A stretch of DNA of 61,719 nucleotides, from assembly GCA_947625935.1 (NCBI GenBank), contig CANQQE010000015.1, positions 1-61,719 on the forward strand, read 5' to 3'. Source of the DNA: an uncultured Muribaculaceae bacterium. Lineage in GTDB: Bacteria; Bacteroidota; Bacteroidia; Bacteroidales; Muribaculaceae. The position numbers and the translations under genes were made by a program. This document shows positions 1-61,719 of the stretch, piece by piece (the stretch's first letter is position 1; each line of letters begins with the position of its first letter). A model generated the notes under the pieces. That model made no database searches. It saw nothing but the letters and a program-made list of their open reading frames with translations, and was not told the DNA's origin.

Positions 1-42
1 TTGTGAAAGTCAGGGCTTTGTTTTGTGTTTTACAACAGGTTG

Positions 43-77
43 TAAAAAAGAGGGCGCGTCTATTTTGACACACCCTC
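43..77 (-). terminator. Intrinsic terminator of the tat operon
   Basis: Read on the minus strand, an 11-bp stem (GAGGGTGTGTC pairing with GACGCGCCCTC, one G-U pair) with a 6-nt loop is followed by six T residues. It lies about 40 nt past the stop codon of the last minus-strand gene, so it should end the tatA-tatC transcript. Confidence 0.8.
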
Positions 78-114
78 ATTGTTTTTTGTCCTTTCCGCAG
101 GGAATAGCAAGGTG

Positions 115-393
115 CTACTCCGGGAGGATTTTGAGGTTGCCGCCGGCGTTGATGCGGTAGCGCGCGGCGGTCTTGTTCTCAAGGTTGGTCACGCGGAACA
201 CATAGTCTTCTATCGGGAGATGAGTGCGGTCAGACGCCTCGTAGGCTGTCTGGACGGCCTCGTCGAGCGTGTGATAGCCCGAGCCTTGGTAGGTATCGAC
301 TTTCTTGCCGTCCTCGTATATCTCGATGAGGACGTCATTGATGGGACGGATGCGATTTTCAGTCATGATGTCGGATGTGTTATGATTCATCAT
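115..393 (-). CDS. Small uncharacterised protein downstream of tatC
   Basis: I do not recognise a family. The reading frame opens further upstream with a TTG inside tatC, but ATG codons at 393 and 390 lie 25-30 nt after the tatC stop and are far more credible; they give a soluble, mildly acidic protein of about 92 residues. There is no signal peptide or membrane segment. The sequence alternates short strand-like stretches (VLIEIYEDGKK, DYVFRVTNLENK), so a small beta-rich fold is plausible. It is the last gene of the tatA-tatC unit, directly before a terminator, so it is co-transcribed with the Tat translocase. Whether it has any role in Tat export is unknown. Confidence 0.6.
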   Translation of the reverse strand: MMNHNTSDIMTENRIRPINDVLIEIYEDGKKVDTYQGSGYHTLDEAVQTAYEASDRTHLPIEDYVFRVTNLENKTAARYRINAGGNLKILPE

Positions 394-418
394 AATAAAC
401 ACTCCGATGGCGAAAATG

Positions 419-1207
419 TTAGCTATCACCCCGCGGAACGAGTGTCGCGCTCCCTTCCCAAAGCATGAAGATGGGCAAAAAGACGACAAACAGTGTGAAT
501 GGGTCGCCCGTGGGGGTTATGATGGCTGCCGCGATAAGCAAAGCCACAATGGCGTGGCGACGGTAGCGGTTGAAGAAGCCGCGTGTGAGCAGCCCCGTTT
601 TGCCGAGCATCCACGCGAGCAGCGGCAGCTCGAAAACGCAGCCCATCAGCAGCGTGAGCAACAAGAAGTTGTCCATGTATGACTCGATGGTGATGGTGTT
701 GGGGATGGATTCGCTGAGCCGGTAGTCGGCGAGGAACCGCAGCGTCAGCGGAAACACGAGGAAATATCCGACCGCTATGCCGACATAGAACATCATGTTG
801 CCCCACAGGAACGCCGCCGAGGCGTTGCGCCGCTCATGGGGGTAGAGGGCAGGGGAGACGAACCCCCACAACTGGTAGATGATGAACGGGAACGAGAGCA
901 CTACCGCGAGCCAGCACGATGTTGACATATGTATGAAAAACTGCGATGCAAGCTGAATGTTGATCAGGTCTACATGGAAATCCTCGCCGGCTCCGTCGGG
1001 AGCGAACGGCCCTAACCCTTGCAGGTGGTCGAGCAGCCGGTAGAGTGGGAAATCGGGGCGGCACGGTGCGAGTATGACAGCGTCGAAGATGTCACCCATG
1101 AAGATGAACAGCACCACGGCGGCCAGAAGCACCACGGCCCCCGAGCGCAACAGCACGCCGCGGAGAGCGTCGACGTGATCCCAGAAGTTCATTTCCCCGT
1201 TGCCCAT
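419..1207 (-). CDS. tatC: Sec-independent protein translocase TatC
   Basis: TatC is the membrane receptor of the Tat pathway and binds twin-arginine signal peptides of folded, often cofactor-bearing proteins. The 262-residue product has the family layout: an N-terminal segment with FWDHVDALRG (family E-x-R region), six predicted membrane helices, and the conserved FVSPALYPHERR stretch in the first cytoplasmic loop. Length is typical. It begins 20 nt after tatA, and no TatB-like gene is adjacent, fitting the two-component TatA/TatC systems seen in Bacteroidota. ATG at 1207 is used; an in-frame ATG at 1192 (MNFWDHV) is also possible and would remove only five residues. Confidence 0.93.
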   Translation of the reverse strand: MGNGEMNFWDHVDALRGVLLRSGAVVLLAAVVLFIFMGDIFDAVILAPCRPDFPLYRLLDHLQGLGPFAPDGAGEDFHVDLINIQLASQFFIHMSTSCWLAVVLSFPFIIYQLWGFVSPALYPHERRNASAAFLWGNMMFYVGIAVGYFLVFPLTLRFLADYRLSESIPNTITIESYMDNFLLLTLLMGCVFELPLLAWMLGKTGLLTRGFFNRYRRHAIVALLIAAAIITPTGDPFTLFVVFLPIFMLWEGSATLVPRGDS

Positions 1208-1227
1208 ATAGAGATTGCGGGCGCGGG

Positions 1228-1452
1228 TTAGTTTTTGCCGGGTTTATCTTTGTCGGACGGGTCGGTGTCGTTGATTTCGTTCTGCACCTCTTTCATCCCC
1301 TCCTTGAAGCTGCGTATCCCTTTGCCGAGACCTCGCATCAGTTCGGGTATCTTTTTGCCGCCGAAAAGCAGCAGAATCGCGGCAAAGATGATGATCCACT
1401 CCCATCCGCGCAGGTTTCCTAAAAACAATGGTATCAGTGCTGTGACAGTCAT
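1228..1452 (-). CDS. tatA: Twin-arginine translocase subunit TatA/E
   Basis: TatA oligomerises in the inner membrane to form the Tat transport pore. The 74-residue protein has the standard build: a short periplasmic N-terminus, one membrane helix (about residues 17-33), the FGG hinge followed by KKIPELMRGLGKGI forming the amphipathic helix, and an acidic/lysine-rich cytoplasmic tail. It is first in the operon with tatC. A TAACTTTA box 35-40 nt upstream resembles the phylum's -7 element. With no TatB nearby, this TatA probably also performs TatB's role. Confidence 0.92.
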   Translation of the reverse strand: MTVTALIPLFLGNLRGWEWIIIFAAILLLFGGKKIPELMRGLGKGIRSFKEGMKEVQNEINDTDPSDKDKPGKN

Positions 1453-1485
1453 GATTTATTGGGTTGTCATAGAGTTTATGGAGCG

Positions 1486-1493
1486 TAAAGTTA
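1486..1493 (-). promoter_or_regulatory. Probable -7 box for the tatA operon
   Basis: Minus-strand TAACTTTA matches seven of eight positions of the Bacteroidetes TAnnTTTG -7 element and sits 34-41 nt before the tatA ATG. No clear -33 element was seen. It is back-to-back with the fabD promoter. Confidence 0.4.
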
Positions 1494-1536
1494 ACGAATT
1501 ATATCATAACAGGGCAACGAATTGTGGAAAATTCAG

Positions 1537-1544
1537 TAACTTTG
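1537..1544 (+). promoter_or_regulatory. -7 box for fabD
   Basis: TAACTTTG exactly matches the Bacteroidetes -7 consensus and lies 25 nt before the preferred fabD start. A TTG exists only 12 nt upstream, too close for a regular -33, so this call rests on the -7 box. Confidence 0.5.
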
Positions 1545-1568
1545 CAGCCAATTAACATGAAAATGAGT

Positions 1569-2447
1569 ATGAAAGCATTTGTTTTCCCCGGTCAGGGCGC
1601 ACAGTTCGTAGGTATGGGCAAAGACCTTTACGAGACCAACCCCGTGGCTCGCGAAATGTTTGAAAAAGCTAATGAAATCCTTGGTTTCCGCATCACAGAT
1701 TTGATGTTTGAGGGTACCGACGAAGATCTCCGTCAGACCAAGGTTACCCAACCGGCGATTTTCCTCCACTCGGTGATTCTCGCCAAGACTCTCGGAGATG
1801 AGTTCAACCCCGATATGGTTGCCGGCCACTCGCTTGGCGAGTTCTCGGCATTGGTCGCCGCAGGCGCGCTGTCGTTTGAGGATGGTCTGCGTCTCGTCTC
1901 GGCCCGCGCCCAAGCCATGCAGAAGGCTTGTGAGCTGAAACCATCGACCATGGCGGCTGTCCTCGCCCTCCCCGACGAGAAAGTCGAGGAAATTTGCGAG
2001 AGTGTCGATGGCGTGGTTGTGTGCGCCAATTACAACTGCCCCGGTCAGCTCGTCATCTCGGGAGAGATAGAGGCCATCGACGCTGCTTGTGAGAAAGCTC
2101 TCGCAGCCGGTGCGAAACGCGCGTTGAAGCTCAAGGTGGGCGGTGCGTTCCATTCTCCCTGCATGGAGCCGGCCCGCGCTGAGCTTGCCGAAGCTATCGA
2201 GAAAACTGAGGTTAAAGCTCCTGTTTGTCCTGTATATCAGAACGTTGACGCTAAACCTCACACCGACCCCGCTGAAATAAAAGCTAATTTAGTGGCTCAA
2301 CTGACCGCCCCTGTGCGTTGGACTCAGACGGTTCAGAACATGATTGCTGACGGTGCTACTGAGTTTGTTGAGCTTGGTCCGGGCAAGGTGCTTCAGGGCT
2401 TAGTGCTGAAAATTAACCGAGAGATGGTTGTTTCAGGTCGCCAGTAA
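1569..2447 (+). CDS. fabD: Malonyl-CoA:ACP transacylase FabD
   Basis: FabD moves malonyl from CoA to acyl carrier protein, supplying the extender unit for fatty acid synthesis. The protein opens with the family signature MKAFVFPGQGAQFVGMG and contains the nucleophile elbow GHSLGEFSAL (serine of GHSLG) and the later GGAFHSPCM segment carrying the catalytic histidine; QNVDAKP is also typical. The start is put at 1569 because families begin there, giving 292 residues; ATGs at 1557 and 1563 are in frame and would add two to four residues. It is monocistronic, with a promoter just upstream and a terminator just downstream. Confidence 0.95.
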   Translation: MKAFVFPGQGAQFVGMGKDLYETNPVAREMFEKANEILGFRITDLMFEGTDEDLRQTKVTQPAIFLHSVILAKTLGDEFNPDMVAGHSLGEFSALVAAGALSFEDGLRLVSARAQAMQKACELKPSTMAAVLALPDEKVEEICESVDGVVVCANYNCPGQLVISGEIEAIDAACEKALAAGAKRALKLKVGGAFHSPCMEPARAELAEAIEKTEVKAPVCPVYQNVDAKPHTDPAEIKANLVAQLTAPVRWTQTVQNMIADGATEFVELGPGKVLQGLVLKINREMVVSGRQ

Positions 2448-2471
2448 CTTTCAGACATTAAATAAATTACG

Positions 2472-2511
2472 GAGGCAGAGATTCCACTGAGGGGTCTCTG
2501 TCTCTTTTTTT
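2472..2511 (+). terminator. Intrinsic terminator after fabD
   Basis: GGCAGAGATTCC pairs with GGGGTCTCTGTC (12 bp, three G-U pairs) around a 5-nt loop and is followed by CTCTTTTTT. It lies about 25 nt past the fabD stop. End coordinates could be off by one or two bases. Confidence 0.75.
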
Positions 2512-2546
2512 ACATATCCCTCTAATTGTTAATTTGGGTTAATATC

Positions 2547-2577
2547 TTGGCGTTTGAGGCGATAATATACACCTTTG
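2547..2577 (+). promoter_or_regulatory. Probable promoter of the DJ-1/PfpI gene
   Basis: TTG at 2547-2549 is followed after 20 nt by CACCTTTG, a degenerate form of TAnnTTTG. Predicted transcription would begin near 2584, giving a leader of about 180 nt that contains the palindromic repeat at 2638-2664. The rest of the 317-bp gap shows nothing else. Confidence 0.4.
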
Positions 2578-2637
2578 CGATGTTATAACAATCGTGGTGG
2601 AGTTGCAGAACTGCCGGCGAAAAGCCTATGCTTATCT

Positions 2638-2664
2638 GCGGCCAACCCACGGGCTGGCTCTACC
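2638..2664 (-). repeat. Single copy of a palindromic intergenic repeat
   Basis: On the minus strand this reads GGTAGAGCCAGCCCGTGGG followed by TTGGCCGC. It differs at only three positions from the copy at 61188-61214. The inner part is an inverted repeat (GCCAGCCC / GGGTTGGC). Just beyond it, CCCCATGGGCAAG also echoes the other copies. It lies in the leader of the DJ-1/PfpI gene. Confidence 0.65.
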
Positions 2665-2764
2665 CCCATGGGCAAGATCTGCTGTCATGATAAACAATGA
2701 TATATTGAATCATCATGAAATCTGAGAACTTAACTGATTAAAATAACTAAATAAAAACAGGATT

Positions 2765-3313
2765 ATGGCAAAATCTTATTTGTTCCTCGCCGACGGCTTC
2801 GAGGAAATAGAGGCGTTGACCACCGTCGACCTGCTCAGACGCGGCGGGATGGAGGTAATCACGGTTTCTATCACTGACGACCCCCTTGTGACCGGTGCCA
2901 ACGGCATCACTGCCAAAGCCGACGCGCTGTTTGGCGACACAGATTTCACCGATGCGGAGTGGCTGATAATACCCGGCGGTATGCCCGGTGCGGCTAACCT
3001 TGCTGCGTTCGACCCATTGTCGGCATTGCTTAAACGCCATGCCGCGAATGGCAAAATCGCGGCAATCTGCGCGGCTCCCGCCGTGGTGCTGTATCCGCTT
3101 GGGCTTCTCGACGGGCTGACAGCTACCTGCTATCCCGGCTTTGAGGCTCAATGCCCCAAGACCGAGATGACCGGCCAGCGCGTTGTGGCCCACGACCGCA
3201 TAATCACTGCTAACGGCCCGTCGTCGGCGTTCCCGTTTGCCCTCGCCATTCTCGAAAACTCGAAGGGTGAGGATGTGGCGCGCCAGATCGGGGCCGGCAC
3301 GCTTTATTATTAA
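2765..3313 (+). CDS. DJ-1/PfpI (YajL-like) family protein
   Basis: The 182-residue protein matches the DJ-1/ThiJ/PfpI superfamily, whose members act as glyoxalase III or deglycase-like, chaperone or peptidase-like enzymes. Visible hallmarks are the N-terminal strand with GFEEIEALTTVDLLRRGG (acidic residue near position 14 that partners the active cysteine), the glycine-rich IIPGGMPGA turn, and the nucleophile elbow AAICAAPAVVL with Cys102. The C-terminal TANGPSSAFPFAL stretch is also typical of YajL. The gene stands alone between its own promoter and a terminator. Family assignment is firm, but the substrate is not predictable. Confidence 0.88.
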   Translation: MAKSYLFLADGFEEIEALTTVDLLRRGGMEVITVSITDDPLVTGANGITAKADALFGDTDFTDAEWLIIPGGMPGAANLAAFDPLSALLKRHAANGKIAAICAAPAVVLYPLGLLDGLTATCYPGFEAQCPKTEMTGQRVVAHDRIITANGPSSAFPFALAILENSKGEDVARQIGAGTLYY

Positions 3314-3330
3314 GCACCCATAACGAGCAA

Positions 3331-3368
3331 AGGGAGCGTCTCCGCGGAAGGTGACGTTCCCTTTTTTT
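3331..3368 (+). terminator. Intrinsic terminator after the DJ-1/PfpI gene
   Basis: GGGAGCGTC pairs with GACGTTCCC (9 bp, one G-U) around a 12-nt loop and is followed by seven T residues. It sits between convergent genes; on the minus strand the same stem is followed by only TTT, so it may weakly terminate the secG transcript too. Confidence 0.8.
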
Positions 3369-3421
3369 ATCGTGCCCTCAATGAGTGTGAGAGAGCCGTT
3401 TTTTTACCGTCGTGGCTTTCT

Positions 3422-3778
3422 TTATTGTGCCGGGGTTGCTTCGGCGGGAGCCGCTGCGGGAGCTGCCTGCTGTGCGGGAGCCGGAGTGGCGTATTCGGTG
3501 CCTTCGACCTGAACGGGGGTGGCGGGCTTGACGCGGCTACCGCTCTGGATGTTGTCGGAGGGCATCACGAACACCGAAACGACAGCGAGTATGCCGATGA
3601 TGGCAGCGAGTGTCCATGTGGCTTTCTCGATGAAGTCGTTGGTGTGGCGCACACCCATGATCTGGTTTGCACCCGAGAATCCTGAGGCGAGACCGCCTCC
3701 TTTTGATTTCTGAATCAGCACCACGATGATTAGCAGCACGGCTACGATGACGGTGAGAATGATTACGATGGCGTACAT
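3422..3778 (-). CDS. secG: Preprotein translocase subunit SecG
   Basis: SecG is the small accessory subunit of the SecYEG channel. The 118-residue product has two membrane helices (about residues 3-22 and 55-73) separated by the conserved QKSKGGGLASGFSGA loop, with ANQIMGVRHTNDFIEKATW leading into the second helix. After residue 75 comes an Ala/Pro/Gln-rich tail ending in repeats of PAP and AAP, which is longer than in E. coli but common in Bacteroidota. It is the last gene of a tight five-gene operon and starts 7 nt after the TPR gene's stop. Confidence 0.93.
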   Translation of the reverse strand: MYAIVIILTVIVAVLLIIVVLIQKSKGGGLASGFSGANQIMGVRHTNDFIEKATWTLAAIIGILAVVSVFVMPSDNIQSGSRVKPATPVQVEGTEYATPAPAQQAAPAAAPAEATPAQ

Positions 3779-3785
3779 AAAGTGT

Positions 3786-4565
3786 TTATTTAGTTTTGTT
3801 TTTGTCGATGTGACGTTGGTTTATCATCAATTTTTGCAAAAAGCGCAATTGGTCTGCAAAGTAAATACTTTTTTCTGGATATTTCAAACTTAACCCCTCG
3901 ATAATTTCATAAGCCTTCGTGTACCGGCGTTGGCGTATATAGATTTTGGCGAGGCTTTCGGTGAGCATTGACGGGCCGTTTTCCTCGGGGGCTGCCACCG
4001 GGGTGGTGTCGGGTTGCGGAGTGGCGTCGGGTTGCTCAGGTTGGACTGAAGCCGATGGGAAGTGGCCTTGATGCTGCTTGCTTTTGAGTATGAATGAGTT
4101 GATTACGGCGTCCTGTGAGCCTTCGGGGGCGTCGTCGGGACGCGGGGTGCTTTTCTCCTCCTCGCGGGCGAGCATCTGGGCGTAGTCGGGGGTGGGGTTG
4201 AATATGAGTTTGGTCAGCAGTACCTCCTCGGCGGGGTCGTTGCTGCCGTAGGTGTCGATAAAGCGGTCAATAGTCTGGTCGGTGGTCAACTGCTCCGCTT
4301 TAGGCTCCGGGGGGTAGAAGTCGATCCATCCGGCGGCTTCGGGGCGTAGCTGTGTCATCAGGGTGCTGCGGTCGGCTACGTTGAGTGCGAGCCAGCGTGT
4401 CAGCCGGGCTTCAGTGTCGGGGGCGATGTCGCGCGGCCGTGAGAGCAGCATTGTGGCCGGTAGGGTGAAAAACGGGTAGCGTTGACGCGTCGCCTCGACC
4501 CAGGCGGGGTCGACCGACTCGTCGGGGTGTGACAGATAGTGCCGGATCTGCTGTGACAACTCCAT
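3786..4565 (-). CDS. Tetratricopeptide-like protein between lptE and secG
   Basis: This is a conserved Bacteroidota protein of unknown function, seen here between lptE and secG. The ATG at 4565 (MELSQQIRHYLSHPDE) is chosen because it follows the lptE stop by 2 nt; the upstream TTG would overlap lptE. Of 260 residues, the N-terminal half is helical and charged, a Pro/Gln-rich linker spans about 135-195, and the C-terminal part (LTESLAKIYIRQRRYTKAYEIIEGLSLKYPE split across two motifs) looks like one or two TPR helix pairs. There is no signal peptide, so it is probably cytoplasmic and may be an adaptor. Confidence 0.75.
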   Translation of the reverse strand: MELSQQIRHYLSHPDESVDPAWVEATRQRYPFFTLPATMLLSRPRDIAPDTEARLTRWLALNVADRSTLMTQLRPEAAGWIDFYPPEPKAEQLTTDQTIDRFIDTYGSNDPAEEVLLTKLIFNPTPDYAQMLAREEEKSTPRPDDAPEGSQDAVINSFILKSKQHQGHFPSASVQPEQPDATPQPDTTPVAAPEENGPSMLTESLAKIYIRQRRYTKAYEIIEGLSLKYPEKSIYFADQLRFLQKLMINQRHIDKNKTK

Positions 4566-4567
4566 GA

Positions 4568-5107
4568 TTACCAATCTCCCAATGTGGCGTTAAAAATCAG
4601 GTCGACAAGCTCTTTCGATATTTGCTGGCATAGCTCGTCCTGTACGTCGGTTAGCATTTCGGATGAATCGAAATCGCGGTAGGCCGAGAATGTCTGGTCG
4701 AGATCTTTCCCCTCTTGCTTGTTGTCGATGTATTTCACGCGGACGCTGATGGTGAGTCTCGTCCGTGAGGCGTAGGCGTTTTCGGTCACGGCCTGCGGCG
4801 ACAGGTTGTAGCCCGTTATCTCGCCTTCGAGCTGCAGGTCGCCTCCGGTCTCTACGGTGCGCAGGCGGGTGTTGCGTGTGATGTAGTCGAGCAGTTCGTT
4901 TTCAAACGTCTGTTGCAGCGGGGGGTAGACGAGCGCGGCTCTGATGGGGAACTGCGAGACGTGGATAGTCTTGTAGATGTTATAGTCTATCGCGGCCCCG
5001 TTGCAGGTGTATTTTATGCGGCATCCGCAAAGCAGCGGCATCAGCAGCAGCGGCAATGTGATGGCTATCAGTCGGCGGGTGAGTCTATTGGCGTTCATAG
5101 CTGTCAT
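4568..5107 (-). CDS. lptE: LPS-assembly lipoprotein LptE
   Basis: LptE plugs the LptD barrel and helps insert LPS into the outer leaflet. The 179-residue protein starts with a basic N-terminus, a hydrophobic stretch and a lipobox (LLCGC, lipidated Cys29), so it is an outer-membrane lipoprotein. The body fits the family: a CNGAAIDY start, repeated amphipathic strands (LQLEGEITGYNLSPQAV, TRLTISVRVKYIDNK), and a C-terminal helix with DELCQQISKELVDLIFN. Its ATG overlaps the stop of the upstream regulator gene by 4 nt (ATGA), so the two are translationally coupled. Confidence 0.88.
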   Translation of the reverse strand: MTAMNANRLTRRLIAITLPLLLMPLLCGCRIKYTCNGAAIDYNIYKTIHVSQFPIRAALVYPPLQQTFENELLDYITRNTRLRTVETGGDLQLEGEITGYNLSPQAVTENAYASRTRLTISVRVKYIDNKQEGKDLDQTFSAYRDFDSSEMLTDVQDELCQQISKELVDLIFNATLGDW

Positions 5108-6345
5108 TCAAGGCCAAATTCTTTGATTTTACGGTATAGGGTGCGCTCCGATATGTTCAGCTCGCGTGCGGTGGCCTTGCGGCGTCCGCTGTTGCGCTCC
5201 AGCGAGCGGCGTATTGTCTCGCGCTCGGTGTCCTCGAGGGTGGCGGGGCCCGGTTCGGCGGGGACCGCGTCGACGGTCGCGGGCGTGCGGTCAATGAGTT
5301 CGGTCATCGTCGGGCGGTATTTGACGATCGACTGTATGGAGGGTTGCAATACGGGCTGTAGGCTGACGTCGAGCGGTTCAGCCGCGGGGTTTTCGGCCGT
5401 TCTGTTGTCGATTGAGGCTCTGAGATCTTCGATTTCGTGCTGTAGCCTGAAAATCATGTTGAAGAGTATTTCTCGCTCGGCTGCGTAGGAATGGGCGTTG
5501 TCGGCGCGCGGGGCCACAGCCGGCGTGTAGAGCGTGGCGTTCTGCGGTATGTAGCTCTCGACTGTCGAAGCGTTGACTTCGCCTCCGGCTTCGAAAAGCG
5601 ATATCTGTTCTATGACGTTTTTGAGCTGGCGTACGTTGCCCGGCCAACGGTAGGCGGTCAGCAGCCTGCAGGCCGATTCGTCGAGAGTGATGGCGGGAGT
5701 GCGGTAACGCTCGGCAAAGTCGGCGGCAAACTTGCGGGCGAGCAGCACGATGTCGTTGCCGCGGTCGCGGAGCGGGGGTATGGCTATCTGCACCGTCGAC
5801 AGTCGGTAATATAGGTCTTCGCGGAATCGCCCTGTCTCGACTGCTTTGAGCATATCGACATTGGTGGCGGCGACGATGCGTATGTTGGTTTTTTGCACCG
5901 TCGATGAGCCTACTTTAAGAAACTCGCCGCTTTCGAGCACTCTCAGCAGGCGGGCCTGGGTGGTCAGCGGAAGTTCGGCTACTTCGTCGAGAAATATGGT
6001 GCCGCCGTCGGCCTCCTCGAAGTAGCCTTTGCGCGACGAGACAGCCCCGGTGAAGGCTCCCTTCTCATGCCCGAACAGCTCGGAGTCGATGGTGCCCTCG
6101 GGGATCGCTCCGCAGTTGACAGCGATGTATTTGCTGTGTTTCCGCGAGCTGAACTGGTGTATTATCTGCGGGAAAAACTCTTTGCCGGTGCCGCTCTCGC
6201 CTGTGATAAGCACCGACAGGTCAATCGGAGCGACCTGTATGGCGCGGGTGATGGCGGCGATCAGTGCAGGGGCGTTGCCCACTATTCCGAGCCTCATTTT
6301 GGCTTGTTGCACCTCGGCGGGTATTTCGGTTGGGTTTATCTGCAT
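5104..6345 (-). CDS. Sigma-54-type AAA+ transcriptional activator without a receiver domain
   Basis: The protein belongs to the sigma-54 activator (bacterial enhancer-binding) family. In 413 residues it shows Walker A GESGTGKE (49-56), the sigma-54 contact loop GAFTGA (96-101), Walker B GTIFLDE (115-121), the arginine-finger region FREDLYYRLS and the WPGNVRQL motif. A Pro/Ala-rich linker of about 90 residues leads to a C-terminal Fis-type helix-turn-helix (TARELNISERTLYRKIKEFG). There is no N-terminal receiver, GAF or PAS domain, so activity is not controlled by a built-in sensor. It overlaps the upstream acyltransferase by 10 nt and lptE by 4 nt, placing a regulator inside an envelope-biogenesis operon. 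Confidence 0.9.
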   Translation of the reverse strand: MQINPTEIPAEVQQAKMRLGIVGNAPALIAAITRAIQVAPIDLSVLITGESGTGKEFFPQIIHQFSSRKHSKYIAVNCGAIPEGTIDSELFGHEKGAFTGAVSSRKGYFEEADGGTIFLDEVAELPLTTQARLLRVLESGEFLKVGSSTVQKTNIRIVAATNVDMLKAVETGRFREDLYYRLSTVQIAIPPLRDRGNDIVLLARKFAADFAERYRTPAITLDESACRLLTAYRWPGNVRQLKNVIEQISLFEAGGEVNASTVESYIPQNATLYTPAVAPRADNAHSYAAEREILFNMIFRLQHEIEDLRASIDNRTAENPAAEPLDVSLQPVLQPSIQSIVKYRPTMTELIDRTPATVDAVPAEPGPATLEDTERETIRRSLERNSGRRKATARELNISERTLYRKIKEFGLE

Positions 6346-7217
6346 GAACGGAGTGAGTAGGTTTTGCTTTTAAGAAAGTTGCCGAATTCCTCGACCGAAC
6401 CTTGGTGGGCTTTCTGCTCTTCGACCGATATCGGGTCGCCGATGGAAACATGGATTGTCTTCCCTTTCTTGCGGAACACCTCGGCGGGTAGCCGGAGTGT
6501 GCGCAGTTTCCAGCTTACGAGTCCCAGAAAGTTGAACCACCATGAGTTGCTGCCGTGGAAGTAGATGGGTATGACCGGAACGTTGAGCTGCTCGATCAGG
6601 CGTATGATCGATGGTTGCCACTCGCGGTCTTCGAGACGGCCGCGGCGGTTGAGCTTGGAGACGGCTCCGGCGGGGAAAAATCCCATCGGCTCGCCTCGGC
6701 GCACTTGTATTATGGCTTCTTTTATCCCTTTCATCGACACTGCTTTTTTCTTGGGATCGTCAGAGGCGAGGGCGTCGACGGCAATGAAGTTGGGGCGCAT
6801 GGCGGTTATGTAGTTGAGCACCATGTTGACCATCACTTTGAACGCCGGGCGGCGCGAGCCGACGAGGTGGATGAGCGTTATGCCGTCGAGCGCGCCGAAG
6901 GGATGGTTGCTGACGGTGACAAACGCGCCCTTAGGCAGATTGTCGAGCACCCGCTCGTTGTCGACCTTTACCTTCGCGTCGAGGTCTTTAAGAAGGCCGG
7001 TGCAGAATTGCGGGCCGGGGGTAGCGCAATTGTGGGAGTGAATCCAGTTCACTTTGTCGATCGCGAACAACCTGAACAGCCTGTCCACTAATTTGCGATG
7101 GCCTTTCAATTGTGGCGCGACCGCCACTATATCTTCAAAATCAAGCACGTTGGGCTTCACGCAGCTTGCGGGGCTGTCGGCCTGTGCCTGAGTTGTTGTG
7201 TTGACGTTTTTTTCCAT
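6336..7217 (-). CDS. PlsC-like (hemolysin/OlsA-type) acyltransferase
   Basis: This 293-residue protein belongs to the PlsC superfamily of glycerolipid or amino-lipid O-acyltransferases. The catalytic box is NHPFGALDG (His105 and Asp111), one residue longer than the classical HX4D and typical of the hemolysin-like branch that acylates lyso-ornithine or lyso-glycine lipids. Block III appears as GFFPAGAVSKL and block IV as VPVIPIYFHG. Bacteroides make glycine lipids with such an enzyme, so a GlsA-like role is possible, but phosphatidic acid synthesis cannot be excluded. It heads the operon with the AAA+ regulator, lptE, TPR and secG, and its promoter is visible at 7299-7330. Confidence 0.82.
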   Translation of the reverse strand: MEKNVNTTTQAQADSPASCVKPNVLDFEDIVAVAPQLKGHRKLVDRLFRLFAIDKVNWIHSHNCATPGPQFCTGLLKDLDAKVKVDNERVLDNLPKGAFVTVSNHPFGALDGITLIHLVGSRRPAFKVMVNMVLNYITAMRPNFIAVDALASDDPKKKAVSMKGIKEAIIQVRRGEPMGFFPAGAVSKLNRRGRLEDREWQPSIIRLIEQLNVPVIPIYFHGSNSWWFNFLGLVSWKLRTLRLPAEVFRKKGKTIHVSIGDPISVEEQKAHQGSVEEFGNFLKSKTYSLRSCR

Positions 7218-7298
7218 TGCCGTGGCAAATAGTTTAAATCGGTTTGATGAAAGCGGGGAGTCGTCGGTCGAGTCGGAGTCCCTGCGGTTTTAATCTCG

Positions 7299-7330
7299 CA
7301 AAGTTACACAAAAAAAGCCATAACCTCAAA
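7299..7330 (-). promoter_or_regulatory. Promoter of the acyltransferase-lptE-secG operon
   Basis: On the minus strand TTTG (7327-7330) is followed after 20 nt by TAACTTTG (7299-7306), a full match to the Bacteroidetes -33/-7 consensus. The transcript would have a leader of about 75 nt before the ATG at 7217. Confidence 0.75.
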
Positions 7331-7425
7331 TTGCCGTTCAGCCGATACAGGGTTGCTTAATCTGCGTTGAAGTCTTTTTGAAGAATTATTTTTTTATTAA
7401 AAACACTGCATTTGCAGTATTGAAT

Positions 7426-7465
7426 CCCGGTAGCCCCTGCATATCAAGCTATCGGGTTTTGTTTT
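7426..7465 (+). terminator. Orphan intrinsic terminator upstream of the polysaccharide operon
   Basis: CCCGGTAGC pairs with GCTATCGGG (9 bp, one G-U) around a 13-nt loop and is followed by TTTTGTTTT. No plus-strand gene lies upstream, because the neighbouring operon is divergent. Just before it, ACTGCA/TGCAGT forms a second small inverted repeat (7405-7418). It may end an unannotated small RNA. The remainder of the 551-bp gap holds the two divergent promoters and a leader hairpin. Confidence 0.55.
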
Positions 7466-7544
7466 ATCCCTGTAAAGATAATCATTTCATCCCGATATGG
7501 CGACAAAAGGGAAGTGGACGCAGATGGTATTGTCATTAAAATAT

Positions 7545-7575
7545 TTCGATAATCGCTATAAAAGTGTTACCTTTG
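7545..7575 (+). promoter_or_regulatory. Promoter of the polysaccharide operon
   Basis: TACCTTTG (7568-7575) matches the -7 consensus; TTCG (7545-7548), 19 nt upstream, is a one-mismatch -33 element. Transcription would start near 7582 and leave a leader of nearly 190 nt before the ATG at 7769. Confidence 0.6.
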
Positions 7576-7621
7576 CCCCCGCTTTGTTGAAACGGCCGTA
7601 AAGTGGAGAGCGGTTGTTCTT

Positions 7622-7664
7622 GGCGGTTTTTACTAAAATTCACAATAAATAGGTGAAAGCCGCC
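7622..7664 (+). promoter_or_regulatory. Leader stem-loop of the polysaccharide operon
   Basis: GGCGGTTTTTAC (7622-7633) can pair with GTGAAAGCCGCC (7653-7664), a 12-bp stem with two G-U pairs around a 19-nt A/T-rich loop. No T-run follows, so it is not an intrinsic terminator by itself. It lies in the long 5' leader, where Bacteroidales capsule operons are often controlled by antitermination. Confidence 0.5.
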
Positions 7665-7768
7665 GTTAGTTTATAACTGAAATGAATGTCAACGTTTGTT
7701 GTCGCGGCAGGCAAGGACGCTGGCTCTAATTTAATGATTTAATTTAGATTTAATATAATTGTCAAGTT

Positions 7769-10075
7769 ATGGCAAAAGATTTATCTTCTGAAACAATTGA
7801 TATTAAAGGACTTCTGTCGGGCTACATGGCCAAATGGTATTATTTCGCTATCTCGATAGCAGTTTGCGTAGCGTTGGCTTTCCTTTACGGCAAAGTGAAA
7901 AAACCTGAATATGAAGTCAGGGCTAATGTGTTGATTGCTCAGGAGAATAGCAACCCGTTGGCTAATGTCGGCGGTCTAAGCGGTCTTTTCGGATCTAATG
8001 GCAACGTCGACGACGAGGTGTTCATACTGACGTCACACTCGTTGTACCGTGATGTGGTCAAGCAGTTGGGGGCCAATGTCACGCACATAGAGAAAAAAGG
8101 TTTTCTGAACAAGGTGTTCGCTTATCCTGAATTTCCGATTGACATTAAAGTCCCGGCGGGAATGTACGACACGCTCACGGTGGGAATAAACGCCAAAATC
8201 AAAGTTAACGAGGAAGGATTGGCTACTGCGAAATTTAAGGTCAAGCGCGATGTCATCGGGGAGGTGAAAAACGCTCCTCTGCCCGTCACTGTCGAGACCG
8301 CCTACGGTGACTTCACCATAGTCAAGACCAAATCATATCCCGCCGGAGAGGAGGTAAACACCACCATCTCCATGTCGGGCTATGATGCCGCGGCCGAGGA
8401 TCTGGCTCAGGAAATCACTTATGATATCCCCAACCGTCACACCAACGTGATTCTTTTGTCGATGACGACAATCAACCCGACGTTCGGGATGGATGTCTTC
8501 AACGCTGTATTGAAAAAATATAATGAGCGCGGCATGGAAGACCGCACGCTTCAGAGTGAAAAAGACGCCGAGTTCCTTGACGGGCGTCTCAGACTCCTCG
8601 CTCAGGATTTGAATGAGACAGAGGCGACGATACAACAATACAAGCAGAAAAACAATATCGTCGATGTCAAGGCCGAGGCCGCCTATCAAACGACCAAAAA
8701 AGGACAGCTTGAGGCAGCGTTGCTCGATGCAGAGACCCGGCTTGAGATTCTCGGCGTTACCCGCGATTTTATCTCCGACCCTAACAATGCCTACAACCTG
8801 ATACCGGCCTCTCCCGATAACTCGTCGTTGCAGAGCGCCATCGCTTCATACAACGATGTGGTGTTGCGCCGCATGGGACTGATGAATAACGCCAAGGCCA
8901 ACAATGCCGCTTTGAGGCAGATTACAGAGCAGTTGGATGCGATGCGCGCCAATCTTAACACCTCGGTCGATAAGGTGTATCAATCGGCTCAAATCAAGGT
9001 GAGAGACCTCAGAGCGGAAATGGGTTCCACGCAGAGCAGCCTCGGCAAAATTCCGGCGCAGGAACGCGAGTATCTTAATATGCAGCGTCAGCAATCGGTC
9101 AAGCAGCAACTGTATCTGTACCTGTTGCAGCGTCGTGAGGAGACCGCTATGATACTGGCTAATTCAGTGCCAAAAGGTATAATAGTCGATGAGGCGTACA
9201 CGCTCAACGAACCTGTCGGTATGGGTCGTCTGGCGATATTGGTTATCGGTTTGTTCATAGGCTTGATAATCCCGCCGCTGATCATCTACATTCAGAAACT
9301 GCTCCGCAACAAATTCGAGACCCGCGAGGAGGTCGAGCAGCTCACCAATGTGCCCATTATCGGCGAGATGTGTGTGGACCGCAGCGGCCAGTCTCTTGTG
9401 GTGTCGCCCACAAGCACTTCATCGTCGGCTGAATTGTTCCGACTTATAAGGTCAAACGTCACTTTCGTGCTTAACAACCCCAACGACAAGGTTGTGCTTG
9501 TGACATCAAGCTCGTCGGGCGAGGGCAAATCGTTTATTTCAATAAATCTGGCGGCAAGTTTCGCATTGCTCGGCAAGAAGGTGCTTTTAGTGGGTATGGA
9601 CATTCGCAAGCCCCGCCTGTCGCAATACCTCAAGATTCATCCCAAATTCGGGCTGACGCAATATCTTTCGTCAGGTGAGGTAACAATCAGCGATATAATC
9701 AACAAAGAGCCGATGACCAAAAATCTTGATGTCATCGTGGCCGGCCCTGTGCCTCCCAACCCGGGTGAATTACTGACCTCGGAAAAAGTCGACGAGCTGT
9801 TCCATCAGCTCCGCGGAATGTATGACTACGTCATTGTCGACACCGCGCCTATCGGCATGGTCAGCGACACATTCACGCTCAACCGTCTGGCCGACGCCAC
9901 AATATTCGTCACCCGTGTCGCTTCGACCTCGATTTCCGACATCAAGTTCCTCAACGACATCTACCGTCAGGCCCGCTTGAAGAAGCTCTCGCTTATCATC
10001 AACGGCGTAGCCTCCAAGAAAAGCTATGGCTATGGCAACAAGTCAAAGGGTGCATCGGGAGAACGCCATAAATAA
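7769..10075 (+). CDS. wzc: Wzc-type polysaccharide co-polymerase/BY-tyrosine kinase
   Basis: Wzc-type proteins set chain length and drive export of Wzy-dependent polysaccharides, with activity cycled by tyrosine autophosphorylation. The 768-residue protein has an N-terminal Wzz domain with a membrane helix (about 22-41), a long periplasmic helical region with coiled-coil character (about 250-460), a second membrane helix (about 487-507) and a cytoplasmic kinase. The kinase shows Walker A SSSSGEGKS (580-588), Walker A' VLLVGMDIRKPR (605-616) and Walker B YVIVDTAP (687-694). The C-terminal tail is short and carries only two tyrosines (SYGYGNKSKG), fewer than the usual cluster. It is first in the operon. 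Confidence 0.92.
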   Translation: MAKDLSSETIDIKGLLSGYMAKWYYFAISIAVCVALAFLYGKVKKPEYEVRANVLIAQENSNPLANVGGLSGLFGSNGNVDDEVFILTSHSLYRDVVKQLGANVTHIEKKGFLNKVFAYPEFPIDIKVPAGMYDTLTVGINAKIKVNEEGLATAKFKVKRDVIGEVKNAPLPVTVETAYGDFTIVKTKSYPAGEEVNTTISMSGYDAAAEDLAQEITYDIPNRHTNVILLSMTTINPTFGMDVFNAVLKKYNERGMEDRTLQSEKDAEFLDGRLRLLAQDLNETEATIQQYKQKNNIVDVKAEAAYQTTKKGQLEAALLDAETRLEILGVTRDFISDPNNAYNLIPASPDNSSLQSAIASYNDVVLRRMGLMNNAKANNAALRQITEQLDAMRANLNTSVDKVYQSAQIKVRDLRAEMGSTQSSLGKIPAQEREYLNMQRQQSVKQQLYLYLLQRREETAMILANSVPKGIIVDEAYTLNEPVGMGRLAILVIGLFIGLIIPPLIIYIQKLLRNKFETREEVEQLTNVPIIGEMCVDRSGQSLVVSPTSTSSSAELFRLIRSNVTFVLNNPNDKVVLVTSSSSGEGKSFISINLAASFALLGKKVLLVGMDIRKPRLSQYLKIHPKFGLTQYLSSGEVTISDIINKEPMTKNLDVIVAGPVPPNPGELLTSEKVDELFHQLRGMYDYVIVDTAPIGMVSDTFTLNRLADATIFVTRVASTSISDIKFLNDIYRQARLKKLSLIINGVASKKSYGYGNKSKGASGERHK

Positions 10076-10117
10076 GATAAAGGGCTATCGGTATAAATAG
10101 ATCACGGACACGGTCAG

Positions 10118-11470
10118 ATGATTGATAGATATAAGCTCTATTTCCGTACGTTTCTAATCACATTCTGGGTGGCGCAGTGCTTCGGATTCGTGTCTGAGGA
10201 ACTGTTGCCGCCAATTAATGCCCTCCGTTCTCCAGTGTTGTTCCTGTGTGACATGGTGATACTGCTTCTCGGTATCGTCACATTGAGAATAAATCGCAAC
10301 AAGGGTGATAACCGGGTGGTGGGCTCGTTCGCAGTTATTGCCGTGGTCTCGACCCTTTTGGTGAACCGCGAAGGGTTTCTGATGCTGTTTAACGGTATGC
10401 GCGATTTTATCGGTCTGCTTTTCATTCTGCCGATACTGCGTTACTTCTTCACTTGCCGTAAGGGGGGGGAGAGCTATGTGCGGTCGTTTGACCGTCAGTT
10501 AATGGTATACCTTTGGCTGCAAGCGGTCTGCGTTACATGGCAGTTTATCAAATATGGAGCCGGTGATAACGTGGGGGGTACCATGGGAGAAGGGGCTTCG
10601 GGTGTTGTGTCGACCTGTATCTATTTTGTCTCTTTTTACCTGATGACCAAGCGGTGGGATGCAAATAAAAGTTATTTCCACAATCTGTGGAATAATTTCA
10701 TTCTTGTGTTTCTGCTTTATCCGTCGTTTCTCAACGAGACCAAAATCAGTTTCATATTTTTGCTGTGTTACTTCCTGTTGCTGATGAAGCTCGACCGCAC
10801 TGCCGTCAGGAAGTTTGTGGTAGCCATTCCCGCTCTTTTCGCAATATTGGCGATATTGTTCCCAATCTACCTCGATGTCACAGATCAGGATGCCGACAGA
10901 GTGCTATCGGAGGAGTTTTTTGATGATTATCTGTTTGGCGGAGAAGATTTGGATCGCATGGTAGAGGTGGCATTGTTGGTGCAGGACGGCACGATAGAAA
11001 TCGATGCCAGTGATGTGTGGAGCGTCGATATCCCTCGTTTTACAAAGATACTATGGCTGCCGCAGACATTAGAGGATTCGAAAGGCGGGATGATATTCGG
11101 TGCTGGTCTGGGACAGTTCAAAGGTGGCCAATCGGTTGAGATGTCGCGGTTTGCCAAAGATAACCAGTGGGCGTTGCTGGGTTCCCGTCCCTGGTCGTTT
11201 TTTGTGATCGTTCAGCTCGGATTGCTCGGCTTTATCTGGTATATAGCCACTGCCGTCCGGATTTTGAACTATAAGCGGTTGAGTTACGCGTTCGCCAAGA
11301 ATATAAAGATTTATCTGACCGTAATTCTTTTTCTGATTTTGTTTTATAACGAGTCGCTGAGAACTTTCCAGTTTTGCACCATATTGTTCTATATCGCCTT
11401 TTTTGCCTCATTCAAATTTAGCGATGAGGATAAGATGCGATCGACAGATCTTTCGGCTAATCTGATATGA
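10118..11470 (+). CDS. wzy: O-antigen polymerase/ligase-like membrane protein (Wzy)
   Basis: The 450-residue protein is very hydrophobic, with roughly ten to twelve predicted membrane helices and a large loop of about 80-100 residues (about 255-345) that is rich in acidic residues. This arrangement, the FGAGLGQFKGG motif in the loop, and the position directly after wzc identify a Wzy-like polymerase that joins flipped repeat units in the periplasm. Sequence conservation in Wzy is poor, so the call rests on topology and context. It starts 42 nt after wzc, and its stop overlaps the next gene's ATG (ATGA). Confidence 0.72.
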   Translation: MIDRYKLYFRTFLITFWVAQCFGFVSEELLPPINALRSPVLFLCDMVILLLGIVTLRINRNKGDNRVVGSFAVIAVVSTLLVNREGFLMLFNGMRDFIGLLFILPILRYFFTCRKGGESYVRSFDRQLMVYLWLQAVCVTWQFIKYGAGDNVGGTMGEGASGVVSTCIYFVSFYLMTKRWDANKSYFHNLWNNFILVFLLYPSFLNETKISFIFLLCYFLLLMKLDRTAVRKFVVAIPALFAILAILFPIYLDVTDQDADRVLSEEFFDDYLFGGEDLDRMVEVALLVQDGTIEIDASDVWSVDIPRFTKILWLPQTLEDSKGGMIFGAGLGQFKGGQSVEMSRFAKDNQWALLGSRPWSFFVIVQLGLLGFIWYIATAVRILNYKRLSYAFAKNIKIYLTVILFLILFYNESLRTFQFCTILFYIAFFASFKFSDEDKMRSTDLSANLI

Positions 11471-12459
11471 ATAACGACAAACGCCCCGCAATCTCGGTTT
11501 TGATACCGGTTTATAATGTCGAGAAGTATCTTCCCCGCTGCCTTGACTCGGTATTGGGGCAGACGTTTCAGGATTTCGAGATAGTCTGCGTGAACGATGC
11601 GTCGCCCGATAACTCGATGGCGGTTCTGAAACGTTATGCCGAAGCCGACAGCCGTGTGGTCATTATCGACAAGCCACAGAACGAAGGACTTATGATGGCC
11701 CGGCGCACTGGGTATAAAAACGCCCGCGGTGATTATTTTTTCTTCCTCGACAGCGATGATTATCTGCCCAAATACGCGCTGCAAGCACTCTATGACCGGG
11801 CTAATGAAAGTGAGGCGGCCATCACTGTCGGGAATATGGAGCTTGTCAACGAGCAGGGCCGCAAAGTGCTTAGGCCAAGAGCTCGGCGGGTAGGGGCGAC
11901 TTCAAAGAGCTATCTCAAGTGGATGCTCAACTGGGGTTCGCCGTCGCTGTGCGGGTCGTTGTTCAGCCGCACGCTGTTTGACGGGCATGAGTACACTGCT
12001 CTGATGCGTCAAGGCTTTTCAGAAGACAGGATTCTGCTGACCGAGATTCTGACGCGCCGCGAGCCGAAAATAGCGGTATCCGACACGGTGACCTATTATT
12101 ATTGGTTAAACAATGAGTCAATCACGCGTAAGCGTCCGAGCGATAAGTCAGTCACCGAGCAATTCAAGGCACTTTATCTGTGTTATGACATCGTCAATGA
12201 TGCCAAATGGGGCCTCGACGCCGACAACAAGAACTATATCATACGTTATCTGAGCCTGTATGTCGAAAAAGGGTGCAGCCCCGGGCTGTTGAAATCGATT
12301 GACGACAGGAACGCCGATTTCCTGCGTTTCAAGGTGATGAAACGCTATGTAGGGGCGAGGCTTGCCGCGCACACATGGCTGTGCTGCAATATGCCGCTAT
12401 ATAGGCCGGTTATGCATGGTATCAGACTTCTGATAAGGCGGCTGCAAGGCAAGGACTGA
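11467..12459 (+). CDS. Glycosyltransferase family 2
   Basis: A cytoplasmic or membrane-associated GT-A glycosyltransferase that adds a sugar to the lipid-linked repeat unit. Motifs are at the N-terminus: ISVLIPVYNVEKYLPRCLDS, then VNDASPDNS and the metal-binding FFLDSDDYLP. At 330 residues it is the usual size for capsule GT2 enzymes, with a less conserved C-terminal half. It is translationally coupled to the polymerase through a 4-nt overlap. Donor and acceptor cannot be read from sequence. Confidence 0.88.
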   Translation: MNNDKRPAISVLIPVYNVEKYLPRCLDSVLGQTFQDFEIVCVNDASPDNSMAVLKRYAEADSRVVIIDKPQNEGLMMARRTGYKNARGDYFFFLDSDDYLPKYALQALYDRANESEAAITVGNMELVNEQGRKVLRPRARRVGATSKSYLKWMLNWGSPSLCGSLFSRTLFDGHEYTALMRQGFSEDRILLTEILTRREPKIAVSDTVTYYYWLNNESITRKRPSDKSVTEQFKALYLCYDIVNDAKWGLDADNKNYIIRYLSLYVEKGCSPGLLKSIDDRNADFLRFKVMKRYVGARLAAHTWLCCNMPLYRPVMHGIRLLIRRLQGKD

Positions 12460-12504
12460 ACGCACGCACACGATACAGAACCTTCTAAACCATAATATCA
12501 CGAT

Positions 12505-13554
12505 ATGATTGAAAGACAGATTACTGACAAAATAGTCATAGTGGGTACGAGTCCCGAGGGCCGCGGCGGAGTCGCGTCGGTGATAGCGAGCCATCGGAGA
12601 ATGATGGAGTCATTTAATTTCATCAGAATCCATGTCGGCAGCCCTCTTAAATTTCTCTTGCCTTTGACCGGCATTGTCAAATCGTTGCGGTTTTTGCCTC
12701 GCCGCTACAAGGTGGCGCATATCCACTCATCGTCATATTCCGATTTTTATCGCTGCTCGCTTTTCGTGTTGCTGTTCAAGGCTTTGGGCAAGAAGGTAAT
12801 ACTGCATATGCACGGAGCGAATTTCGACAGATTCTATGGTGATGGCCGCGCCTATGTGCGCATGATATTCAGAATGTCGGATGAGGTTCTGGCCGTTTCG
12901 TCGTACTATGCCGATTTCATGCGTTCCCGTCGACTGAACGACAATGTCAGGTGTCTGCACAACGGGATAGCCGGACGGGAGCAGCCCGCCGCACCGGCGC
13001 CCTCAAGAGGCGACGGTGTGACTAATCTGTCGTATTTCGGGGCCATAGATGACCGTAAGGGGATTTTTGACGTGCTTGAGGCGATTGGCGAAAAGCATGA
13101 CTATTTTGCCGACAAGATTCGGCTCCGCATAGGCGGAATTGGTAATCTCCAAAAATTTAATTCTATAATAGAGAAATACGGCCTTCAGGATATTGTGGAA
13201 TATCTCGGCTGGATTGACCCGGCGGGAAAGGAACGGTTGCTGGCGTCGACCGATGTGTTTATCCATCCGTCGCGGTCTGAGTCATTCGGGATCTCGATTC
13301 TGGAGGCAATGGATTTCGGCCTGCCTGTAATAACGACCAATATCGGCGGTATCCCTGATCTTGTATCGGATGGTGTCAACGGTATAGTTGTCGCGCCCGG
13401 CGACAAGCCGCAGATAAGAGAGGCTATAATCCGGCTGATCAATGACCCGGCGTTGCGCAGAGAGCTTGGCGAAAATTCCAGGGCTGCGGCCAAGAAATTT
13501 TATTTTCCTTTCATAGAGCGACAGCTAAAGGAGACTTATCAGTCTCTTTTATAG
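12505..13554 (+). CDS. Glycosyltransferase family 4
   Basis: A 349-residue GT-B retaining glycosyltransferase. The N-terminal domain has the GGVASVIASH loop and the HIHSSSYSDFYR stretch, typical of the acceptor side. The C-terminal nucleotide-sugar domain contains FIHPSRSESFGISILEAMDF, whose two glutamates form the EX7E motif, and PVITTNIGGIPDLV. It sits 45 nt after the GT2 gene and 28 nt before the ATP-grasp gene, all apparently on one transcript. Confidence 0.9.
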   Translation: MIERQITDKIVIVGTSPEGRGGVASVIASHRRMMESFNFIRIHVGSPLKFLLPLTGIVKSLRFLPRRYKVAHIHSSSYSDFYRCSLFVLLFKALGKKVILHMHGANFDRFYGDGRAYVRMIFRMSDEVLAVSSYYADFMRSRRLNDNVRCLHNGIAGREQPAAPAPSRGDGVTNLSYFGAIDDRKGIFDVLEAIGEKHDYFADKIRLRIGGIGNLQKFNSIIEKYGLQDIVEYLGWIDPAGKERLLASTDVFIHPSRSESFGISILEAMDFGLPVITTNIGGIPDLVSDGVNGIVVAPGDKPQIREAIIRLINDPALRRELGENSRAAAKKFYFPFIERQLKETYQSLL

Positions 13555-13582
13555 ATGTGAAATGTAATAAATAAGTAAAACG

Positions 13583-14473
13583 ATGAAAATTATCGAGAAC
13601 TTACCATTACCCTGCCAAAAGGGGATAGGAGCCGTTTCCCGCCATTTTCCGCGGGCGATACTCTCGTTGAGAAACTATATCTGGTCACATAAACTTATCA
13701 ATTGGAAAAACCCCGATACGTTGCAGGAATATGTGTCCAAATTGATAATAGATGCCGCCAAGGACCCCGAAAAACTGCAATCGCTGGCCGATATGGCCGA
13801 TAAGGTCAAAGTCAGGGAATACGTCAGAGAGCGAGTGGGGGAGAAGTATCTGACAAAACTTTACGGACATTGGAAGAAGACTTCGGATGTTGACTGGGAT
13901 GCGCTTCCACAGAAGTTCGCGATAAAGACCAACAATGGATGCGGGACTAACATAATAGTCCGTGATAAATCGAAGCTCGACATAGCCGATGCGCAGCGTA
14001 AGTTGGGCAGGTGGATGGAGTTCCCTTATGGCCAGTTGACCGGCCAGCCCCATTACTGTGCCATAGAGCCTGAGATTTTGGCCGAGGAGCTTCTGGAAAT
14101 CGACGGCGACTCGACAGCACTGCCCGCCGACTACAAATTTTTCTGTTTCAACGGTGAGCCAAAATACATACTCTACTATGAGGGTAGAAGGGTTAACGGC
14201 CACGAGTGTTTTAACGCGGTATATGACACGAACTGGAATCCGGCGGATTCATCGGTCGTCAAAAATCCGGTCACGCACACCGTGCCGCGCCCGGACTCGC
14301 TGGCCGAGATGACCGAGATGGCCAAGGCTTTGAGCAAGGGTATGACGTTTGTGAGGGTGGATATGTACAACATCAACGGCCGCCCGGTGTTTGGCGAAAT
14401 GACGTTCACCCCCGACGTGACTACTAATTTCACGGAGGAGTTTCTCACAAAGATCATGGAGGAAATCAGATAG
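13583..14473 (+). CDS. TupA-like ATP-grasp protein
   Basis: The 296-residue protein resembles the TupA-like ATP-grasp family, named for the teichuronopeptide gene of alkaliphilic Bacillus. Visible features are FAIKTNNGCGTNIIV (ATP-binding loop), the ADYKFFCFNGEPKYI segment, and the C-terminal FVRVDMYNINGRPVFGEMTF motif whose acidic residues usually bind Mg-ATP. ATP-grasp enzymes form C-N bonds from a carboxylate and an amine. With ManNAcA genes in the same locus, an inference is that it attaches an amino compound to a uronic-acid carboxyl. Some relatives are annotated simply as glycosyltransferases. It ends the first operon at a strong terminator. Confidence 0.75.
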   Translation: MKIIENLPLPCQKGIGAVSRHFPRAILSLRNYIWSHKLINWKNPDTLQEYVSKLIIDAAKDPEKLQSLADMADKVKVREYVRERVGEKYLTKLYGHWKKTSDVDWDALPQKFAIKTNNGCGTNIIVRDKSKLDIADAQRKLGRWMEFPYGQLTGQPHYCAIEPEILAEELLEIDGDSTALPADYKFFCFNGEPKYILYYEGRRVNGHECFNAVYDTNWNPADSSVVKNPVTHTVPRPDSLAEMTEMAKALSKGMTFVRVDMYNINGRPVFGEMTFTPDVTTNFTEEFLTKIMEEIR

Positions 14474-14517
14474 AGGCGCATAATAACACCCGCCGTCGGT
14501 CAGCTAATCTGTGATGT

Positions 14518-14559
14518 AACAAAAACAGGGTCCCGCAAAAGCGGGGCCCTGTTTTTGTT
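14518..14559. terminator. Bidirectional terminator between convergent polysaccharide genes
   Basis: AACAAAAACAGGGTCCCGC pairs almost perfectly with GCGGGGCCCTGTTTTTGTT (19 bp) around AAAA. A-tracts and T-tracts flank the G/C core on both sides, so it should stop transcription from the ATP-grasp gene and from the Wza-like gene. Confidence 0.9.
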
Positions 14560-14576
14560 AATGAATTAGTGTCGCC

Positions 14577-15380
14577 TTACTTGACGGTGAGGGCGATGAC
14601 GAGCGACGCGATAACCGAAGCCGCGCTGACCACCGTTGAGATCACCGACACCTTGTAGGCGTTGAACTGGTTGTATTTTGAATTGTCTTTTTGGATTTTG
14701 TTTGGCTCGACGATCACCACGTCGTTCTGCTTGAGGTAGAAATAGGGTGATTCGAGCGTTTTGGAGTCGTTGAGGTTGAAGTGGTGATAGGTGAGTTTTC
14801 CCTTTTCCTCACGAATGAGCATCACATTCTCGCGCTCGCCGTGCACCGTGAGGTCGCCTGCGGCTGCCAAAGCGTCGAGCAGGGTGAAACGCTGGGTCTT
14901 GACTTGTTTGACTCCGGGAGCGTTGACTTCACCGAGGACGTTGACACGGAAACTCAGCAACTCCACGCGTACAATCGGATTCTCCACATCAGCACTTATG
15001 CGTCCTTCAAGATATTTCGTAAGTTCCTGGACGGTCATGCCCTCAACATGAAGTTTGCCGAGTACTGGAAATACTATATCGCCTTCGTCGTCAACAAGAT
15101 AGGTCTGTTGCATCGGTTGGACGTTGACTGACGCGTTGGCTCGCTGTGACGGGTTGACGAGAGGAAGATTGTACTCGGCCGTGGCCGTCGGAACGAGGGA
15201 GTTGACAGTTATCATCAGCTCATCGTCGGGGACGATTTTAATCTGATATGACCCAACAGGTATGCTGCCGTCCGTGTTGGCTTTGAGATCCTCAAAATAA
15301 GTTAACGAGGTCTTGGACGAGCTGCATGAGGTGAATATCATAATCAAGGCCGAGGCTAAAACTGCGAGTTTGCTTCTCAT
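14577..15380 (-). CDS. Wza-like polysaccharide export lipoprotein
   Basis: Wza-type proteins form the outer-membrane channel for polysaccharide export. The start is set to the ATG at 15380 (MRSKLAVLASAL) rather than an upstream TTG. The product of 267 residues has a signal peptide with lipobox FTSC (Cys19), a poly-export domain (about 30-125, with GSYQIKIVPDDELMITV and DDEGDIVFPVLGKLHVEG), an SLBB-like domain (VNVLGEVNAPGVKQV, TLLDALAAAGD), and a C-terminal hydrophobic helix (about 240-265). It is shorter than E. coli Wza. It is on the opposite strand to the rest of the locus and has its own promoter. Confidence 0.88.
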   Translation of the reverse strand: MRSKLAVLASALIMIFTSCSSSKTSLTYFEDLKANTDGSIPVGSYQIKIVPDDELMITVNSLVPTATAEYNLPLVNPSQRANASVNVQPMQQTYLVDDEGDIVFPVLGKLHVEGMTVQELTKYLEGRISADVENPIVRVELLSFRVNVLGEVNAPGVKQVKTQRFTLLDALAAAGDLTVHGERENVMLIREEKGKLTYHHFNLNDSKTLESPYFYLKQNDVVIVEPNKIQKDNSKYNQFNAYKVSVISTVVSAASVIASLVIALTVK

Positions 15381-15475
15381 CTTAAAAATCAATTTTTGTG
15401 AATTACTGTTTTTTATATTGAAATTAACGGCTTTTGTCGGCCTTTATTGTGACCGGCCGGATAATTTGGTGAGCG

Positions 15476-15507
15476 CAAAGTTAGTCAATATATTCAACAC
15501 GGGCAAA
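15476..15507 (-). promoter_or_regulatory. Promoter of the Wza-like gene
   Basis: On the minus strand TTTG (15504-15507) is followed after exactly 20 nt by TAACTTTG (15476-15483), a full consensus match. The leader would be about 90 nt. Confidence 0.75.
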
Positions 15508-15541
15508 CGCCGCCAACCGGAGATGATGGATTTGATGGCGA

Positions 15542-15573
15542 TTTGTCGGTATGGCAATTTTTCCGTAATTTTG
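15542..15573 (+). promoter_or_regulatory. Promoter of the flippase operon
   Basis: TTTG (15542-15545), 20 nt, then TAATTTTG (15566-15573) match the Bacteroidetes consensus fully. Transcription should begin near 15580, which excludes upstream alternative start codons and supports the flippase ATG at 15600. Confidence 0.8.
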
Positions 15574-15599
15574 CATCAGTAAATTCTCACACTATCGCA

Positions 15600-17123
15600 A
15601 TGGCAGATAATAAGCTGATAATGAAAAATACCGCTTTTATGGCTGTAAGGATGCTCCTTTCGATGGGTGTCAGCCTCTATACGAGCCGAGTGGTGTTGCA
15701 GCAGCTTGGCGTAGTCGATTTCGGTGTCTATACGGTTATAGGGGGTCTGGCGATTATCATGTCGTTTTTCACGAGCGCGTTGACTGCGGCGATACAACGC
15801 TACATGAACGTAGAGCTTGCGTTGACCCATGGCCGGGGTATGCAGCAAGTGTTCTCGGCTTGCTGGGGATGCGTGATAGTTATGGTGGCTGTTTTTCTTG
15901 TGATAGCGGAAGCGGCGGGTCTATGGTTCCTTGAAAATGAGTTAAGTATCCCGGTCGACCGAATGGGTGATGCCCGCATAGTATTTCAGATGTCGTTGGC
16001 TATTGTGGTGATAGAAATGTTCAGAGTGCCCTATAACTCTTTGATTATAGCTCATGAGCGAATGTCATTTTTTGCTTATAACTCTATCCTTGAGGTGGTG
16101 CTGAAGTTGGTGACCGCCATCTCTCTCTCATTAGTCCCGGGAAATAAGATAGTCATATATATGTGGCTTCTTATCGGCGTGGCTGTGTTGGTGAACGCTT
16201 CATATGTCGTTTATTGCCGTCGCAATATGCCGGGCATACGTTTCTCGCTGCGTGCTGATAGAGGGCAGATGGTGGCTATCGGCAAGTTCGCCGGATGGAA
16301 CGTGCTGACATCGATTTCCGACATCGCTTATCAGCAGGGATCGGCGATGATATTGAATATATTCTACGGTGTGGCTCTAAATGCGTCGATGGGGATAGCC
16401 AATCAGGTTAAGACTGCGGTTTCTTCGTTCACGCGAAGTGTGCAGCTCGCTGCCAACCCTCAAATTGTGAAATCGTTTGCCGCGGGTGAGTATGACGAGT
16501 TTTCGATGCTGTTTATGCGCATATCCCGTATCTCGTTTTTTCTGATGCTGTTTTTGGGGATGCCCATAATGCTGAATGCGGGATATATCTTGTCGTTGTG
16601 GCTTACGGTGACACCTCCGTCGGGAGTGCTGTTTGTGCAGTTGATGGTAGCGTTTTGTATCGTTGACTCTCTTACCGGGCCATTGTGGGTGTCGATGCAG
16701 GCGGCAGGCAAAATCGCGTCATATCAGATAGTCATAAGCTCGGTGTGGATTTTGTGCCTGCCGTTGACGTATGTGGCGTTTTATTGCGGATTACCACCAT
16801 ACTGGCTGCTGATAGTGTTGATAGGCATAGATGTGTCATTGATTTTTTTCAGAGTGGCGTTCACGAGCCGATATTGCAAAATCACTGTAGGCGCATATCT
16901 GCGCGGCGTGGCTTGGCCGGTGGTGTCGGTGGCTGTCGCCGGAGCGTTGATTCCCGTTATGATGGCGTGCGCGATTACCGACCCGCTGGCGAGACTGTTG
17001 TCAACGGGGGCGGCGTGGTGTGTGACCATGCCTCTTGCGGTCTATTTCCTCGGCTTGTCGAAGCAGGAGCGGACAGCGGCATTGACATTATTATCAAAAC
17101 ACTTGAATTTAAAACGGAAGTAA
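15600..17123 (+). CDS. wzx: Wzx-like polysaccharide flippase
   Basis: Wzx proteins flip undecaprenyl-PP-linked repeat units across the inner membrane. The 507-residue product has about 12-14 predicted membrane helices and the MOP/MATE-superfamily start KNTAFMAVRMLLSMGVSLYT followed by VVLQQLGVVDFGVYTVIGG, which is typical of Bacteroides lipopolysaccharide biosynthesis flippases. The ATG at 15600 is chosen because the upstream TTG at 15543 lies inside the promoter. It is followed after only 3 nt by a GT4 gene. Confidence 0.88.
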   Translation: MADNKLIMKNTAFMAVRMLLSMGVSLYTSRVVLQQLGVVDFGVYTVIGGLAIIMSFFTSALTAAIQRYMNVELALTHGRGMQQVFSACWGCVIVMVAVFLVIAEAAGLWFLENELSIPVDRMGDARIVFQMSLAIVVIEMFRVPYNSLIIAHERMSFFAYNSILEVVLKLVTAISLSLVPGNKIVIYMWLLIGVAVLVNASYVVYCRRNMPGIRFSLRADRGQMVAIGKFAGWNVLTSISDIAYQQGSAMILNIFYGVALNASMGIANQVKTAVSSFTRSVQLAANPQIVKSFAAGEYDEFSMLFMRISRISFFLMLFLGMPIMLNAGYILSLWLTVTPPSGVLFVQLMVAFCIVDSLTGPLWVSMQAAGKIASYQIVISSVWILCLPLTYVAFYCGLPPYWLLIVLIGIDVSLIFFRVAFTSRYCKITVGAYLRGVAWPVVSVAVAGALIPVMMACAITDPLARLLSTGAAWCVTMPLAVYFLGLSKQERTAALTLLSKHLNLKRK

Positions 17124-17126
17124 ATT

Positions 17127-18242
17127 ATGAAAACCAATCTTCTTCTGATACATGACTCGATGGCGGGCGGCGGAGCCGAGCGCGTTCTATCGACCATGCT
17201 CAACAATATAGATCGCAGCCGGTTTAACGTCACTTTCCTGCTTATATATAAGGAGGGCGTGTTTTTGGAGTCTGTCCCCGAGGATATAGAGGTCATTGGT
17301 TTGTTTGATAGACTGAAAACTCCCTTCCAGCGATTGACGACCCATTTCTATGGTGTGAGGAATTTTATTCGCGAGCGCCGCGCCCGCCGGTTGCTCGCAG
17401 GTCGGAAGTTTGATGTGACGGTTTCCTTTATGGAGGGGTCCGTGGCTAAGCTGCATTCCCAGCTCCTTGACCTGGCACCGCGCAATCTGTCATGGGTGCA
17501 CACCAATCTAAAATTTGGTCGCTGGTATGATTTTTGGTTTGATGAAAATGAAGAGCACAGGTTCTATGAACGTGTCGATAAAGTGGCTTTTGTGTCGGAT
17601 GGAGCCCGTGATGCTTTTAAATCATTGTTCAAGACGGATGCCGATCTCGAAGTGATTTATAATCCGGTTGATCCCGATGCGATCAGAAGCAAGGCGGCCG
17701 ATGCCTGCAAAGATGACGGGGAGCCTTTCACTATTATCAACGTGGGCAGGCTCGTCGATTTGAAACGTCATGATCGGCTGATTCATGCGGCTAAAATCTT
17801 GAAGGACCGCGGTTGCAGGTTCAAGGTCAACATCCTCGGCATAGGCAAACTTGAAAGCGAGTTGAAGGAGTTGTCGGCACGGCTCGGCACGGAGGATTGC
17901 GTGAATTTTGCAGGTTTCATAAATAATCCGTTCCCCTGGATGAAGAAAGCTGATGTATTTTGCCTGACTTCCCAGACTGAAGGATTCGCAATGGTCGTAG
18001 CAGAGACGTTGAGTCTCCACACTCCGGTGGTGTCGACCAAAGTCACGGGTGTCACGGAGATTCTTGCCCACGGTGGAGGGGTGTTCACCACCGATGCCCC
18101 GGAGGATATCGCCGACAAACTTGAGCGTCTTATCAAAAATCCTGCGGAGTTGGCCAGATTAAAGTCTGAGACGGTGGAGTCGGCAAAACAGTTTAGGCTT
18201 GACATCATCATGGGAAAAATAGAGAAATTCATAGCGGGATAG
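17127..18242 (+). CDS. Glycosyltransferase family 4
   Basis: A 371-residue GT-B enzyme. The N-terminal glycine-rich loop is HDSMAGGGAERVLSTM, typical of the GT4 group that includes N-acetylgalactosamine and similar transferases. The C-terminal domain has IINVGRLVDLKRHDRLI and TSQTEGFAMVVAETLSLHTP, whose glutamates make the EX7E motif. It is 3 nt downstream of the flippase, so the pair is co-transcribed. Sugar specificity cannot be inferred. Confidence 0.9.
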   Translation: MKTNLLLIHDSMAGGGAERVLSTMLNNIDRSRFNVTFLLIYKEGVFLESVPEDIEVIGLFDRLKTPFQRLTTHFYGVRNFIRERRARRLLAGRKFDVTVSFMEGSVAKLHSQLLDLAPRNLSWVHTNLKFGRWYDFWFDENEEHRFYERVDKVAFVSDGARDAFKSLFKTDADLEVIYNPVDPDAIRSKAADACKDDGEPFTIINVGRLVDLKRHDRLIHAAKILKDRGCRFKVNILGIGKLESELKELSARLGTEDCVNFAGFINNPFPWMKKADVFCLTSQTEGFAMVVAETLSLHTPVVSTKVTGVTEILAHGGGVFTTDAPEDIADKLERLIKNPAELARLKSETVESAKQFRLDIIMGKIEKFIAG

Positions 18243-18282
18243 AATAATTTTCAACGACTAATCAACCTTGCCGAAATACGGT

Positions 18283-18313
18283 TTTGGCGATTGGCTTTTT
18301 TTTCGTAATTTTG
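18283..18313 (+). promoter_or_regulatory. Promoter of the wecC-wecG-wecB operon
   Basis: TTTG (18283-18286), 19 nt, then TAATTTTG (18306-18313) form a consensus pair in the 108-bp gap before wecC. The ManNAcA genes can therefore be transcribed independently of the flippase unit. Confidence 0.7.
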
Positions 18314-18350
18314 CGCGACGTAAATAAATATTCAATTTTTTTTGAGTGCT

Positions 18351-19565
18351 ATGAAAAGTATGAAAGCGTGTTTCATGGGCCTTGGCTACATAGGTTTGCC
18401 CACGGCGATTATCGCAGCCAAACATGGAATTAATGTTACGGGAGTAGACGTTAATCCCGATGTCGTTGCAAAAACCAACGCAGGGCAGCTCCATATAATC
18501 GAGCCCGGACTCGGCGACCTGTTGAAGGAGGTCGTGGCCGGCGGCAGCTTGCGCGCCGTTTCCAAACCGGAGGTGTGCGACGCATATTTCATGGTCGTCC
18601 CCACCCCCTTTAAGGGAAATCATGAACCTGACACTTCGTTTGTTGAGGCCGCTACCCGCGCCGTCATCCCGGTGCTGAAAGAGGGCGATCTTTATGTCAT
18701 AGAGTCAACCTCGCCTGTCGGGACAACCGAGGCGATGGCCGAGATAATATATGCCGAGCGTCCCGACCTGAAAGGTAAGATTTATATCGCATATTGCCCC
18801 GAGCGCGTGCTCCCCGGCAATGTAATCTATGAACTTGTGCATAACGACCGCGTGATCGGCGGTATCGACGAGGCATCGACCAAGAAAGCTATTGAATTTT
18901 ATTCACAATTTGTCAAGGGCACGCTCCATCCCACCAACGCCCGCACCGCCGAGATGTGCAAACTCACCGAAAACTCGTCGCGCGACGTGCAGATCGCCTT
19001 TGCCAACGAGCTGTCGCTCATCTGCGACCGCGCCGGCATCAACGTGTGGGAGCTGATCGAGCTTGCCAACAAACACCCCCGCGTCAACATACTGCGCCCC
19101 GGTTGCGGTGTAGGTGGCCACTGCATTGCTGTCGACCCCTATTTCCTGACCGCCGACTTCCCCAAAGAGTCGAAGCTCATCGCCACCGCCCGCGCTATCA
19201 ACAACTACAAGGCCGACTGGTGCGCCGAGAAGGTGGTCAACGCCATGCTGCGCTTTGAGCTTGACAACCACCGCAAGCCAACGGTGGCCATGATGGGTGT
19301 AGCGTTCAAACCCGACATCGACGACCTCCGCGAGTCGCCCGCGAAATATATAATCACCAAAGTGATGCAAAGCTGCAACAACGGAGACATTCTTGTCGTT
19401 GAGCCTAACGTGGAGAAACACAACGTGTTTAAACTCACGCCCTATGAGGAGGCTTACGAGAAAGCCGACATCGTGGTGTTCCTCACCGCCCACACACCCT
19501 TCAAATCGCTTCCCTGGCGTGACGACAAGGTGATTCTGGATTTCTGCGGTATTTTCAAAAAATAA
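18351..19565 (+). CDS. wecC: UDP-N-acetyl-D-mannosaminuronate dehydrogenase WecC
   Basis: WecC oxidises UDP-ManNAc to UDP-ManNAcA with two NAD+. The start is set at the ATG 18351 (MKSMKACFMGLGYIGLP), not the upstream TTG. The 404-residue protein shows the Rossmann NAD loop GLGYIGLPTA (10-19), TPFKGNHEPDTSFVEAA, the CPERVLPGN segment typical of the UDP-ManNAc branch, and the catalytic-cysteine motif GCGVGGHCIAVDPYF (Cys258). The C-terminal domain has MGVAFKPDIDDLRESPA. It leads a three-gene set with wecG and wecB; this set defines a ManNAcA-containing glycan. Confidence 0.93.
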   Translation: MKSMKACFMGLGYIGLPTAIIAAKHGINVTGVDVNPDVVAKTNAGQLHIIEPGLGDLLKEVVAGGSLRAVSKPEVCDAYFMVVPTPFKGNHEPDTSFVEAATRAVIPVLKEGDLYVIESTSPVGTTEAMAEIIYAERPDLKGKIYIAYCPERVLPGNVIYELVHNDRVIGGIDEASTKKAIEFYSQFVKGTLHPTNARTAEMCKLTENSSRDVQIAFANELSLICDRAGINVWELIELANKHPRVNILRPGCGVGGHCIAVDPYFLTADFPKESKLIATARAINNYKADWCAEKVVNAMLRFELDNHRKPTVAMMGVAFKPDIDDLRESPAKYIITKVMQSCNNGDILVVEPNVEKHNVFKLTPYEEAYEKADIVVFLTAHTPFKSLPWRDDKVILDFCGIFKK

Positions 19566-19581
19566 ATACCTTGTTTTGCAG

Positions 19582-20286
19582 ATGAATGACCGACAGCGCA
19601 GCCTAAACGGGATTATCGTCAACGGATTCCGCTCATGGGACGAACTCCTCGACTATGTGGATCGTGACCGCCGCATCTATGTGGCGATAAATGCTGAAAA
19701 AATCATAGCCGCCCCCGATGAGGTCCGAGAGATGATAAACCGTAACGTGGGCTACTGCGACGGTATCGGTGCGGTGAAGGCACTCAAGCGTAAAGGGCTT
19801 AAAGATATAGTGAGATTGCCCGGTTGCGAGCTGTGGCTCAAAATAATCGAGCGTTACCATCGCGACTGGAAGTTCTATATCATCGGAGCGTCGCCCGAGG
19901 TGCACGAGGCTACCGTCAGGAAACTCCGCGAACAGTATCCCGGCATCAACATCGTCGGACACCGCGACGGATACATCAAAGACGACGCGGCCCGCGAGGC
20001 TCTGATAGCCGATGTGGCCGAAAAGCGTCCCGATGCGGTGTTTGTGGCCATGGGCTCCCCTAAGCAGGAACGCCTGATGGGGGAGATGCAGCAACGCCAC
20101 CAGGCCGTCTATGTGGGACTTGGCGGAAGTTATGATGTATATACCGGGGCGGTGAAACGCGCTCCCCGGCTGTGGCAGAAGCTAAACCTTGAGTTCATGT
20201 ACCGCCTTGTGCGGCAACCGTCGCGATGGCGCCGGCAGCTCAACTACATCCCGTTCCTTTATCGGCTCTACACTGGTAAACTATGA
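19582..20286 (+). CDS. wecG: WecG/TagA/CpsF-family glycosyltransferase
   Basis: This GT26 family transfers ManNAcA (WecG) or ManNAc (TagA) to undecaprenyl-PP-GlcNAc, making the second sugar of the lipid-linked oligosaccharide. The ATG at 19582 gives 234 residues, a normal length. Motifs include NAEKIIAAPDEV near the N-terminus, YIIGASPEVHEATVRKL, AMGSPKQERLM and GLGGSYDVYTGAVKRAP. The neighbours wecC and wecB supply UDP-ManNAcA, so WecG is the more likely role than TagA. It implies a WecA-type GlcNAc-1-P transferase elsewhere in the genome. Confidence 0.88.
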   Translation: MNDRQRSLNGIIVNGFRSWDELLDYVDRDRRIYVAINAEKIIAAPDEVREMINRNVGYCDGIGAVKALKRKGLKDIVRLPGCELWLKIIERYHRDWKFYIIGASPEVHEATVRKLREQYPGINIVGHRDGYIKDDAAREALIADVAEKRPDAVFVAMGSPKQERLMGEMQQRHQAVYVGLGGSYDVYTGAVKRAPRLWQKLNLEFMYRLVRQPSRWRRQLNYIPFLYRLYTGKL

Positions 20287-20308
20287 TTTAAACCGCTTAT
20301 TTTAAACG

Positions 20309-21472
20309 ATGAAGAAGATTATGCTCGTTTTCGGGACACGTCCCGAAGCTATAAAGATGGCCCCCCTGGTCAAAGAGTTCCAGCGTCACCCCGACCGCTA
20401 TAAAACCATTGTGTGCGTCACGGGGCAACACCGCCAGATGCTCGACCAGGTGCTTGAGCTTTTCGAGATAACGCCCGACTACGACCTCAACATCATGAAG
20501 CAGGGCCAAGACCTTTATGACGTGACTGCCCGAATACTCACCGGTATGCGCGACGTTTTCGCTGTCGAGCGTCCCGACCTGTTGCTCGTGCACGGCGACA
20601 CATCGACATCGACGGCAGCAGCGTTAAGCGCGTTCTACGCTCAGATACCCGTCGGACACGTCGAGGCCGGGCTGCGCACCCACGACATATATAGCCCCTG
20701 GCCCGAGGAGATGAACCGCCAGATCACGGGGCGTATCGCCACTCTGCATTTCTCGCCCACGACAACCAGCCGCGACAATCTCTTGGCCGAGAATGTCAAT
20801 CCCGATAACATAGTTGTCACCGGCAACACCGTCATCGACGCCCTGAAAAGCGTAGTGGCAAAAATCGAAAGCGACACCGCTCTTGAGCGGAAACTCATCG
20901 ACCATGTAGCGTCGATGGGCTACGACCTGAGCCGTCTCGACGGAGGCCGCCGTCTGGTGCTTATCACCGGCCACCGCCGCGAGAACTTCGGCGACGGCTT
21001 CCTCAACATATGCAACGCCATCAAAGAGCTTGCCGAGAAATACCCCGATGTCGATTTCCTCTACCCGATGCACCTCAACCCCAACGTGCGTAAGCCTATC
21101 AACGAGGTGTTCGGCTCTATTTCCCACGGCAACGCTTTCTTCATCGAACCGCTTGAATACCTCTACTTCGTCTATATGATGAAGCGCAGCTATCTGATTC
21201 TGACCGACAGCGGTGGCATTCAGGAAGAAGCCCCCTCGCTCGGCAAGCCCGTACTCGTCATGCGCGAGGTGACCGAACGCCCCGAGGCTCTCGCCGCCGG
21301 CACCATACGCCTTGTGGATACCGACCGCGAGCTGATCGAGTCAGAGGCTTCCCGTTTCCTTGACGACGCCGACTACTATGCCGCTAACCAGCGCATCGCC
21401 AACCCTTACGGCGACGGTCATGCCTGCGAGCGCATCGTGGAGCGTGTCGACAAGGCTTTTTCTAACGAATAA
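20309..21472 (+). CDS. wecB: UDP-N-acetylglucosamine 2-epimerase WecB
   Basis: WecB converts UDP-GlcNAc to UDP-ManNAc. The 387-residue protein is full length and has the family motifs in order: FGTRPEAIKMAPLVKE, VTGQHRQMLDQ, VHGDTSTSTAAAL, GHVEAGLRTHDIYSPWPEE, ITGHRRENFG, YPMHLNPNVR and TDSGGIQEEAPSLGKP. The catalytic acidic and histidine residues in these blocks are intact. It starts 22 nt after wecG. With wecC it forms a complete two-step route from UDP-GlcNAc to UDP-ManNAcA. Confidence 0.95.
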   Translation: MKKIMLVFGTRPEAIKMAPLVKEFQRHPDRYKTIVCVTGQHRQMLDQVLELFEITPDYDLNIMKQGQDLYDVTARILTGMRDVFAVERPDLLLVHGDTSTSTAAALSAFYAQIPVGHVEAGLRTHDIYSPWPEEMNRQITGRIATLHFSPTTTSRDNLLAENVNPDNIVVTGNTVIDALKSVVAKIESDTALERKLIDHVASMGYDLSRLDGGRRLVLITGHRRENFGDGFLNICNAIKELAEKYPDVDFLYPMHLNPNVRKPINEVFGSISHGNAFFIEPLEYLYFVYMMKRSYLILTDSGGIQEEAPSLGKPVLVMREVTERPEALAAGTIRLVDTDRELIESEASRFLDDADYYAANQRIANPYGDGHACERIVERVDKAFSNE

Positions 21473-21483
21473 CTCTCTTTGCG

Positions 21484-22566
21484 ATGAAACATCTCTTACC
21501 GGCGGCCGCGGCGGTCATCCTGATCGCGACCTCTTGCAGCGACAACCATTGGAAAGTCGGCGGTGCCATAGCCGGCGGCGAGGGTAAGACCATTGTGCTC
21601 GAAGCCTCCCACAACGGCAACTGGTACCCCCTCGATTCCGTACTCCTCGACGCGTCAGGAAAATTCGACATGGCTCAGACACCGTCGGGCTACCCCGACA
21701 TATATCGTTTGCGCATTGGCGGCCAATCGGTGTATTTCCCGATTGACAGCATCGAATCGGTGACGGTGACCGGCTCGGCCGGTGCCTTCGATACCGACTA
21801 CACCCTGTCGGGTTCGGCCTCGGCCGACGCGCTTTTCGATGTCGATAAGAAGATTTCAGCCGTGGTCAAAGAGCGCGGTGAGAGAGCTGTGGCGACCGAC
21901 TCGTTGCTGAAACGCGAGCTTGCGGGGATGCTGCTCGGCGACCCGTCGGGCGTGGTGGCCTACTATATCATCAACAAGAAAGTCGGAGCCACACCGATTT
22001 TTAATCCCGCCGATAAAAAAGACCTGAAGATTATCGGTGCCGTGGCCAACGCGTTTGTCCAGCACCGTCCCGAAGATCCGCGCACGGCCTACCTCAGTTC
22101 GCTGTTCCTCTCCTATCGCAAACGTTCAGTTCAGGCCGTCGACACTATCGCTGTGGTCGAGACCCCGCTGATTGACTTCATGCTCAAAGATGAGAACGGA
22201 AGTCCGCGCACACTCAGCGAAATCGCCTCGCACGGTAAGGTGGTGCTGCTTAATTTCACGGTCTATGACGCAGAGCGTTCCCCCGAGTACAACCGTCAGC
22301 TCGCAGCTATCTACAACTCCTTGCACGATGCCGGGCTCGACATAGTGCAGGTGGCCATCGACGATAACCAGTTTGACTGGGTGAAGTCGGCCAGAAACCT
22401 TCCGTGGATTACTCTCTACGCTCCCGAGCTTAAACGCGCCGAGATATTGCTCGGCTACAACGTGGGCAACCTTCCCGCCACTTTCATAATCGACCGTAAG
22501 GGCGATCTGGTGGAACGTGTCGACGACCTGAGTGAGATTCGCGCCGCCGTGAGCCGTTATCTTTGA
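21484..22566 (+). CDS. DUF4369/thioredoxin-like lipoprotein lacking the CXXC
   Basis: A 360-residue predicted lipoprotein: signal peptide with lipobox ATSC (Cys18), then a DUF4369-like beta domain (about 25-120), a helical linker and a C-terminal AhpC/TSA-thioredoxin-like domain (about 225-360; PLIDFMLKDENGSPRTLSEI, KVVLLNFTVYDAERSPEYN, LPATFIIDRKGDLVERV). The position where redox-active homologues have WCxxC reads VYDAERSP, so disulfide chemistry is unlikely. It starts 11 nt after wecB and is followed by two glycosyltransferases, an unusual place for such a protein. It is probably periplasmic-facing. Confidence 0.8.
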   Translation: MKHLLPAAAAVILIATSCSDNHWKVGGAIAGGEGKTIVLEASHNGNWYPLDSVLLDASGKFDMAQTPSGYPDIYRLRIGGQSVYFPIDSIESVTVTGSAGAFDTDYTLSGSASADALFDVDKKISAVVKERGERAVATDSLLKRELAGMLLGDPSGVVAYYIINKKVGATPIFNPADKKDLKIIGAVANAFVQHRPEDPRTAYLSSLFLSYRKRSVQAVDTIAVVETPLIDFMLKDENGSPRTLSEIASHGKVVLLNFTVYDAERSPEYNRQLAAIYNSLHDAGLDIVQVAIDDNQFDWVKSARNLPWITLYAPELKRAEILLGYNVGNLPATFIIDRKGDLVERVDDLSEIRAAVSRYL

Positions 22567-22598
22567 TTCCACGTTTGTAAACTCGCTGCGCCTGTGCC

Positions 22599-23723
22599 AT
22601 GAAAATACTGCTGATGGGCGATGCCAGCAACTACCATGCAACTCTGGCCATCGGTCTGAGAAACCTCGGTCATGAGGTTACGGTGGCCTCCAACGGAAGC
22701 TACTGGATGGAGACCCCCCGCGATATAGACCTCAACCGCCATGAGTCGAAAATAGGCGGTGCCATATTGTGGGCGCGTCTCAACACTCTGCTCGCTCCCA
22801 AGCTGAAAGGCTATGACGTGGTGCAGCTCAGCAGCCCCGTTTTCGTCGATTTGCGTCCCCATCGGGTGGCGAAGGTTTTCGACAAGCTCCGCCGCGACAA
22901 CGGCAGCGTTTTCCTAACCGCTTTGGGCACCGATTCCAACTACGTCACCGAGTGCCTTGACCCGCGGTCGCCTATAGAGTACAGCGAGTGGAGCCTGTGG
23001 GGGCGGACTACGCCTTATCGCTTGGCCAATCCCGATTTCGTGAGCCGGTGGCAGGCGAAACCGCTCAGCGACTTGTGCCGCAAAATCTACAGCGAGGTCG
23101 ACGGAGTGGTCTCTGCTCTCTATGAATATGATGTGGCCTGTCGGCGGCTTGTTGAGCCTGACAGACTCTGCTACGGCGGTCTGCCTATTAATCTTGAACG
23201 GCCGGTGCCGCTCGGTCGCCCGTTGGGCGAGGGTAAAATCAGGCTGTTCCTCGGACGGCATAAATCGCGCTTGTTTGAGAAGGGGACTGATGTGCTTGAA
23301 AAAGTCGGACGTGAGGTGCAGTCGGCCGACCCCGCCAACTTCACCTTTGACATCGTGGAAAACTTACCCTACCGCGAGTATCTGAGCCGATTGCGCGGAG
23401 CTGATATCGTTTTCGACCAGCTCTATTCCTATACTCCCGCCACAAACGCATTGCTTGCCATGTCCACCGGGCAGGTGGCTGTCTCGGGCGGAGAGGAAGC
23501 CTTCTATCGCTTTATCGGCGAGGAGAGATTGCGTCCAGTCATAAACGCTGTGCCTGGCCGGGAACAGGCTCTCGTGGAGAGACTTCTGTCGTTTGCTTCA
23601 CATCGCGGCGAGCTTAACGCGCTTGGCCGTCAGGGACGGGAGTTTGTCAAAAAGCATCACGATGTCAATCTCGTGGCCGGGCGTTTCGTCCGATTCTGGG
23701 AGAGGAGGCTCAATGCGCGATGA
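22599..23723 (+). CDS. GT-B-fold glycosyltransferase-like protein
   Basis: A 374-residue protein with the outline of a GT-B glycosyltransferase: KILLMGDASNYHATLAIGLRNLGHEV at the N-terminus (split into strand and helix), RLFLGRHKSRLFEKGTDVLEK at the domain boundary and a C-terminal TNALLAMSTGQVAVSGGEEAF region where the donor would bind. A clear EX7E motif is not visible, so it is a divergent member. It follows the lipoprotein by 32 nt and overlaps the next gene by 4 nt (ATGA), indicating translational coupling. Confidence 0.7.
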   Translation: MKILLMGDASNYHATLAIGLRNLGHEVTVASNGSYWMETPRDIDLNRHESKIGGAILWARLNTLLAPKLKGYDVVQLSSPVFVDLRPHRVAKVFDKLRRDNGSVFLTALGTDSNYVTECLDPRSPIEYSEWSLWGRTTPYRLANPDFVSRWQAKPLSDLCRKIYSEVDGVVSALYEYDVACRRLVEPDRLCYGGLPINLERPVPLGRPLGEGKIRLFLGRHKSRLFEKGTDVLEKVGREVQSADPANFTFDIVENLPYREYLSRLRGADIVFDQLYSYTPATNALLAMSTGQVAVSGGEEAFYRFIGEERLRPVINAVPGREQALVERLLSFASHRGELNALGRQGREFVKKHHDVNLVAGRFVRFWERRLNAR

Positions 23724-24550
23724 AGCTGGAGGTGTTGATATGCACGCATGGCGCCGCCGGAATCGCGCGGCTTGCGGAGCAAGGAGTATTGCCCCGCATC
23801 GACGATGTTGGTTATCTCATAAGCTGGCAGACCCCCGATTGCGAAAACGCCGTGGTTCCCGAAGCGTTGCGCCGCCCCGATGTAAGGGTGGTGACAACCC
23901 CTACCCGTGGGGTGTCAAACAATCGTAACAACTGTCTTGACAACGCTGTCGGGCCGCTGTGCCTGATGTCTGACGATGACCTCGATTATCATCCTGAGGG
24001 GATTAAGGCTGTGATTGACAGGATGGAATCCCATCCTGAATGCGGGTTCGGGTTGTTTGAGTATGATGGCCCTGATGAAAAGTATTATCCCCCCGAGGAG
24101 TATGTCCTGGCGGGCCGCTTCGCTAAAAATCATTATCTGACCGAGTTTGAAGTCGCTTTCCGGCTCGATGTCGTCAGAAAGTCGGGTGTCAGGTTCAACC
24201 CCTGTTTCGGCGTGGGCAACGACGATTATCAGTCGGGCGAGGGGGCATTCTGGCTACATGAGCTGATGAGAATAGGGGTGACCGGGCGTTTCTTCCCCAT
24301 AGTCATAGTCACCCACAAGAACCTGTCGACCGGCTCGGAAGACGGAGTGCTTCCCGGTGTGCTTAAAGCCGAGGGAGCTTACATATCGGTCGCGTATCCG
24401 CTGACGGCCCTTCCGAGGCTGGCGCTTGTGGCGTGGCGACGCAGCCGCAGCTTTGGCGGCTCACCGCTTCGTCATCTCTACTATCTGTCAAGGGGATATC
24501 TGCGCGCGGTGTTCCGTCCCGGTTCGCTCGGACTTAGAGCCAGTTCTTAA
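23720..24550 (+). CDS. GT2-like glycosyltransferase
   Basis: A 276-residue GT-A type protein. It begins with the beta-strand LEVLICTHGAAGIARL, has PTRGVSNNRNNCLDN and then the acidic metal-binding stretch LMSDDDLDYHPEG, and GVGNDDYQSGEGAFWLHELM where GT2 enzymes carry the catalytic base. It is diverged from classical GT2 sequences but the motif order fits. It is the last gene of the plus-strand unit and converges with the following minus-strand GT2; their coding ends overlap by 17 nt and no terminator is visible. Confidence 0.75.
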   Translation: MKLEVLICTHGAAGIARLAEQGVLPRIDDVGYLISWQTPDCENAVVPEALRRPDVRVVTTPTRGVSNNRNNCLDNAVGPLCLMSDDDLDYHPEGIKAVIDRMESHPECGFGLFEYDGPDEKYYPPEEYVLAGRFAKNHYLTEFEVAFRLDVVRKSGVRFNPCFGVGNDDYQSGEGAFWLHELMRIGVTGRFFPIVIVTHKNLSTGSEDGVLPGVLKAEGAYISVAYPLTALPRLALVAWRRSRSFGGSPLRHLYYLSRGYLRAVFRPGSLGLRASS

Positions 24551-25478
24551 ACAATAATATACGGCAGAGTAGGGGGGTGCCGCGTCGGCGGCGGGCTATG
24601 TGGTCGTGTATGCGTCGCAAGGCCCAGCGGGTGTAGGCCGATTCTTGCTCCGACACTAACTTTTCAAGGTCAGAATGGCCGCAGGGGTTCCCCTCTGATG
24701 TGTAGTGGCCGGCGACGATGGCGCGGCGGGCCTTAATCCATCGCAGGTGCCGCCGCAGGCCGCTTTTTTTGAGAATCGTCTCGCAGCGGTCGAGTGCCGC
24801 TTCCCATTCCCCCCTCTTTTCAGAGAAACTGCGCCCGGTTATGGATTCGGCCTGCTCATATATGTCGACTGTTATACTGCCGCCCAACTTCTTCATAACG
24901 GGGCGGTGTGTCAGCAGCTTCAGCCCGAGAACGTAGTCGTCCCATCCTTTGGTCGATTCATCCCAGCCGCCTGCCTCCCTGACAAATGACGTTCTGGCGG
25001 CATAGCGTATGGTGGCCAGCGAGGCGTGAAACAGATGGTTGGTTATCGGGTTGCCGCAGATGAATCTCAACCTCTTTGTGGAACCGTCAATGCGGTGAAG
25101 CAGTGCGTCCCAGCCCACTATGTCGGCGTCGGGGTTGTCGGCTATCCCTTTCAGTATCCTTGCCACATGACCCGGACGCATGGTGTCGTCAGAGTCAAAA
25201 AACATTACCCATGGGGTGGTGACGGCTTCAAGCCCGCGGTTGCGCGCCGCGGCCGCTCCCGGCTTGGTCTCCGACAGAAGAACCATATCGGTCGATTCCG
25301 AACGGTGCGACTCCATCCATTTCTCGATGACGCTGCGGCTCCCGTCGGTCGAGTTGTTATCGACGACGACCATCGACAGCCGGCAATTCTGGGCTGCGAT
25401 TGAATCGAGTGTGCGGGTCACGAGATTCTCGCGGTTGTAGACCGGCACCACTATGGTGATGAGCGGCTGCTGTTTCAT
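24534..25478 (-). CDS. Glycosyltransferase family 2
   Basis: A GT-A glycosyltransferase of 314 residues. The open frame extends upstream to 25787, but the ATG at 25478 begins exactly at the family start (MKQQPLITIVVPVYNRENLV) and the extra upstream part would cross the divergent antiporter promoter. Motifs include VVVDNNSTDGS, KPGAAAARNRGLE and the metal-binding MFFDSDDTM. It lies at the end of the polysaccharide locus, on the opposite strand, and its 3' end overlaps the neighbouring glycosyltransferase by 17 nt. Confidence 0.88.
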   Translation of the reverse strand: MKQQPLITIVVPVYNRENLVTRTLDSIAAQNCRLSMVVVDNNSTDGSRSVIEKWMESHRSESTDMVLLSETKPGAAAARNRGLEAVTTPWVMFFDSDDTMRPGHVARILKGIADNPDADIVGWDALLHRIDGSTKRLRFICGNPITNHLFHASLATIRYAARTSFVREAGGWDESTKGWDDYVLGLKLLTHRPVMKKLGGSITVDIYEQAESITGRSFSEKRGEWEAALDRCETILKKSGLRRHLRWIKARRAIVAGHYTSEGNPCGHSDLEKLVSEQESAYTRWALRRIHDHIARRRRGTPLLCRILLFKNWL

Positions 25479-25602
25479 TGATATTTTAACGTTGTCGCCG
25501 TTTCCGATATTGTGTTTATGGTACGGCCCGTTGGGAATTTGAGTTGATTTGTGTCTGTTTGGCTTCGTCCAACAGGTTCTCGCTCCGTAAAAATCAGATA
25601 AA

Positions 25603-25636
25603 TTTGATTCATACTCTCGACTTATTCGTATATTTG
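25603..25636 (+). promoter_or_regulatory. Probable promoter of the antiporter gene
   Basis: TATATTTG (25629-25636) matches the -7 consensus. TTTG at 25603-25606 is 22 nt upstream, slightly farther than usual. The leader would be about 30 nt. Confidence 0.5.
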
Positions 25637-25671
25637 TATCGAAAATCAGATTATAACGCCCTGAAACCGCG

Positions 25672-27843
25672 ATGTTACTTCTCACCACAGCCCCGCTTGT
25701 GACAAATCCCGTGCCTATCTTTTTCATAGTGCTCGTGATTATATTGCTTGCGCCCGTGCTGCTCAATAAGCTGCGTATTCCCCACATAATCGGTATGATT
25801 GTGGCGGGTGTGGTCGTCGGCCCTTACGGGTGCAACATACTTGCCCGCGACAGCAGTTTCGAGATATTCGGTCAGGTCGGCATCCTTTACCTGATGTTTC
25901 TCGCTGGTCTTGAGATAGATATGTTCCATCTCAGGAAAAATCTCAGCAAGGGGATGACATTCGGGCTTTACACATTTTTTGTGCCGATGATCATGGGCAC
26001 GGTCAGCTCGGTGTTCCTCCTCGACTTTGACTGGATGACGTCGTTGCTCCTGGCCTCGATGTACGCTTCCCACACGCTCATAGCATATCCCGTGGTTTCC
26101 CGCTTCGGACTGACGAGGTCGCCGGCTGTCGTGATTACGGTTGCCGGAACAATCGTCACCGTGCTCGGCGCGCTGCTCGTGCTCGCCGGCGTGGTCAGTT
26201 TCCATACCGAGGGTGAGTTCCACCACGGTTTTTTCCTGAAGCTGCTTGGCAGCACTCTCCTCTATGCGGTAGCCGTCGTGTATATCTACCCGCGGCTCAC
26301 CCGTTGGTTTTTCAAAAAATACAGCGACAACGTCACCCAGTTCATCTACATTCTCGCCCTCGTGCTGCTCGCGAGCTGGGCTTCGCAGGTGATCGGGCTT
26401 GAGAGCGTGCTCGGAGCTTTCTTCGCCGGGCTGGTGCTAAACCGTTACATACCTTATCTGTCGCCGCTGATGAACCGCATAGAGTTTGTCGGCAACGCCA
26501 TCTTCATTCCCTATTTTCTTATAGGGGTGGGTATGCTCATCAACGTCAAGGTAATCATATCGGGCTGGGACACGCTCTATGTCGCGGCGGTGATGTCGGT
26601 TATGGCCACCTTGTGTAAGTGGATAGCCGCCTGGCTCACCCAAAAGAGTTTTAAAATGAGCGTGATTGACCGCTCTATGATGTTCGGCCTCTCAAACGCC
26701 CAGGCCGCCGCCACTCTTGCAGCTGTGATGATAGGCTACCAGCTCGGCATATTTGGCGAGAGCGTGCTGAACGGCACTATTGTCATGATTCTGGTGACGT
26801 GCGCTATCTCCTCGGTTGTTACCGAGCGGGCCGCATTGCGCATGAAAACCGAGGTAAGCTCCGAGGACAGCGAGCGCAAGTCGACCAAAGACACAGCCAC
26901 GCTCATACCCGTGGCCAACCCCATAACGGTCGAGGGATTGGTGGAGCTGGCCGTGCTTATGCGCCGACCCGGCAGCCGTCGTCCTATCTTCGCTCTGCAC
27001 GTCAGGGACGACAACTCGGCGAGCGCGCGGGCCATAGGACGCAACTCGCTCGACATCGCCGTGCAGGCGGGGGCGAGTGCCGATTGCCGTGTCACCCCTA
27101 TAGAGCGTTATGACCTCAGCACTGTCACGGGACTGCTCAACACCATCGAGGAACGAGACATCTCGGAAGTGGTCATGGGGCTGCACCGCAAAGCCAACAT
27201 AATTGACAGCTTTTTCGGATCGAAAATCGAACAGTTGCTAAAATCGACCAACCGCATGGTCGTGCTCGCCCGTTGTTACATACCCGTCAACACCGTCACG
27301 AGAATCGTTGTGTGGGTCCCCGGCAAAGCACAGTATGAGACCGGTTTCAGCCGGTGGGTGATGTCGCTCGGCAATCTCGCCCGCCAGATAAGATGTCGCA
27401 TAATTTTCTGCTGCACGACCGAGGTGAGCGGCGCCATCAGAGCCGTGCTTCATAAAGAAAAATATGAGATAAGGAGCGAGTTCCGCGATGTCGAGGAATG
27501 GGACGATTTCGTCGTGCTGGCCAATCGTGTGCTTGACGATGACCTGTTTGTGGTTGTCAATGCGCGCGTGACCTCCGTGTCCTATAGCTCCGACATGGCC
27601 GATATGCCGGCTTTCCTGCAGAAATATTTCAATCGCAACAATCTCATGGTCATCTATCCCGAGCAGTTCGGAAAAGAGCCCGCCATGACCTCGTTTGTCG
27701 ACCCGCTGTCGACAGATCTGACGTCATCGCCCTCACCGTTGTGGGTGAAACTGCGCGGCTGGTGGCGCATGGCGGTTACCGTCAAAAAACGCTTCACACA
27801 GCGCGGCCGCTGGGCAAAGCGCGCAGACAGGCTTGAGCTCTGA
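25672..27843 (+). CDS. CPA2-type cation:proton antiporter with C-terminal USP-like region
   Basis: A 723-residue protein. Residues 1-385 form a Na+/H+ exchanger domain with about 12 membrane helices; KLRIPHIIGMIVAGVVVGPYG and GILYLMFLAGLEIDM are hallmark CPA2 stretches, and LASMYASHTLIAYPVV and GLESVLGAFFAGLVLNRY are consistent. Residues from about 400 to 690 form a soluble cytoplasmic region with two alpha/beta units resembling universal stress protein folds, common in Bacteroidota homologues. It probably exchanges Na+ or K+ for protons in pH or salt homeostasis. The ATG at 25672 is preceded by a promoter. Ion specificity is unknown. Confidence 0.88.
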   Translation: MLLLTTAPLVTNPVPIFFIVLVIILLAPVLLNKLRIPHIIGMIVAGVVVGPYGCNILARDSSFEIFGQVGILYLMFLAGLEIDMFHLRKNLSKGMTFGLYTFFVPMIMGTVSSVFLLDFDWMTSLLLASMYASHTLIAYPVVSRFGLTRSPAVVITVAGTIVTVLGALLVLAGVVSFHTEGEFHHGFFLKLLGSTLLYAVAVVYIYPRLTRWFFKKYSDNVTQFIYILALVLLASWASQVIGLESVLGAFFAGLVLNRYIPYLSPLMNRIEFVGNAIFIPYFLIGVGMLINVKVIISGWDTLYVAAVMSVMATLCKWIAAWLTQKSFKMSVIDRSMMFGLSNAQAAATLAAVMIGYQLGIFGESVLNGTIVMILVTCAISSVVTERAALRMKTEVSSEDSERKSTKDTATLIPVANPITVEGLVELAVLMRRPGSRRPIFALHVRDDNSASARAIGRNSLDIAVQAGASADCRVTPIERYDLSTVTGLLNTIEERDISEVVMGLHRKANIIDSFFGSKIEQLLKSTNRMVVLARCYIPVNTVTRIVVWVPGKAQYETGFSRWVMSLGNLARQIRCRIIFCCTTEVSGAIRAVLHKEKYEIRSEFRDVEEWDDFVVLANRVLDDDLFVVVNARVTSVSYSSDMADMPAFLQKYFNRNNLMVIYPEQFGKEPAMTSFVDPLSTDLTSSPSPLWVKLRGWWRMAVTVKKRFTQRGRWAKRADRLEL

Positions 27844-27899
27844 GGCCGGGGATTTTGATGACGATTATCAGACAAAAACTATCATACACAGACATAATA

Positions 27900-28448
27900 A
27901 TGAAATTTACACAGCAGGCTATAGAAGGCGTGTGGCTCATAGAGCTGGTGCGCCATGGCGACGAGCGCGGCTACTTCTGCGAGACATTCCGCTCCGACCT
28001 TTTCGAGGCTCACGTCGGTAAAATTGATTTCGTCCAGGACAACGAGTCGTTCTCGCGCCGCGGAGTCATGCGCGGGCTCCACTTTCAACGCGGCGAATGG
28101 TCGCAGGCCAAGCTCGTCAGAGTGACCCGCGGCGAGATTGTCGATATAGTGGTCGATCTGAGGCTCGGCTCGCCAACGTTCGGCCGCCATGTGATGGCCC
28201 GGCTCTCGGCTGAGAACGGACGTCAGCTTTTCATGCCGCGCGGCATGGCCCACGGCTTCGTGGTGTTGTCCGACGAAGCCCAGTTCCAGTACAAGGTTGA
28301 CAACTATTATGCGCCTCAGGCCGAGATGACATTGCTCTACGATGACCCCGAGCTTGCCATCGACTACCCGCTGCCCGCGGCCGAGTTGCTTCTGTCGCCA
28401 AAAGACAGGGCCGGCATCCCTCTGAAACAGATTGTGGAACTGCTCTGA
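27900..28448 (+). CDS. rfbC: RmlC-like dTDP-4-dehydrorhamnose 3,5-epimerase
   Basis: RmlC epimerises dTDP-4-keto-6-deoxyglucose in dTDP-L-rhamnose synthesis. The ATG at 27900 gives 182 residues, the normal size for this cupin enzyme. The catalytic histidine is in MRGLHFQRG (His61), the tyrosine in FQYKVDNYYAP (Tyr131) and the acidic residue in YDDPELAIDYP. GDERGYFCETFR and FMPRGMAHGFVVLSDEA are also typical. No rmlA, rmlB or rmlD gene is adjacent, so the pathway partners lie elsewhere. It may be read from the antiporter transcript, as the gap is only 56 nt. Confidence 0.9.
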   Translation: MKFTQQAIEGVWLIELVRHGDERGYFCETFRSDLFEAHVGKIDFVQDNESFSRRGVMRGLHFQRGEWSQAKLVRVTRGEIVDIVVDLRLGSPTFGRHVMARLSAENGRQLFMPRGMAHGFVVLSDEAQFQYKVDNYYAPQAEMTLLYDDPELAIDYPLPAAELLLSPKDRAGIPLKQIVELL

Positions 28449-28489
28449 CATCATACGTTTTTACGTTTTGTAAAATAAGAGCGGAAATG

Positions 28490-28521
28490 TTTGGAAATTA
28501 GAAAATTAGTTAGTAATTTTG
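28490..28521 (+). promoter_or_regulatory. Main promoter of the ribosomal superoperon
   Basis: TTTG (28490-28493), 20 nt, then TAATTTTG (28514-28521) match the Bacteroidetes consensus completely. Transcription should begin near 28528, giving rpsL a leader of about 135 nt. Confidence 0.8.
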
Positions 28522-28540
28522 CTGCGTTTTTCGGGCTATT

Positions 28541-28590
28541 GTGCTTCGACCTGTCGTTAATCCGCTGAGGGTTAATGTGATAGGCAGCAC
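28541..28590 (+). promoter_or_regulatory. Structured leader of rpsL
   Basis: Three helices nest in this 50-nt stretch: GTGCT (28541-28545) with AGCAC (28586-28590) as a closing stem, a small CGAC/GTCG hairpin, and GTTAATCC with GGGTTAAT (28556-28576). Such a compact branched leader before a ribosomal operon suggests autoregulation by a ribosomal protein. This is an inference from hand folding. Confidence 0.45.
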
Positions 28591-28662
28591 TTTGGGCTTA
28601 TGTGAAATAATGATAAAATATTTAAACGAGAATAAAACCAAGTAACAAAACCAAAAACTAAG

Positions 28663-29052
28663 ATGCCTACTATTCAGCAATTAGTAAGAAAAGGACGTGT
28701 GGCTCTCAAAGACAAGAGCAAGTCGCCTGCACTCGATTCGTGCCCTCAGCGTCGCGGCGTGTGTGTGCGCGTCTACACCACAACCCCTAAGAAACCTAAC
28801 TCGGCTATGCGTAAGGTAGCCCGTGTGAGATTGACTAACGGTAAAGAGGTTAACTCTTACATCCCCGGCGAAGGCCACAACCTCCAGGAGCACTCTATCG
28901 TGCTTGTACGCGGCGGTCGTGTGAAAGACCTCCCCGGTGTGCGTTATCACATCGTGCGCGGTACTCTCGATACAAGCGGAGTAAAGGATCGCACTCAGCG
29001 TCGCTCTAAATACGGAGCCAAGCGTCCCAAGGCCGGTGCAGCCAAGAAGTAA
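28663..29052 (+). CDS. rpsL: 30S ribosomal protein S12
   Basis: S12 lies at the decoding centre and helps select correct tRNAs. The 129-residue protein has the universal [20 protein letters not shown] and [20 protein letters not shown] blocks; the decoding-loop segment [17 protein letters not shown] is intact, including the lysine (in TPKKPN) at which streptomycin resistance mutations occur. It is the first gene of the superoperon, with a 135-nt leader upstream and a 207-nt spacer downstream. Confidence 0.98.
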
Positions 29053-29183
29053 TCGAACCCCCGCAGATGAGCGGAGACAAGATGAAGCGTAACTAAACGC
29101 ACCACGAGATAAACTAAAACAAGTAAACAAAACGACTCGTTTTTGATTTATTGGAGCTAAATTCAACGGTTGAGTAAGCCGTA

Positions 29184-29197
29184 GCGTCAGAGGACGC
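29184..29197 (+). other. Hairpin in the rpsL-rpsG spacer
   Basis: GCGTC-AGAG-GACGC is a perfect 5-bp hairpin in the 207-nt spacer, about 60 nt before the rpsG ATG. In E. coli the equivalent spacer binds S7 for feedback control. The rest of the spacer is A-rich with no open reading frame of note. Confidence 0.35.
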
Positions 29198-29259
29198 CGG
29201 GCTGAAGATATGAAGAAGCAAGCAACCAACAGACAAAAACAACAATTTTTGTAAACCAA

Positions 29260-29736
29260 ATGAGAAAAGCAAAACCTAAGAAACGGGTTATCCTGCCCGA
29301 TCCCGTTTTCCACGATGTAAGAGTGTCGAAATTCGTCAACCACTTGATGTACGACGGCAAAAAGAACACAGCTTACACCATTTTCTATTCAGCACTTGAG
29401 ACTGTGAAGTCTAAACTGCCCAACGAAGAGAAAACCGCACTCGAGATCTGGAAAAAAGCTCTCGAAAACGTGACTCCCCAGGTAGAGGTAAAGTCACGCC
29501 GCGTCGGTGGCGCAACCTTCCAGGTGCCTACTGAAATCCGCCCCGACCGCAAAGAATCAATATCAATGAAAAACCTTATCCTCTATGCCCGCAAGCGTGG
29601 CGGCCGTACTATGGCCGACAAACTCGCTGCCGAAATCGTCGACGCGTTCAACGATCAGGGCGGTGCTTTCAAACGTAAGGAAGATATGCACAAGATGGCC
29701 GAGGCCAACCGCGCGTTCGCACACTTCCGTTTCTAA
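29260..29736 (+). CDS. rpsG: 30S ribosomal protein S7
   Basis: S7 nucleates the 30S head by binding the 3' domain of 16S rRNA. The 158-residue protein starts [17 protein letters not shown] and contains [36 protein letters not shown] and the C-terminal [19 protein letters not shown], all typical. It lies after a long spacer and 32 nt before fusA. Confidence 0.98.
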
Positions 29737-29768
29737 TTTTTCATTGATACATCTTAGATTTCTAAACA

Positions 29769-31895
29769 ATGGCTAAATCAGACGAAGCTTTAAAATATAC
29801 CCGTAATATCGGTATCATGGCTCACATCGATGCCGGTAAAACGACAACCTCTGAGCGCATTCTGTTCTACACCGGTCTGACCCACCGCATCGGTGAGGTT
29901 CACGACGGTGCCGCCACCATGGACTGGATGGAACAGGAGCAGGAACGAGGTATCACTATCACCTCTGCCGCAACTACCACATTCTGGAAGTACGACGATG
30001 AGAAATACAAAATCAACCTCATTGACACTCCGGGACACGTTGACTTCACCGTAGAGGTTGAGCGTTCGCTCCGCGTGCTCGATGGCGCTGTTGCCACATT
30101 CTGCGCCGTGGGCGGTGTTGAGCCACAGTCAGAGACCGTTTGGCGTCAGGCCGACAAATACAACGTGCCCCGTATCGGTTACGTCAACAAGATGGACCGC
30201 TCGGGCGCGAACTTCTTCGAGGTGGTGCGCCAGCTCAAAGAGGTGCTTGGAGCTAATCCCTGCCCGATTCAGATTCCTATCGGCGCCGAGGAGACCTTCA
30301 AAGGTGTGGTTGACCTTATCCGCATGAAAGCCATCTTCTGGCACGATGAGACAATGGGCGCCGACTATGAAATCGAGGAAATCCCCGCCGGTCTTCAGGC
30401 TGAAGCTGAGGAATGGCGCGACAAAATGCTTGAGAAAATCGCCGAATACGACGATGATCTGATGGCTAAATATTTCGACGACCCCTCGACCATCACCGAA
30501 GATGAAATCCGCAAGGCTCTCCGCAAGGCTACTCTCTCGATGGACGTAGTCCCCATGATTTGCGGCAGCTCTTTCAAAAACAAAGGTGTGCAGCCTCTGC
30601 TCGATGCCGTGTGCGCCTACCTTCCCAGCCCTGTCGACGCAGGTGCCATCGAAGGCCACGCTCCCGGCAACCCCGACCAGATTGAAACCCGCGAGCCCTC
30701 AAGCGAAGCCCCCATGTGCGCTTTGGCGTTCAAAATCGCCACTGACCCCTATGTGGGCCGTCTCACTTTCTTCCGCGTCTACTCGGGCGACGTCGTTGCC
30801 GGCTCCTACATCCTTAACAGCCGTTCAGGCAAGAAGGAACGCGTGAGCCGTCTGTTCCAGATGCACTCCAACAAGCAGAACCCGATGGAGAAAATCGGTT
30901 GCGGCGATATAGGCGCAGGTGTCGGCTTCAAGGATATCCGCACCGGCGACACCCTCTGCGACGAAACTCACCCCATCGTTCTCGAGGCTATGGAATTCCC
31001 CGATCCCGTGATCGGTATCGCCGTAGAGCCTAAGACTCAGAAAGACCTCGACAAACTCGGCGTCGGCCTTCAGAAACTTGCCGAGGAAGACCCCACATTC
31101 CGCGTTGAAACCAACGAAGAGACCGGCCAGACCGTCATCTCAGGTATGGGTGAGCTTCACCTCGACATCATTATCGACCGTCTCCGCCGCGAGTTCAAGG
31201 TGGAATGTAACCAGGGTCGTCCCCAGGTAACATATAAGGAAACAATCACCCAGCCCGTTGAGCTTCGCGAAGTGTTCAAGAAGCAGACAGGTGGTCGCGG
31301 TAAGTTCGCCGACATCATCGTCCGCGTCGAACCGGTCGACGAAGGCTTCGAAGGCGGACTCCAGTTCATCGACGAGGTCAAGGGCGGTAACATCCCCAAA
31401 GAGTTCATCCCCTCGATTCAGAAAGGTTTCCAGACCGCGATGAAAAACGGCGTGCTCGCAGGATTCCCCGTCGAACAGCTCAAAGTCACCGTTATCGACG
31501 GTTCGTTCCACCCGGTCGATTCAGACCAGTTGTCGTTCGAGCTTTGCGCCATTCAGGCGTTCAAGAAGGCATCTGAGAAAGCCGGCCCCGTGCTCCTCGA
31601 GCCTATCATGAAAATCGAAGTCGTTACCCCCGAGGAAAGCATGGGCGACGTCATCGGCGACTTGAACAAACGCCGCGGACAGGTTGAAGGCATGGAGACA
31701 AGCCGCTCAGGCGCGCGTGTCGTAAAGGCCAAAGCCCCCCTCGCCGAGATGTTCGGTTATGTCACCGCTCTCCGCACAATCACCTCAGGCCGCGCAACCT
31801 CGACCATGTCGTTCTCACACTACTCAGAGGTTAGCACCTCTATCGCTAAAAACGTCTTGACTGAGTGCCAAGGCCGCGTTGATCTTTTGAAATAA
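29769..31895 (+). CDS. fusA: Elongation factor G (canonical, GTPase motifs intact)
   Basis: EF-G drives tRNA-mRNA translocation by GTP hydrolysis. The 708-residue protein keeps all G-domain motifs: [10 protein letters not shown] (P-loop), RGITITSAA (switch I), DTPGHVDF (G3) and NKMDRSG (G4). This separates it from the second, GTPase-deficient EF-G paralogue known in gut Bacteroides. Domains II-V follow in order, with domain IV showing [15 protein letters not shown]. The position between rpsG and rpsJ is unusual in that tuf is absent. Confidence 0.97.
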
Positions 31896-31913
31896 CAAAT
31901 CATTCAAACCAAT

Positions 31914-32219
31914 ATGAGCCAAAAAATCAGAATCAAATTAAAATCTTACGATTACAACTTGGTGGACAAGTCGGCTGAGAAGATCGTAAAGACTGTGAAG
32001 GCTACAGGTGCGGTTATCAGCGGGCCAATTCCCCTGCCCACTCACAAGCGTATCTTCACGGTCAACCGCTCGACTTTCGTGAACAAAAAATCACGCGAGC
32101 AGTTCCAGCTTTCATCTTTCAAACGTCTTATCGACATCTACAACTCCACCGCCAAAACAGTGGACGCGCTGATGAAGCTCGAGCTTCCCAGCGGTGTCGA
32201 AGTGGAAATCAAGGTGTAA
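31914..32219 (+). CDS. rpsJ: 30S ribosomal protein S10
   Basis: S10 is a 30S head protein. The 101-residue sequence has [20 protein letters not shown] and the conserved [17 protein letters not shown] loop. In E. coli it opens the separate S10 operon; here it follows fusA after only 18 nt with no visible promoter or terminator, so the str and S10 operons appear fused. Confidence 0.97.
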
Positions 32220-32259
32220 TAAGTAATAGTTTCAATCAATTAATTTAACAAACAGAGAA

Positions 32260-32877
32260 ATGCCAGGATTATTAGGAAAGAAAATCGGAATGACATCCGT
32301 TTTCAGTGCCGACGGCAAAAACGTGCCGTGCACTGTTATCGAAGTAGGTCCTTGTGTGGTTACTCAGGTAAAAACCGTTGACAACGATGGCTACGACGCT
32401 CTGCAGCTCGGTTTCCAGGAGCAAAAAGAAAAGCACCTGACCAAGCCCGAGATCGGCCATTTCAAGAAAGCGGGCGTAACCCCCAAGCGTCACTTGGCCG
32501 AGTTCAAAGGGTTTGACGGCGAGTACAAGCTCGGCGACACAATCAGCGTAGAGCTGTTCAGCGAAAACGACTTCGTCGACGTGGTCGGCACCTCGAAAGG
32601 TAAAGGCTTCCAGGGCGTCGTTAAGCGTCACGGATTCGGAGGTGTGGGCCAGTCTACCCACGGCCAGCACAACCGCCTCCGCGCCCCCGGTTCGGTAGGC
32701 GCCTGCTCTTATCCCGCCAAAGTGTTCAAAGGTATGCGCATGGCAGGCCAGATGGGCAACGAGCGCGTGACCGTACAGAACCTCCAGGTGCTGAAGGTCA
32801 TCGCTGACCACAATCTTTTGATGATTAAGGGATCAATCCCCGGATGTAAAGGTTCAATCGTATTAATTGAGAAATAA
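32260..32877 (+). CDS. rplC: 50S ribosomal protein L3
   Basis: L3 is an early 50S assembly protein near the peptidyl transferase centre. The 205-residue protein shows [17 protein letters not shown] at the N-terminus and the conserved extension [15 protein letters not shown] with [18 protein letters not shown]. Its stop codon overlaps the rplD start by one base (TAATG), coupling the two. Confidence 0.97.
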
Positions 32878-33497
32878 TGGAACTCGCAATATACAACATA
32901 AAAGGAGAAGACACCGGCCGTAAAGCACAGCTTAACGACGAGGTGTTTGCAATTGACGCAAACGAGCACGCCGTATATCTCGATGTGAAGCAATACTTGG
33001 CCAACCAGCGTCAGGGTACCCACAAATCCAAAGAACGCAGCGAAGTCAGCGGCTCTACCCGCAAGCTCCACAAACAGAAAGGCGGCGGCGGCTCGCGTAT
33101 CGGTGACATCAACTCACCCGTGCTCGTCGGTGGTGGACGCGTGTTCGGTCCACGTCCCCGCGACTACCGCTTCAAACTCAACAAAAAACTCAAACAGCTC
33201 GCACGCAAGAGCGCTCTGACTATCAAGGCTCAAGATAATCAGATCATAATCGTCGAAGACTTCACTCTCGACGCGCCCAAAACCAAAGATTTCGTAAATA
33301 TTACTAAAAATCTTAAAGTTGAAGGCAAGCGACTCCTGCTCGTTTTAGCGGACCAAAATAAAAACGTATATTTGTCAGCTCGTAATGTGCCTGAGACGAA
33401 AATCATGACCGCCTCAGACATTAACACTTATGCTGTGCTTAACAACAAAGCTATTATCCTCACGGAAAGTAGCCTTGACGTTATTAACCAACTTTAA
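32877..33497 (+). CDS. rplD: 50S ribosomal protein L4
   Basis: L4 lines the nascent-peptide exit tunnel. The 206-residue protein has the tunnel loop region [21 protein letters not shown] and [20 protein letters not shown]. In E. coli free L4 represses the S10 operon through its leader; an equivalent leader is not present upstream of rpsJ here, so control, if any, must act elsewhere. The start overlaps the rplC stop by one base. Confidence 0.96.
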
Positions 33498-33503
33498 CCC
33501 CAT

Positions 33504-33509
33504 AGGAGG
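33504..33509 (+). promoter_or_regulatory. Strong Shine-Dalgarno site before rplW
   Basis: AGGAGG lies 8 nt upstream of the rplW ATG, a textbook ribosome-binding site. Most other starts in this window lack one, as is normal in this phylum, so the site is notable. Confidence 0.7.
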
Positions 33510-33517
33510 ATAAAACA

Positions 33518-33808
33518 ATGGATATAATGATAGAACCAATCGTAACCGAAAAGGCTACACGGTTGACCGAAAAACTCAACCGCTACACATTCCGCGTTTC
33601 CCCCGATGCAAACAAATACCAGATCCAGGACCTGGTTGAGAAGCTCTACGGGGTGAAAGTGGTTGCCGTCAACACTGCGGTTGTTAGAGGTAAAAACAAG
33701 TCCCGTTACACCAAGAGCGGTCTGCTCAAAGGTAAGACAGCGTCTTACAAAAAAGCGATCATCACGGTGGCCGACGGTGAAACTATTGACTTTTATAGCA
33801 ACATTTAA
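33518..33808 (+). CDS. rplW: 50S ribosomal protein L23
   Basis: L23 sits at the tunnel exit and docks trigger factor and SRP. The 96-residue protein has MIEPIVTEKATRLTEKLN, RYTFRVSPDANKYQI and GVKVVAVNTAVVRGKNK, the family core. Unlike its neighbours it is preceded by a strong AGGAGG Shine-Dalgarno sequence. It begins 20 nt after rplD. Confidence 0.96.
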   Translation: MDIMIEPIVTEKATRLTEKLNRYTFRVSPDANKYQIQDLVEKLYGVKVVAVNTAVVRGKNKSRYTKSGLLKGKTASYKKAIITVADGETIDFYSNI

Positions 33809-33815
33809 ATAAAAA

Positions 33816-34643
33816 ATGGCAGTAAGAAAATTCAAGCCCACAACACCGGGGCAAAGACACAAGGTTATTGGTGTATTTAAAGGTACAATCACTGCTACTA
33901 CACCAGAAAAATCTCTTACAGTCGGCAAAAAATCGTCGGGCGGCCGCAACTCACAGGGCCGTCTGACCGTACGCTATATCGGCGGCGGTCACAAACGCAA
34001 ATACCGCATCATCGACTTTAAGAGAAACAAAGACGGTGTTCCCGCCGTAGTGAAATCGATCGAGTATGACCCCAACCGCTCTGCCCGTATCGCACTCCTA
34101 TACTACGTCGATGGAGCAAAGGCTTACATTATCGCACCCAACGGCTTAGAAGTTGGCATGACCGTCGTCAGCGGTCCCGATGTCGCTCCCGAGGTTGGAA
34201 ACGCTCTCCCCCTGAGCAAAATACCCCTCGGTACCGTCATCCACAACATCGAGTTGCGTCCCGGCCAGGGAGCCATCATGGCTCGCTCCGCCGGCACTTT
34301 CGCGCAGTTGACTTCGCGAGAAGGTGATTACGCCATTATCAAATTACCTTCGGGAGAAACACGTAAAATCCTCGCAGCCTGCAAGGCAACCGTCGGAGTT
34401 GTCGGCAACAGCGAGCACTCGCTTGAACGCTCAGGCAAAGCCGGCCGCTCTCGCTGGCTCGGCCGCCGTCCCCGCAACCGCGGCGTAGTTATGAACCCTG
34501 TCGACCACCCGATGGGTGGTGGTGAAGGCCGCGCTTCCGGTGGTCATCCCCGTTCACGCAAGGGCTTGTACTCTAAGGGCCTCAAGACACGTGCGCCGAA
34601 GAAACACTCTTCAAAGTACATTATTGAAAGAAGAAAAAAGTAA
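33816..34643 (+). CDS. rplB: 50S ribosomal protein L2
   Basis: L2 is required for peptidyl transferase activity and subunit joining. The 275-residue protein is full length with [20 protein letters not shown]-like N-terminal sequence, the [16 protein letters not shown] block, and the C-terminal [20 protein letters not shown] stretch containing the conserved histidine ([10 protein letters not shown]). It starts 7 nt after rplW. Confidence 0.98.
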
Positions 34644-34662
34644 TCTGATTAATTAAGCAACT

Positions 34663-34932
34663 ATGAGTCGTTCATTAAAAAAAGGCCCATTTATCAGCGT
34701 GAAACTCGAAAAGAAAGTTTCGGCGATGGATGAGAGCGGCAAGAAATCGGTTATCAAGACTTGGAGCCGAGCTTCGATGATTGCCCCCGAGTTCGTCGGA
34801 CACACTTTCGCAGTCCACAACGGTAATAAGTTCATTCCTGTCTATGTAACCGAGAACATGGTAGGTCACAAACTCGGCGAGTTCGCTCCCACCCGCACCT
34901 TCCGTGGTCACGCCGGTAACAAGAAGAAATAA
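34663..34932 (+). CDS. rpsS: 30S ribosomal protein S19
   Basis: S19 forms a 30S head complex with S13 near the A-site. The 89-residue sequence begins [18 protein letters not shown] and contains [20 protein letters not shown] and [16 protein letters not shown], fully canonical. It follows rplB by 19 nt. Confidence 0.97.
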
Positions 34933-34984
34933 TCTGGGCCCTGGTTATAAATAATTTTTGAAAAAAAGAAAAGATTAAAATACA

Positions 34985-35398
34985 ATGGGTGTAAGAAAAA
35001 GACAATCAGCCGAATTAATTAAGGAAGCCCGCAAAAGCCAGGCGTTTGCCAAGCTGACAAACGTCCCCTCCTCCCCGCGCAAGATGCGACTCGTCGCAGA
35101 CTTGGTTCGCGGCCAAGAGGCATTCCGCGCGCTGGGTATCCTGAAATTCTCCAATAAAGAGGCAGCAGCCAAAGTAGAGAAACTTCTCCGCTCGGCTATC
35201 GCCAACTGGGAAGCCAAAAACGAAAAGAAAGCCGAGAGCGGCGAGCTTTACATCAGCACAATCCACGTCGATTGCGCGCCGATGCTCAAACGTCTCCGCC
35301 CGGCTCCTCAGGGTCGAGGCTACCGGATCCGTAAACGTGCCAACCACGTTACATTGTTTGTAGATACGATTGACAATAAAGTAAAAAAAGAGGCATAA
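34985..35398 (+). CDS. rplV: 50S ribosomal protein L22
   Basis: L22 contributes a beta-hairpin to the exit tunnel and contacts all 23S domains. The 137-residue protein has [19 protein letters not shown] and the hairpin region [20 protein letters not shown], where macrolide-resistance changes occur in other bacteria. It follows rpsS after 52 nt and lies 3 nt before rpsC. Confidence 0.97.
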
Positions 35399-35401
35399 GA
35401 A

Positions 35402-36136
35402 ATGGGACAGAAAGTAAATCCAATCAGCAATCGCTTGGGTGTCATCAGAGGTTGGGACTCTAACTGGTATGGTGGCAGCAATTACGGAGATACCCTGCTC
35501 GAAGACTCAAAACTTCGCAAGTATCTTAATGTCCGCTTAGCCAAATCAAGCGTTTCTCGCATCGTGATCGAGCGCACACTCAAGCTCATCACAATCACCG
35601 TGTGCACCTCGCGCCCCGGTCTGATCATCGGCAAAGGCGGCTCTGAGGTCGACAAACTCAAAGAAGAACTCAAGAAAATCACCGACAAAGACGTCCAGAT
35701 CAACATCTTCGAGGTGAAACGTCCCGAGCTCGACGCCCAGATCGTCGCAAGCACCATCGCTCGCCAGATCGAAGGCAAAATCGCCTACCGCCGCGCCGTC
35801 AAGATGGCCATCGCATCGACAATGCGCAGCGGAGCCGAAGGTATCAAAGTGCAGGTTTCAGGCCGTCTCAACGGCGCGGAAATGGCACGCTCAGAGATGT
35901 TCAAGGAAGGCCGTACCCCCCTCCACACTCTCCGCGCCGACATCGACTACGCCCTCGTTGAAGCTCACACGAAAGTGGGCGTGATCGGCGTGAAGGTTTG
36001 GATCTGCCGCGGTGAAGTTTACGGCAAACGCGACCTTGCTCCCTCTTTCACCTCAAACGCAAAAGAGGGTCGCGGAGCGTCAAACAACGGCGCACCCCGC
36101 CGAGGCGGTTTCCGCAAACCCAAAAACAACCGTTAA
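35402..36136 (+). CDS. rpsC: 30S ribosomal protein S3
   Basis: S3 lines the mRNA entry tunnel and has helicase activity with S4 and S5. The 244-residue protein has [20 protein letters not shown], the KH-domain loop [14 protein letters not shown] and ISRL-like [16 protein letters not shown]. The C-terminal tail is Gly/Arg/Asn-rich, as is common in Bacteroidota. Confidence 0.97.
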
Positions 36137-36162
36137 ACCATTTCAATTGAATCTCAACAACA

Positions 36163-36594
36163 ATGTTACAACCAAAGAAAACTAAATTTCGCAGAGCACA
36201 GAAAGGCCGCATGAAGGGCATCGCCCAGCGCGGCAACCAGCTTGCTTTCGGATCGTTTGGTATAAAGACTTTGGAGTCAAAATGGATCACGGGTCGCCAG
36301 ATTGAGGCCGCCCGTGTAGCCGTGACTCGATATATGCAGCGCCAGGGACAAATCTGGATCCGCATATTCCCCGACAAACCTATCACCAAGAAGCCTGCCG
36401 AAGTCCGCATGGGTAAAGGTAAAGGTTCGCCCGAAGGCTTCGTAGCCCCGGTAACCCCCGGCCGTATGCTCATCGAGGTCGAAGGCGTAAGCTACGAAAT
36501 CGCGAAGGAAGCACTGCGTCTCGCAGCCCAGAAACTCCCAGTGATCACAAAGTTTGTCGTGCGCCGCGACTATGACCCAACCCAAAACGTGTAA
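36163..36594 (+). CDS. rplP: 50S ribosomal protein L16
   Basis: L16 organises the A-site of the 50S subunit. The 143-residue protein starts [19 protein letters not shown] and contains [40 protein letters not shown] and the C-terminal [14 protein letters not shown]. It follows rpsC by 26 nt and precedes rpmC by 6 nt. Confidence 0.97.
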
Positions 36595-36600
36595 TAAGCC

Positions 36601-36798
36601 ATGACAAAAGAAGAAATCAAGCAGCTTAGCACCAAGGATCTCCAGGACAAGTTGGCCGAAATGGTCAAAGACTATGCGCAGCTCAAGGCCAACCACTCCG
36701 TGTCTCCCCTGGACAACCCCTCGCAAATCACCAAGGATCGCAAAATGATCGCACGCGTCAAAACCGAGTTGCGCTGGCGCGAGATTAACAACAAATAA
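36601..36798 (+). CDS. rpmC: 50S ribosomal protein L29
   Basis: L29 lies near the tunnel exit beside L23. The 65-residue protein is two helices: KEEIKQLSTKDLQDKLAEMV and the conserved KDRKMIARVKTELRWREI end. Length is standard. It is packed 6 nt after rplP and 9 nt before rpsQ. Confidence 0.95.
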   Translation: MTKEEIKQLSTKDLQDKLAEMVKDYAQLKANHSVSPLDNPSQITKDRKMIARVKTELRWREINNK

Positions 36799-36807
36799 TC
36801 CCAAGCA

Positions 36808-37068
36808 ATGGAAGAAAAGAGAAATTTAAGAAAAGAACGTATTGGGGTTGTATCGAGCAACAAGGGTGACAAAACTATAACCGTCACTATCAAGTGGAAG
36901 GAGAAACACCCTATCTACGGCAAGTTCGTCAACAAGACCAAGAAATACCACGCCCACGACGAGAAAAACGAGTGCGGCGTCGGCGACACCGTCAAGCTGA
37001 TGGAAACCCGTCCCTTGAGCAAAACCAAGAGATGGAGATTAGTAGAAATCATCGAAAAAGCGAAGTAA
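36808..37068 (+). CDS. rpsQ: 30S ribosomal protein S17
   Basis: S17 binds 16S rRNA early in 30S assembly. The 86-residue OB-fold protein has [39 protein letters not shown] and [20 protein letters not shown], the standard signature. It is followed 3 nt later by rplN. Confidence 0.96.
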
Positions 37069-37071
37069 ACT

Positions 37072-37437
37072 ATGATACAGACTGAATCACGATTAAATGT
37101 AGCCGATAACAGCGGGGCCAAAGAAGTCCTGTGTATCCATGTTCTGGGCGGTACAGGTCGTCGTTACGCATCGGTTGGCGACATCATCGTTGTAACGGTG
37201 AAAGACGCCATCCCCTCATCTGACGTCAAGAAAGGTACTGTATCTAAGGCTGTCGTTGTGCGCACCAAGAAAGAGATCCGCCGTCCCGACGGTTCCTACA
37301 TCCGCTTCGACGACAACGCCTGCGTCCTTCTCAACAACGCCGGCGAGCTCCGCGGGACACGTATCTTCGGCCCCGTTGCGCGCGAACTCCGCGCCACCAA
37401 CATGAAGATTGTTTCTCTCGCACCCGAAGTCCTTTAA
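37072..37437 (+). CDS. rplN: 50S ribosomal protein L14
   Basis: L14 forms intersubunit bridge B8 and binds the silencing factor RsfS. The 121-residue protein is canonical: [39 protein letters not shown] and [20 protein letters not shown]. It follows rpsQ by 3 nt. Confidence 0.97.
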
Positions 37438-37465
37438 CACCCCCTAACAGCAAACAATTTCAGAA

Positions 37466-37786
37466 ATGAGCAAATTGCATATCAAAAAAGGCGATACGGT
37501 CTACGTCAACTCCGGCGACGACCGCGGCAAAGAGGGTAGAGTGCTGTCGGTGATCCCCGCAAAGCAGCGCGCTATCGTCGAGGGCGTAAACATGGTCTCG
37601 AAAAGCACCAAGCCCACCGCAAAGCATCCCCAGGGTGGCATAATCAAAATGGAAGCCCCCATCCATGTGTCTAACCTCAACCTAATTGACCCCAAGTCTG
37701 GCAAACCGACACGCGTCGGCTTCCGCAAAGACGAAAACGGCAAAAAGGTACGCTATTCCAAAAAATCAGGAGAGGAGATTAAATAA
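37466..37786 (+). CDS. rplX: 50S ribosomal protein L24
   Basis: L24 initiates 50S assembly. The 106-residue protein has the KOW motif [20 protein letters not shown], then [20 protein letters not shown] and [20 protein letters not shown]. Its stop overlaps the rplE start by one base (TAATG). An AGGAG within its last codons lies 8 nt before the rplE ATG and may be a Shine-Dalgarno site or just coding sequence. Confidence 0.96.
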
Positions 37787-38337
37787 TGAGCACCCAAACA
37801 CTGAAAAAAGACTACAAGGAGCGCATTGTCCCCGCTCTTGAGAAGGAATTCAACTACACCTCAGTGATGCAGGTTCCCCGGTTGAAGAAAATCGTCATCA
37901 ACCAGGGTCTCGGCGAGGCAACTCAGGATAAGAAAATTATCGAGACCGCACTCAACGAAATAACCGCCATCACCGGACAGAAAGCTGTGGCTACCCTCTC
38001 AAAGAAGGACATCTCTAACTTCAAAGTGCGTAAAAAAATGCCCATCGGCGTGATGGTCACCCTGCGCAAAGACAAGATGTATGAATTCATGGAGCGTCTG
38101 GTACGCGTGGCCCTCCCCCGTATCCGCGACTTCAAAGGCATCGAAGGAAAGCTCGACGGCCGCGGAAACTACACCCTCGGCATCACGGAGCAGATCATCT
38201 TCCCCGAAATCAACATCGACAACATCTCCAAGCTGATGGGTATGAACATAACCTTCGTCACATCGGCCAACACCGACGAAGAAGGCTTCGCACTGCTCAA
38301 ACAGTTTGGACTCCCCTTTAAAAACGCTAAAAACTAA
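37786..38337 (+). CDS. rplE: 50S ribosomal protein L5
   Basis: L5 binds 5S rRNA and contacts S13 in the central bridge. The 183-residue protein has [58 protein letters not shown] and [20 protein letters not shown], all conserved. It overlaps rplX by one base and precedes rpsN by 9 nt. Confidence 0.97.
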
Positions 38338-38346
38338 ACGACTGAC

Positions 38347-38658
38347 ATGGCAAAAGAATCAATGAAAGCCCGCGAGGTAAAGCGCGCGCGTCTTGCCGCA
38401 AAGTACGCCCAAAAGCGTGCCGAGCTCAAGAAGATTGTTAATTCAGGAGTCGACGAAGAAAAGCGCGCCGAAGCCTACGAGGCAGCCCAGCAGCTCCAGT
38501 TGCTCCCCAAAAACAGCAATCCTATCCGCGTGCACAACCGTTGCAAAATCACCGGTCGTCCCAAAGGCTATATGCGCCAATTCGGAATCTCACGTATCCA
38601 ATTCCGCGAAATGGCCTCGGCCGGCCTAATCCCCGGTGTTAAGAAAGCGAGCTGGTAA
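38347..38658 (+). CDS. rpsN: 30S ribosomal protein S14, zinc-free type
   Basis: S14 is a 30S head protein. At 103 residues with [20 protein letters not shown] and the C-terminal [20 protein letters not shown], it is the longer form. Only one cysteine is present, so it lacks the two CXXC pairs of the short zinc-binding form. It is followed by a 112-nt spacer with a hairpin before rpsH. Confidence 0.96.
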
Positions 38659-38663
38659 CTATC

Positions 38664-38725
38664 ATATTCTCTCCTCCAGCTGCTTCGCGCCCCACGGCGG
38701 GCGAGACGAGACAACGAGAGAATAT
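38664..38725 (+). other. Large hairpin between rpsN and rpsH
   Basis: ATATTCTCTC (38664-38673) pairs perfectly with GAGAGAATAT (38716-38725); inside, CGCCC and GGGCG can form a second stem. A further small hairpin TTGGG/CCCAA follows at about 38734-38748. It is the longest spacer in the spc region and could be a regulatory or processing element; there is no T-run. Confidence 0.5.
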
Positions 38726-38770
38726 TAAATATTGTTGGGATAGGCCCAATCAATTTAAAACAACAACAAA

Positions 38771-39169
38771 ATGACTGATCCAATAGCAGATTATTTGACA
38801 AGATTGAGGAACGCTATCAAGGCGCAGCACCGCGTAGTCGAGATTCCCGCCTCAAACTTGAAAAAAGAAATCACTAAGATTCTTTTTGAACAAGGCTATA
38901 TACTTAATTACAAGTTTATAGAGGGTGAAACCCCCGCCGGCACTATCAAGATCGCCTTAAAGTACGACCCCGTTGACAAAGTCAACGCCATAAAGGCCCT
39001 CAAGCGCGTTTCGCGCCCCGGTCTGCGTCAGTACACAGGCTACAAAGATATGCCCCGAGTGTTAAATGGTTTAGGTATCGCAATCCTCTCAACATCCAAA
39101 GGCGTAATGACCAACAAAAAGGCAGCCGAGGAGAAAGTCGGTGGCGAAGTCCTTTGTTATATTTACTAA
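38771..39169 (+). CDS. rpsH: 30S ribosomal protein S8
   Basis: S8 organises the 16S central domain; in E. coli it also represses the spc operon. The 132-residue protein has [37 protein letters not shown] and the end [17 protein letters not shown]. It is the only spc gene preceded by a long structured spacer here, which makes local regulation plausible. Confidence 0.97.
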
Positions 39170-39175
39170 TCTTAT

Positions 39176-39181
39176 AGGAGG
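39176..39181 (+). promoter_or_regulatory. Strong Shine-Dalgarno site before rplF
   Basis: AGGAGG lies 9 nt upstream of the rplF ATG in a non-coding 21-nt gap. Like the site at rplW, it stands out against neighbours with no Shine-Dalgarno sequence. Confidence 0.7.
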
Positions 39182-39190
39182 TAAATCATC

Positions 39191-39745
39191 ATGTCAAGAA
39201 TAGGTAAAGCTCCCATTGAGATCCCTGCCGGCGTAACCGTCAAAGCCGACAATAACATCGTGACCGTCAAAGGCCCCAAAGGCGAACTTAAACAAACCGT
39301 CAACCCCGACATCGAAGTCAAAGTCGAGGATGGCCATGTGGTTGTGACTCGTCCCACCGACGACAAAGAACACCGCGCGCTCCACGGTCTATACCGCGCG
39401 CTCATCCACAACATGGTCGTTGGCGTTTCAACGGGCTATCGCAAAGAAATGGAATTAGTGGGTGTGGGTTACCGCGCCACAGCTACCGGCCAAGTGCTTG
39501 AGCTGGCCCTCGGTTACTCTCACGCTATATATATCAAACTTCCCGCTGAAGTCAAGGTTGAGGCTAAGACCGAACGTAACAAAAACCCGTTGATTATTCT
39601 CGAGAGCGACGACAAACAGCTCCTCGGCCAGGTATGCGCCAAGATCCGCTCGCTCCGCAAGCCCGAACCCTACAAGGGCAAAGGTATCAAGTTTGTCGGC
39701 GAAGTTATTCGTCGTAAATCAGGTAAATCGGCTGGTGCCAAATAA
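39191..39745 (+). CDS. rplF: 50S ribosomal protein L6
   Basis: L6 lies near the factor-binding site of the 50S subunit. The 184-residue protein has [36 protein letters not shown] and the C-terminal [20 protein letters not shown]. It follows rpsH by 21 nt, a gap that contains an AGGAGG Shine-Dalgarno sequence. Confidence 0.97.
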
Positions 39746-39762
39746 GTAAAATAGACTCAATC

Positions 39763-40104
39763 ATGTTTTCAAAGCAACAAAGAAGAAATAAAATCAAGGC
39801 CCGCATCCGCGGTAAAATCTCCGGGACAGCCCAGCGTCCGCGCATGACGGTCTTCCGCTCCAACAAGCAGATTTATGTGCAGCTCGTCGACGACCTCAAA
39901 GGCGCGACACTCGTCGCTGCATCGTCAAAAGGTATCGCCGAAGGAACCAAGTCAGAAATCGCAGCCAAGGTAGGTGAGGCTATCGCAGCCAAAGCTATCG
40001 CCGCCGGCGTAACTGAAGTGGTTTTTGACCGCAACGGTTATCTCTTCCACGGCAGAGTAAAATCATTGGCTGACGCCGCTCGTAAAGGCGGTCTTAAATT
40101 TTAA
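39763..40104 (+). CDS. rplR: 50S ribosomal protein L18
   Basis: L18 brings 5S rRNA to the 50S subunit with L5. The 113-residue protein has [38 protein letters not shown] and the closing [20 protein letters not shown]. It is 17 nt after rplF and 6 nt before rpsE. Confidence 0.96.
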
Positions 40105-40110
40105 ACGATT

Positions 40111-40629
40111 ATGGCAAAAAGAAATAACAAAGTAAAATCAACTACCGACTTAGAGTTGAAAGACCGTCTCGTGGCAATCAACCGCGTAACAAAGGTTACC
40201 AAAGGTGGTCGCACATTCACTTTCGCCGCTATCGTTGTCGTTGGTAATGAAAACGGCATCGTCGGTTGGGGCCTCGGCAAAGCCAATGAGGTCACCGCCG
40301 CGATCGCTAAAGGCGTGGAAGCCGCAAAGAAAAACCTTATCAAGGTCCCCGTCCACAAAGGCACAATCCCCCACGAGCAAGTCGCTAAGTTCGGCGGCTC
40401 GCGAGTACTCCTCAAGCCCGCGAGCCACGGTACCGGCGTAAAAGCCGGTGGTGCTATGCGCGCCGTTCTTGAGAGTGTCGGCATAACCGACGTCCTCGCA
40501 AAGTCAAAGGGCTCGTCAAACCCTCACAACCTTGTGAAGGCCACCATCGCCGCACTCGACGAGATGAGAAGCCCGGCAACTATCGCGCAAAACCGCGGTG
40601 TAGCCGTTGAAAAAGTGTTTAAAGGTTAA
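40111..40629 (+). CDS. rpsE: 30S ribosomal protein S5
   Basis: S5 is important for decoding fidelity and mRNA unwinding. The 172-residue protein shows [37 protein letters not shown], and the dsRBD-like and C-terminal block [17 protein letters not shown] with [18 protein letters not shown]. The loop VTKGGRTF, where spectinomycin-resistance changes arise, is intact. Confidence 0.97.
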
Positions 40630-40644
40630 TCCCGCTTACTCAAA

Positions 40645-40824
40645 ATGGCAAAAATTAAAATCACTCAGATAAAGAGCCGCATCAACTGCCCGGCGGTTCA
40701 GAAACGCACTCTCGACGCCCTCGGCTTGAGAAAAATGCATCACACTGTGGTTATGGATGACACCCCCTCTGTGATGGGTATGGTTAACAAAGTTCGTCAT
40801 TTGGTAGAAGTGACCAACGCTTAA
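40645..40824 (+). CDS. rpmD: 50S ribosomal protein L30
   Basis: A 59-residue reading frame between rpsE and rplO: ATG at 40645, stop at 40822-40824. It encodes a typical L30, with [37 protein letters not shown] and [13 protein letters not shown]. Its position and length are exactly those expected for rpmD in the spc operon. Confidence 0.96.
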
Positions 40825-40841
40825 AATAATTATTTACGACT

Positions 40842-41294
40842 ATGGATTTAAGTAATTTGCAACCCGCCGTTGGATCGGTTAGAAAGAAAACCAGAATCGG
40901 TCGCGGTCCGGGCTCCGGAAAGGGTGGAACTTCTACCCGTGGCCACAAAGGTGCCAAATCACGTTCTGGTTACAGCCGCAAAATCGGTTTTGAAGGCGGT
41001 CAGATGCCCCTCCAGCGCCGTCTCCCCAAATTCGGCTTCAAGAACCCCAACCGCAAGGAATACAAGGCTATCAACCTTCGCGACCTCGAAGCGCTCGCCG
41101 AAGCAAAACAGCTTCAGCGAATCGGTATCGAGGAACTCCGCGAGGCCGGCTATATCAACAACAAGGACTTGGTGAAGATTCTCGCCAAAGGCACCCTCAC
41201 CAAGAAACTTGAAGTTACGGCCAACGCCTTCTCCGCTGCCGCTCAGCAGGCCATCGAAGCCGCAGGTGGTTCAATCAATAAAATCGAGAAATAA
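40842..41294 (+). CDS. rplO: 50S ribosomal protein L15
   Basis: L15 is a late-assembly 50S protein that contacts many 23S helices. The 150-residue protein has the Gly/Arg-rich N-terminal RIGRGPGSGKGGTSTRGHKG, FEGGQMPLQRRLPKFGF, and LVKILAKGTLTKKLEVTANA. Its stop overlaps the secY start by one base (TAATG). Confidence 0.97.
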   Translation: MDLSNLQPAVGSVRKKTRIGRGPGSGKGGTSTRGHKGAKSRSGYSRKIGFEGGQMPLQRRLPKFGFKNPNRKEYKAINLRDLEALAEAKQLQRIGIEELREAGYINNKDLVKILAKGTLTKKLEVTANAFSAAAQQAIEAAGGSINKIEK

Positions 41295-42643
41295 TGAGAT
41301 TTGTTGAAACCATAAAAAACATTTGGACGATTGAAGAACTGCGCAAACGTCTTCTTGTGACGCTCTTGCTGGTGCTGGTCTACCGTCTCGGCTGCTATGT
41401 GGTGCTTCCAGGCATCTCACCCGACGAGCTTGACGCGCTGTCCAACTTCACCAACAAAAGCGGCCTGATGCAGTTGCTCGATATGTTCTCGGGCGGCGCG
41501 TTCTCGCAGGCTTCGATTTTCGCCCTCGGTATCATGCCCTACATCACTGCATCCATCGTGATTCAGTTGCTGGGCATGGTGCTCCCTTCTTTCCAGAAAA
41601 TGCAGAGAGAAGGGGAGAGCGGACGCCAAAAACTCAATCAGTACACACGCTACCTCACTGTGCTGATCCTCTTGCTCCAAGGTCCCGCCTTCCTCGTCAA
41701 CATCCAGGTACAGGTTAGTGCCGCGGGTGGCGACGCCCACATGGGCTTCTGGACCGTGGTCTACCTGACCATCATCCTCGCCGCCGGCTCCATGTTCATC
41801 ATGTGGCTCGGAGAGCGCATCACCGACCGCGGTATCGGAAATGGTATCTCGTTCATAATCCTCGTGGGCATCATTGCCCGACTCCCGGGGGCACTGTTCT
41901 ATGAATTTACCAGCCGTCTCCCGGGCTCTACCGGCTCAGAGGGCGGTCTGATAATGTTCATCGTCGAGGTGATTCTGCTCTTTGCCGTCACCGTTGGAGC
42001 CGTATTGCTCGTGCAGGGAACACGCAAAGTCCCCGTGCAGTATGCCAAACGCATCGTCGGCAACAAGCAATATGGAGGAGCGCGCCAGTACATCCCTCTC
42101 AAGGTTAACGCAGCCGGTGTGATGCCGATCATCTTCGCCCAGGCGATCATGTTCATCCCCATCACCCTCGCCGGATTCGGCGCCGGCGAAGACTCATCGA
42201 GCTTCTTCGCAGCGTTCTCCGACATCAACGGATTCTGGTATAACTTCGTATACTTCGTGATGATTGTGGCGTTCACCTACTTCTACACCGCGATCACCGT
42301 ACGCCCCACTCAGATGGCTGAAGACATGAAGCGCAACAACGGCTTCATCCCCGGTGTCAAACCCGGCAAAAAAACCGCTGAGTATCTTGACTCGATCATG
42401 TCACGCATCACACTCCCCGGATCTCTGTTCCTCGGTGTCGTAGCAATCCTACCCGCATTCGCGCGCTTCTTCGGCATAAGCCAGAACTTCGCGCAATTCT
42501 TCGGCGGCACATCGCTGCTGATCATGGTCGGAGTCGTGCTCGATACCCTGCAGCAGATCGAGAGCCACCTGATGATGCACCACTACGATGGTTTGATGAA
42601 GGATGGTAAGATCAAAGGCCGCACAACAGGCAGTGCTTATTAA
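41294..42643 (+). CDS. secY: Preprotein translocase subunit SecY
   Basis: SecY is the channel of the general secretion pathway. The 449-residue protein has ten predicted membrane helices, including the plug region FSGGAFSQASIFALGIMPYI, the ITDRGIGNGISFIILVGII stretch and the cytoplasmic loop ADNLKK-like region (AEDMKRNNGFIPGVKPGKKT) that contacts SecA and ribosomes. It is translationally coupled to rplO. In many bacteria adk follows; here map follows instead. Its partner SecG is at 3422-3778. Confidence 0.97.
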   Translation: MRFVETIKNIWTIEELRKRLLVTLLLVLVYRLGCYVVLPGISPDELDALSNFTNKSGLMQLLDMFSGGAFSQASIFALGIMPYITASIVIQLLGMVLPSFQKMQREGESGRQKLNQYTRYLTVLILLLQGPAFLVNIQVQVSAAGGDAHMGFWTVVYLTIILAAGSMFIMWLGERITDRGIGNGISFIILVGIIARLPGALFYEFTSRLPGSTGSEGGLIMFIVEVILLFAVTVGAVLLVQGTRKVPVQYAKRIVGNKQYGGARQYIPLKVNAAGVMPIIFAQAIMFIPITLAGFGAGEDSSSFFAAFSDINGFWYNFVYFVMIVAFTYFYTAITVRPTQMAEDMKRNNGFIPGVKPGKKTAEYLDSIMSRITLPGSLFLGVVAILPAFARFFGISQNFAQFFGGTSLLIMVGVVLDTLQQIESHLMMHHYDGLMKDGKIKGRTTGSAY

Positions 42644-42680
42644 TCCGGCATTAATTGACAGCTACATTAAAAACTAAAAA

Positions 42681-43463
42681 ATGATTTATCTAAAGACACC
42701 TCAGGAAATCGAAAAGATGCAAGCCGCTTGCACGCTTGTCAGCCAAGCCATGGGCGAGGTTGCAAAGCTCGTCGCTCCCGGTGTCACAACCCACAAGCTT
42801 GACACCGTTGCCCGGGAATTTATCCTGGACAACGGCGGAAAGCCTGCCTGCCTCGGATACGGAGGATTCCCCGCGACGCTCTGCATCGAAGTCAACGAGA
42901 CAGTCGTCCACGGATTTCCTTCAAACTACGCCCTTCGCGAAGGCGACATAATCGGAATCGACACTGTTGTCGAGCTCGACGGCTACAACGGAGATATGTG
43001 CTACACATTCCCCGTAGGCCAGGTCGACGAGAAAGTAATGAAACTGCTCGTCACCACTAAAGAATCGCTCTACAAAGGGATCGCGGCCTGCAAAGTCGAC
43101 AAACGCATTGGCGACATCGCCAATGCCATACAGACCTACTGCGAAGCCCGGGGCTACACCGTAGTCCGCGAAATGTGCGGGCACGGCATCGGCCGCAAGA
43201 TGCACGAAGACCCCGAAGTCCCCAACTACGGACGTCGAGGCACCGGCGCGGTGATACGCAACGGAATGTGCATCGCGATCGAACCGATGATTAACCTCGG
43301 AAGCCGCAACATAGTGATCGAACGCGACGGATGGACCTGCCGCACAAAAGACCGTAAACCTTCAGCCCATTACGAGCACACGGTGGCGGTCGTCGACGGC
43401 GAAGCGAAAATCCTCACAACGTTCGACTACATCCAACAGGCAATGGGAGATAGATTTATTTAA
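42681..43463 (+). CDS. map: Methionine aminopeptidase type I
   Basis: Map removes the initiator methionine from nascent proteins. The 260-residue protein has the pita-bread fold motifs with all five metal ligands in place: NGDMCYTFPVG and GIDTVVELDGYNGD (two aspartates), EMCGHGIGRKMHEDP (histidine), AIEPMINLG (glutamate) and HYEHTVAVVDG (glutamate). It has no N-terminal zinc or SH3 extension. It lies between secY and infA, typical for Bacteroidota. Confidence 0.96.
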   Translation: MIYLKTPQEIEKMQAACTLVSQAMGEVAKLVAPGVTTHKLDTVAREFILDNGGKPACLGYGGFPATLCIEVNETVVHGFPSNYALREGDIIGIDTVVELDGYNGDMCYTFPVGQVDEKVMKLLVTTKESLYKGIAACKVDKRIGDIANAIQTYCEARGYTVVREMCGHGIGRKMHEDPEVPNYGRRGTGAVIRNGMCIAIEPMINLGSRNIVIERDGWTCRTKDRKPSAHYEHTVAVVDGEAKILTTFDYIQQAMGDRFI

Positions 43464-43472
43464 GTCGATATA

Positions 43473-43691
43473 ATGGCAAAACAAGCAGCAATCGAGTTAG
43501 ACGGAGTTATCGTCGAAGCATTGTCCAACGCAATGTTCCGTGTAGAGCTGGCCAACGGCCACGAAATCACCGCGCACATCTCGGGAAAGATGAGAATGCA
43601 CTACATCAAAATCCTTCCCGGCGACAAAGTGCGTGTCGAGATGTCTCCCTACGACCTCTCAAAAGGTCGCATAGCCTTTAGATACAAATAA
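43473..43691 (+). CDS. infA: Translation initiation factor IF-1
   Basis: IF-1 occupies the A-site during initiation. The 72-residue OB-fold protein has [39 protein letters not shown] and [15 protein letters not shown], which is a complete canonical IF-1. It follows map by 9 nt and rpmJ follows 17 nt later. Confidence 0.97.
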
Positions 43692-43708
43692 TAAAATACT
43701 AAAGAAAT

Positions 43709-43825
43709 ATGAAAGTAAGAGCCTCAATCAAGAAGCGCACCCCCGACAGCAAAATTGTACGTCGCAAAGGACGTCTTTACGTCATCAATAAGAAAAATCC
43801 CAAGTACAAACAGCGTCAAGGATAA
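43709..43825 (+). CDS. rpmJ: 50S ribosomal protein L36, zinc-free form
   Basis: A 38-residue frame (ATG 43709, stop 43823-43825) reads [20 protein letters not shown] through [12 protein letters not shown], unmistakably L36. The usual zinc ligands (three cysteines and a histidine, as in KKLCRNCK) are absent, so this is the C-minus form that does not need zinc. It lies between infA and rpsM, its normal place. Confidence 0.95.
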
Positions 43826-43832
43826 AATTTGT

Positions 43833-43840
43833 TATTTTTG
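43833..43840 (+). promoter_or_regulatory. Possible internal promoter before rpsM
   Basis: TATTTTTG matches TAnnTTTG and ends 21 nt before the rpsM ATG. No TTTG is present at -33, so this could be a weak internal promoter of the alpha segment or chance. Confidence 0.3.
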
Positions 43841-43860
43841 CAAAAAATTAGTCAACAAAT

Positions 43861-44241
43861 ATGGCAGTAAGAATCGTGGGAGTTGACCTCCCCCAGAACA
43901 AAAGAGGTGAAATCGCCTTGACTTATATCTTCGGCATCGGTCGCAGCGCAGCCAACACCATACTCGAAAAGGCTGGCGTTGACAAAAATATCAAAGTAAA
44001 AGACTGGACCGACGAGCAAGCCGCTAAAGTGCGCGAAGTCATCAGCGCTAACTACAAAGTGGAAGGTGACCTCCGCAGCGAAATTCAGCTCAACATCAAA
44101 CGTCTGATGGACATCGGTTGCTACCGTGGAATCCGTCACCGCATCGGCCTGCCCGTTCGCGGTCAGAGTACCAAAAACAACGCCCGCACACGCAAGGGAC
44201 GCAAGAAAACAGTCGCTAACAAGAAGAAAGCTACTAAATAA
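43861..44241 (+). CDS. rpsM: 30S ribosomal protein S13
   Basis: S13 forms bridges with L5 in the 30S head. The 126-residue protein has [39 protein letters not shown] and the tRNA-facing end [20 protein letters not shown]. It is 35 nt after rpmJ, starting the alpha segment. Confidence 0.97.
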
Positions 44242-44250
44242 TAATAGAAT

Positions 44251-44640
44251 ATGGCAAAAAAAACAGTCGCAGCTAAGAAGAGAAACGTTAAGGTTGACGC
44301 AGCAGGTCAGCTTCATGTACACTCCTCTTTCAACAACATTATCGTGTGCTTAGCAAACAGCGAAGGCCAAGTCATCTCATGGTCAAGTGCCGGAAAGATG
44401 GGCTTCCGCGGTTCTAAGAAAAACACCCCCTACGCAGCGCAGATGGCCGCCCAGGATTGCGCTAAAGTAGCCTACGACCTGGGCCTGCGAAAAGTAAAAG
44501 CTTATGTCAAAGGACCCGGTAACGGTCGTGAGTCCGCTATCCGCACAATCCACGGCGCAGGCATCGAAGTGACCGAGATTATCGACGTCACACCGCTGCC
44601 TCACAACGGATGTCGTCCCCCGAAACGTCGCCGCGTCTGA
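44251..44640 (+). CDS. rpsK: 30S ribosomal protein S11
   Basis: S11 sits on the 30S platform near the E-site. The 129-residue protein has [40 protein letters not shown] and the C-terminal [18 protein letters not shown], all conserved. It is followed by a 196-nt gap before rpsD. Confidence 0.97.
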
Positions 44641-44756
44641 TTAGAGCAGCGATTTTTCGGCCGACTGCAACATAAGTTCAAAAAACATCTTTTCTTTAGT
44701 ATTAGAGTAACTATTATTTAACTCGAGCGCGCAACCGGAACCTATTAACGTGAATA

Positions 44757-44785
44757 GACCATATTTTAGTCACCTCTCTATGGTC
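44757..44785 (+). promoter_or_regulatory. Structured leader of rpsD
   Basis: GACCATA (44757-44763) pairs perfectly with TATGGTC (44779-44785) around a 15-nt loop, in the middle of the 196-nt rpsK-rpsD gap. GAGCGC and GCGCTC on either side (about 44725 and 44810) could close an outer stem. S4 is a known autoregulator in other phyla, so this may be its target. Confidence 0.45.
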
Positions 44786-44836
44786 GCGGCTGCACTTTAA
44801 CGGGATTCGAGCGCTCAAAAAAAATAGAAAACAAAA

Positions 44837-45442
44837 ATGGCAAGATATACAGGTCCAAAGACCAAAATCGCACGCAAGTTCGGCGAGCCTATCTTCGGCG
44901 AAGACAAAGTTTTGTCCAAGAAGAACTATCCCCCGGGTCAGCACGGCCAGAACCGCCGTCGCAAAACATCCGAGTATGGCGTCCAGTTGCGTGAGAAACA
45001 AAAAGCCAAATACACATATGGCGTTTTGGAAAAACAATTCCGCAACCTCTTCGGCAAAGCCTCACGCATTAAGGGTATCACCGGTGAGATTCTCCTGCAA
45101 CTCCTCGAAAGCCGTCTCGACAATGTTGTCTATCGCCTCGGCATAGCCCCCACACGCGCGGCAGCACGTCAGAACGTGATCCACAAACACATAACCGTCA
45201 ACGGAGCCGTCGTAAACATCCCCTCCTACCAGGTGAAGCCCGGCGACATCGTAGGCGTGCGAGAGAAAGCCAAATCACTCGAAGTCATCGCCGACGCTCT
45301 CGCTGGTTTCAACCACAGCAAATACCCCTGGATTGAATGGGACGAATCTCAGAAAGCCGGCAAATTCCTTCATATGCCCGCACGCGAGGATATCCCCGAA
45401 AATATCAAGGAACAGTTGATCGTCGAGTTGTATTCTAAATAA
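44837..45442 (+). CDS. rpsD: 30S ribosomal protein S4
   Basis: S4 nucleates 30S assembly and is an autoregulator in several bacteria. The 201-residue protein has [40 protein letters not shown] and the S4 RNA-binding domain [20 protein letters not shown] followed by [16 protein letters not shown]. The N-terminal part lacks the zinc-binding cysteines of some forms. It has its own structured 196-nt leader and precedes rpoA by 16 nt. Confidence 0.97.
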
Positions 45443-45458
45443 TAAATAAGCAAGATCC

Positions 45459-46451
45459 ATGGCTATTTTAACTTTCCAAAAACCCGACAAAGTTTTGATG
45501 CTGGAAGCCGACAACTTCTTCGGCAAGTTTGAGTTCAAACCTTTGGAACCGGGATATGGCATCACCGTGGGCAACGCCCTACGTCGCGTGCTCCTCTCTT
45601 CGCTTGAGGGATATGCGATATCGTCTATCAAGATTGACGGCGTGAAACATGAGTTTGATACTATCCCCGGAGTTAAAGAGGATGTTACAAACATTATCCT
45701 TAACCTCAAGAAGGTAGACCTCAAACAGATTGTCGAAGACACCGAATTTGAGAAGGCTACCATCACCGTGGCGGGACAGGAGGTATTCAAGGCCGGTGAC
45801 ATCAGCAAAGCCCTCTCTGGCTTCGAGGTGTTGAACCCCGACTTGGTGATTTGTCATTTGGATCCCGACGCTCGTTTCCAGATTGAACTCACTATCAACA
45901 AGGGCCGCGGCTGGGTTCCCGCCGAAGAAAATCAAGGCGTTAACGACGACATAAACGTCCTCGCTATCGACTCGATCTACACCCCCATCAAAAATGTGAA
46001 GTACACAGTCGAAAACTTCCGCGTCGATCAGAAGACCGACTACGAAAAACTCATTCTTGAAATCACGACCAACGGCTCGATTCTGCCGAAAGACGCTCTG
46101 AAAGAGGCCGCCAAAATACTGATTTACCACTTCATGCTTTTCTCCGACGAGAAAATCACTCTCGAGACACCCGACACCGACAACAACGAGGAATTTGATG
46201 AAGAAGTGCTGCATATGCGCCAACTTCTCAAATCAAAACTTGTCGATATGGATCTCTCCGTCCGCGCGCTCAACTGCTTGAAGAGCGCCGAGGTCGAGAC
46301 TCTCGGCGAGCTCGTGGTATTCAACAAGACCGACCTCCTCAAATTCCGCAACTTCGGCAAAAAATCACTCACTGAGCTTGATGAGCTGCTGGCCAACCTG
46401 AACCTCTCGTTCGGGATGGATATTTCCAAGTATAAATTAGATAAAGAGTAA
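45459..46451 (+). CDS. rpoA: RNA polymerase alpha subunit
   Basis: Alpha dimerises to seed RNA polymerase assembly and contacts activators and UP elements. The 330-residue protein has the N-terminal domain (about 1-230; [20 protein letters not shown] and [20 protein letters not shown]) and the C-terminal domain (about 255-325; [20 protein letters not shown]-like region and [19 protein letters not shown]). Both are complete. Confidence 0.97.
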
Positions 46452-46456
46452 AAACG

Positions 46457-46957
46457 ATGAGACATAATAAAAAATTCAACCACCTTGGCCGCAAAAAAGC
46501 CCATCGTGACGCCCTCCTCGCAAACATGACCATATCACTGATCATGAAAAAGCGCATCTTCACGACGCTTGCCAAGGCAAAAGCCCTGCGTATGTACGCC
46601 GAGCCGCTGATCAACCGCGCCAAAGAAGACTCAATGGGCAACCGCCGACTCGTCTTCAGCTATCTCCAGAACAAATATGCCGTCACCGAACTTTTCCGCG
46701 AAGTGGCACAGAAGATCGCTGACCGTCCGGGTGGATACACCCGCATCCTCAAGACAGGCAACCGCCTTGGCGACAACGCCCAGATGTGCATGATCGAGCT
46801 TGTTGACTACAACGAGAATATGCTCAAGGACAAAGGCGCCAAGAAAACCGCCGGCCGCACCCGCCGCTCAGGCAAGAAAGCAGCCGACAAAGCCGCTGTC
46901 GAGACAACCGCGCCCGCTGCGGAGGCATCCGCTGCCGAAGCACCCGCAGCCGAATAA
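46457..46957 (+). CDS. rplQ: 50S ribosomal protein L17 with Ala-rich tail
   Basis: L17 lies near the tunnel exit. Residues 1-120 are canonical ([60 protein letters not shown]). The last 45 residues are Lys-rich then a low-complexity Ala/Glu/Pro tail, an extension often seen in this phylum. It ends the superoperon at a strong terminator. Confidence 0.95.
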
Positions 46958-46986
46958 CAAACCGACAACATCCAAATTGTTAATAA

Positions 46987-47031
46987 AGCTGTCCGGCGAC
47001 AATTTCACCGTCGCCGGACAGCTTGTTTTTT
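46987..47031 (+). terminator. Intrinsic terminator of the ribosomal superoperon
   Basis: AGCTGTCCGGCGAC pairs perfectly with GTCGCCGGACAGCT (14 bp) around a 9-nt loop and is followed by TGTTTTTT. It lies 30 nt after rplQ. Confidence 0.92.
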
Positions 47032-47052
47032 GACGGAAATTTACTATCTTTG
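47023..47052 (+). promoter_or_regulatory. Promoter of eno, overlapping the superoperon terminator
   Basis: TTG (47023-47025), 19 nt, then TATCTTTG (47045-47052) match the consensus. The -33 element is formed by the last bases of the rplQ terminator stem and tail. The eno leader would be about 55 nt. Confidence 0.65.
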
Positions 47053-47109
47053 TGGCGCGATTTTGAGAACAAAAAATAACTCAATATTTTTACTGAATTT
47101 TAAAAGTAA

Positions 47110-48411
<1,302 letters not shown>

Positions 48412-48438
48412 TCACCCCGGGAATGCACAATAACAATG

Positions 48439-48475
48439 CCGGCCGTCGTGCTTCCGCACGGCGGCCGGTTTTTTT
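48439..48475 (+). terminator. Intrinsic terminator after eno
   Basis: CCGGCCGTCGTGC pairs with GCACGGCGGCCGG (13 bp, one G-U) around TTCC and is followed by seven T residues. It lies about 28 nt past the eno stop. Confidence 0.92.
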
Positions 48476-48492
48476 ATATAACGTTAGTTTTG

Positions 48493-48500
48493 TAATTTTG
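48493..48500 (+). promoter_or_regulatory. -7 box upstream of the ArnT-like gene
   Basis: TAATTTTG matches the -7 consensus and lies about 45 nt before the ATG. The expected -33 position is T-rich from the eno terminator but has no clear TTTG. Confidence 0.45.
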
Positions 48501-48543
48501 CGGGAGATATCTACGGTTCCTTGGGAACCCAAAAGACATATTG

Positions 48544-50280
48544 ATGATGAAAACCAATACCCTGGCCATACAACGCCGCAACTGGCTCATTTTGCTGCTC
48601 ATCCTCCTCGTGACCTTCATACCCTTCCTCGGCGAAACCGTTTTCAACACCAAAGGCGAGCCGCGCGAAGCCATCGTGGCTCTCTCGATGTTGCAATCGG
48701 GCGACTGGATTCTGCCCGTTTCCTATGGTGCCGACATCCCCTACAAGCCCCCGTTCCTCGCATGGTGCATCGCCGCTTTCTCAGCACTGTTTGGAGGCCA
48801 CGTCACCGAGTTCACCTCCCGCCTCCCTTCAGCTCTGGCCTGTGTCGCCATGGTGATGGCAGGGTTCTCGCTCTACACCCGCGAGTCGCGCGGGCACGGC
48901 TCCGGTGCTGTCGCCGTCGCCGCCGCGTTCATCACTTTCACCGCTTTTGAAGTCCATCGGGCCGCCTACGCCTGCCGGGTCGATATGCTCCTGACAGCTT
49001 TCATCGTCTGCTCCATCTACACCCTCTACCGCTACTACCGCTTTGGCCGCCGTCCCGGCTGGCTGCTGTTTTCGGTGTTGCTCATGAGCTGCGGCGTGCT
49101 GACCAAAGGCCCTGTCGGCATGATTCTTCCATGCCTCGTCATCGGCGTGTTCCGGCTCACCGAAGGCGAACGCTTCTGGCCGGCATTCCTCTCCATGGCA
49201 GCTATCGGAGCGGCATCGCTTATCCTCCCGGCCCTATGGTATATCGCAGCCTACAATCGTGGCGGTCGCCAGTTCCTCGACCTCGCAATGGAGGAGAACT
49301 TCGGGCGTTTTCTCGGGAAAATGAGCTATTCCTCCCATGCCAACCCCGTGTGGTACAACTTCCTGACCCTCATCGCCGGATACCTCCCTTACACACTGCT
49401 CCTGTTGCTCACGCTGTTCAGCCTGCGCCGCCGCAATCCGGCTACAGGCAGAATCCCATTCCTGGAGTGGCTCAAGCGTCAGTGGCGTAATTTCCTGTCA
49501 ATGCGCCCCATCTCGCGTATGTCGTTGCTGGCTGCGTCACTCATATTCCTGTTCTACTGCTTCCCCGAAAGCAAGCGCAGCGTCTATCTCCTCCCTGTCT
49601 ATCCGTTCTTAGCCTACTTCATTGCCCTCTATGTGCGCCGCATGGTCGCCGTCGGGCCGCGCATGGTCAAGCTCTATTGCGCCATCATCGCCTTTCTCGC
49701 CATGGCCGCGCCCGTGCTGTTCGCCGTCATCCGTTTCGGCGCGCTCGATGGGGTAGGGGGCGGCTCGCTTCAGCGGTCGGTCAGCGGACTGATGTCGGTC
49801 GATGTCGGTGTGGTCGGCGTGCTGATGCTCGCCCTGTCGTTTGGTGCCGGGCTATCGCTCGTGGTATCGCTGTTCCGTGAATCTGCCCGCAACTGCTTCG
49901 CCTGGAGTGTTGGTACCGTAGTGCTTATCTACTGGAGCTTCTCGGCCGTCTACCAACCCGGAGTGTTGAACCCCAAGAGCGACCTGCCTGTGGCGCGCGA
50001 CATAGCCTGCATGGTTCCCCCATCCGCCGGAATCTACACACTTGTCGACGACTCTATGTTGCGCTACTACACCATAAACTTCTACCTCGGCGACCGCCTG
50101 CGCCGTTTCGATGCCGAGCTACCCACCGAGGGATACCTCATCGTCGGCCGCGATGACGCCTCTGGACTGATGGCGCCCTATCTCGACGCCTATCGGTTTG
50201 AGTTGATGCGAGCCTTCGGCCACAAAGGCTGCGACGTCCGACAGCCAATCGACCTCTACCGTTTCACCTTAAAAAAATAA
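48544..50280 (+). CDS. ArnT-like membrane glycosyltransferase (PMT/GT39-GT83 type)
   Basis: A 578-residue integral membrane protein with about 11-13 predicted helices and the signature of dolichyl/undecaprenyl-phosphate-sugar dependent transferases: KGEPREAIVALSMLQSGDW, where the acidic residue after the first helix is catalytic, and IPYKPPFLAWCIAAFSALFG. Relatives move an undecaprenyl-P-linked sugar (for example aminoarabinose) to lipid A or other envelope acceptors on the periplasmic side. The C-terminal 120 residues form a soluble domain. Adjacent ATGs at 48544 and 48547 are both possible. The acceptor is unknown. It is monocistronic. Confidence 0.85.
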   Translation: MMKTNTLAIQRRNWLILLLILLVTFIPFLGETVFNTKGEPREAIVALSMLQSGDWILPVSYGADIPYKPPFLAWCIAAFSALFGGHVTEFTSRLPSALACVAMVMAGFSLYTRESRGHGSGAVAVAAAFITFTAFEVHRAAYACRVDMLLTAFIVCSIYTLYRYYRFGRRPGWLLFSVLLMSCGVLTKGPVGMILPCLVIGVFRLTEGERFWPAFLSMAAIGAASLILPALWYIAAYNRGGRQFLDLAMEENFGRFLGKMSYSSHANPVWYNFLTLIAGYLPYTLLLLLTLFSLRRRNPATGRIPFLEWLKRQWRNFLSMRPISRMSLLAASLIFLFYCFPESKRSVYLLPVYPFLAYFIALYVRRMVAVGPRMVKLYCAIIAFLAMAAPVLFAVIRFGALDGVGGGSLQRSVSGLMSVDVGVVGVLMLALSFGAGLSLVVSLFRESARNCFAWSVGTVVLIYWSFSAVYQPGVLNPKSDLPVARDIACMVPPSAGIYTLVDDSMLRYYTINFYLGDRLRRFDAELPTEGYLIVGRDDASGLMAPYLDAYRFELMRAFGHKGCDVRQPIDLYRFTLKK

Positions 50281-50311
50281 GGCGGTCGCGGAGGACCGCT
50301 CCGCAACCGCC
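50281..50311 (+). terminator. Hairpin immediately after the ArnT-like gene
   Basis: GGCGGTCGCGGAG pairs with CTCCGCAACCGCC (13 bp with one mismatch) around GACCG, starting at the base after the stop codon. No T-run follows, so it is an atypical terminator or a 3'-end protecting hairpin. Confidence 0.4.
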
Positions 50312-50385
50312 CGGGAGAGGGGTGAATGAGTATCTTCTACGTTACCCTCGCGAGTTCCTTTTACCGCCTGTTTTACTGCGGTCTG

Positions 50386-50625
50386 TCACTGTTGCCCCGC
50401 GTAATCGAGTATGGTGGGGCTTTCCACGTCAACGCCAAACTCCCTCGCGCGTTCCATGATGGCTCGCGCCAATCTCGGCTTTAAATCTTCAGGACAATAG
50501 CGGAAATATGCCTCGGCTGCCCTGACATGAGCCGCGTCGGGCATTGGATACTCCCGACGTTCCGGCAGCCCGAAAACGCTGTCGGGAAGCTCTTTTTTCT
50601 CCTCATACGAAATTCTGTCGTTCAT
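50386..50625 (-). CDS. Small orphan protein with a phage-like ALPxxRxYP motif
   Basis: A 79-residue cytoplasmic protein. The motif LPDSVFGLPERREYPMPDAAHV followed by a helix with RAAEAYFRYCPEDLKPRLAR (read as two segments) and RAIMERAREFGVDVE resembles short domains found in phage-derived and DUF6582-like proteins, but I cannot assign a function. It is alone on the minus strand, with convergent ArnT-like gene on one side and a divergent gene on the other. ATG at 50625 is clear. No promoter of the consensus type was seen. Confidence 0.55.
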   Translation of the reverse strand: MNDRISYEEKKELPDSVFGLPERREYPMPDAAHVRAAEAYFRYCPEDLKPRLARAIMERAREFGVDVESPTILDYAGQQ

Positions 50626-50823
50626 GACGGTGGTTTTTTATCGTTGTCAAACTTGTTTTTGGTCACTTATGAGAGGGTAGGTGCGTTTGGTGGCTCCATC
50701 TTTTCATATACCATAATAACAACTCCTCCTGCCGTTTGTTCCCCTCCCCGTGCCACTACGCTGCGTTATTTCAATCGATTTGCCGCCCATGATAAATTTT
50801 TTTAGAAAAAATTTGAAAAAAAA

Positions 50824-50854
50824 TTTGCAGGAATAAAAATAGTGCGTACATTTG
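50824..50854 (+). promoter_or_regulatory. Promoter of the TraB/GumN gene
   Basis: TTTG (50824-50827), 19 nt, then TACATTTG (50847-50854) match the consensus. The remainder of the 297-bp gap before it is AT-rich with no visible gene. Confidence 0.75.
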
Positions 50855-50855
50855 C

Positions 50856-50879
50856 AGTGTTGTAGTCAGCTACAACACT
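50856..50879 (+). promoter_or_regulatory. 5'-end hairpin at the TraB/GumN transcription start
   Basis: AGTGTTGTAG pairs perfectly with CTACAACACT (10 bp) around TCAG, directly after the -7 box. It would be at the very 5' end of the mRNA, where hairpins can protect from decay, or it could be an operator for a dimeric regulator. Confidence 0.5.
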
Positions 50880-50922
50880 AATAAAGTAGAAAACCAATTA
50901 TAATCTCAATATTTTAATATTT

Positions 50923-51807
50923 ATGAAGATGAAAGAGTTAGTACTGTCGTTTATGATGATTTTCGCAACGCTTGGAGCAAGTGCGCAAGTGCTTTACAAA
51001 GTGTCCGGCAACGGAGCTAAGGGTGATTCCTATGTTATGGGCACTCACCACTTCGCACCGTCATCCATGCTTAAAGATATAAAAGGGTTCGAGCCTGCGC
51101 TCAGCAGCGTCGAGGCCATCTACGGCGAGGTCGAGGAAGGAGAACTCGATGAAGACAAGGTCCAGAAACTGGCCAAGAAATACGCCGAAGCCCCTTCCGA
51201 CAGCACCCTGTCAAAAGTCCTCACTCCCGACCAGTTCAAGCTGCTCGACGAAATCGTGAAGAAATACACCAACAATATGCTCACCGCCGACAAGCTCGAA
51301 AGCATGACCCCGTCGGTTGTCGGTATGCAGATTTCGGCCTTCCAGGCATTGACAGCGTTCCCCGACTTCAACCCCGCCGACCAGATCGACACTAAAATCC
51401 AGAAAATGGGCAAGAAGCAGAAGAAAGCCACAGGCGGCCTTGAGACAGCCGAAGACCAGATAAAACTCCTCTTTGGCGAGCCTATATCCGTTCAGGCCGC
51501 TTCGCTCGCCCGCTCACTCTCCCAGGATATGTATGCCACTCTCCTGTCAAAACGTCTCGCCGAACTTTACGCCGCACAGGACATCGACGGGATGCTCACA
51601 CTCATGAACGACCCCATGCTCGGCATGACCCCCGACGAGGCCGCACGCATGCTTTTCAACCGCAACGAAAATTGGATGCGGCTCATACCCTCCCTCATCG
51701 CCGAGAAACCCATCATGTTCGTTGTCGGCGCGGGACATCTTCCCGGAGAGCGCGGACTGCTTGCCCTGCTCAAGAAGGCTGGTTATGAAGTAACCCCCGT
51801 CAAGTAA
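50923..51807 (+). CDS. TraB/GumN-family secreted protein
   Basis: A 294-residue exported protein with a signal peptide cleaved after ASA (about residue 21). The TraB/PrgY/GumN family signature is visible in SYVMGTHHFAPSSML near the N-terminus, where the two histidines stand, and MFVVGAGHLPGERGLLALLK near the C-terminus. The fold is proposed to be an EreA/ChaN-like metallohydrolase, but the activity in Bacteroidota is not established. It starts 23 nt before an ABC transporter set and may be co-transcribed with it. Confidence 0.85.
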   Translation: MKMKELVLSFMMIFATLGASAQVLYKVSGNGAKGDSYVMGTHHFAPSSMLKDIKGFEPALSSVEAIYGEVEEGELDEDKVQKLAKKYAEAPSDSTLSKVLTPDQFKLLDEIVKKYTNNMLTADKLESMTPSVVGMQISAFQALTAFPDFNPADQIDTKIQKMGKKQKKATGGLETAEDQIKLLFGEPISVQAASLARSLSQDMYATLLSKRLAELYAAQDIDGMLTLMNDPMLGMTPDEAARMLFNRNENWMRLIPSLIAEKPIMFVVGAGHLPGERGLLALLKKAGYEVTPVK

Positions 51808-51830
51808 CATCACCTAACACCGACCCTATT

Positions 51831-52664
51831 ATGATTCTTTGCGAGAACCTTAATTACACCTACAATACAGGCCGTCATGCGTTGGTCGATGTCAACGCCG
51901 CCATTCTCCCCGGACTTCATCTGCTCATGGGGGAGAACGGCGCCGGCAAAACCACCCTCCTGCACGTCATCGCGGGTCTCCTGTTCCCGCAGTCCGGACG
52001 CTGCACCCTCGACGATGTCAATGTGGCGCGCCGCGAGCCATCGACAATGAGCCGGGTGTTCTTCCTCGCCGACAATATGCAATGGTCAGCGGCGACGATC
52101 AACCAGCTTGTCGCCACCCATGCCTGCTTCTTCCCCTCCTTCGACGAGTCGCTGCTACGGTCTAACCTCGAAGCCATGGGGCTGACAGGCGCCGAAGGGT
52201 TGAGAGCGTTGTCGCTCGGAAACCGCAAGAAAGCCGCCATTGCCTACGCCCTGTCTCTGCGCACCGACGTTCTACTCCTCGACGAACCCGCCAACGGCCT
52301 TGACATAACAGGCAAAAAAGCCTTGCAGAAGATTCTGATGCAGTCGATGACCGACACCCAGACCGTAATCGTATCCACCCACACCGTCTGGGATCTCAAA
52401 AACCTCTTTGAAAGCGTCATGATGGTGCGCCGCGGCCGACTGGTGCTAAACGCCTCCATCTACTCCATCCTCGATAAACTCGCTTTCGTCTTCACACCCG
52501 CTCCCGTCCCGGGCGCGCTCTACTCCGAGGAAGAGATGGGCGGCTACCGCTCGATTGTGCCTAACGACGGCACCGTCGAGAGCGACATCAATTTCACCGC
52601 ACTCTATAGCGCGCTGTCATCCGACGCCGCCATGCCGGGCATTTTACGTCAACTTAACTATTGA
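51831..52664 (+). CDS. ABC transporter ATP-binding protein
   Basis: A 277-residue ATPase of the drug/lipid exporter type. Walker A GENGAGKTT is at 34-42, the signature reads LSLGNRKKA (a variant of LSGGQ with NRKK), Walker B and the D-loop are DVLLLDEPANGLD and the switch histidine is in VIVSTHTV. The last 70 residues form a family-specific tail. It is paired with a membrane protein and a GntR repressor in one operon, a layout common for YtrA-type cell-envelope-stress exporters. Confidence 0.9.
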   Translation: MILCENLNYTYNTGRHALVDVNAAILPGLHLLMGENGAGKTTLLHVIAGLLFPQSGRCTLDDVNVARREPSTMSRVFFLADNMQWSAATINQLVATHACFFPSFDESLLRSNLEAMGLTGAEGLRALSLGNRKKAAIAYALSLRTDVLLLDEPANGLDITGKKALQKILMQSMTDTQTVIVSTHTVWDLKNLFESVMMVRRGRLVLNASIYSILDKLAFVFTPAPVPGALYSEEEMGGYRSIVPNDGTVESDINFTALYSALSSDAAMPGILRQLNY

Positions 52665-52672
52665 TTGTGATC

Positions 52673-53488
52673 ATGGATACAACTTCTATAGCCGCTTTGC
52701 AGCGCAACGACTCTTTTTCATGGCGGCGTGTCGCCATGGTATGGACCTACTATTCCCCGGTTCTCAGAATGCAGTTGTGGCTTTGGCCGCTGATAGCCGC
52801 CGGAATATATCTGATGGGGATGCTCACGGCTCTATCGCCCGTCTCCTTGGTCAGTTCCTTTGCTATCTCCGGCCTCTCGATGCTGATAAGTTTCGGCCCG
52901 TTGATGCTGATCAGAAACAATGCCATTGTCAGTGAGACGATGCTGCCCGTGAGGGCCGATGAGAAATTTGTCTTCTACCTCCTCTACTTCCTCATCGTTG
53001 TCCCGGTGTTGACCATTCTCACTGTCGGTGCGCTACACCTTGTGGCGACAATGATTTTTGGTGCCGAACGGCTACACGACTACACTGTACTGCTGACACA
53101 GCGCAGCCTCATGGTCGAGTACACCTACGGTATCGGTATTTTCGGTGAAGCGATTGGCGTTCTGGCCTGTCTTTTCGGCGTGACGGCCTTCACGCGCAAC
53201 CGCGCCTTGGCCGGAGTTGGATTCGTTATCGGTTCCGGCATCGCCATCGGCATGATTGGTGCCATCATGGGCATAATAATGGCTTTTGTCTCAGGTTTCG
53301 CCGACGGCTTCCTTCAGATAGGTGAAATCGCCGAGCGCGACCCCGGCAACACTGGGGTCATAATGGACGAGATGTATAAATTGCCAATCATGAGACTCAT
53401 GATGATTGTCGTCTCAAGCGTTGCGGCCTTAGGGAGCTTCCTCCTTGCCTACCTGATGTTTCGTCGCCTTCGCAATCGTCAAATCTAA
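52673..53488 (+). CDS. ABC transporter permease-like membrane protein
   Basis: A 271-residue membrane protein with about six predicted helices, first spanning about residues 38-58. There is no strong family motif, but its place directly after an orphan ABC ATPase, and before a GntR regulator, makes it the likely permease. The ATG at 52673 (MDTTSIAALQRNDSFS) is preferred; an upstream TTG would overlap the ATPase gene. The substrate is unknown. Confidence 0.72.
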   Translation: MDTTSIAALQRNDSFSWRRVAMVWTYYSPVLRMQLWLWPLIAAGIYLMGMLTALSPVSLVSSFAISGLSMLISFGPLMLIRNNAIVSETMLPVRADEKFVFYLLYFLIVVPVLTILTVGALHLVATMIFGAERLHDYTVLLTQRSLMVEYTYGIGIFGEAIGVLACLFGVTAFTRNRALAGVGFVIGSGIAIGMIGAIMGIIMAFVSGFADGFLQIGEIAERDPGNTGVIMDEMYKLPIMRLMMIVVSSVAALGSFLLAYLMFRRLRNRQI

Positions 53489-53511
53489 AACCGAAACTAT
53501 TTAGCGCATCA

Positions 53512-53862
53512 ATGGATTTTAAAACCGATCGACCAATATATCAACAGATTGTCGACTATTGCTACACCCGCATCCTCTCCGGCGAGTGGCCTCCCGACGG
53601 AAAAATTCCATCGGTTAGAGAGCTTGCTATGGCCTTGTCGGTCAACACCCACACAGTCCTGAAAGCTCTTGAGACTCTCCAGTCGGCCGAAATAATCATA
53701 CCCCGCCGCGGATTGGGATTCTTTCTTGCCCCCGATGCGCCCGGGCGCGTGATGCAGGCGCGACGCCAGGAGTTCTTCGACACAACTCTCGCCGAACTTT
53801 TCCGCGAGATGGAGATGCTGGGCATCTCCATCGACGACGTCGTCGATCACTATAAACAGTGA
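53512..53862 (+). CDS. GntR-family (YtrA-type) transcriptional regulator
   Basis: A 116-residue regulator. The winged helix-turn-helix is at 1-75 with DRPIYQQIVDYCYTRILSGE, KIPSVRELAMALSVNTHTVL and the wing IIPRRGLGFFLA, all typical of GntR. The short C-terminal part is two helices without an effector-binding domain, which is the YtrA subgroup. Such proteins repress their own ABC transporter operon. It is the last gene of the operon, whereas in Firmicutes it is usually the first. Confidence 0.9.
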   Translation: MDFKTDRPIYQQIVDYCYTRILSGEWPPDGKIPSVRELAMALSVNTHTVLKALETLQSAEIIIPRRGLGFFLAPDAPGRVMQARRQEFFDTTLAELFREMEMLGISIDDVVDHYKQ

Positions 53863-53906
53863 ATGCTACATCTATCCCCGTAGCTACACATATATAAGGT
53901 TAATAG

Positions 53907-53951
53907 ACGCATGAAGGGGAGCGACTAATCAAATCGCTCCCCTTCATGCGT
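53907..53951. terminator. Bidirectional hairpin between convergent genes
   Basis: ACGCATGAAGGGGAGCGA pairs perfectly with TCGCTCCCCTTCATGCGT (18 bp) around a 9-nt loop. It lies 45 nt after the GntR gene and 16 nt after the Cys/Lys-repeat gene that comes from the other side. T-runs are weak (TCTTTT on the plus side). Confidence 0.75.
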
Positions 53952-53966
53952 TCTTTTGCGCTGATC

Positions 53967-54284
53967 TTATTTTTTGCATTCGGCTTTTTTGCACTCAGCT
54001 TTTTTGCAGTCAACGTTTTTGCACTCGGCTTTTTTGCACTCAGCTTTTTTGCACTCAACGTTTTTGCAATCGGCTTTTTTGCAGTCAACGTTTTTGCAAT
54101 CGGCCTTCTTGCACTCAGCTTTTTTGCAGTCAACGTTTTTGCAATCGGCCTTTTTGCACTCCTCTTTCTTGCATTCTACCTTGGCCTTGCAGCACGATTC
54201 AACTTTATTGCAGGTAGTCACATCTGCGGCATTGAGCGAAACGCAAAGTGCGATCGCGCTCAGCATAAGTAAGATTTTTTTCAT
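53967..54284 (-). CDS. Secreted Cys/Lys-rich pentad-repeat protein
   Basis: I do not recognise a characterised family. The 105-residue protein has a signal peptide (MKKILLMLSAIALCVSLNA, cleaved before ADVTT), so it is exported. The mature part is almost wholly a tandem of five-residue units: CKKAE, CKKAD, CKNVD and CKNVE, about 14 copies plus a partial one, each starting with cysteine. It is therefore strongly basic and has cysteine at every fifth position (roughly 18 in all). Metal binding or disulfide cross-linking is possible. The DNA repeat unit is 15 bp, so copy number could change by slippage. It lies divergent from the OmpA-like gene, with tandem repeats between them. Confidence 0.75.
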   Translation of the reverse strand: MKKILLMLSAIALCVSLNAADVTTCNKVESCCKAKVECKKEECKKADCKNVDCKKAECKKADCKNVDCKKADCKNVECKKAECKKAECKNVDCKKAECKKAECKK

Positions 54285-54330
54285 AATCTGAATGTTATTG
54301 TCTAAATGGTTATATTAATTGCATACTATA

Positions 54331-54368
54331 TATAAGTATAACGGAATCATATAAGTATAACGGAATCA
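54331..54368. repeat. Two tandem 19-bp direct repeats
   Basis: TATAAGTATAACGGAATCA occurs twice back to back (54331-54349 and 54350-54368). The pair lies about 50 nt upstream of the Cys/Lys-repeat gene and about 300 nt before the OmpA-like gene. It may be a repeated operator or a local duplication. On the minus strand it contains TATACTTATA, AT-rich enough to form a promoter core. Confidence 0.75.
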
Positions 54369-54381
54369 CCTCCCAACTATT

Positions 54382-54420
54382 GCATCCCCCGGCCACTGTT
54401 TAACGCCGGCATCCCCCGGC
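54382..54420. repeat. Two 12-bp direct repeats
   Basis: GCATCCCCCGGC occurs at 54382-54393 and 54409-54420. The C-rich copies contrast with the surrounding AT-rich 387-bp gap between the Cys/Lys-repeat gene and the OmpA-like gene. Function unknown. Confidence 0.55.
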
Positions 54421-54630
54421 TGCTACATAAATTTATGGTCGGTGTGAGCAATTTCCCGCTTTCGATTGTTTATATATTTGGTAGCTTCCACTTGGGTTAG
54501 TTCTATCATTATTAATAAAATGGAAATTTCATGCAAATCGCCTTAACAAATTTTGAGTCCAAATTGGTTGTCTATTAACCATTTTCGTCAAAATTTTCTA
54601 AAAATGTTTTTTAATTTCATACTAATGTTA

Positions 54631-54638
54631 TATCTTTG
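54631..54638 (+). promoter_or_regulatory. -7 box for the OmpA-like gene
   Basis: TATCTTTG matches the -7 consensus and lies 34 nt before the ATG; a T-rich stretch (TGTTTTTT, about 20 nt upstream) occupies the -33 position. A second TATATTTG at 54473-54480 could be an upstream promoter. Confidence 0.6.
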
Positions 54639-54671
54639 TCCCAAATTTAACAACGTTATCTACCTTACAAA

Positions 54672-55811
54672 ATGAAAAAATCAATTCTTTTAGTTGCTGC
54701 TGCATTCGGTGTATTCGCAGCGCAAGCTCAGGAGACAACGCAAGCAATTGCTACTCCTAAATTGACTGACAACATCCAAGTAGGTATCGATGGTGGCGCT
54801 CTTGCTCCCCTCAAAGGCGGTGATTTCTTCAAAGACATCCGCGGAGGTTTCGGTATCCACATCGACAAAATGATTACTCCCACTTTCGGCATGGGTGTTG
54901 AAGGCTATGCTACTATCAACACTTCTTCTTGGAAGTACAGCCAGGGCCACAGCGCAACCGCTATCGACAACTCTTACGTTGGTCTCTATGGTCGTGTTAA
55001 CCTCTTCAACCTCTTCGGTGGTTACAAGTGCGAAGGCCGTAAATTTGACATGGACCTCATCGCAGGTGCAGGCTGGGGCCGTTACTATCAGACCCACGGC
55101 GGTTACAGCAACTACTTCGCTACCAAGGCAGGTCTCTCGTTCAACTACAACGTGAACAAAAACCTCACCTTGTCACTCAAGCCCTCTGTAGTTTACAACA
55201 TGAGCGACGCTCCCGCTTCTCACACTTCTGCTGCCTACGACGCTCGTCTCGCTTCTTTCAACCTTTTTGCAAGCGTTAGCTACAACATCAACCCCGGTTT
55301 CAACTGCGTTCGTCCCTACGACCAGGCTGAAGTTGATGCCCTCAACGCTCAGATCAACGACCTCCGCGGTCAGCTCGACGGTTGCGTAGCCGCTTCCAAC
55401 GCTTGGCAGGCTAAGGCTAACGGTCTCGCTGCTGAACTCGCAGCTTGCGAAGCTCGCAAAGCCGTTGTTAAAGAAGTCGTTTCTAACACTATCAACTCTG
55501 TTCGCTACGTATTCTATCGCGTAGGTTCTTCTAAGATTCTTGCCGATCAGCAGCCCAACGTTGAGATGATCGCCAAGTACCTCAAGAACCACCCCGAAGC
55601 TAAACTCGTCGTTAAGGGTTACGCTTCTCCCGAAGGTAGCGCTGAGCTCAACGCTAAACTCGCTGCTGCTCGTGCTGAGGCCGTTAAGACAGCTCTTGTT
55701 AAGAAATACAAAGTGGCTGCTGACCGCATCACTGCTGAAGGCGAAGGCGTTGGTCACATGTTCGAGGAAGAAAGCTGGAACCGTGTAGCAATCTGCACCC
55801 TCGACAAATAA
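54672..55811 (+). CDS. OmpA-family outer membrane protein
   Basis: A 379-residue outer membrane protein. After a signal peptide (cleaved after QAQ or QA, about 20) comes an eight-strand-like beta barrel (about 30-215) with alternating aromatic strands, then a short coiled coil with AEVDALNAQINDLRGQLDG and a second helix (about 220-265), and a C-terminal OmpA peptidoglycan-binding domain with VFYRVGSSKILADQQPNVEM, LVVKGYASPEGSAELNAKLA and RITAEGEGVGHMFEE. It anchors the outer membrane to peptidoglycan. Codons are uniform, suggesting very high expression. It has its own promoter and terminator. Confidence 0.92.
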   Translation: MKKSILLVAAAFGVFAAQAQETTQAIATPKLTDNIQVGIDGGALAPLKGGDFFKDIRGGFGIHIDKMITPTFGMGVEGYATINTSSWKYSQGHSATAIDNSYVGLYGRVNLFNLFGGYKCEGRKFDMDLIAGAGWGRYYQTHGGYSNYFATKAGLSFNYNVNKNLTLSLKPSVVYNMSDAPASHTSAAYDARLASFNLFASVSYNINPGFNCVRPYDQAEVDALNAQINDLRGQLDGCVAASNAWQAKANGLAAELAACEARKAVVKEVVSNTINSVRYVFYRVGSSKILADQQPNVEMIAKYLKNHPEAKLVVKGYASPEGSAELNAKLAAARAEAVKTALVKKYKVAADRITAEGEGVGHMFEEESWNRVAICTLDK

Positions 55812-55844
55812 TCACACCGCTGATTATACCATAAGATAACAATT

Positions 55845-55880
55845 GCGACCCCGGCATCCCGCCGGGGTCGCTTCTTTTTT
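55845..55880 (+). terminator. Intrinsic terminator after the OmpA-like gene
   Basis: GCGACCCCGGC pairs perfectly with GCCGGGGTCGC (11 bp) around ATCCC and is followed by TTCTTTTTT. It lies 34 nt past the stop. Confidence 0.93.
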
Positions 55881-55939
55881 CCCACCTCCGGGGCGGCGCG
55901 CCGCTGCCATGACCCGCCGTTATCCCCCGCGTTGGATAA

Positions 55940-55974
55940 CCCCATGTTGGAGCGCGTGGCGCGACTACATGGGG
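55940..55974. repeat. Intergenic palindrome
   Basis: CCCCATGT (55940-55947) pairs with ACATGGGG (55967-55974); inside, GCGC-GTG-GCGC forms a second stem. The core CCCATG recalls the palindromic family at 61091 and 2638, but the flanks differ, so membership is uncertain. It lies between two convergent genes. Confidence 0.45.
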
Positions 55975-56038
55975 GACCAACAACCAAACCCCAAAATAGC
56001 TATCTCGCAAAGGTTGCCCCGCCTCACGCCCTCCCTTT

Positions 56039-57055
56039 CTACAACTGCGAAAACCGCCTCACACCCCTAAGGTAATATGCCCATAGCAGATTCAGCCGAC
56101 AGTCATCCCGTTCGCGGAGCAGGTCACGCTCCGCCGTGGAGGTATATTTCACCCTCATGCGTCGGAAATCATTGTGAGCTTTCAATATCGCCTTCGCGTT
56201 ACCCCAATCCATCGTCAGGGCAAACTTCATGAACGCTATCGTGTCGAGCAGACGGCGGCGTAGCAAAGTCCTCCGGCGGCTTCTCGGGGGCAGATTCTTG
56301 TGTAGTAACAACAGATTGTTGCGGAAATTAAGATAAGTCTTTCGCGGATTTGATGCCGGCAGGCTACCCCCGCCGAGATGGTAAACCACCCCCTGAGGCA
56401 CTGCGACAATATCATACCCCATTAGCAATATGCGCCAACACAGGTCTATCTCCTCCATATGGGCGAAGAAATCGCGGTCCAAGCCTCCCGCCTTCAGATA
56501 CAGCTCCGACCTCACCATCAGTGCGGCCCCGGTAGCCCAGAAAATCGGTATAACGCTGTCATATTGCCCATTGTCGGTCTCCACCGTCGACAGCATACGA
56601 CCCCGGCAATACGGATAGCCGTTGCGGTCTATGAAACCTCCCGCCGCCCCGGCGTATTCAAACAGCTCAGGCTCGCGGTAAGAGCGTATCTTAGGTTGGC
56701 AGGCTCCCGTCTCGGGGTGCGACTCCATGTAATCATAGAGCGGGCGTAGCCACCCTTCCGAGGTAGCCACATCCGAGTTCAGAAGCACCGTATAGCGGTA
56801 TCCCGTCTGCTCTATAGCCTTGTTGTAGCCCTCGGCAAACCCATAGTTCTTGTCAAATTCAATGAGTTTTACTGTTGGAAACTTCTCCTTCAGCAGTGTC
56901 GTCGAGCCGTCGGTGCTGCCGTTGTCGGCCACAATCACGTCGGCGATGTCGGCCGGGGTTGTGGCCGTTACTTTGGGTAGGAACTCTTTAAGAAGTTTTT
57001 CGCCGTTCCAGTTGAGGATTATGACGGCGATAGGTTTATCGCTGTTTGGTGTCAT
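56039..57055 (-). CDS. Glycosyltransferase family 2 (WbbL-like)
   Basis: A 338-residue GT-A enzyme of the rhamnosyltransferase-like GT2 group. Motifs are IAVIILNWNGEKLLKEFLP, VADNGSTDGSTTLL, NYGFAEGYNKAI, LLNSDVATSEGWL (metal-binding region) and the C-terminal FFAHMEEIDLCWRI, where the acidic residues include the catalytic base. It overlaps the LpxL-like gene by 20 nt, indicating co-expression, so it may glycosylate LPS core or another lipid. Its acceptor is not known. Confidence 0.9.
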   Translation of the reverse strand: MTPNSDKPIAVIILNWNGEKLLKEFLPKVTATTPADIADVIVADNGSTDGSTTLLKEKFPTVKLIEFDKNYGFAEGYNKAIEQTGYRYTVLLNSDVATSEGWLRPLYDYMESHPETGACQPKIRSYREPELFEYAGAAGGFIDRNGYPYCRGRMLSTVETDNGQYDSVIPIFWATGAALMVRSELYLKAGGLDRDFFAHMEEIDLCWRILLMGYDIVAVPQGVVYHLGGGSLPASNPRKTYLNFRNNLLLLHKNLPPRSRRRTLLRRRLLDTIAFMKFALTMDWGNAKAILKAHNDFRRMRVKYTSTAERDLLRERDDCRLNLLWAYYLRGVRRFSQL

Positions 57056-57965
57056 TCTGTAGGTCGTTTGCGGGTAACGTCACTGGTTTTTTCCAACGTT
57101 TGTGGGTCCACAGCCAGTTTGCGGGGTCTCTTCTTATCGTTTCTTCGAGCAGAGCCGCATATTGGTCTGTAAGCTCCATCGGTTGCAGCTTCGAGGCGTC
57201 CTCCGTGAGCAGCTTCATTTTGATGGTATAGTGCCCTCGTGAGGTCTTCCTCATGTCCCAGTACACCACAGCCATACCGAGCTTCGAGGCGAGAGTCTCG
57301 GTGCCGGTGATAAACGCCGTTGGGTGGTTCAGGAACATCAGCACCCGCGTCGGGTCGCCGTGACTTGGCTTTTGGTCGCTCATGAACCCCGTGATCGACG
57401 GCATATGGTCACGCCTGAGTCTGATCAGGTCGCGGAGAACGCTGCTCTTGGGAAACGACAGCGGCTTGAAGCGGCTGCGTATCTTGAGCATATAGGCGTC
57501 AAACCATTTGTTGCGCAGTGGGCGGTACACTTGGCAAAACTCAGCGTCGATACCCGCCTTCAGGCTGCTCCACAAGGTGATCGACGGTGCCCACTCCCAG
57601 TTGAATGTATGGGCGAAGTAAGCCACTATTGATTTCCCCTCGCTCATCAGGCGGTCGATTTCCTCGATTCCCTCGAAGGTCATGCGGCGTTTGATTTCGC
57701 TGTCTGAGATATGCCCTATTTTGACTGTCTCAACTATATAGTCGGCGAAGTTGCGGTAAAACTGGCGGCAGATTTGGCGGTGTTCTCGCTCGCTCTTTTC
57801 GGGGAACGAGTCAGTGATATGTTTCAATGCCACTTTGCGGCGGTAACCGACTATATGGTAAAGCACCGCGAAAATCACGTCCGACAATCCATAGAGCATC
57901 CACATCGGCATTCGCGAACCTGCGGCGAGCATCAGTTGCAGCGGCTTGTATTTCCACTCCTTCAT
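57036..57965 (-). CDS. LpxL/HtrB-family lipid A acyltransferase
   Basis: This family adds secondary acyl chains to lipid A from acyl-ACP at the inner membrane. The start is set at the ATG 57965, whose ATGA overlaps the mtaB stop; an ATG at 57971 is in frame too. The 309-residue protein has an N-terminal hydrophobic region and the catalytic H-X4-E pair in YFAHTFNWEW (His119, Glu124), followed by the QVYRPLRNKWFDAYM and GFMSDQKPSHGDP blocks. Bacteroidales lipid A is usually penta- or tetra-acylated, so one such enzyme is expected. Confidence 0.88.
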   Translation of the reverse strand: MKEWKYKPLQLMLAAGSRMPMWMLYGLSDVIFAVLYHIVGYRRKVALKHITDSFPEKSEREHRQICRQFYRNFADYIVETVKIGHISDSEIKRRMTFEGIEEIDRLMSEGKSIVAYFAHTFNWEWAPSITLWSSLKAGIDAEFCQVYRPLRNKWFDAYMLKIRSRFKPLSFPKSSVLRDLIRLRRDHMPSITGFMSDQKPSHGDPTRVLMFLNHPTAFITGTETLASKLGMAVVYWDMRKTSRGHYTIKMKLLTEDASKLQPMELTDQYAALLEETIRRDPANWLWTHKRWKKPVTLPANDLQNDTKQR

Positions 57966-59278
57966 AGGCATACCTCCCCGGCGATTTCCTCGCCACCGTT
58001 TATTATCTCGTTTAGTTTCACGTTGACTATGTTGTTGTCCAATGAGCTGTCGGCCGTTACCCTCACTTTCAGGTAATTGTCGGTGAAACCCGACATTGTG
58101 CCGTCGTGGCCGTGTTCCAATAGTGCCGGGCGAGTCTGTCCGACAAACCGCGCCGCGAATTCCGACAGCTTTTTCTCCGATAGATTGAGCATCACGCGGG
58201 TGCGGCGGTGCTTCTCCTCCTGAGTCACTATGTGGTCGATTGAGAGAGCTTTGGTCCCGGGACGTTCAGAGTAGGGGAACACATGGAGCTGCGAGATGTT
58301 GAGCGACTCGATGAACTCCCGCGACGCCTTGAACTCATCGGCTGTCTCTCCGCGGGCCCCGACGATAAGGTCTACACCGATAAACGCGTCAGGCAGCGCG
58401 TGGTTGATTCGCTCTATCCTGTCGCGGAAAAGGGCCGTGTCATAGTGGCGGCGCATCAGCTTCAGCACCGCGTCCGACCCGCATTGAAGCGGTATGTGGA
58501 AATGCGGCATGAAACTGCGCGACCCTGCGACGAAGTCTATGATTTCAGGCGTGAGCAGGTTCGGCTCTATCGACGAGATGCGGTAGCGTTCTATTCCTTC
58601 AACCTTGTCAAGCTCTTTGATGAGGTCTAAAAACGTGTCATCGCGGCCCTTCCCGAAGTCACCGATGTTGACCCCGGTGATTACGATCTCTTTACCGCCG
58701 TTGGCGGCCGCTTCTCGAGCCTGATTCACTATATCGCCGATGCTCCCGGAGCGGCTGCGGCCGCGGGCCATCGGGATGGTGCAGTAGGTGCAGTAATAGT
58801 CACAGCCGTCCTGAACCTTCAGGAAATAGCGCGTGCGGTCGCCGTGTGAGCATGACGGGATAAACCGGCGTATGTCGCGGGTAGGCGTAACGGTCAGGGT
58901 AGGGCGGTGGGTCGATGTCCACTCATCCAAAAATTTGACGAGCTGGTCTTTTTGGTCGTTTCCGGCCACTACCGCCACTCCCGGTAGCGTGGCGGCCTCG
59001 TCTCCCTTGAGCTGGGCGTAGCAGCCTGTCACTAAGATAGCCGCCTTCGGATAGCGTTTCGACAGTGAGCGGATGACTTGGCGGCTTTTCTTGTCGGCAA
59101 GCTCCGTGACGCTGCAGGTGTTGACGACGATGATGTCGGGGTTCTCGCCGATCTGTGTCCGGCGTATACCCCTGTCGGCAAGAAGCTTGGCTACTGTCGA
59201 GGTCTCCGAAAAGTTCAACTTGCAGCCGAGTGTGTGGAAAAGCGCGGTGCGGTTGTCAAATGTCGATTTATCTATCAT
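57962..59278 (-). CDS. mtaB: tRNA (N6-threonylcarbamoyl-A37) methylthiotransferase MtaB
   Basis: MtaB converts t6A37 to ms2t6A in tRNAs reading ANN codons. The ATG at 59278 (MIDKSTFDNRTALFHTLGCK) is chosen; an upstream start would run through the promoter. The 438-residue protein has the N-terminal cluster cysteines 19, 55 and 86 (TLGCK, NTCSVT, TGCYA), the radical-SAM cluster QDGCDYYCTYCTIP (159, 163, 166) and a C-terminal TRAM domain. GITGVNIGDFG-like ITGVNIGDFGKG identifies the MtaB rather than the MiaB branch. It heads the operon with lpxL and GT2. Confidence 0.92.
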   Translation of the reverse strand: MIDKSTFDNRTALFHTLGCKLNFSETSTVAKLLADRGIRRTQIGENPDIIVVNTCSVTELADKKSRQVIRSLSKRYPKAAILVTGCYAQLKGDEAATLPGVAVVAGNDQKDQLVKFLDEWTSTHRPTLTVTPTRDIRRFIPSCSHGDRTRYFLKVQDGCDYYCTYCTIPMARGRSRSGSIGDIVNQAREAAANGGKEIVITGVNIGDFGKGRDDTFLDLIKELDKVEGIERYRISSIEPNLLTPEIIDFVAGSRSFMPHFHIPLQCGSDAVLKLMRRHYDTALFRDRIERINHALPDAFIGVDLIVGARGETADEFKASREFIESLNISQLHVFPYSERPGTKALSIDHIVTQEEKHRRTRVMLNLSEKKLSEFAARFVGQTRPALLEHGHDGTMSGFTDNYLKVRVTADSSLDNNIVNVKLNEIINGGEEIAGEVCL

Positions 59279-59303
59279 GATGCTCCTGTTCTCATTGAAT
59301 TTA

Positions 59304-59311
59304 CAAAGGTA
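59304..59311 (-). promoter_or_regulatory. -7 box for the mtaB operon
   Basis: Minus-strand TACCTTTG matches the -7 consensus and lies about 26 nt before the mtaB ATG. The -33 position has a T-rich stretch without an exact TTTG. Confidence 0.5.
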
Positions 59312-59356
59312 ACGCTTTTTGCCTATCGAAAATGTGTCATTTTCCACCTTTTTCTA

Positions 59357-59364
59357 TATCTTTG
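59357..59364 (+). promoter_or_regulatory. -7 box for the acyl-CoA synthetase gene
   Basis: TATCTTTG matches the -7 consensus and lies 30 nt before the ATG. It is back-to-back with the mtaB promoter in a 115-bp gap. Confidence 0.5.
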
Positions 59365-59393
59365 CTTTCAACTAACCCTGCAAACACTCCCGC

Positions 59394-61067
59394 ATGAAAT
59401 ATTTTACCGAAGATTTCAACAAGATTTTTGCCGACAGTTTCCGTGAGAATTGGAGTCTGCCCGCACTCACTGAGTTTGGCGAGAACAACACCGTCACCTA
59501 CGAGGAGTTCGCACGCCGCATCGCCCGCGTGCATCTGCTATATGCGACTCTCGGCATAAAACCCGGCGACAAAGTCGCTCTTGTTGGCAAAAACAACGCC
59601 ACTTGGGTCATTGTGTTTATGGCCACCGTGACCTACGGGGCCGTGATTGTTCCGATTTTGCAGGATTTCAACCCCACCGACACCCAACACATCATCAACC
59701 ACTCCGATGCCGAGTTGCTTTTTGTTGCCCCCTCTATCTGGGAAAACCTCGACCTCGAATGCCTGCCGCAGATTAGAGCCGCCGTTTCGCTTGAAAACCG
59801 CCGCGTGCTCGATGAGCGCGACACCGATTCGCGGCCTGTGGAAAAAGCGCTGAAAAACCTCACACGCAAGTTCCGCCGATGCTTCCCCGCCGGATTCACC
59901 CGCGATGATGTCGTCTACCCTCAGGCCAACCCCGGCGACACTGCCGTGATTAACTATACCTCCGGGACCACCGGATTCTCCAAAGGGGTCATGCTCACCT
60001 ACGGTAACCTCGTCGGCAACATCGTCTTCGGTGTCAGATCACGCCTTCACTTCTCCGGATCACGCTGCCTGTCATTTCTGCCGTTGGCCCACGCTTACGG
60101 TTGCGCCTTCGATATGCTTGTGCCGCTCGCAGCCGGAACTCACATAACGCTTTTCGGCCGACTCCCAACCCCCAAATTGCTACTCTCGGCCTTGGCTCAG
60201 GTAAAGCCCAATCTCGTCATATGCGTACCGCTGATTCTCGAAAAAATTTACCGCAAGAGCATCGTGCCGCTGATCACAAAGCGCGCCATGCGCTGGGCGT
60301 TGGTGGTCCCGTTGCTCGACACAGCCATCTACGCCAAGATTCGACGCAAACTTGTCGACGCATTCGGCGGCCATTTTGAAGAAGTGATTGTAGGCGGTGC
60401 GCCGCTCAACCGCGAGGTCGAGGAATTTCTGCATCACATAAAATTCCCGTTCACCGTTGGCTACGGAATGACCGAGTGCGGGCCACTGATCAGCTACACC
60501 CCCTGGCGGCAGTTTATCCCGACTTCCGCCGGCCGGGTGCTCCAACCCATTATGGAAGCCAAAGTCATAAGCGATGACCCCGAAAACACACCCGGAGAAA
60601 TATGCGTCCGAGGGCAGAACGTCATGAAAGGCTACTACAAAAACCCCGGAGCAACCGAAGCCGTGCTCGACGAGGACGGATGGCTCCACACGGGCGACAT
60701 GGGCACAATCTCCGCCGACGGCACCATTTTCATCCGAGGCCGTTACAAAACAATGATACTCTCAGCGAGCGGGCAGAACATATACCCCGAGGAAATCGAG
60801 GCCAAACTCAACAATATGCCCTACGTCGCCGAAAGCCTTGTCGTCGAGCGCGGTAACGGGCTCACAGCCCTCGTTTATCCCGACTACGAAGCCGTCGATG
60901 CCGACGGCATAACCATCCACTCGCTCCCCGAAGTCATGGAACGCGTCCGTCAGGATCTCAACAAACTCGTAGCCCCCTACGAACAGATACAGCGCATACA
61001 GCTCATCGCCAACGAATTTGAAAAAACCCCGAAACGCTCCATCAAACGCTACCTCTACAACGCCTGA
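59394..61067 (+). CDS. AMP-dependent long-chain fatty acyl-CoA synthetase/ligase
   Basis: The protein activates a fatty or other carboxylic acid via an acyl-AMP to a CoA (or ACP) thioester. Its 557 residues carry the ANL-superfamily core motifs: INYTSGTTGFSKGVMLTYGN (P-loop, from Asn187), YGMTECGPLISYTP (A5), GWLHTGDMG (A7), IFIRGRYKTMI (A8) and EEIEAKLNNMPYVAESLVVE. The ending KTPKRSIKRYLY is where the catalytic lysine is expected; the exact alignment there is not certain. The substrate is not predictable, but homologues act on long-chain fatty acids. It is monocistronic. Confidence 0.9.
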   Translation: MKYFTEDFNKIFADSFRENWSLPALTEFGENNTVTYEEFARRIARVHLLYATLGIKPGDKVALVGKNNATWVIVFMATVTYGAVIVPILQDFNPTDTQHIINHSDAELLFVAPSIWENLDLECLPQIRAAVSLENRRVLDERDTDSRPVEKALKNLTRKFRRCFPAGFTRDDVVYPQANPGDTAVINYTSGTTGFSKGVMLTYGNLVGNIVFGVRSRLHFSGSRCLSFLPLAHAYGCAFDMLVPLAAGTHITLFGRLPTPKLLLSALAQVKPNLVICVPLILEKIYRKSIVPLITKRAMRWALVVPLLDTAIYAKIRRKLVDAFGGHFEEVIVGGAPLNREVEEFLHHIKFPFTVGYGMTECGPLISYTPWRQFIPTSAGRVLQPIMEAKVISDDPENTPGEICVRGQNVMKGYYKNPGATEAVLDEDGWLHTGDMGTISADGTIFIRGRYKTMILSASGQNIYPEEIEAKLNNMPYVAESLVVERGNGLTALVYPDYEAVDADGITIHSLPEVMERVRQDLNKLVAPYEQIQRIQLIANEFEKTPKRSIKRYLYNA

Positions 61068-61090
61068 CTCCCGCCGGGTAGCCCCTCCCC

Positions 61091-61215
61091 GGTAGTGCTT
61101 GCCCATGGGCAAGCCGCCTGATAGTGCGTTTATAGAGTTGGTAGGGCCTGCCCATGGACTGGCCGCCAAAAAAACGCTTTTATTGCCGGTAGGGCCAGCC
61201 CATGGGCTGGCCGCC
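61091..61215 (+). repeat. Three regularly spaced palindromic repeats
   Basis: Imperfect 28-bp units at 61091-61118, 61140-61167 and 61188-61215 share GGTAG, a palindromic core around CCCATGG, and a GCCGCC end. The starts are 49 and 48 bp apart, separated by unrelated 20-21-bp stretches. A fourth copy, inverted, is at 2638-2664. The units lie in non-coding DNA after the acyl-CoA synthetase gene and could fold into RNA or DNA hairpins. Confidence 0.75.
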
Positions 61216-61256
61216 GTCCCGTCCGTAAATCCCGGTAGGGATTCATTCATGTATAG

Positions 61257-61284
61257 CCGGGTATTGCCGTCAGGCAATGCCCGG
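61257..61284. repeat. Perfect stem-loop downstream of the palindromic repeats
   Basis: CCGGGTATTGCC pairs with GGCAATGCCCGG (12 bp, one G-U) around GTCA. It follows CCCGGTAGGG (61231-61240), which restates the start of the repeat family. No T-run follows, so it is not an intrinsic terminator. Confidence 0.55.
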
Positions 61285-61329
61285 AAAGTATTCCTATGAA
61301 CAGTTTATTGCAACAGCTTCCTGTCGTTG

Positions 61330-61608
61330 TCACCGCTCTCCAACACACTCATTTAATTCTACTGAAATCCAACTTGCGAATTTAAAAGCGATGTCTTTAT
61401 GTGCGTATGTGCCTCCATAACGCCCTTTCCTCACAATTATGCCGACTGCATTTGTGCGTTCTATCCATTCTGATGCGCTCAACACAAACGACGGCAAACC
61501 GGCGCTCATTCTAAAGTGGTCAAATTCGACCACTTTGAAATTAGGGTTATGTATCACCTCCCATGTGCCGAGAAATTCAATAGCAAAGTTATTAATTTTC
61601 GGTGACAC
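61330..61608 (-). pseudogene. KilA-N domain gene remnant
   Basis: The frame encodes the middle of a KilA-N DNA-binding domain: IEFLGTWEVIHNPNFKVVEF, FVLSASEWIERTNAVGI and the hallmark GRYGGTYAHKDIAFKFASWI. Complete family members are about 250-280 residues and carry a start region before the FLGxWE motif and an IKEFQRLK region after it. Here only GTG is available at the front, an upstream stop is close, and the frame ends a few residues after WISVEL. It is thus truncated on both sides and probably non-functional. Such genes are typical of phages and mobile elements. Confidence 0.7.
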
Positions 61609-61658
61609 CCCGCCTTCCGATGCAAATTTCCCTCTCCGGTAGGAGACTGTCTAACAAG

Positions 61659-61719
61659 TGAACTGCACCCCAAAAGTTAGACAAAAAACTTTTGGAGTGC
61701 AGTTTGTTTATGAAAAGAA
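61659..61719 (+). mobile_element. Left end of an IS3-family-like insertion sequence (cut by window edge)
   Basis: The last 61 bases read TGAACTGCACCCCAAAAGTT, AGACAAAA, then AACTTTTGGAGTGCAGTT (an 18-bp hairpin, 61661-61704), followed by an ATG at 61710 opening a frame that begins Met-Lys-Arg. Terminal TG, the CCCCAAAAGTTAGAC motif and an MKR start a few bases later are typical of IS3-family left ends and their OrfA. Only the end is inside the window, so family assignment is tentative. Confidence 0.6.

Follow-up and report, generated by a model that had tools for sequence, protein, structure and literature searches.

A predicted exported protein with a cysteine-pentad array in a Muribaculaceae genome, and cysteine-rich segments on other envelope proteins of the family

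The Cys-pentad gene and its surroundings

The window, meaning the whole stretch of 61,719 nucleotides that was analysed, carries on its minus strand a short gene whose product joins a signal peptide to a tandem array of five-residue units that each begin with cysteine. The gene and its surroundings comprise the following features.

53967..54284, minus strand: whole Cys-pentad gene, an ORF of 105 aa with exact coordinates
54225..54284, minus strand: signal peptide, residues 1-20, approximate (hydropathy scan, cleavage site by eye)
54174..54224, minus strand: leader DVTTCNKVESCCKAKVE, 17 residues with 3 Cys (translation)
53970..54173, minus strand: array of 13 pentads plus CKK, residues 38-105 (15-bp unit, 45-bp superrepeat)
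53905..53954, no strand assigned: hairpin between two convergent genes, candidate two-way terminator (folding energy)
54330..54368, minus strand: 19-bp direct repeat upstream of the Cys gene, 2.1 copies, 100% match (TRF)
53512-53862: GntR-type regulator (PF00392), convergent with the Cys gene, with the hairpin between them
52661-53488: hydrophobic protein without a Pfam match, between the ABC ATPase and GntR genes
51831-52664: ABC ATPase, preceding the GntR regulator
54672-55811: OmpA-domain gene (Pfam), on the other side of the Cys gene
57962-59347: radical SAM gene, carrying UPF0004

The signal peptide, MKKILLMLSAIALCVSLNAA, ends near NAA at about residue 20 and, as judged by eye, contains no lipobox. 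The original prediction of a signal peptide followed by a periodic Cys polymer was borne out by the exact ORF, the hydrophobic core and a shuffling test, in which none of 100,000 shuffles of the 85-residue mature part reached its 13 Cys pairs at distance 5 (maximum 10). An estimate of about 14 units had been fair, the count being 13 full pentads and a final CKK, and the proposed unit C-K-[KN]-[AV]-[DE] describes 12 of the 13 pentads and fails for the first, CKKEE. The mature part resembles metallothioneins in being Cys-dense and poor in aromatic residues, with 17 Cys, 27 Lys and 17 Asp plus Glu among the 85 residues and no aromatic residue. More specifically, an acidic residue precedes 14 of the 17 Cys and a lysine follows 15 of them.

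At the DNA level, the Cys codon is TGC in 14 of 14 units, while the other positions vary, synonymous changes included. Tandem repeat analysis with TRF returned a 15-bp array of 13.6 copies (78% match) and a 45-bp superrepeat of 4.5 copies (89% match); since the latter fits better, the array probably originated by copying of three-unit blocks. Two ORFs on the plus strand, 53946-54272 and 53974-54291, are antisense readings of the same repeat.

The hairpin beyond the end of the gene folds at -39.7 kcal/mol (z -8.3), and an equally good fold was found in 0 of 200 shuffles. It perhaps serves as a two-way terminator, a role conjectured from its fold and position because it has no clear U-run. Upstream, the 19-bp direct repeat is a possible regulatory site or operator pair. 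No TAnnTTTG, the -7 box of Bacteroidetes promoters, was found within 236 bases upstream of the gene. GntR homologues are present in 17 of the 31 relatives' genomes, the window genome counted. In 17 GntR loci besides that of the window, the frames within up to 1500 bases downstream held at most 2 Cys pairs five residues apart, compared with 13 in the window, and the Cys gene therefore seems to have been added locally.

Relatives in Muribaculaceae

The window gene is a singleton, present in one genome among the named collection and the family searches. Its sole relative in the named genome collection is L004, from a Muribaculaceae MAG, and part of L004 is identical in DNA to L034. Since L034 comes from a genome of the window's own family, that family is taken to be Muribaculaceae. 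Within the family, a search with the window protein matched 21 of 298 genomes and a search with a profile of ten arrays matched 17 of 398, with the window's own genome counted in each. Matches in 5 of the 20 other genomes (L007, L014, L017, L022, L023) and in 3 of the 16 (L032, L036, L040), respectively, were set aside as noise or doubtful. Among the genus mates of the window genome, the near-complete G012 gave no match and G037 gave only L014, one of those set aside as noise; G057 is 68% complete.

The accepted relatives are of several kinds. Small secreted proteins occur in four genomes besides that of the window (L010, L012, L034, L035) and Spy-like proteins with Cys-bearing leaders in eleven; the array search further yielded SdhC tails in four genomes and an exported thioredoxin in one. 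A signal peptide was recognised by eye in every accepted relative save the SdhC proteins and L037, whose array stands at the start of a contig with the N-terminus outside the sequence. No shared neighbours or metal genes were recognised by eye around four small secreted relatives. The thioredoxin (L021:1270-2028) scores over the Pfam cut-off, has the motif WCGPC and bears an N-terminal Cys-rich extension with repeated CEKACDKC.

Wider searches matched 3 of 393 genomes in the order (the window's own and two others) and 6 of 395 in the phylum (its own and five others). A spread beyond Muribaculaceae was rejected, the candidates L062, L063 and L207-L214 being judged to be DNA repeats read in another frame or repeats interrupted by stops. 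In three of these, from outside the order (L210, L213, L214), a long DNA repeat has a frame of VCPAE/DCLAE units that is broken by stops and was judged not to be a gene. A mobile origin was likewise set aside: no relative was found in viral contigs, and plasmid and phage searches, which are weakened by low-complexity masking, gave no match. Two weak PHROGs matches to families of unknown function were read as composition, as were HC2, Asr and similar low Pfam and NCBIfam matches of the window protein.

The Spy-like assignment rests on the Pfam LTXXQ domain (PF07813) for L009, which is over the cut-off, and for L006 and L019, just under it, on alignment for L013, L015 and L024, and on inspection by eye for L011, L016, L020, L038 and L039. 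In a survey that sought Spy-like proteins by their domain, the leaders of 30 loci in the family, counted after residue 18, hold 87 Cys in 1026 residues (8.5%), compared with 4 in 447 (0.9%) at 14 loci outside Muribaculaceae; the in-family loci are the best-scoring 30 of 71 places, the outside set is all 14 with weak matches, and because array-bearing proteins supplied the profile and the top scorers were chosen, the sample leans towards Cys. At least four Cys are present in 12 of the 30 in-family leaders, and from domain start to protein end the same proteins contain 46 Cys in 3682 residues. Furthermore, the median Cys content was 2.0% in a rough signal-peptide screen of 97 ORFs in the family, with the small secreted proteins and the Spy-like ones ranking highest. 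The screened set is enriched for Spy-like loci and includes some membrane proteins as well as antisense ORFs; the window gene had dropped out of this screen, as a longer antisense ORF overlaps it.

Cytochrome b tails and the five-residue register

The SdhC/FrdC cytochrome b proteins were sought by their membrane core, without regard to Cys. Matches were obtained in 67 of 70 genomes of the family; those with fragments only (G001, G019, G028, G047) were left out, as were L078, which is cut by the end of its stretch, and the array-found L018 and L041, giving 62 proteins. Outside the family but within the order, 28 of 44 places were used, the other 16 being frames of 216-256 aa with little room for a tail. 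L005, L008 and L018 score 190-195 bits with NCBIfam sdhC_b558 (cut-off 96).

At least four Cys are found in 24 of the 62 tails in the family; a further 25 are 15 residues or longer with fewer Cys, and 13 are shorter. Tails thus can do without Cys richness. Outside the family, 2 of the 28 tails have at least four Cys, the mean tail length is 3.8 aa, and a single tail (L105) reaches 30 aa. By fraction, however, the outside tails are also Cys-rich (19 of 105 residues, against 326 of 4435 in the family with the two array-found tails included), so the family differs in tail length and Cys number and not in Cys fraction. The SdhC of the window genome itself (L071, G000:C4:131878-132555) has 6 Cys in its tail, and that of L091 has 25. 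A quick tree built from the 62 cores, with weak support for 16 of its 58 inner branches, requires at least 11 changes of the Cys-rich state. Cys enrichment is thus observed in two unrelated protein types, the Spy-like leaders and the SdhC tails.

A crude hydropathy scan of four SdhC proteins gave five membrane segments each. In L018, L084 and L091 segments 2 and 3 are joined by the K/R-rich loop, and the C-terminus is accordingly predicted to lie outside; the segments differ in L071, and 16 K/R are present within the tail of L084. Five-helix FrdC proteins have known features consistent with a periplasmic C-terminus. Short Cys-rich SdhC C-termini such as LCCGAAC, LCCSGCCPA and CGCC (L095, L096, L148, L149) also occur outside the family and are perhaps the starting point of longer Cys tails. 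Other long tails (L094, L123, L125, L131-L139) have 0-2 Cys, are rich in E, Q, A and K, and are perhaps helical.

The spacing of the Cys varies among these proteins. The original prediction had named the loss of the register or the signal peptide in all homologues as evidence against itself; L004, L009 and L015 keep both, with 9 of 17, 9 of 13 and 9 of 14 gaps of five, respectively. Conservation of the register in distant relatives, which it had named as support for a function, is not general: these three retain many such gaps, but there are looser members, for L012 has 0 of 18 gaps at five and L021 has 2 of 20, and in L016 no more than five Cys follow the signal peptide. Across the 24 Cys-rich SdhC tails, distance 5 is the most enriched (66 pairs against 41.7 ± 5.5 in shuffles, with none of 400 reaching it), and there is a deficit at distances 2 and 4. 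Five of the 24 tails have 5 as their leading period. Two tails, L089 and L090, are near-identical, and without the four array-bearing tails the excess falls to 48 pairs against 38.6 (99 of 2000 shuffles). We therefore rejected a conserved register as a defining trait in its strong form, since the excess at distance 5 rests on few tails. CX4C recurs without being universal, and Cys richness is the broader trait and is better kept than the spacing. Arrays in differing letters (CASDNC, CDKKKC, CKKQDC) recur on exported and membrane proteins of Muribaculaceae.

Interpretation and comparison with known systems

We tentatively favour the reading, which we place somewhat short of an even chance, that the window protein is a small exported and probably unfolded polythiol, acting as a buffer for soft metals and for compounds that react with thiols. 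It would be metallothionein-like in action and not a member of the metallothionein family. More specifically, a subset of Muribaculaceae would place fast-changing Cys-rich segments on envelope proteins, namely small secreted proteins, Spy-like leaders, a thioredoxin and SdhC tails, and the window protein would be one of these. Clustered thiolates could hold ions of soft metals (Cu+, Zn2+ or Cd2+, for example) and could take up reactive electrophiles, with neighbouring lysines raising their reactivity. The density of Cys, the acid and lysine around nearly every one of them, the predicted export and the recurrence on envelope proteins all argue for this reading. It is weakened by the absence of shared neighbours or metal genes recognisable by eye, by the occurrence of the gene in one genome, by the 38 of 62 SdhC tails that are not Cys-rich, and by the fact that slippage also explains tandem growth. 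As predicted from sequence, the protein would be periplasmic and disordered and would act by metal and thiol buffering.

Muribaculaceae are among the commonest mouse gut bacteria, and to our knowledge little is known of how their envelope handles metals and oxidants. Beyond the inner membrane, the Cys-rich stretches may act as a sponge for metals or oxidants. If one family carries a recurrent, rapidly changing Cys-rich segment both on a respiratory subunit and on envelope proteins, a selective pressure common to them would be indicated. Among the top-ranked titles and abstract openings of a literature search, whose scope left subscription journals mostly outside, neither a Cys-rich SdhC tail nor a Cys-pentad exported protein is described for Muribaculaceae. 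A far more speculative extension, to which we give only a slim chance, is that secreted polymers, Spy-like leaders, thioredoxin fusions and SdhC/FrdC tails make up one clade-specific periplasmic thiol and metal pool, which would be linked to the menaquinone chain by the tail on the quinone-reactive cytochrome b.

Among the alternatives, the one that survives best is that the array is a slippage product with little or no function, an in-frame 15-bp repeat tolerated behind a signal peptide. The 45-bp superrepeat of similar copies, the 14 identical Cys codons, the restriction of the gene to one genome and the lack of an array downstream of GntR in the 17 other loci all fit such an origin. Against it, arrays with differing letters recur on exported and membrane proteins of the family, and Cys enrichment also emerges from surveys that did not use Cys as a criterion; we consider slippage alone fairly unlikely.

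A redox sink is also unlikely, in our estimate, as the main role. Here the exported thiols would cycle via disulfides, possibly with the help of VKOR and thioredoxins, and buffer O2, H2O2 or hypohalous acids. A VKOR gene over the Pfam cut-off is present in the window genome and, counting it, in 30 of 70 family genomes, which makes disulfide formation plausible and no more, and one Cys-rich extension is fused to a thioredoxin with WCGPC. However, the association of Cys-rich SdhC tails with VKOR is weak: the gene accompanies 15 of 24 Cys-rich tails and 15 of the 38 others (Fisher p 0.12), and a comparison of independent pairs was not significant, so that thiol and disulfide use are not separated by these data. 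In addition, the 17 Cys of the mature window protein are an odd number.

We regard as improbable a pentapeptide-repeat beta-helix with Cys at the central (i) position and Cys ladders lining the core. The array follows A-[DN]-L-x-x loosely, with Cys replacing Leu, and its A-[DE]-C-K-K is the pentapeptide pattern with that exchange: the PF00805 score rises from 13.8 bits for the native array (cut-off 20.2) to 51.7 when every Cys is changed to Leu. Of ten weak PDB matches at E up to 1 (best 0.0027), eight appear to be pentapeptide-repeat proteins: four carry the names McbG-like, Alr5209 or Qnr, and the remaining four are 'beta1' designs, of which one shows the pentapeptide pattern and the other three are presumably pentapeptide designs too. 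However, the native array stays under the PF00805 cut-off and the whole protein has no PF00805 match up to E 1, the array of L018 has no Pfam match, and Cys would be small for such a core. In L009, L010, L015 and L018 a lysine or other polar residue at i-2 would point inward, and such residues in several relatives mean that the beta-helix is not a trait of the group. PMC8145042 gives Leu or Phe as the consensus centre and at least eight contiguous consensus units as the criterion for a pentapeptide repeat. The window array has 13 contiguous five-residue units, none with the consensus centre, and Cys is central in 14 of 14 units. We do not assign the window protein to the pentapeptide repeat proteins, although a Cys-cored beta-helix may apply to it alone.

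An envelope cross-linker, whose disulfides would join chains to one another or to further Cys-rich proteins of the envelope, is in keeping with the several envelope proteins of this family that bear Cys-rich segments and with the presence of VKOR; it has no known partner, and we think it very improbable. Scarcely credible, finally, is a role as precursor of a peptide that is modified at Cys and leaves through the adjacent ABC transporter. In its favour are the matches of the ABC ATPase and the GntR regulator to PmtA and PmtR of the Pmt export family, far under the cut-offs (97 against 350 and 40 against 200 bits), and the presence of the radical SAM gene. Against it, the protein has a Sec-type signal peptide, no Cys array follows the GntR homologues in 17 other loci, and the radical SAM gene, with its UPF0004 domain, looks like a tRNA methylthiotransferase.

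The original prediction knew of no characterised family with this pattern, and indeed no Pfam or NCBIfam entry matches the window protein over its curated cut-off. The best Pfam match is PF25296, 'Decapeptide repeat region' (28.2 bits, E 1.7e-6, cut-off 45), which seems to reflect the pentapeptide pattern, since its score rises on changing Cys to Leu (28.7 to 31.7). The likeness to pentapeptide proteins (PF00805) lies in the five-residue repeat with a small residue at i-2 and an acid at i-1, whereas the window array has Cys at every centre and several relatives do not keep i-2. YjbI of Caulobacter is, according to PMC12864828, an exported pentapeptide protein with Cys pairs, but its four Cys flank the helix.

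Metallothioneins, phytochelatins and synthetic Glu-Cys polymers are short, Cys-dense, hydrophilic and of low complexity, with an acid adjoining Cys. The window protein shares these traits with them and differs in its signal peptide, its mostly regular five-residue register and its richness in lysine; it has no metallothionein match in Pfam or NCBIfam up to E 1. Spy-like LTXXQ proteins (L006, L009, L015, L019, L024) likewise place a Cys array after a signal peptide, but the window protein lacks the LTXXQ domain, with no PF07813 match up to E 1, and looks like a Spy-like leader standing alone. The SdhC/FrdC b558 proteins (TIGR02046; L018, L065, L084) also carry CX4C arrays, on the predicted periplasmic side, whereas they are membrane-anchored respiratory subunits whose tail letters differ from those of the window array. 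In the grouping made here, that of Muribaculaceae exported Cys-rich segments, the window protein fits with its signal peptide and its Cys-dense, low-complexity segment.
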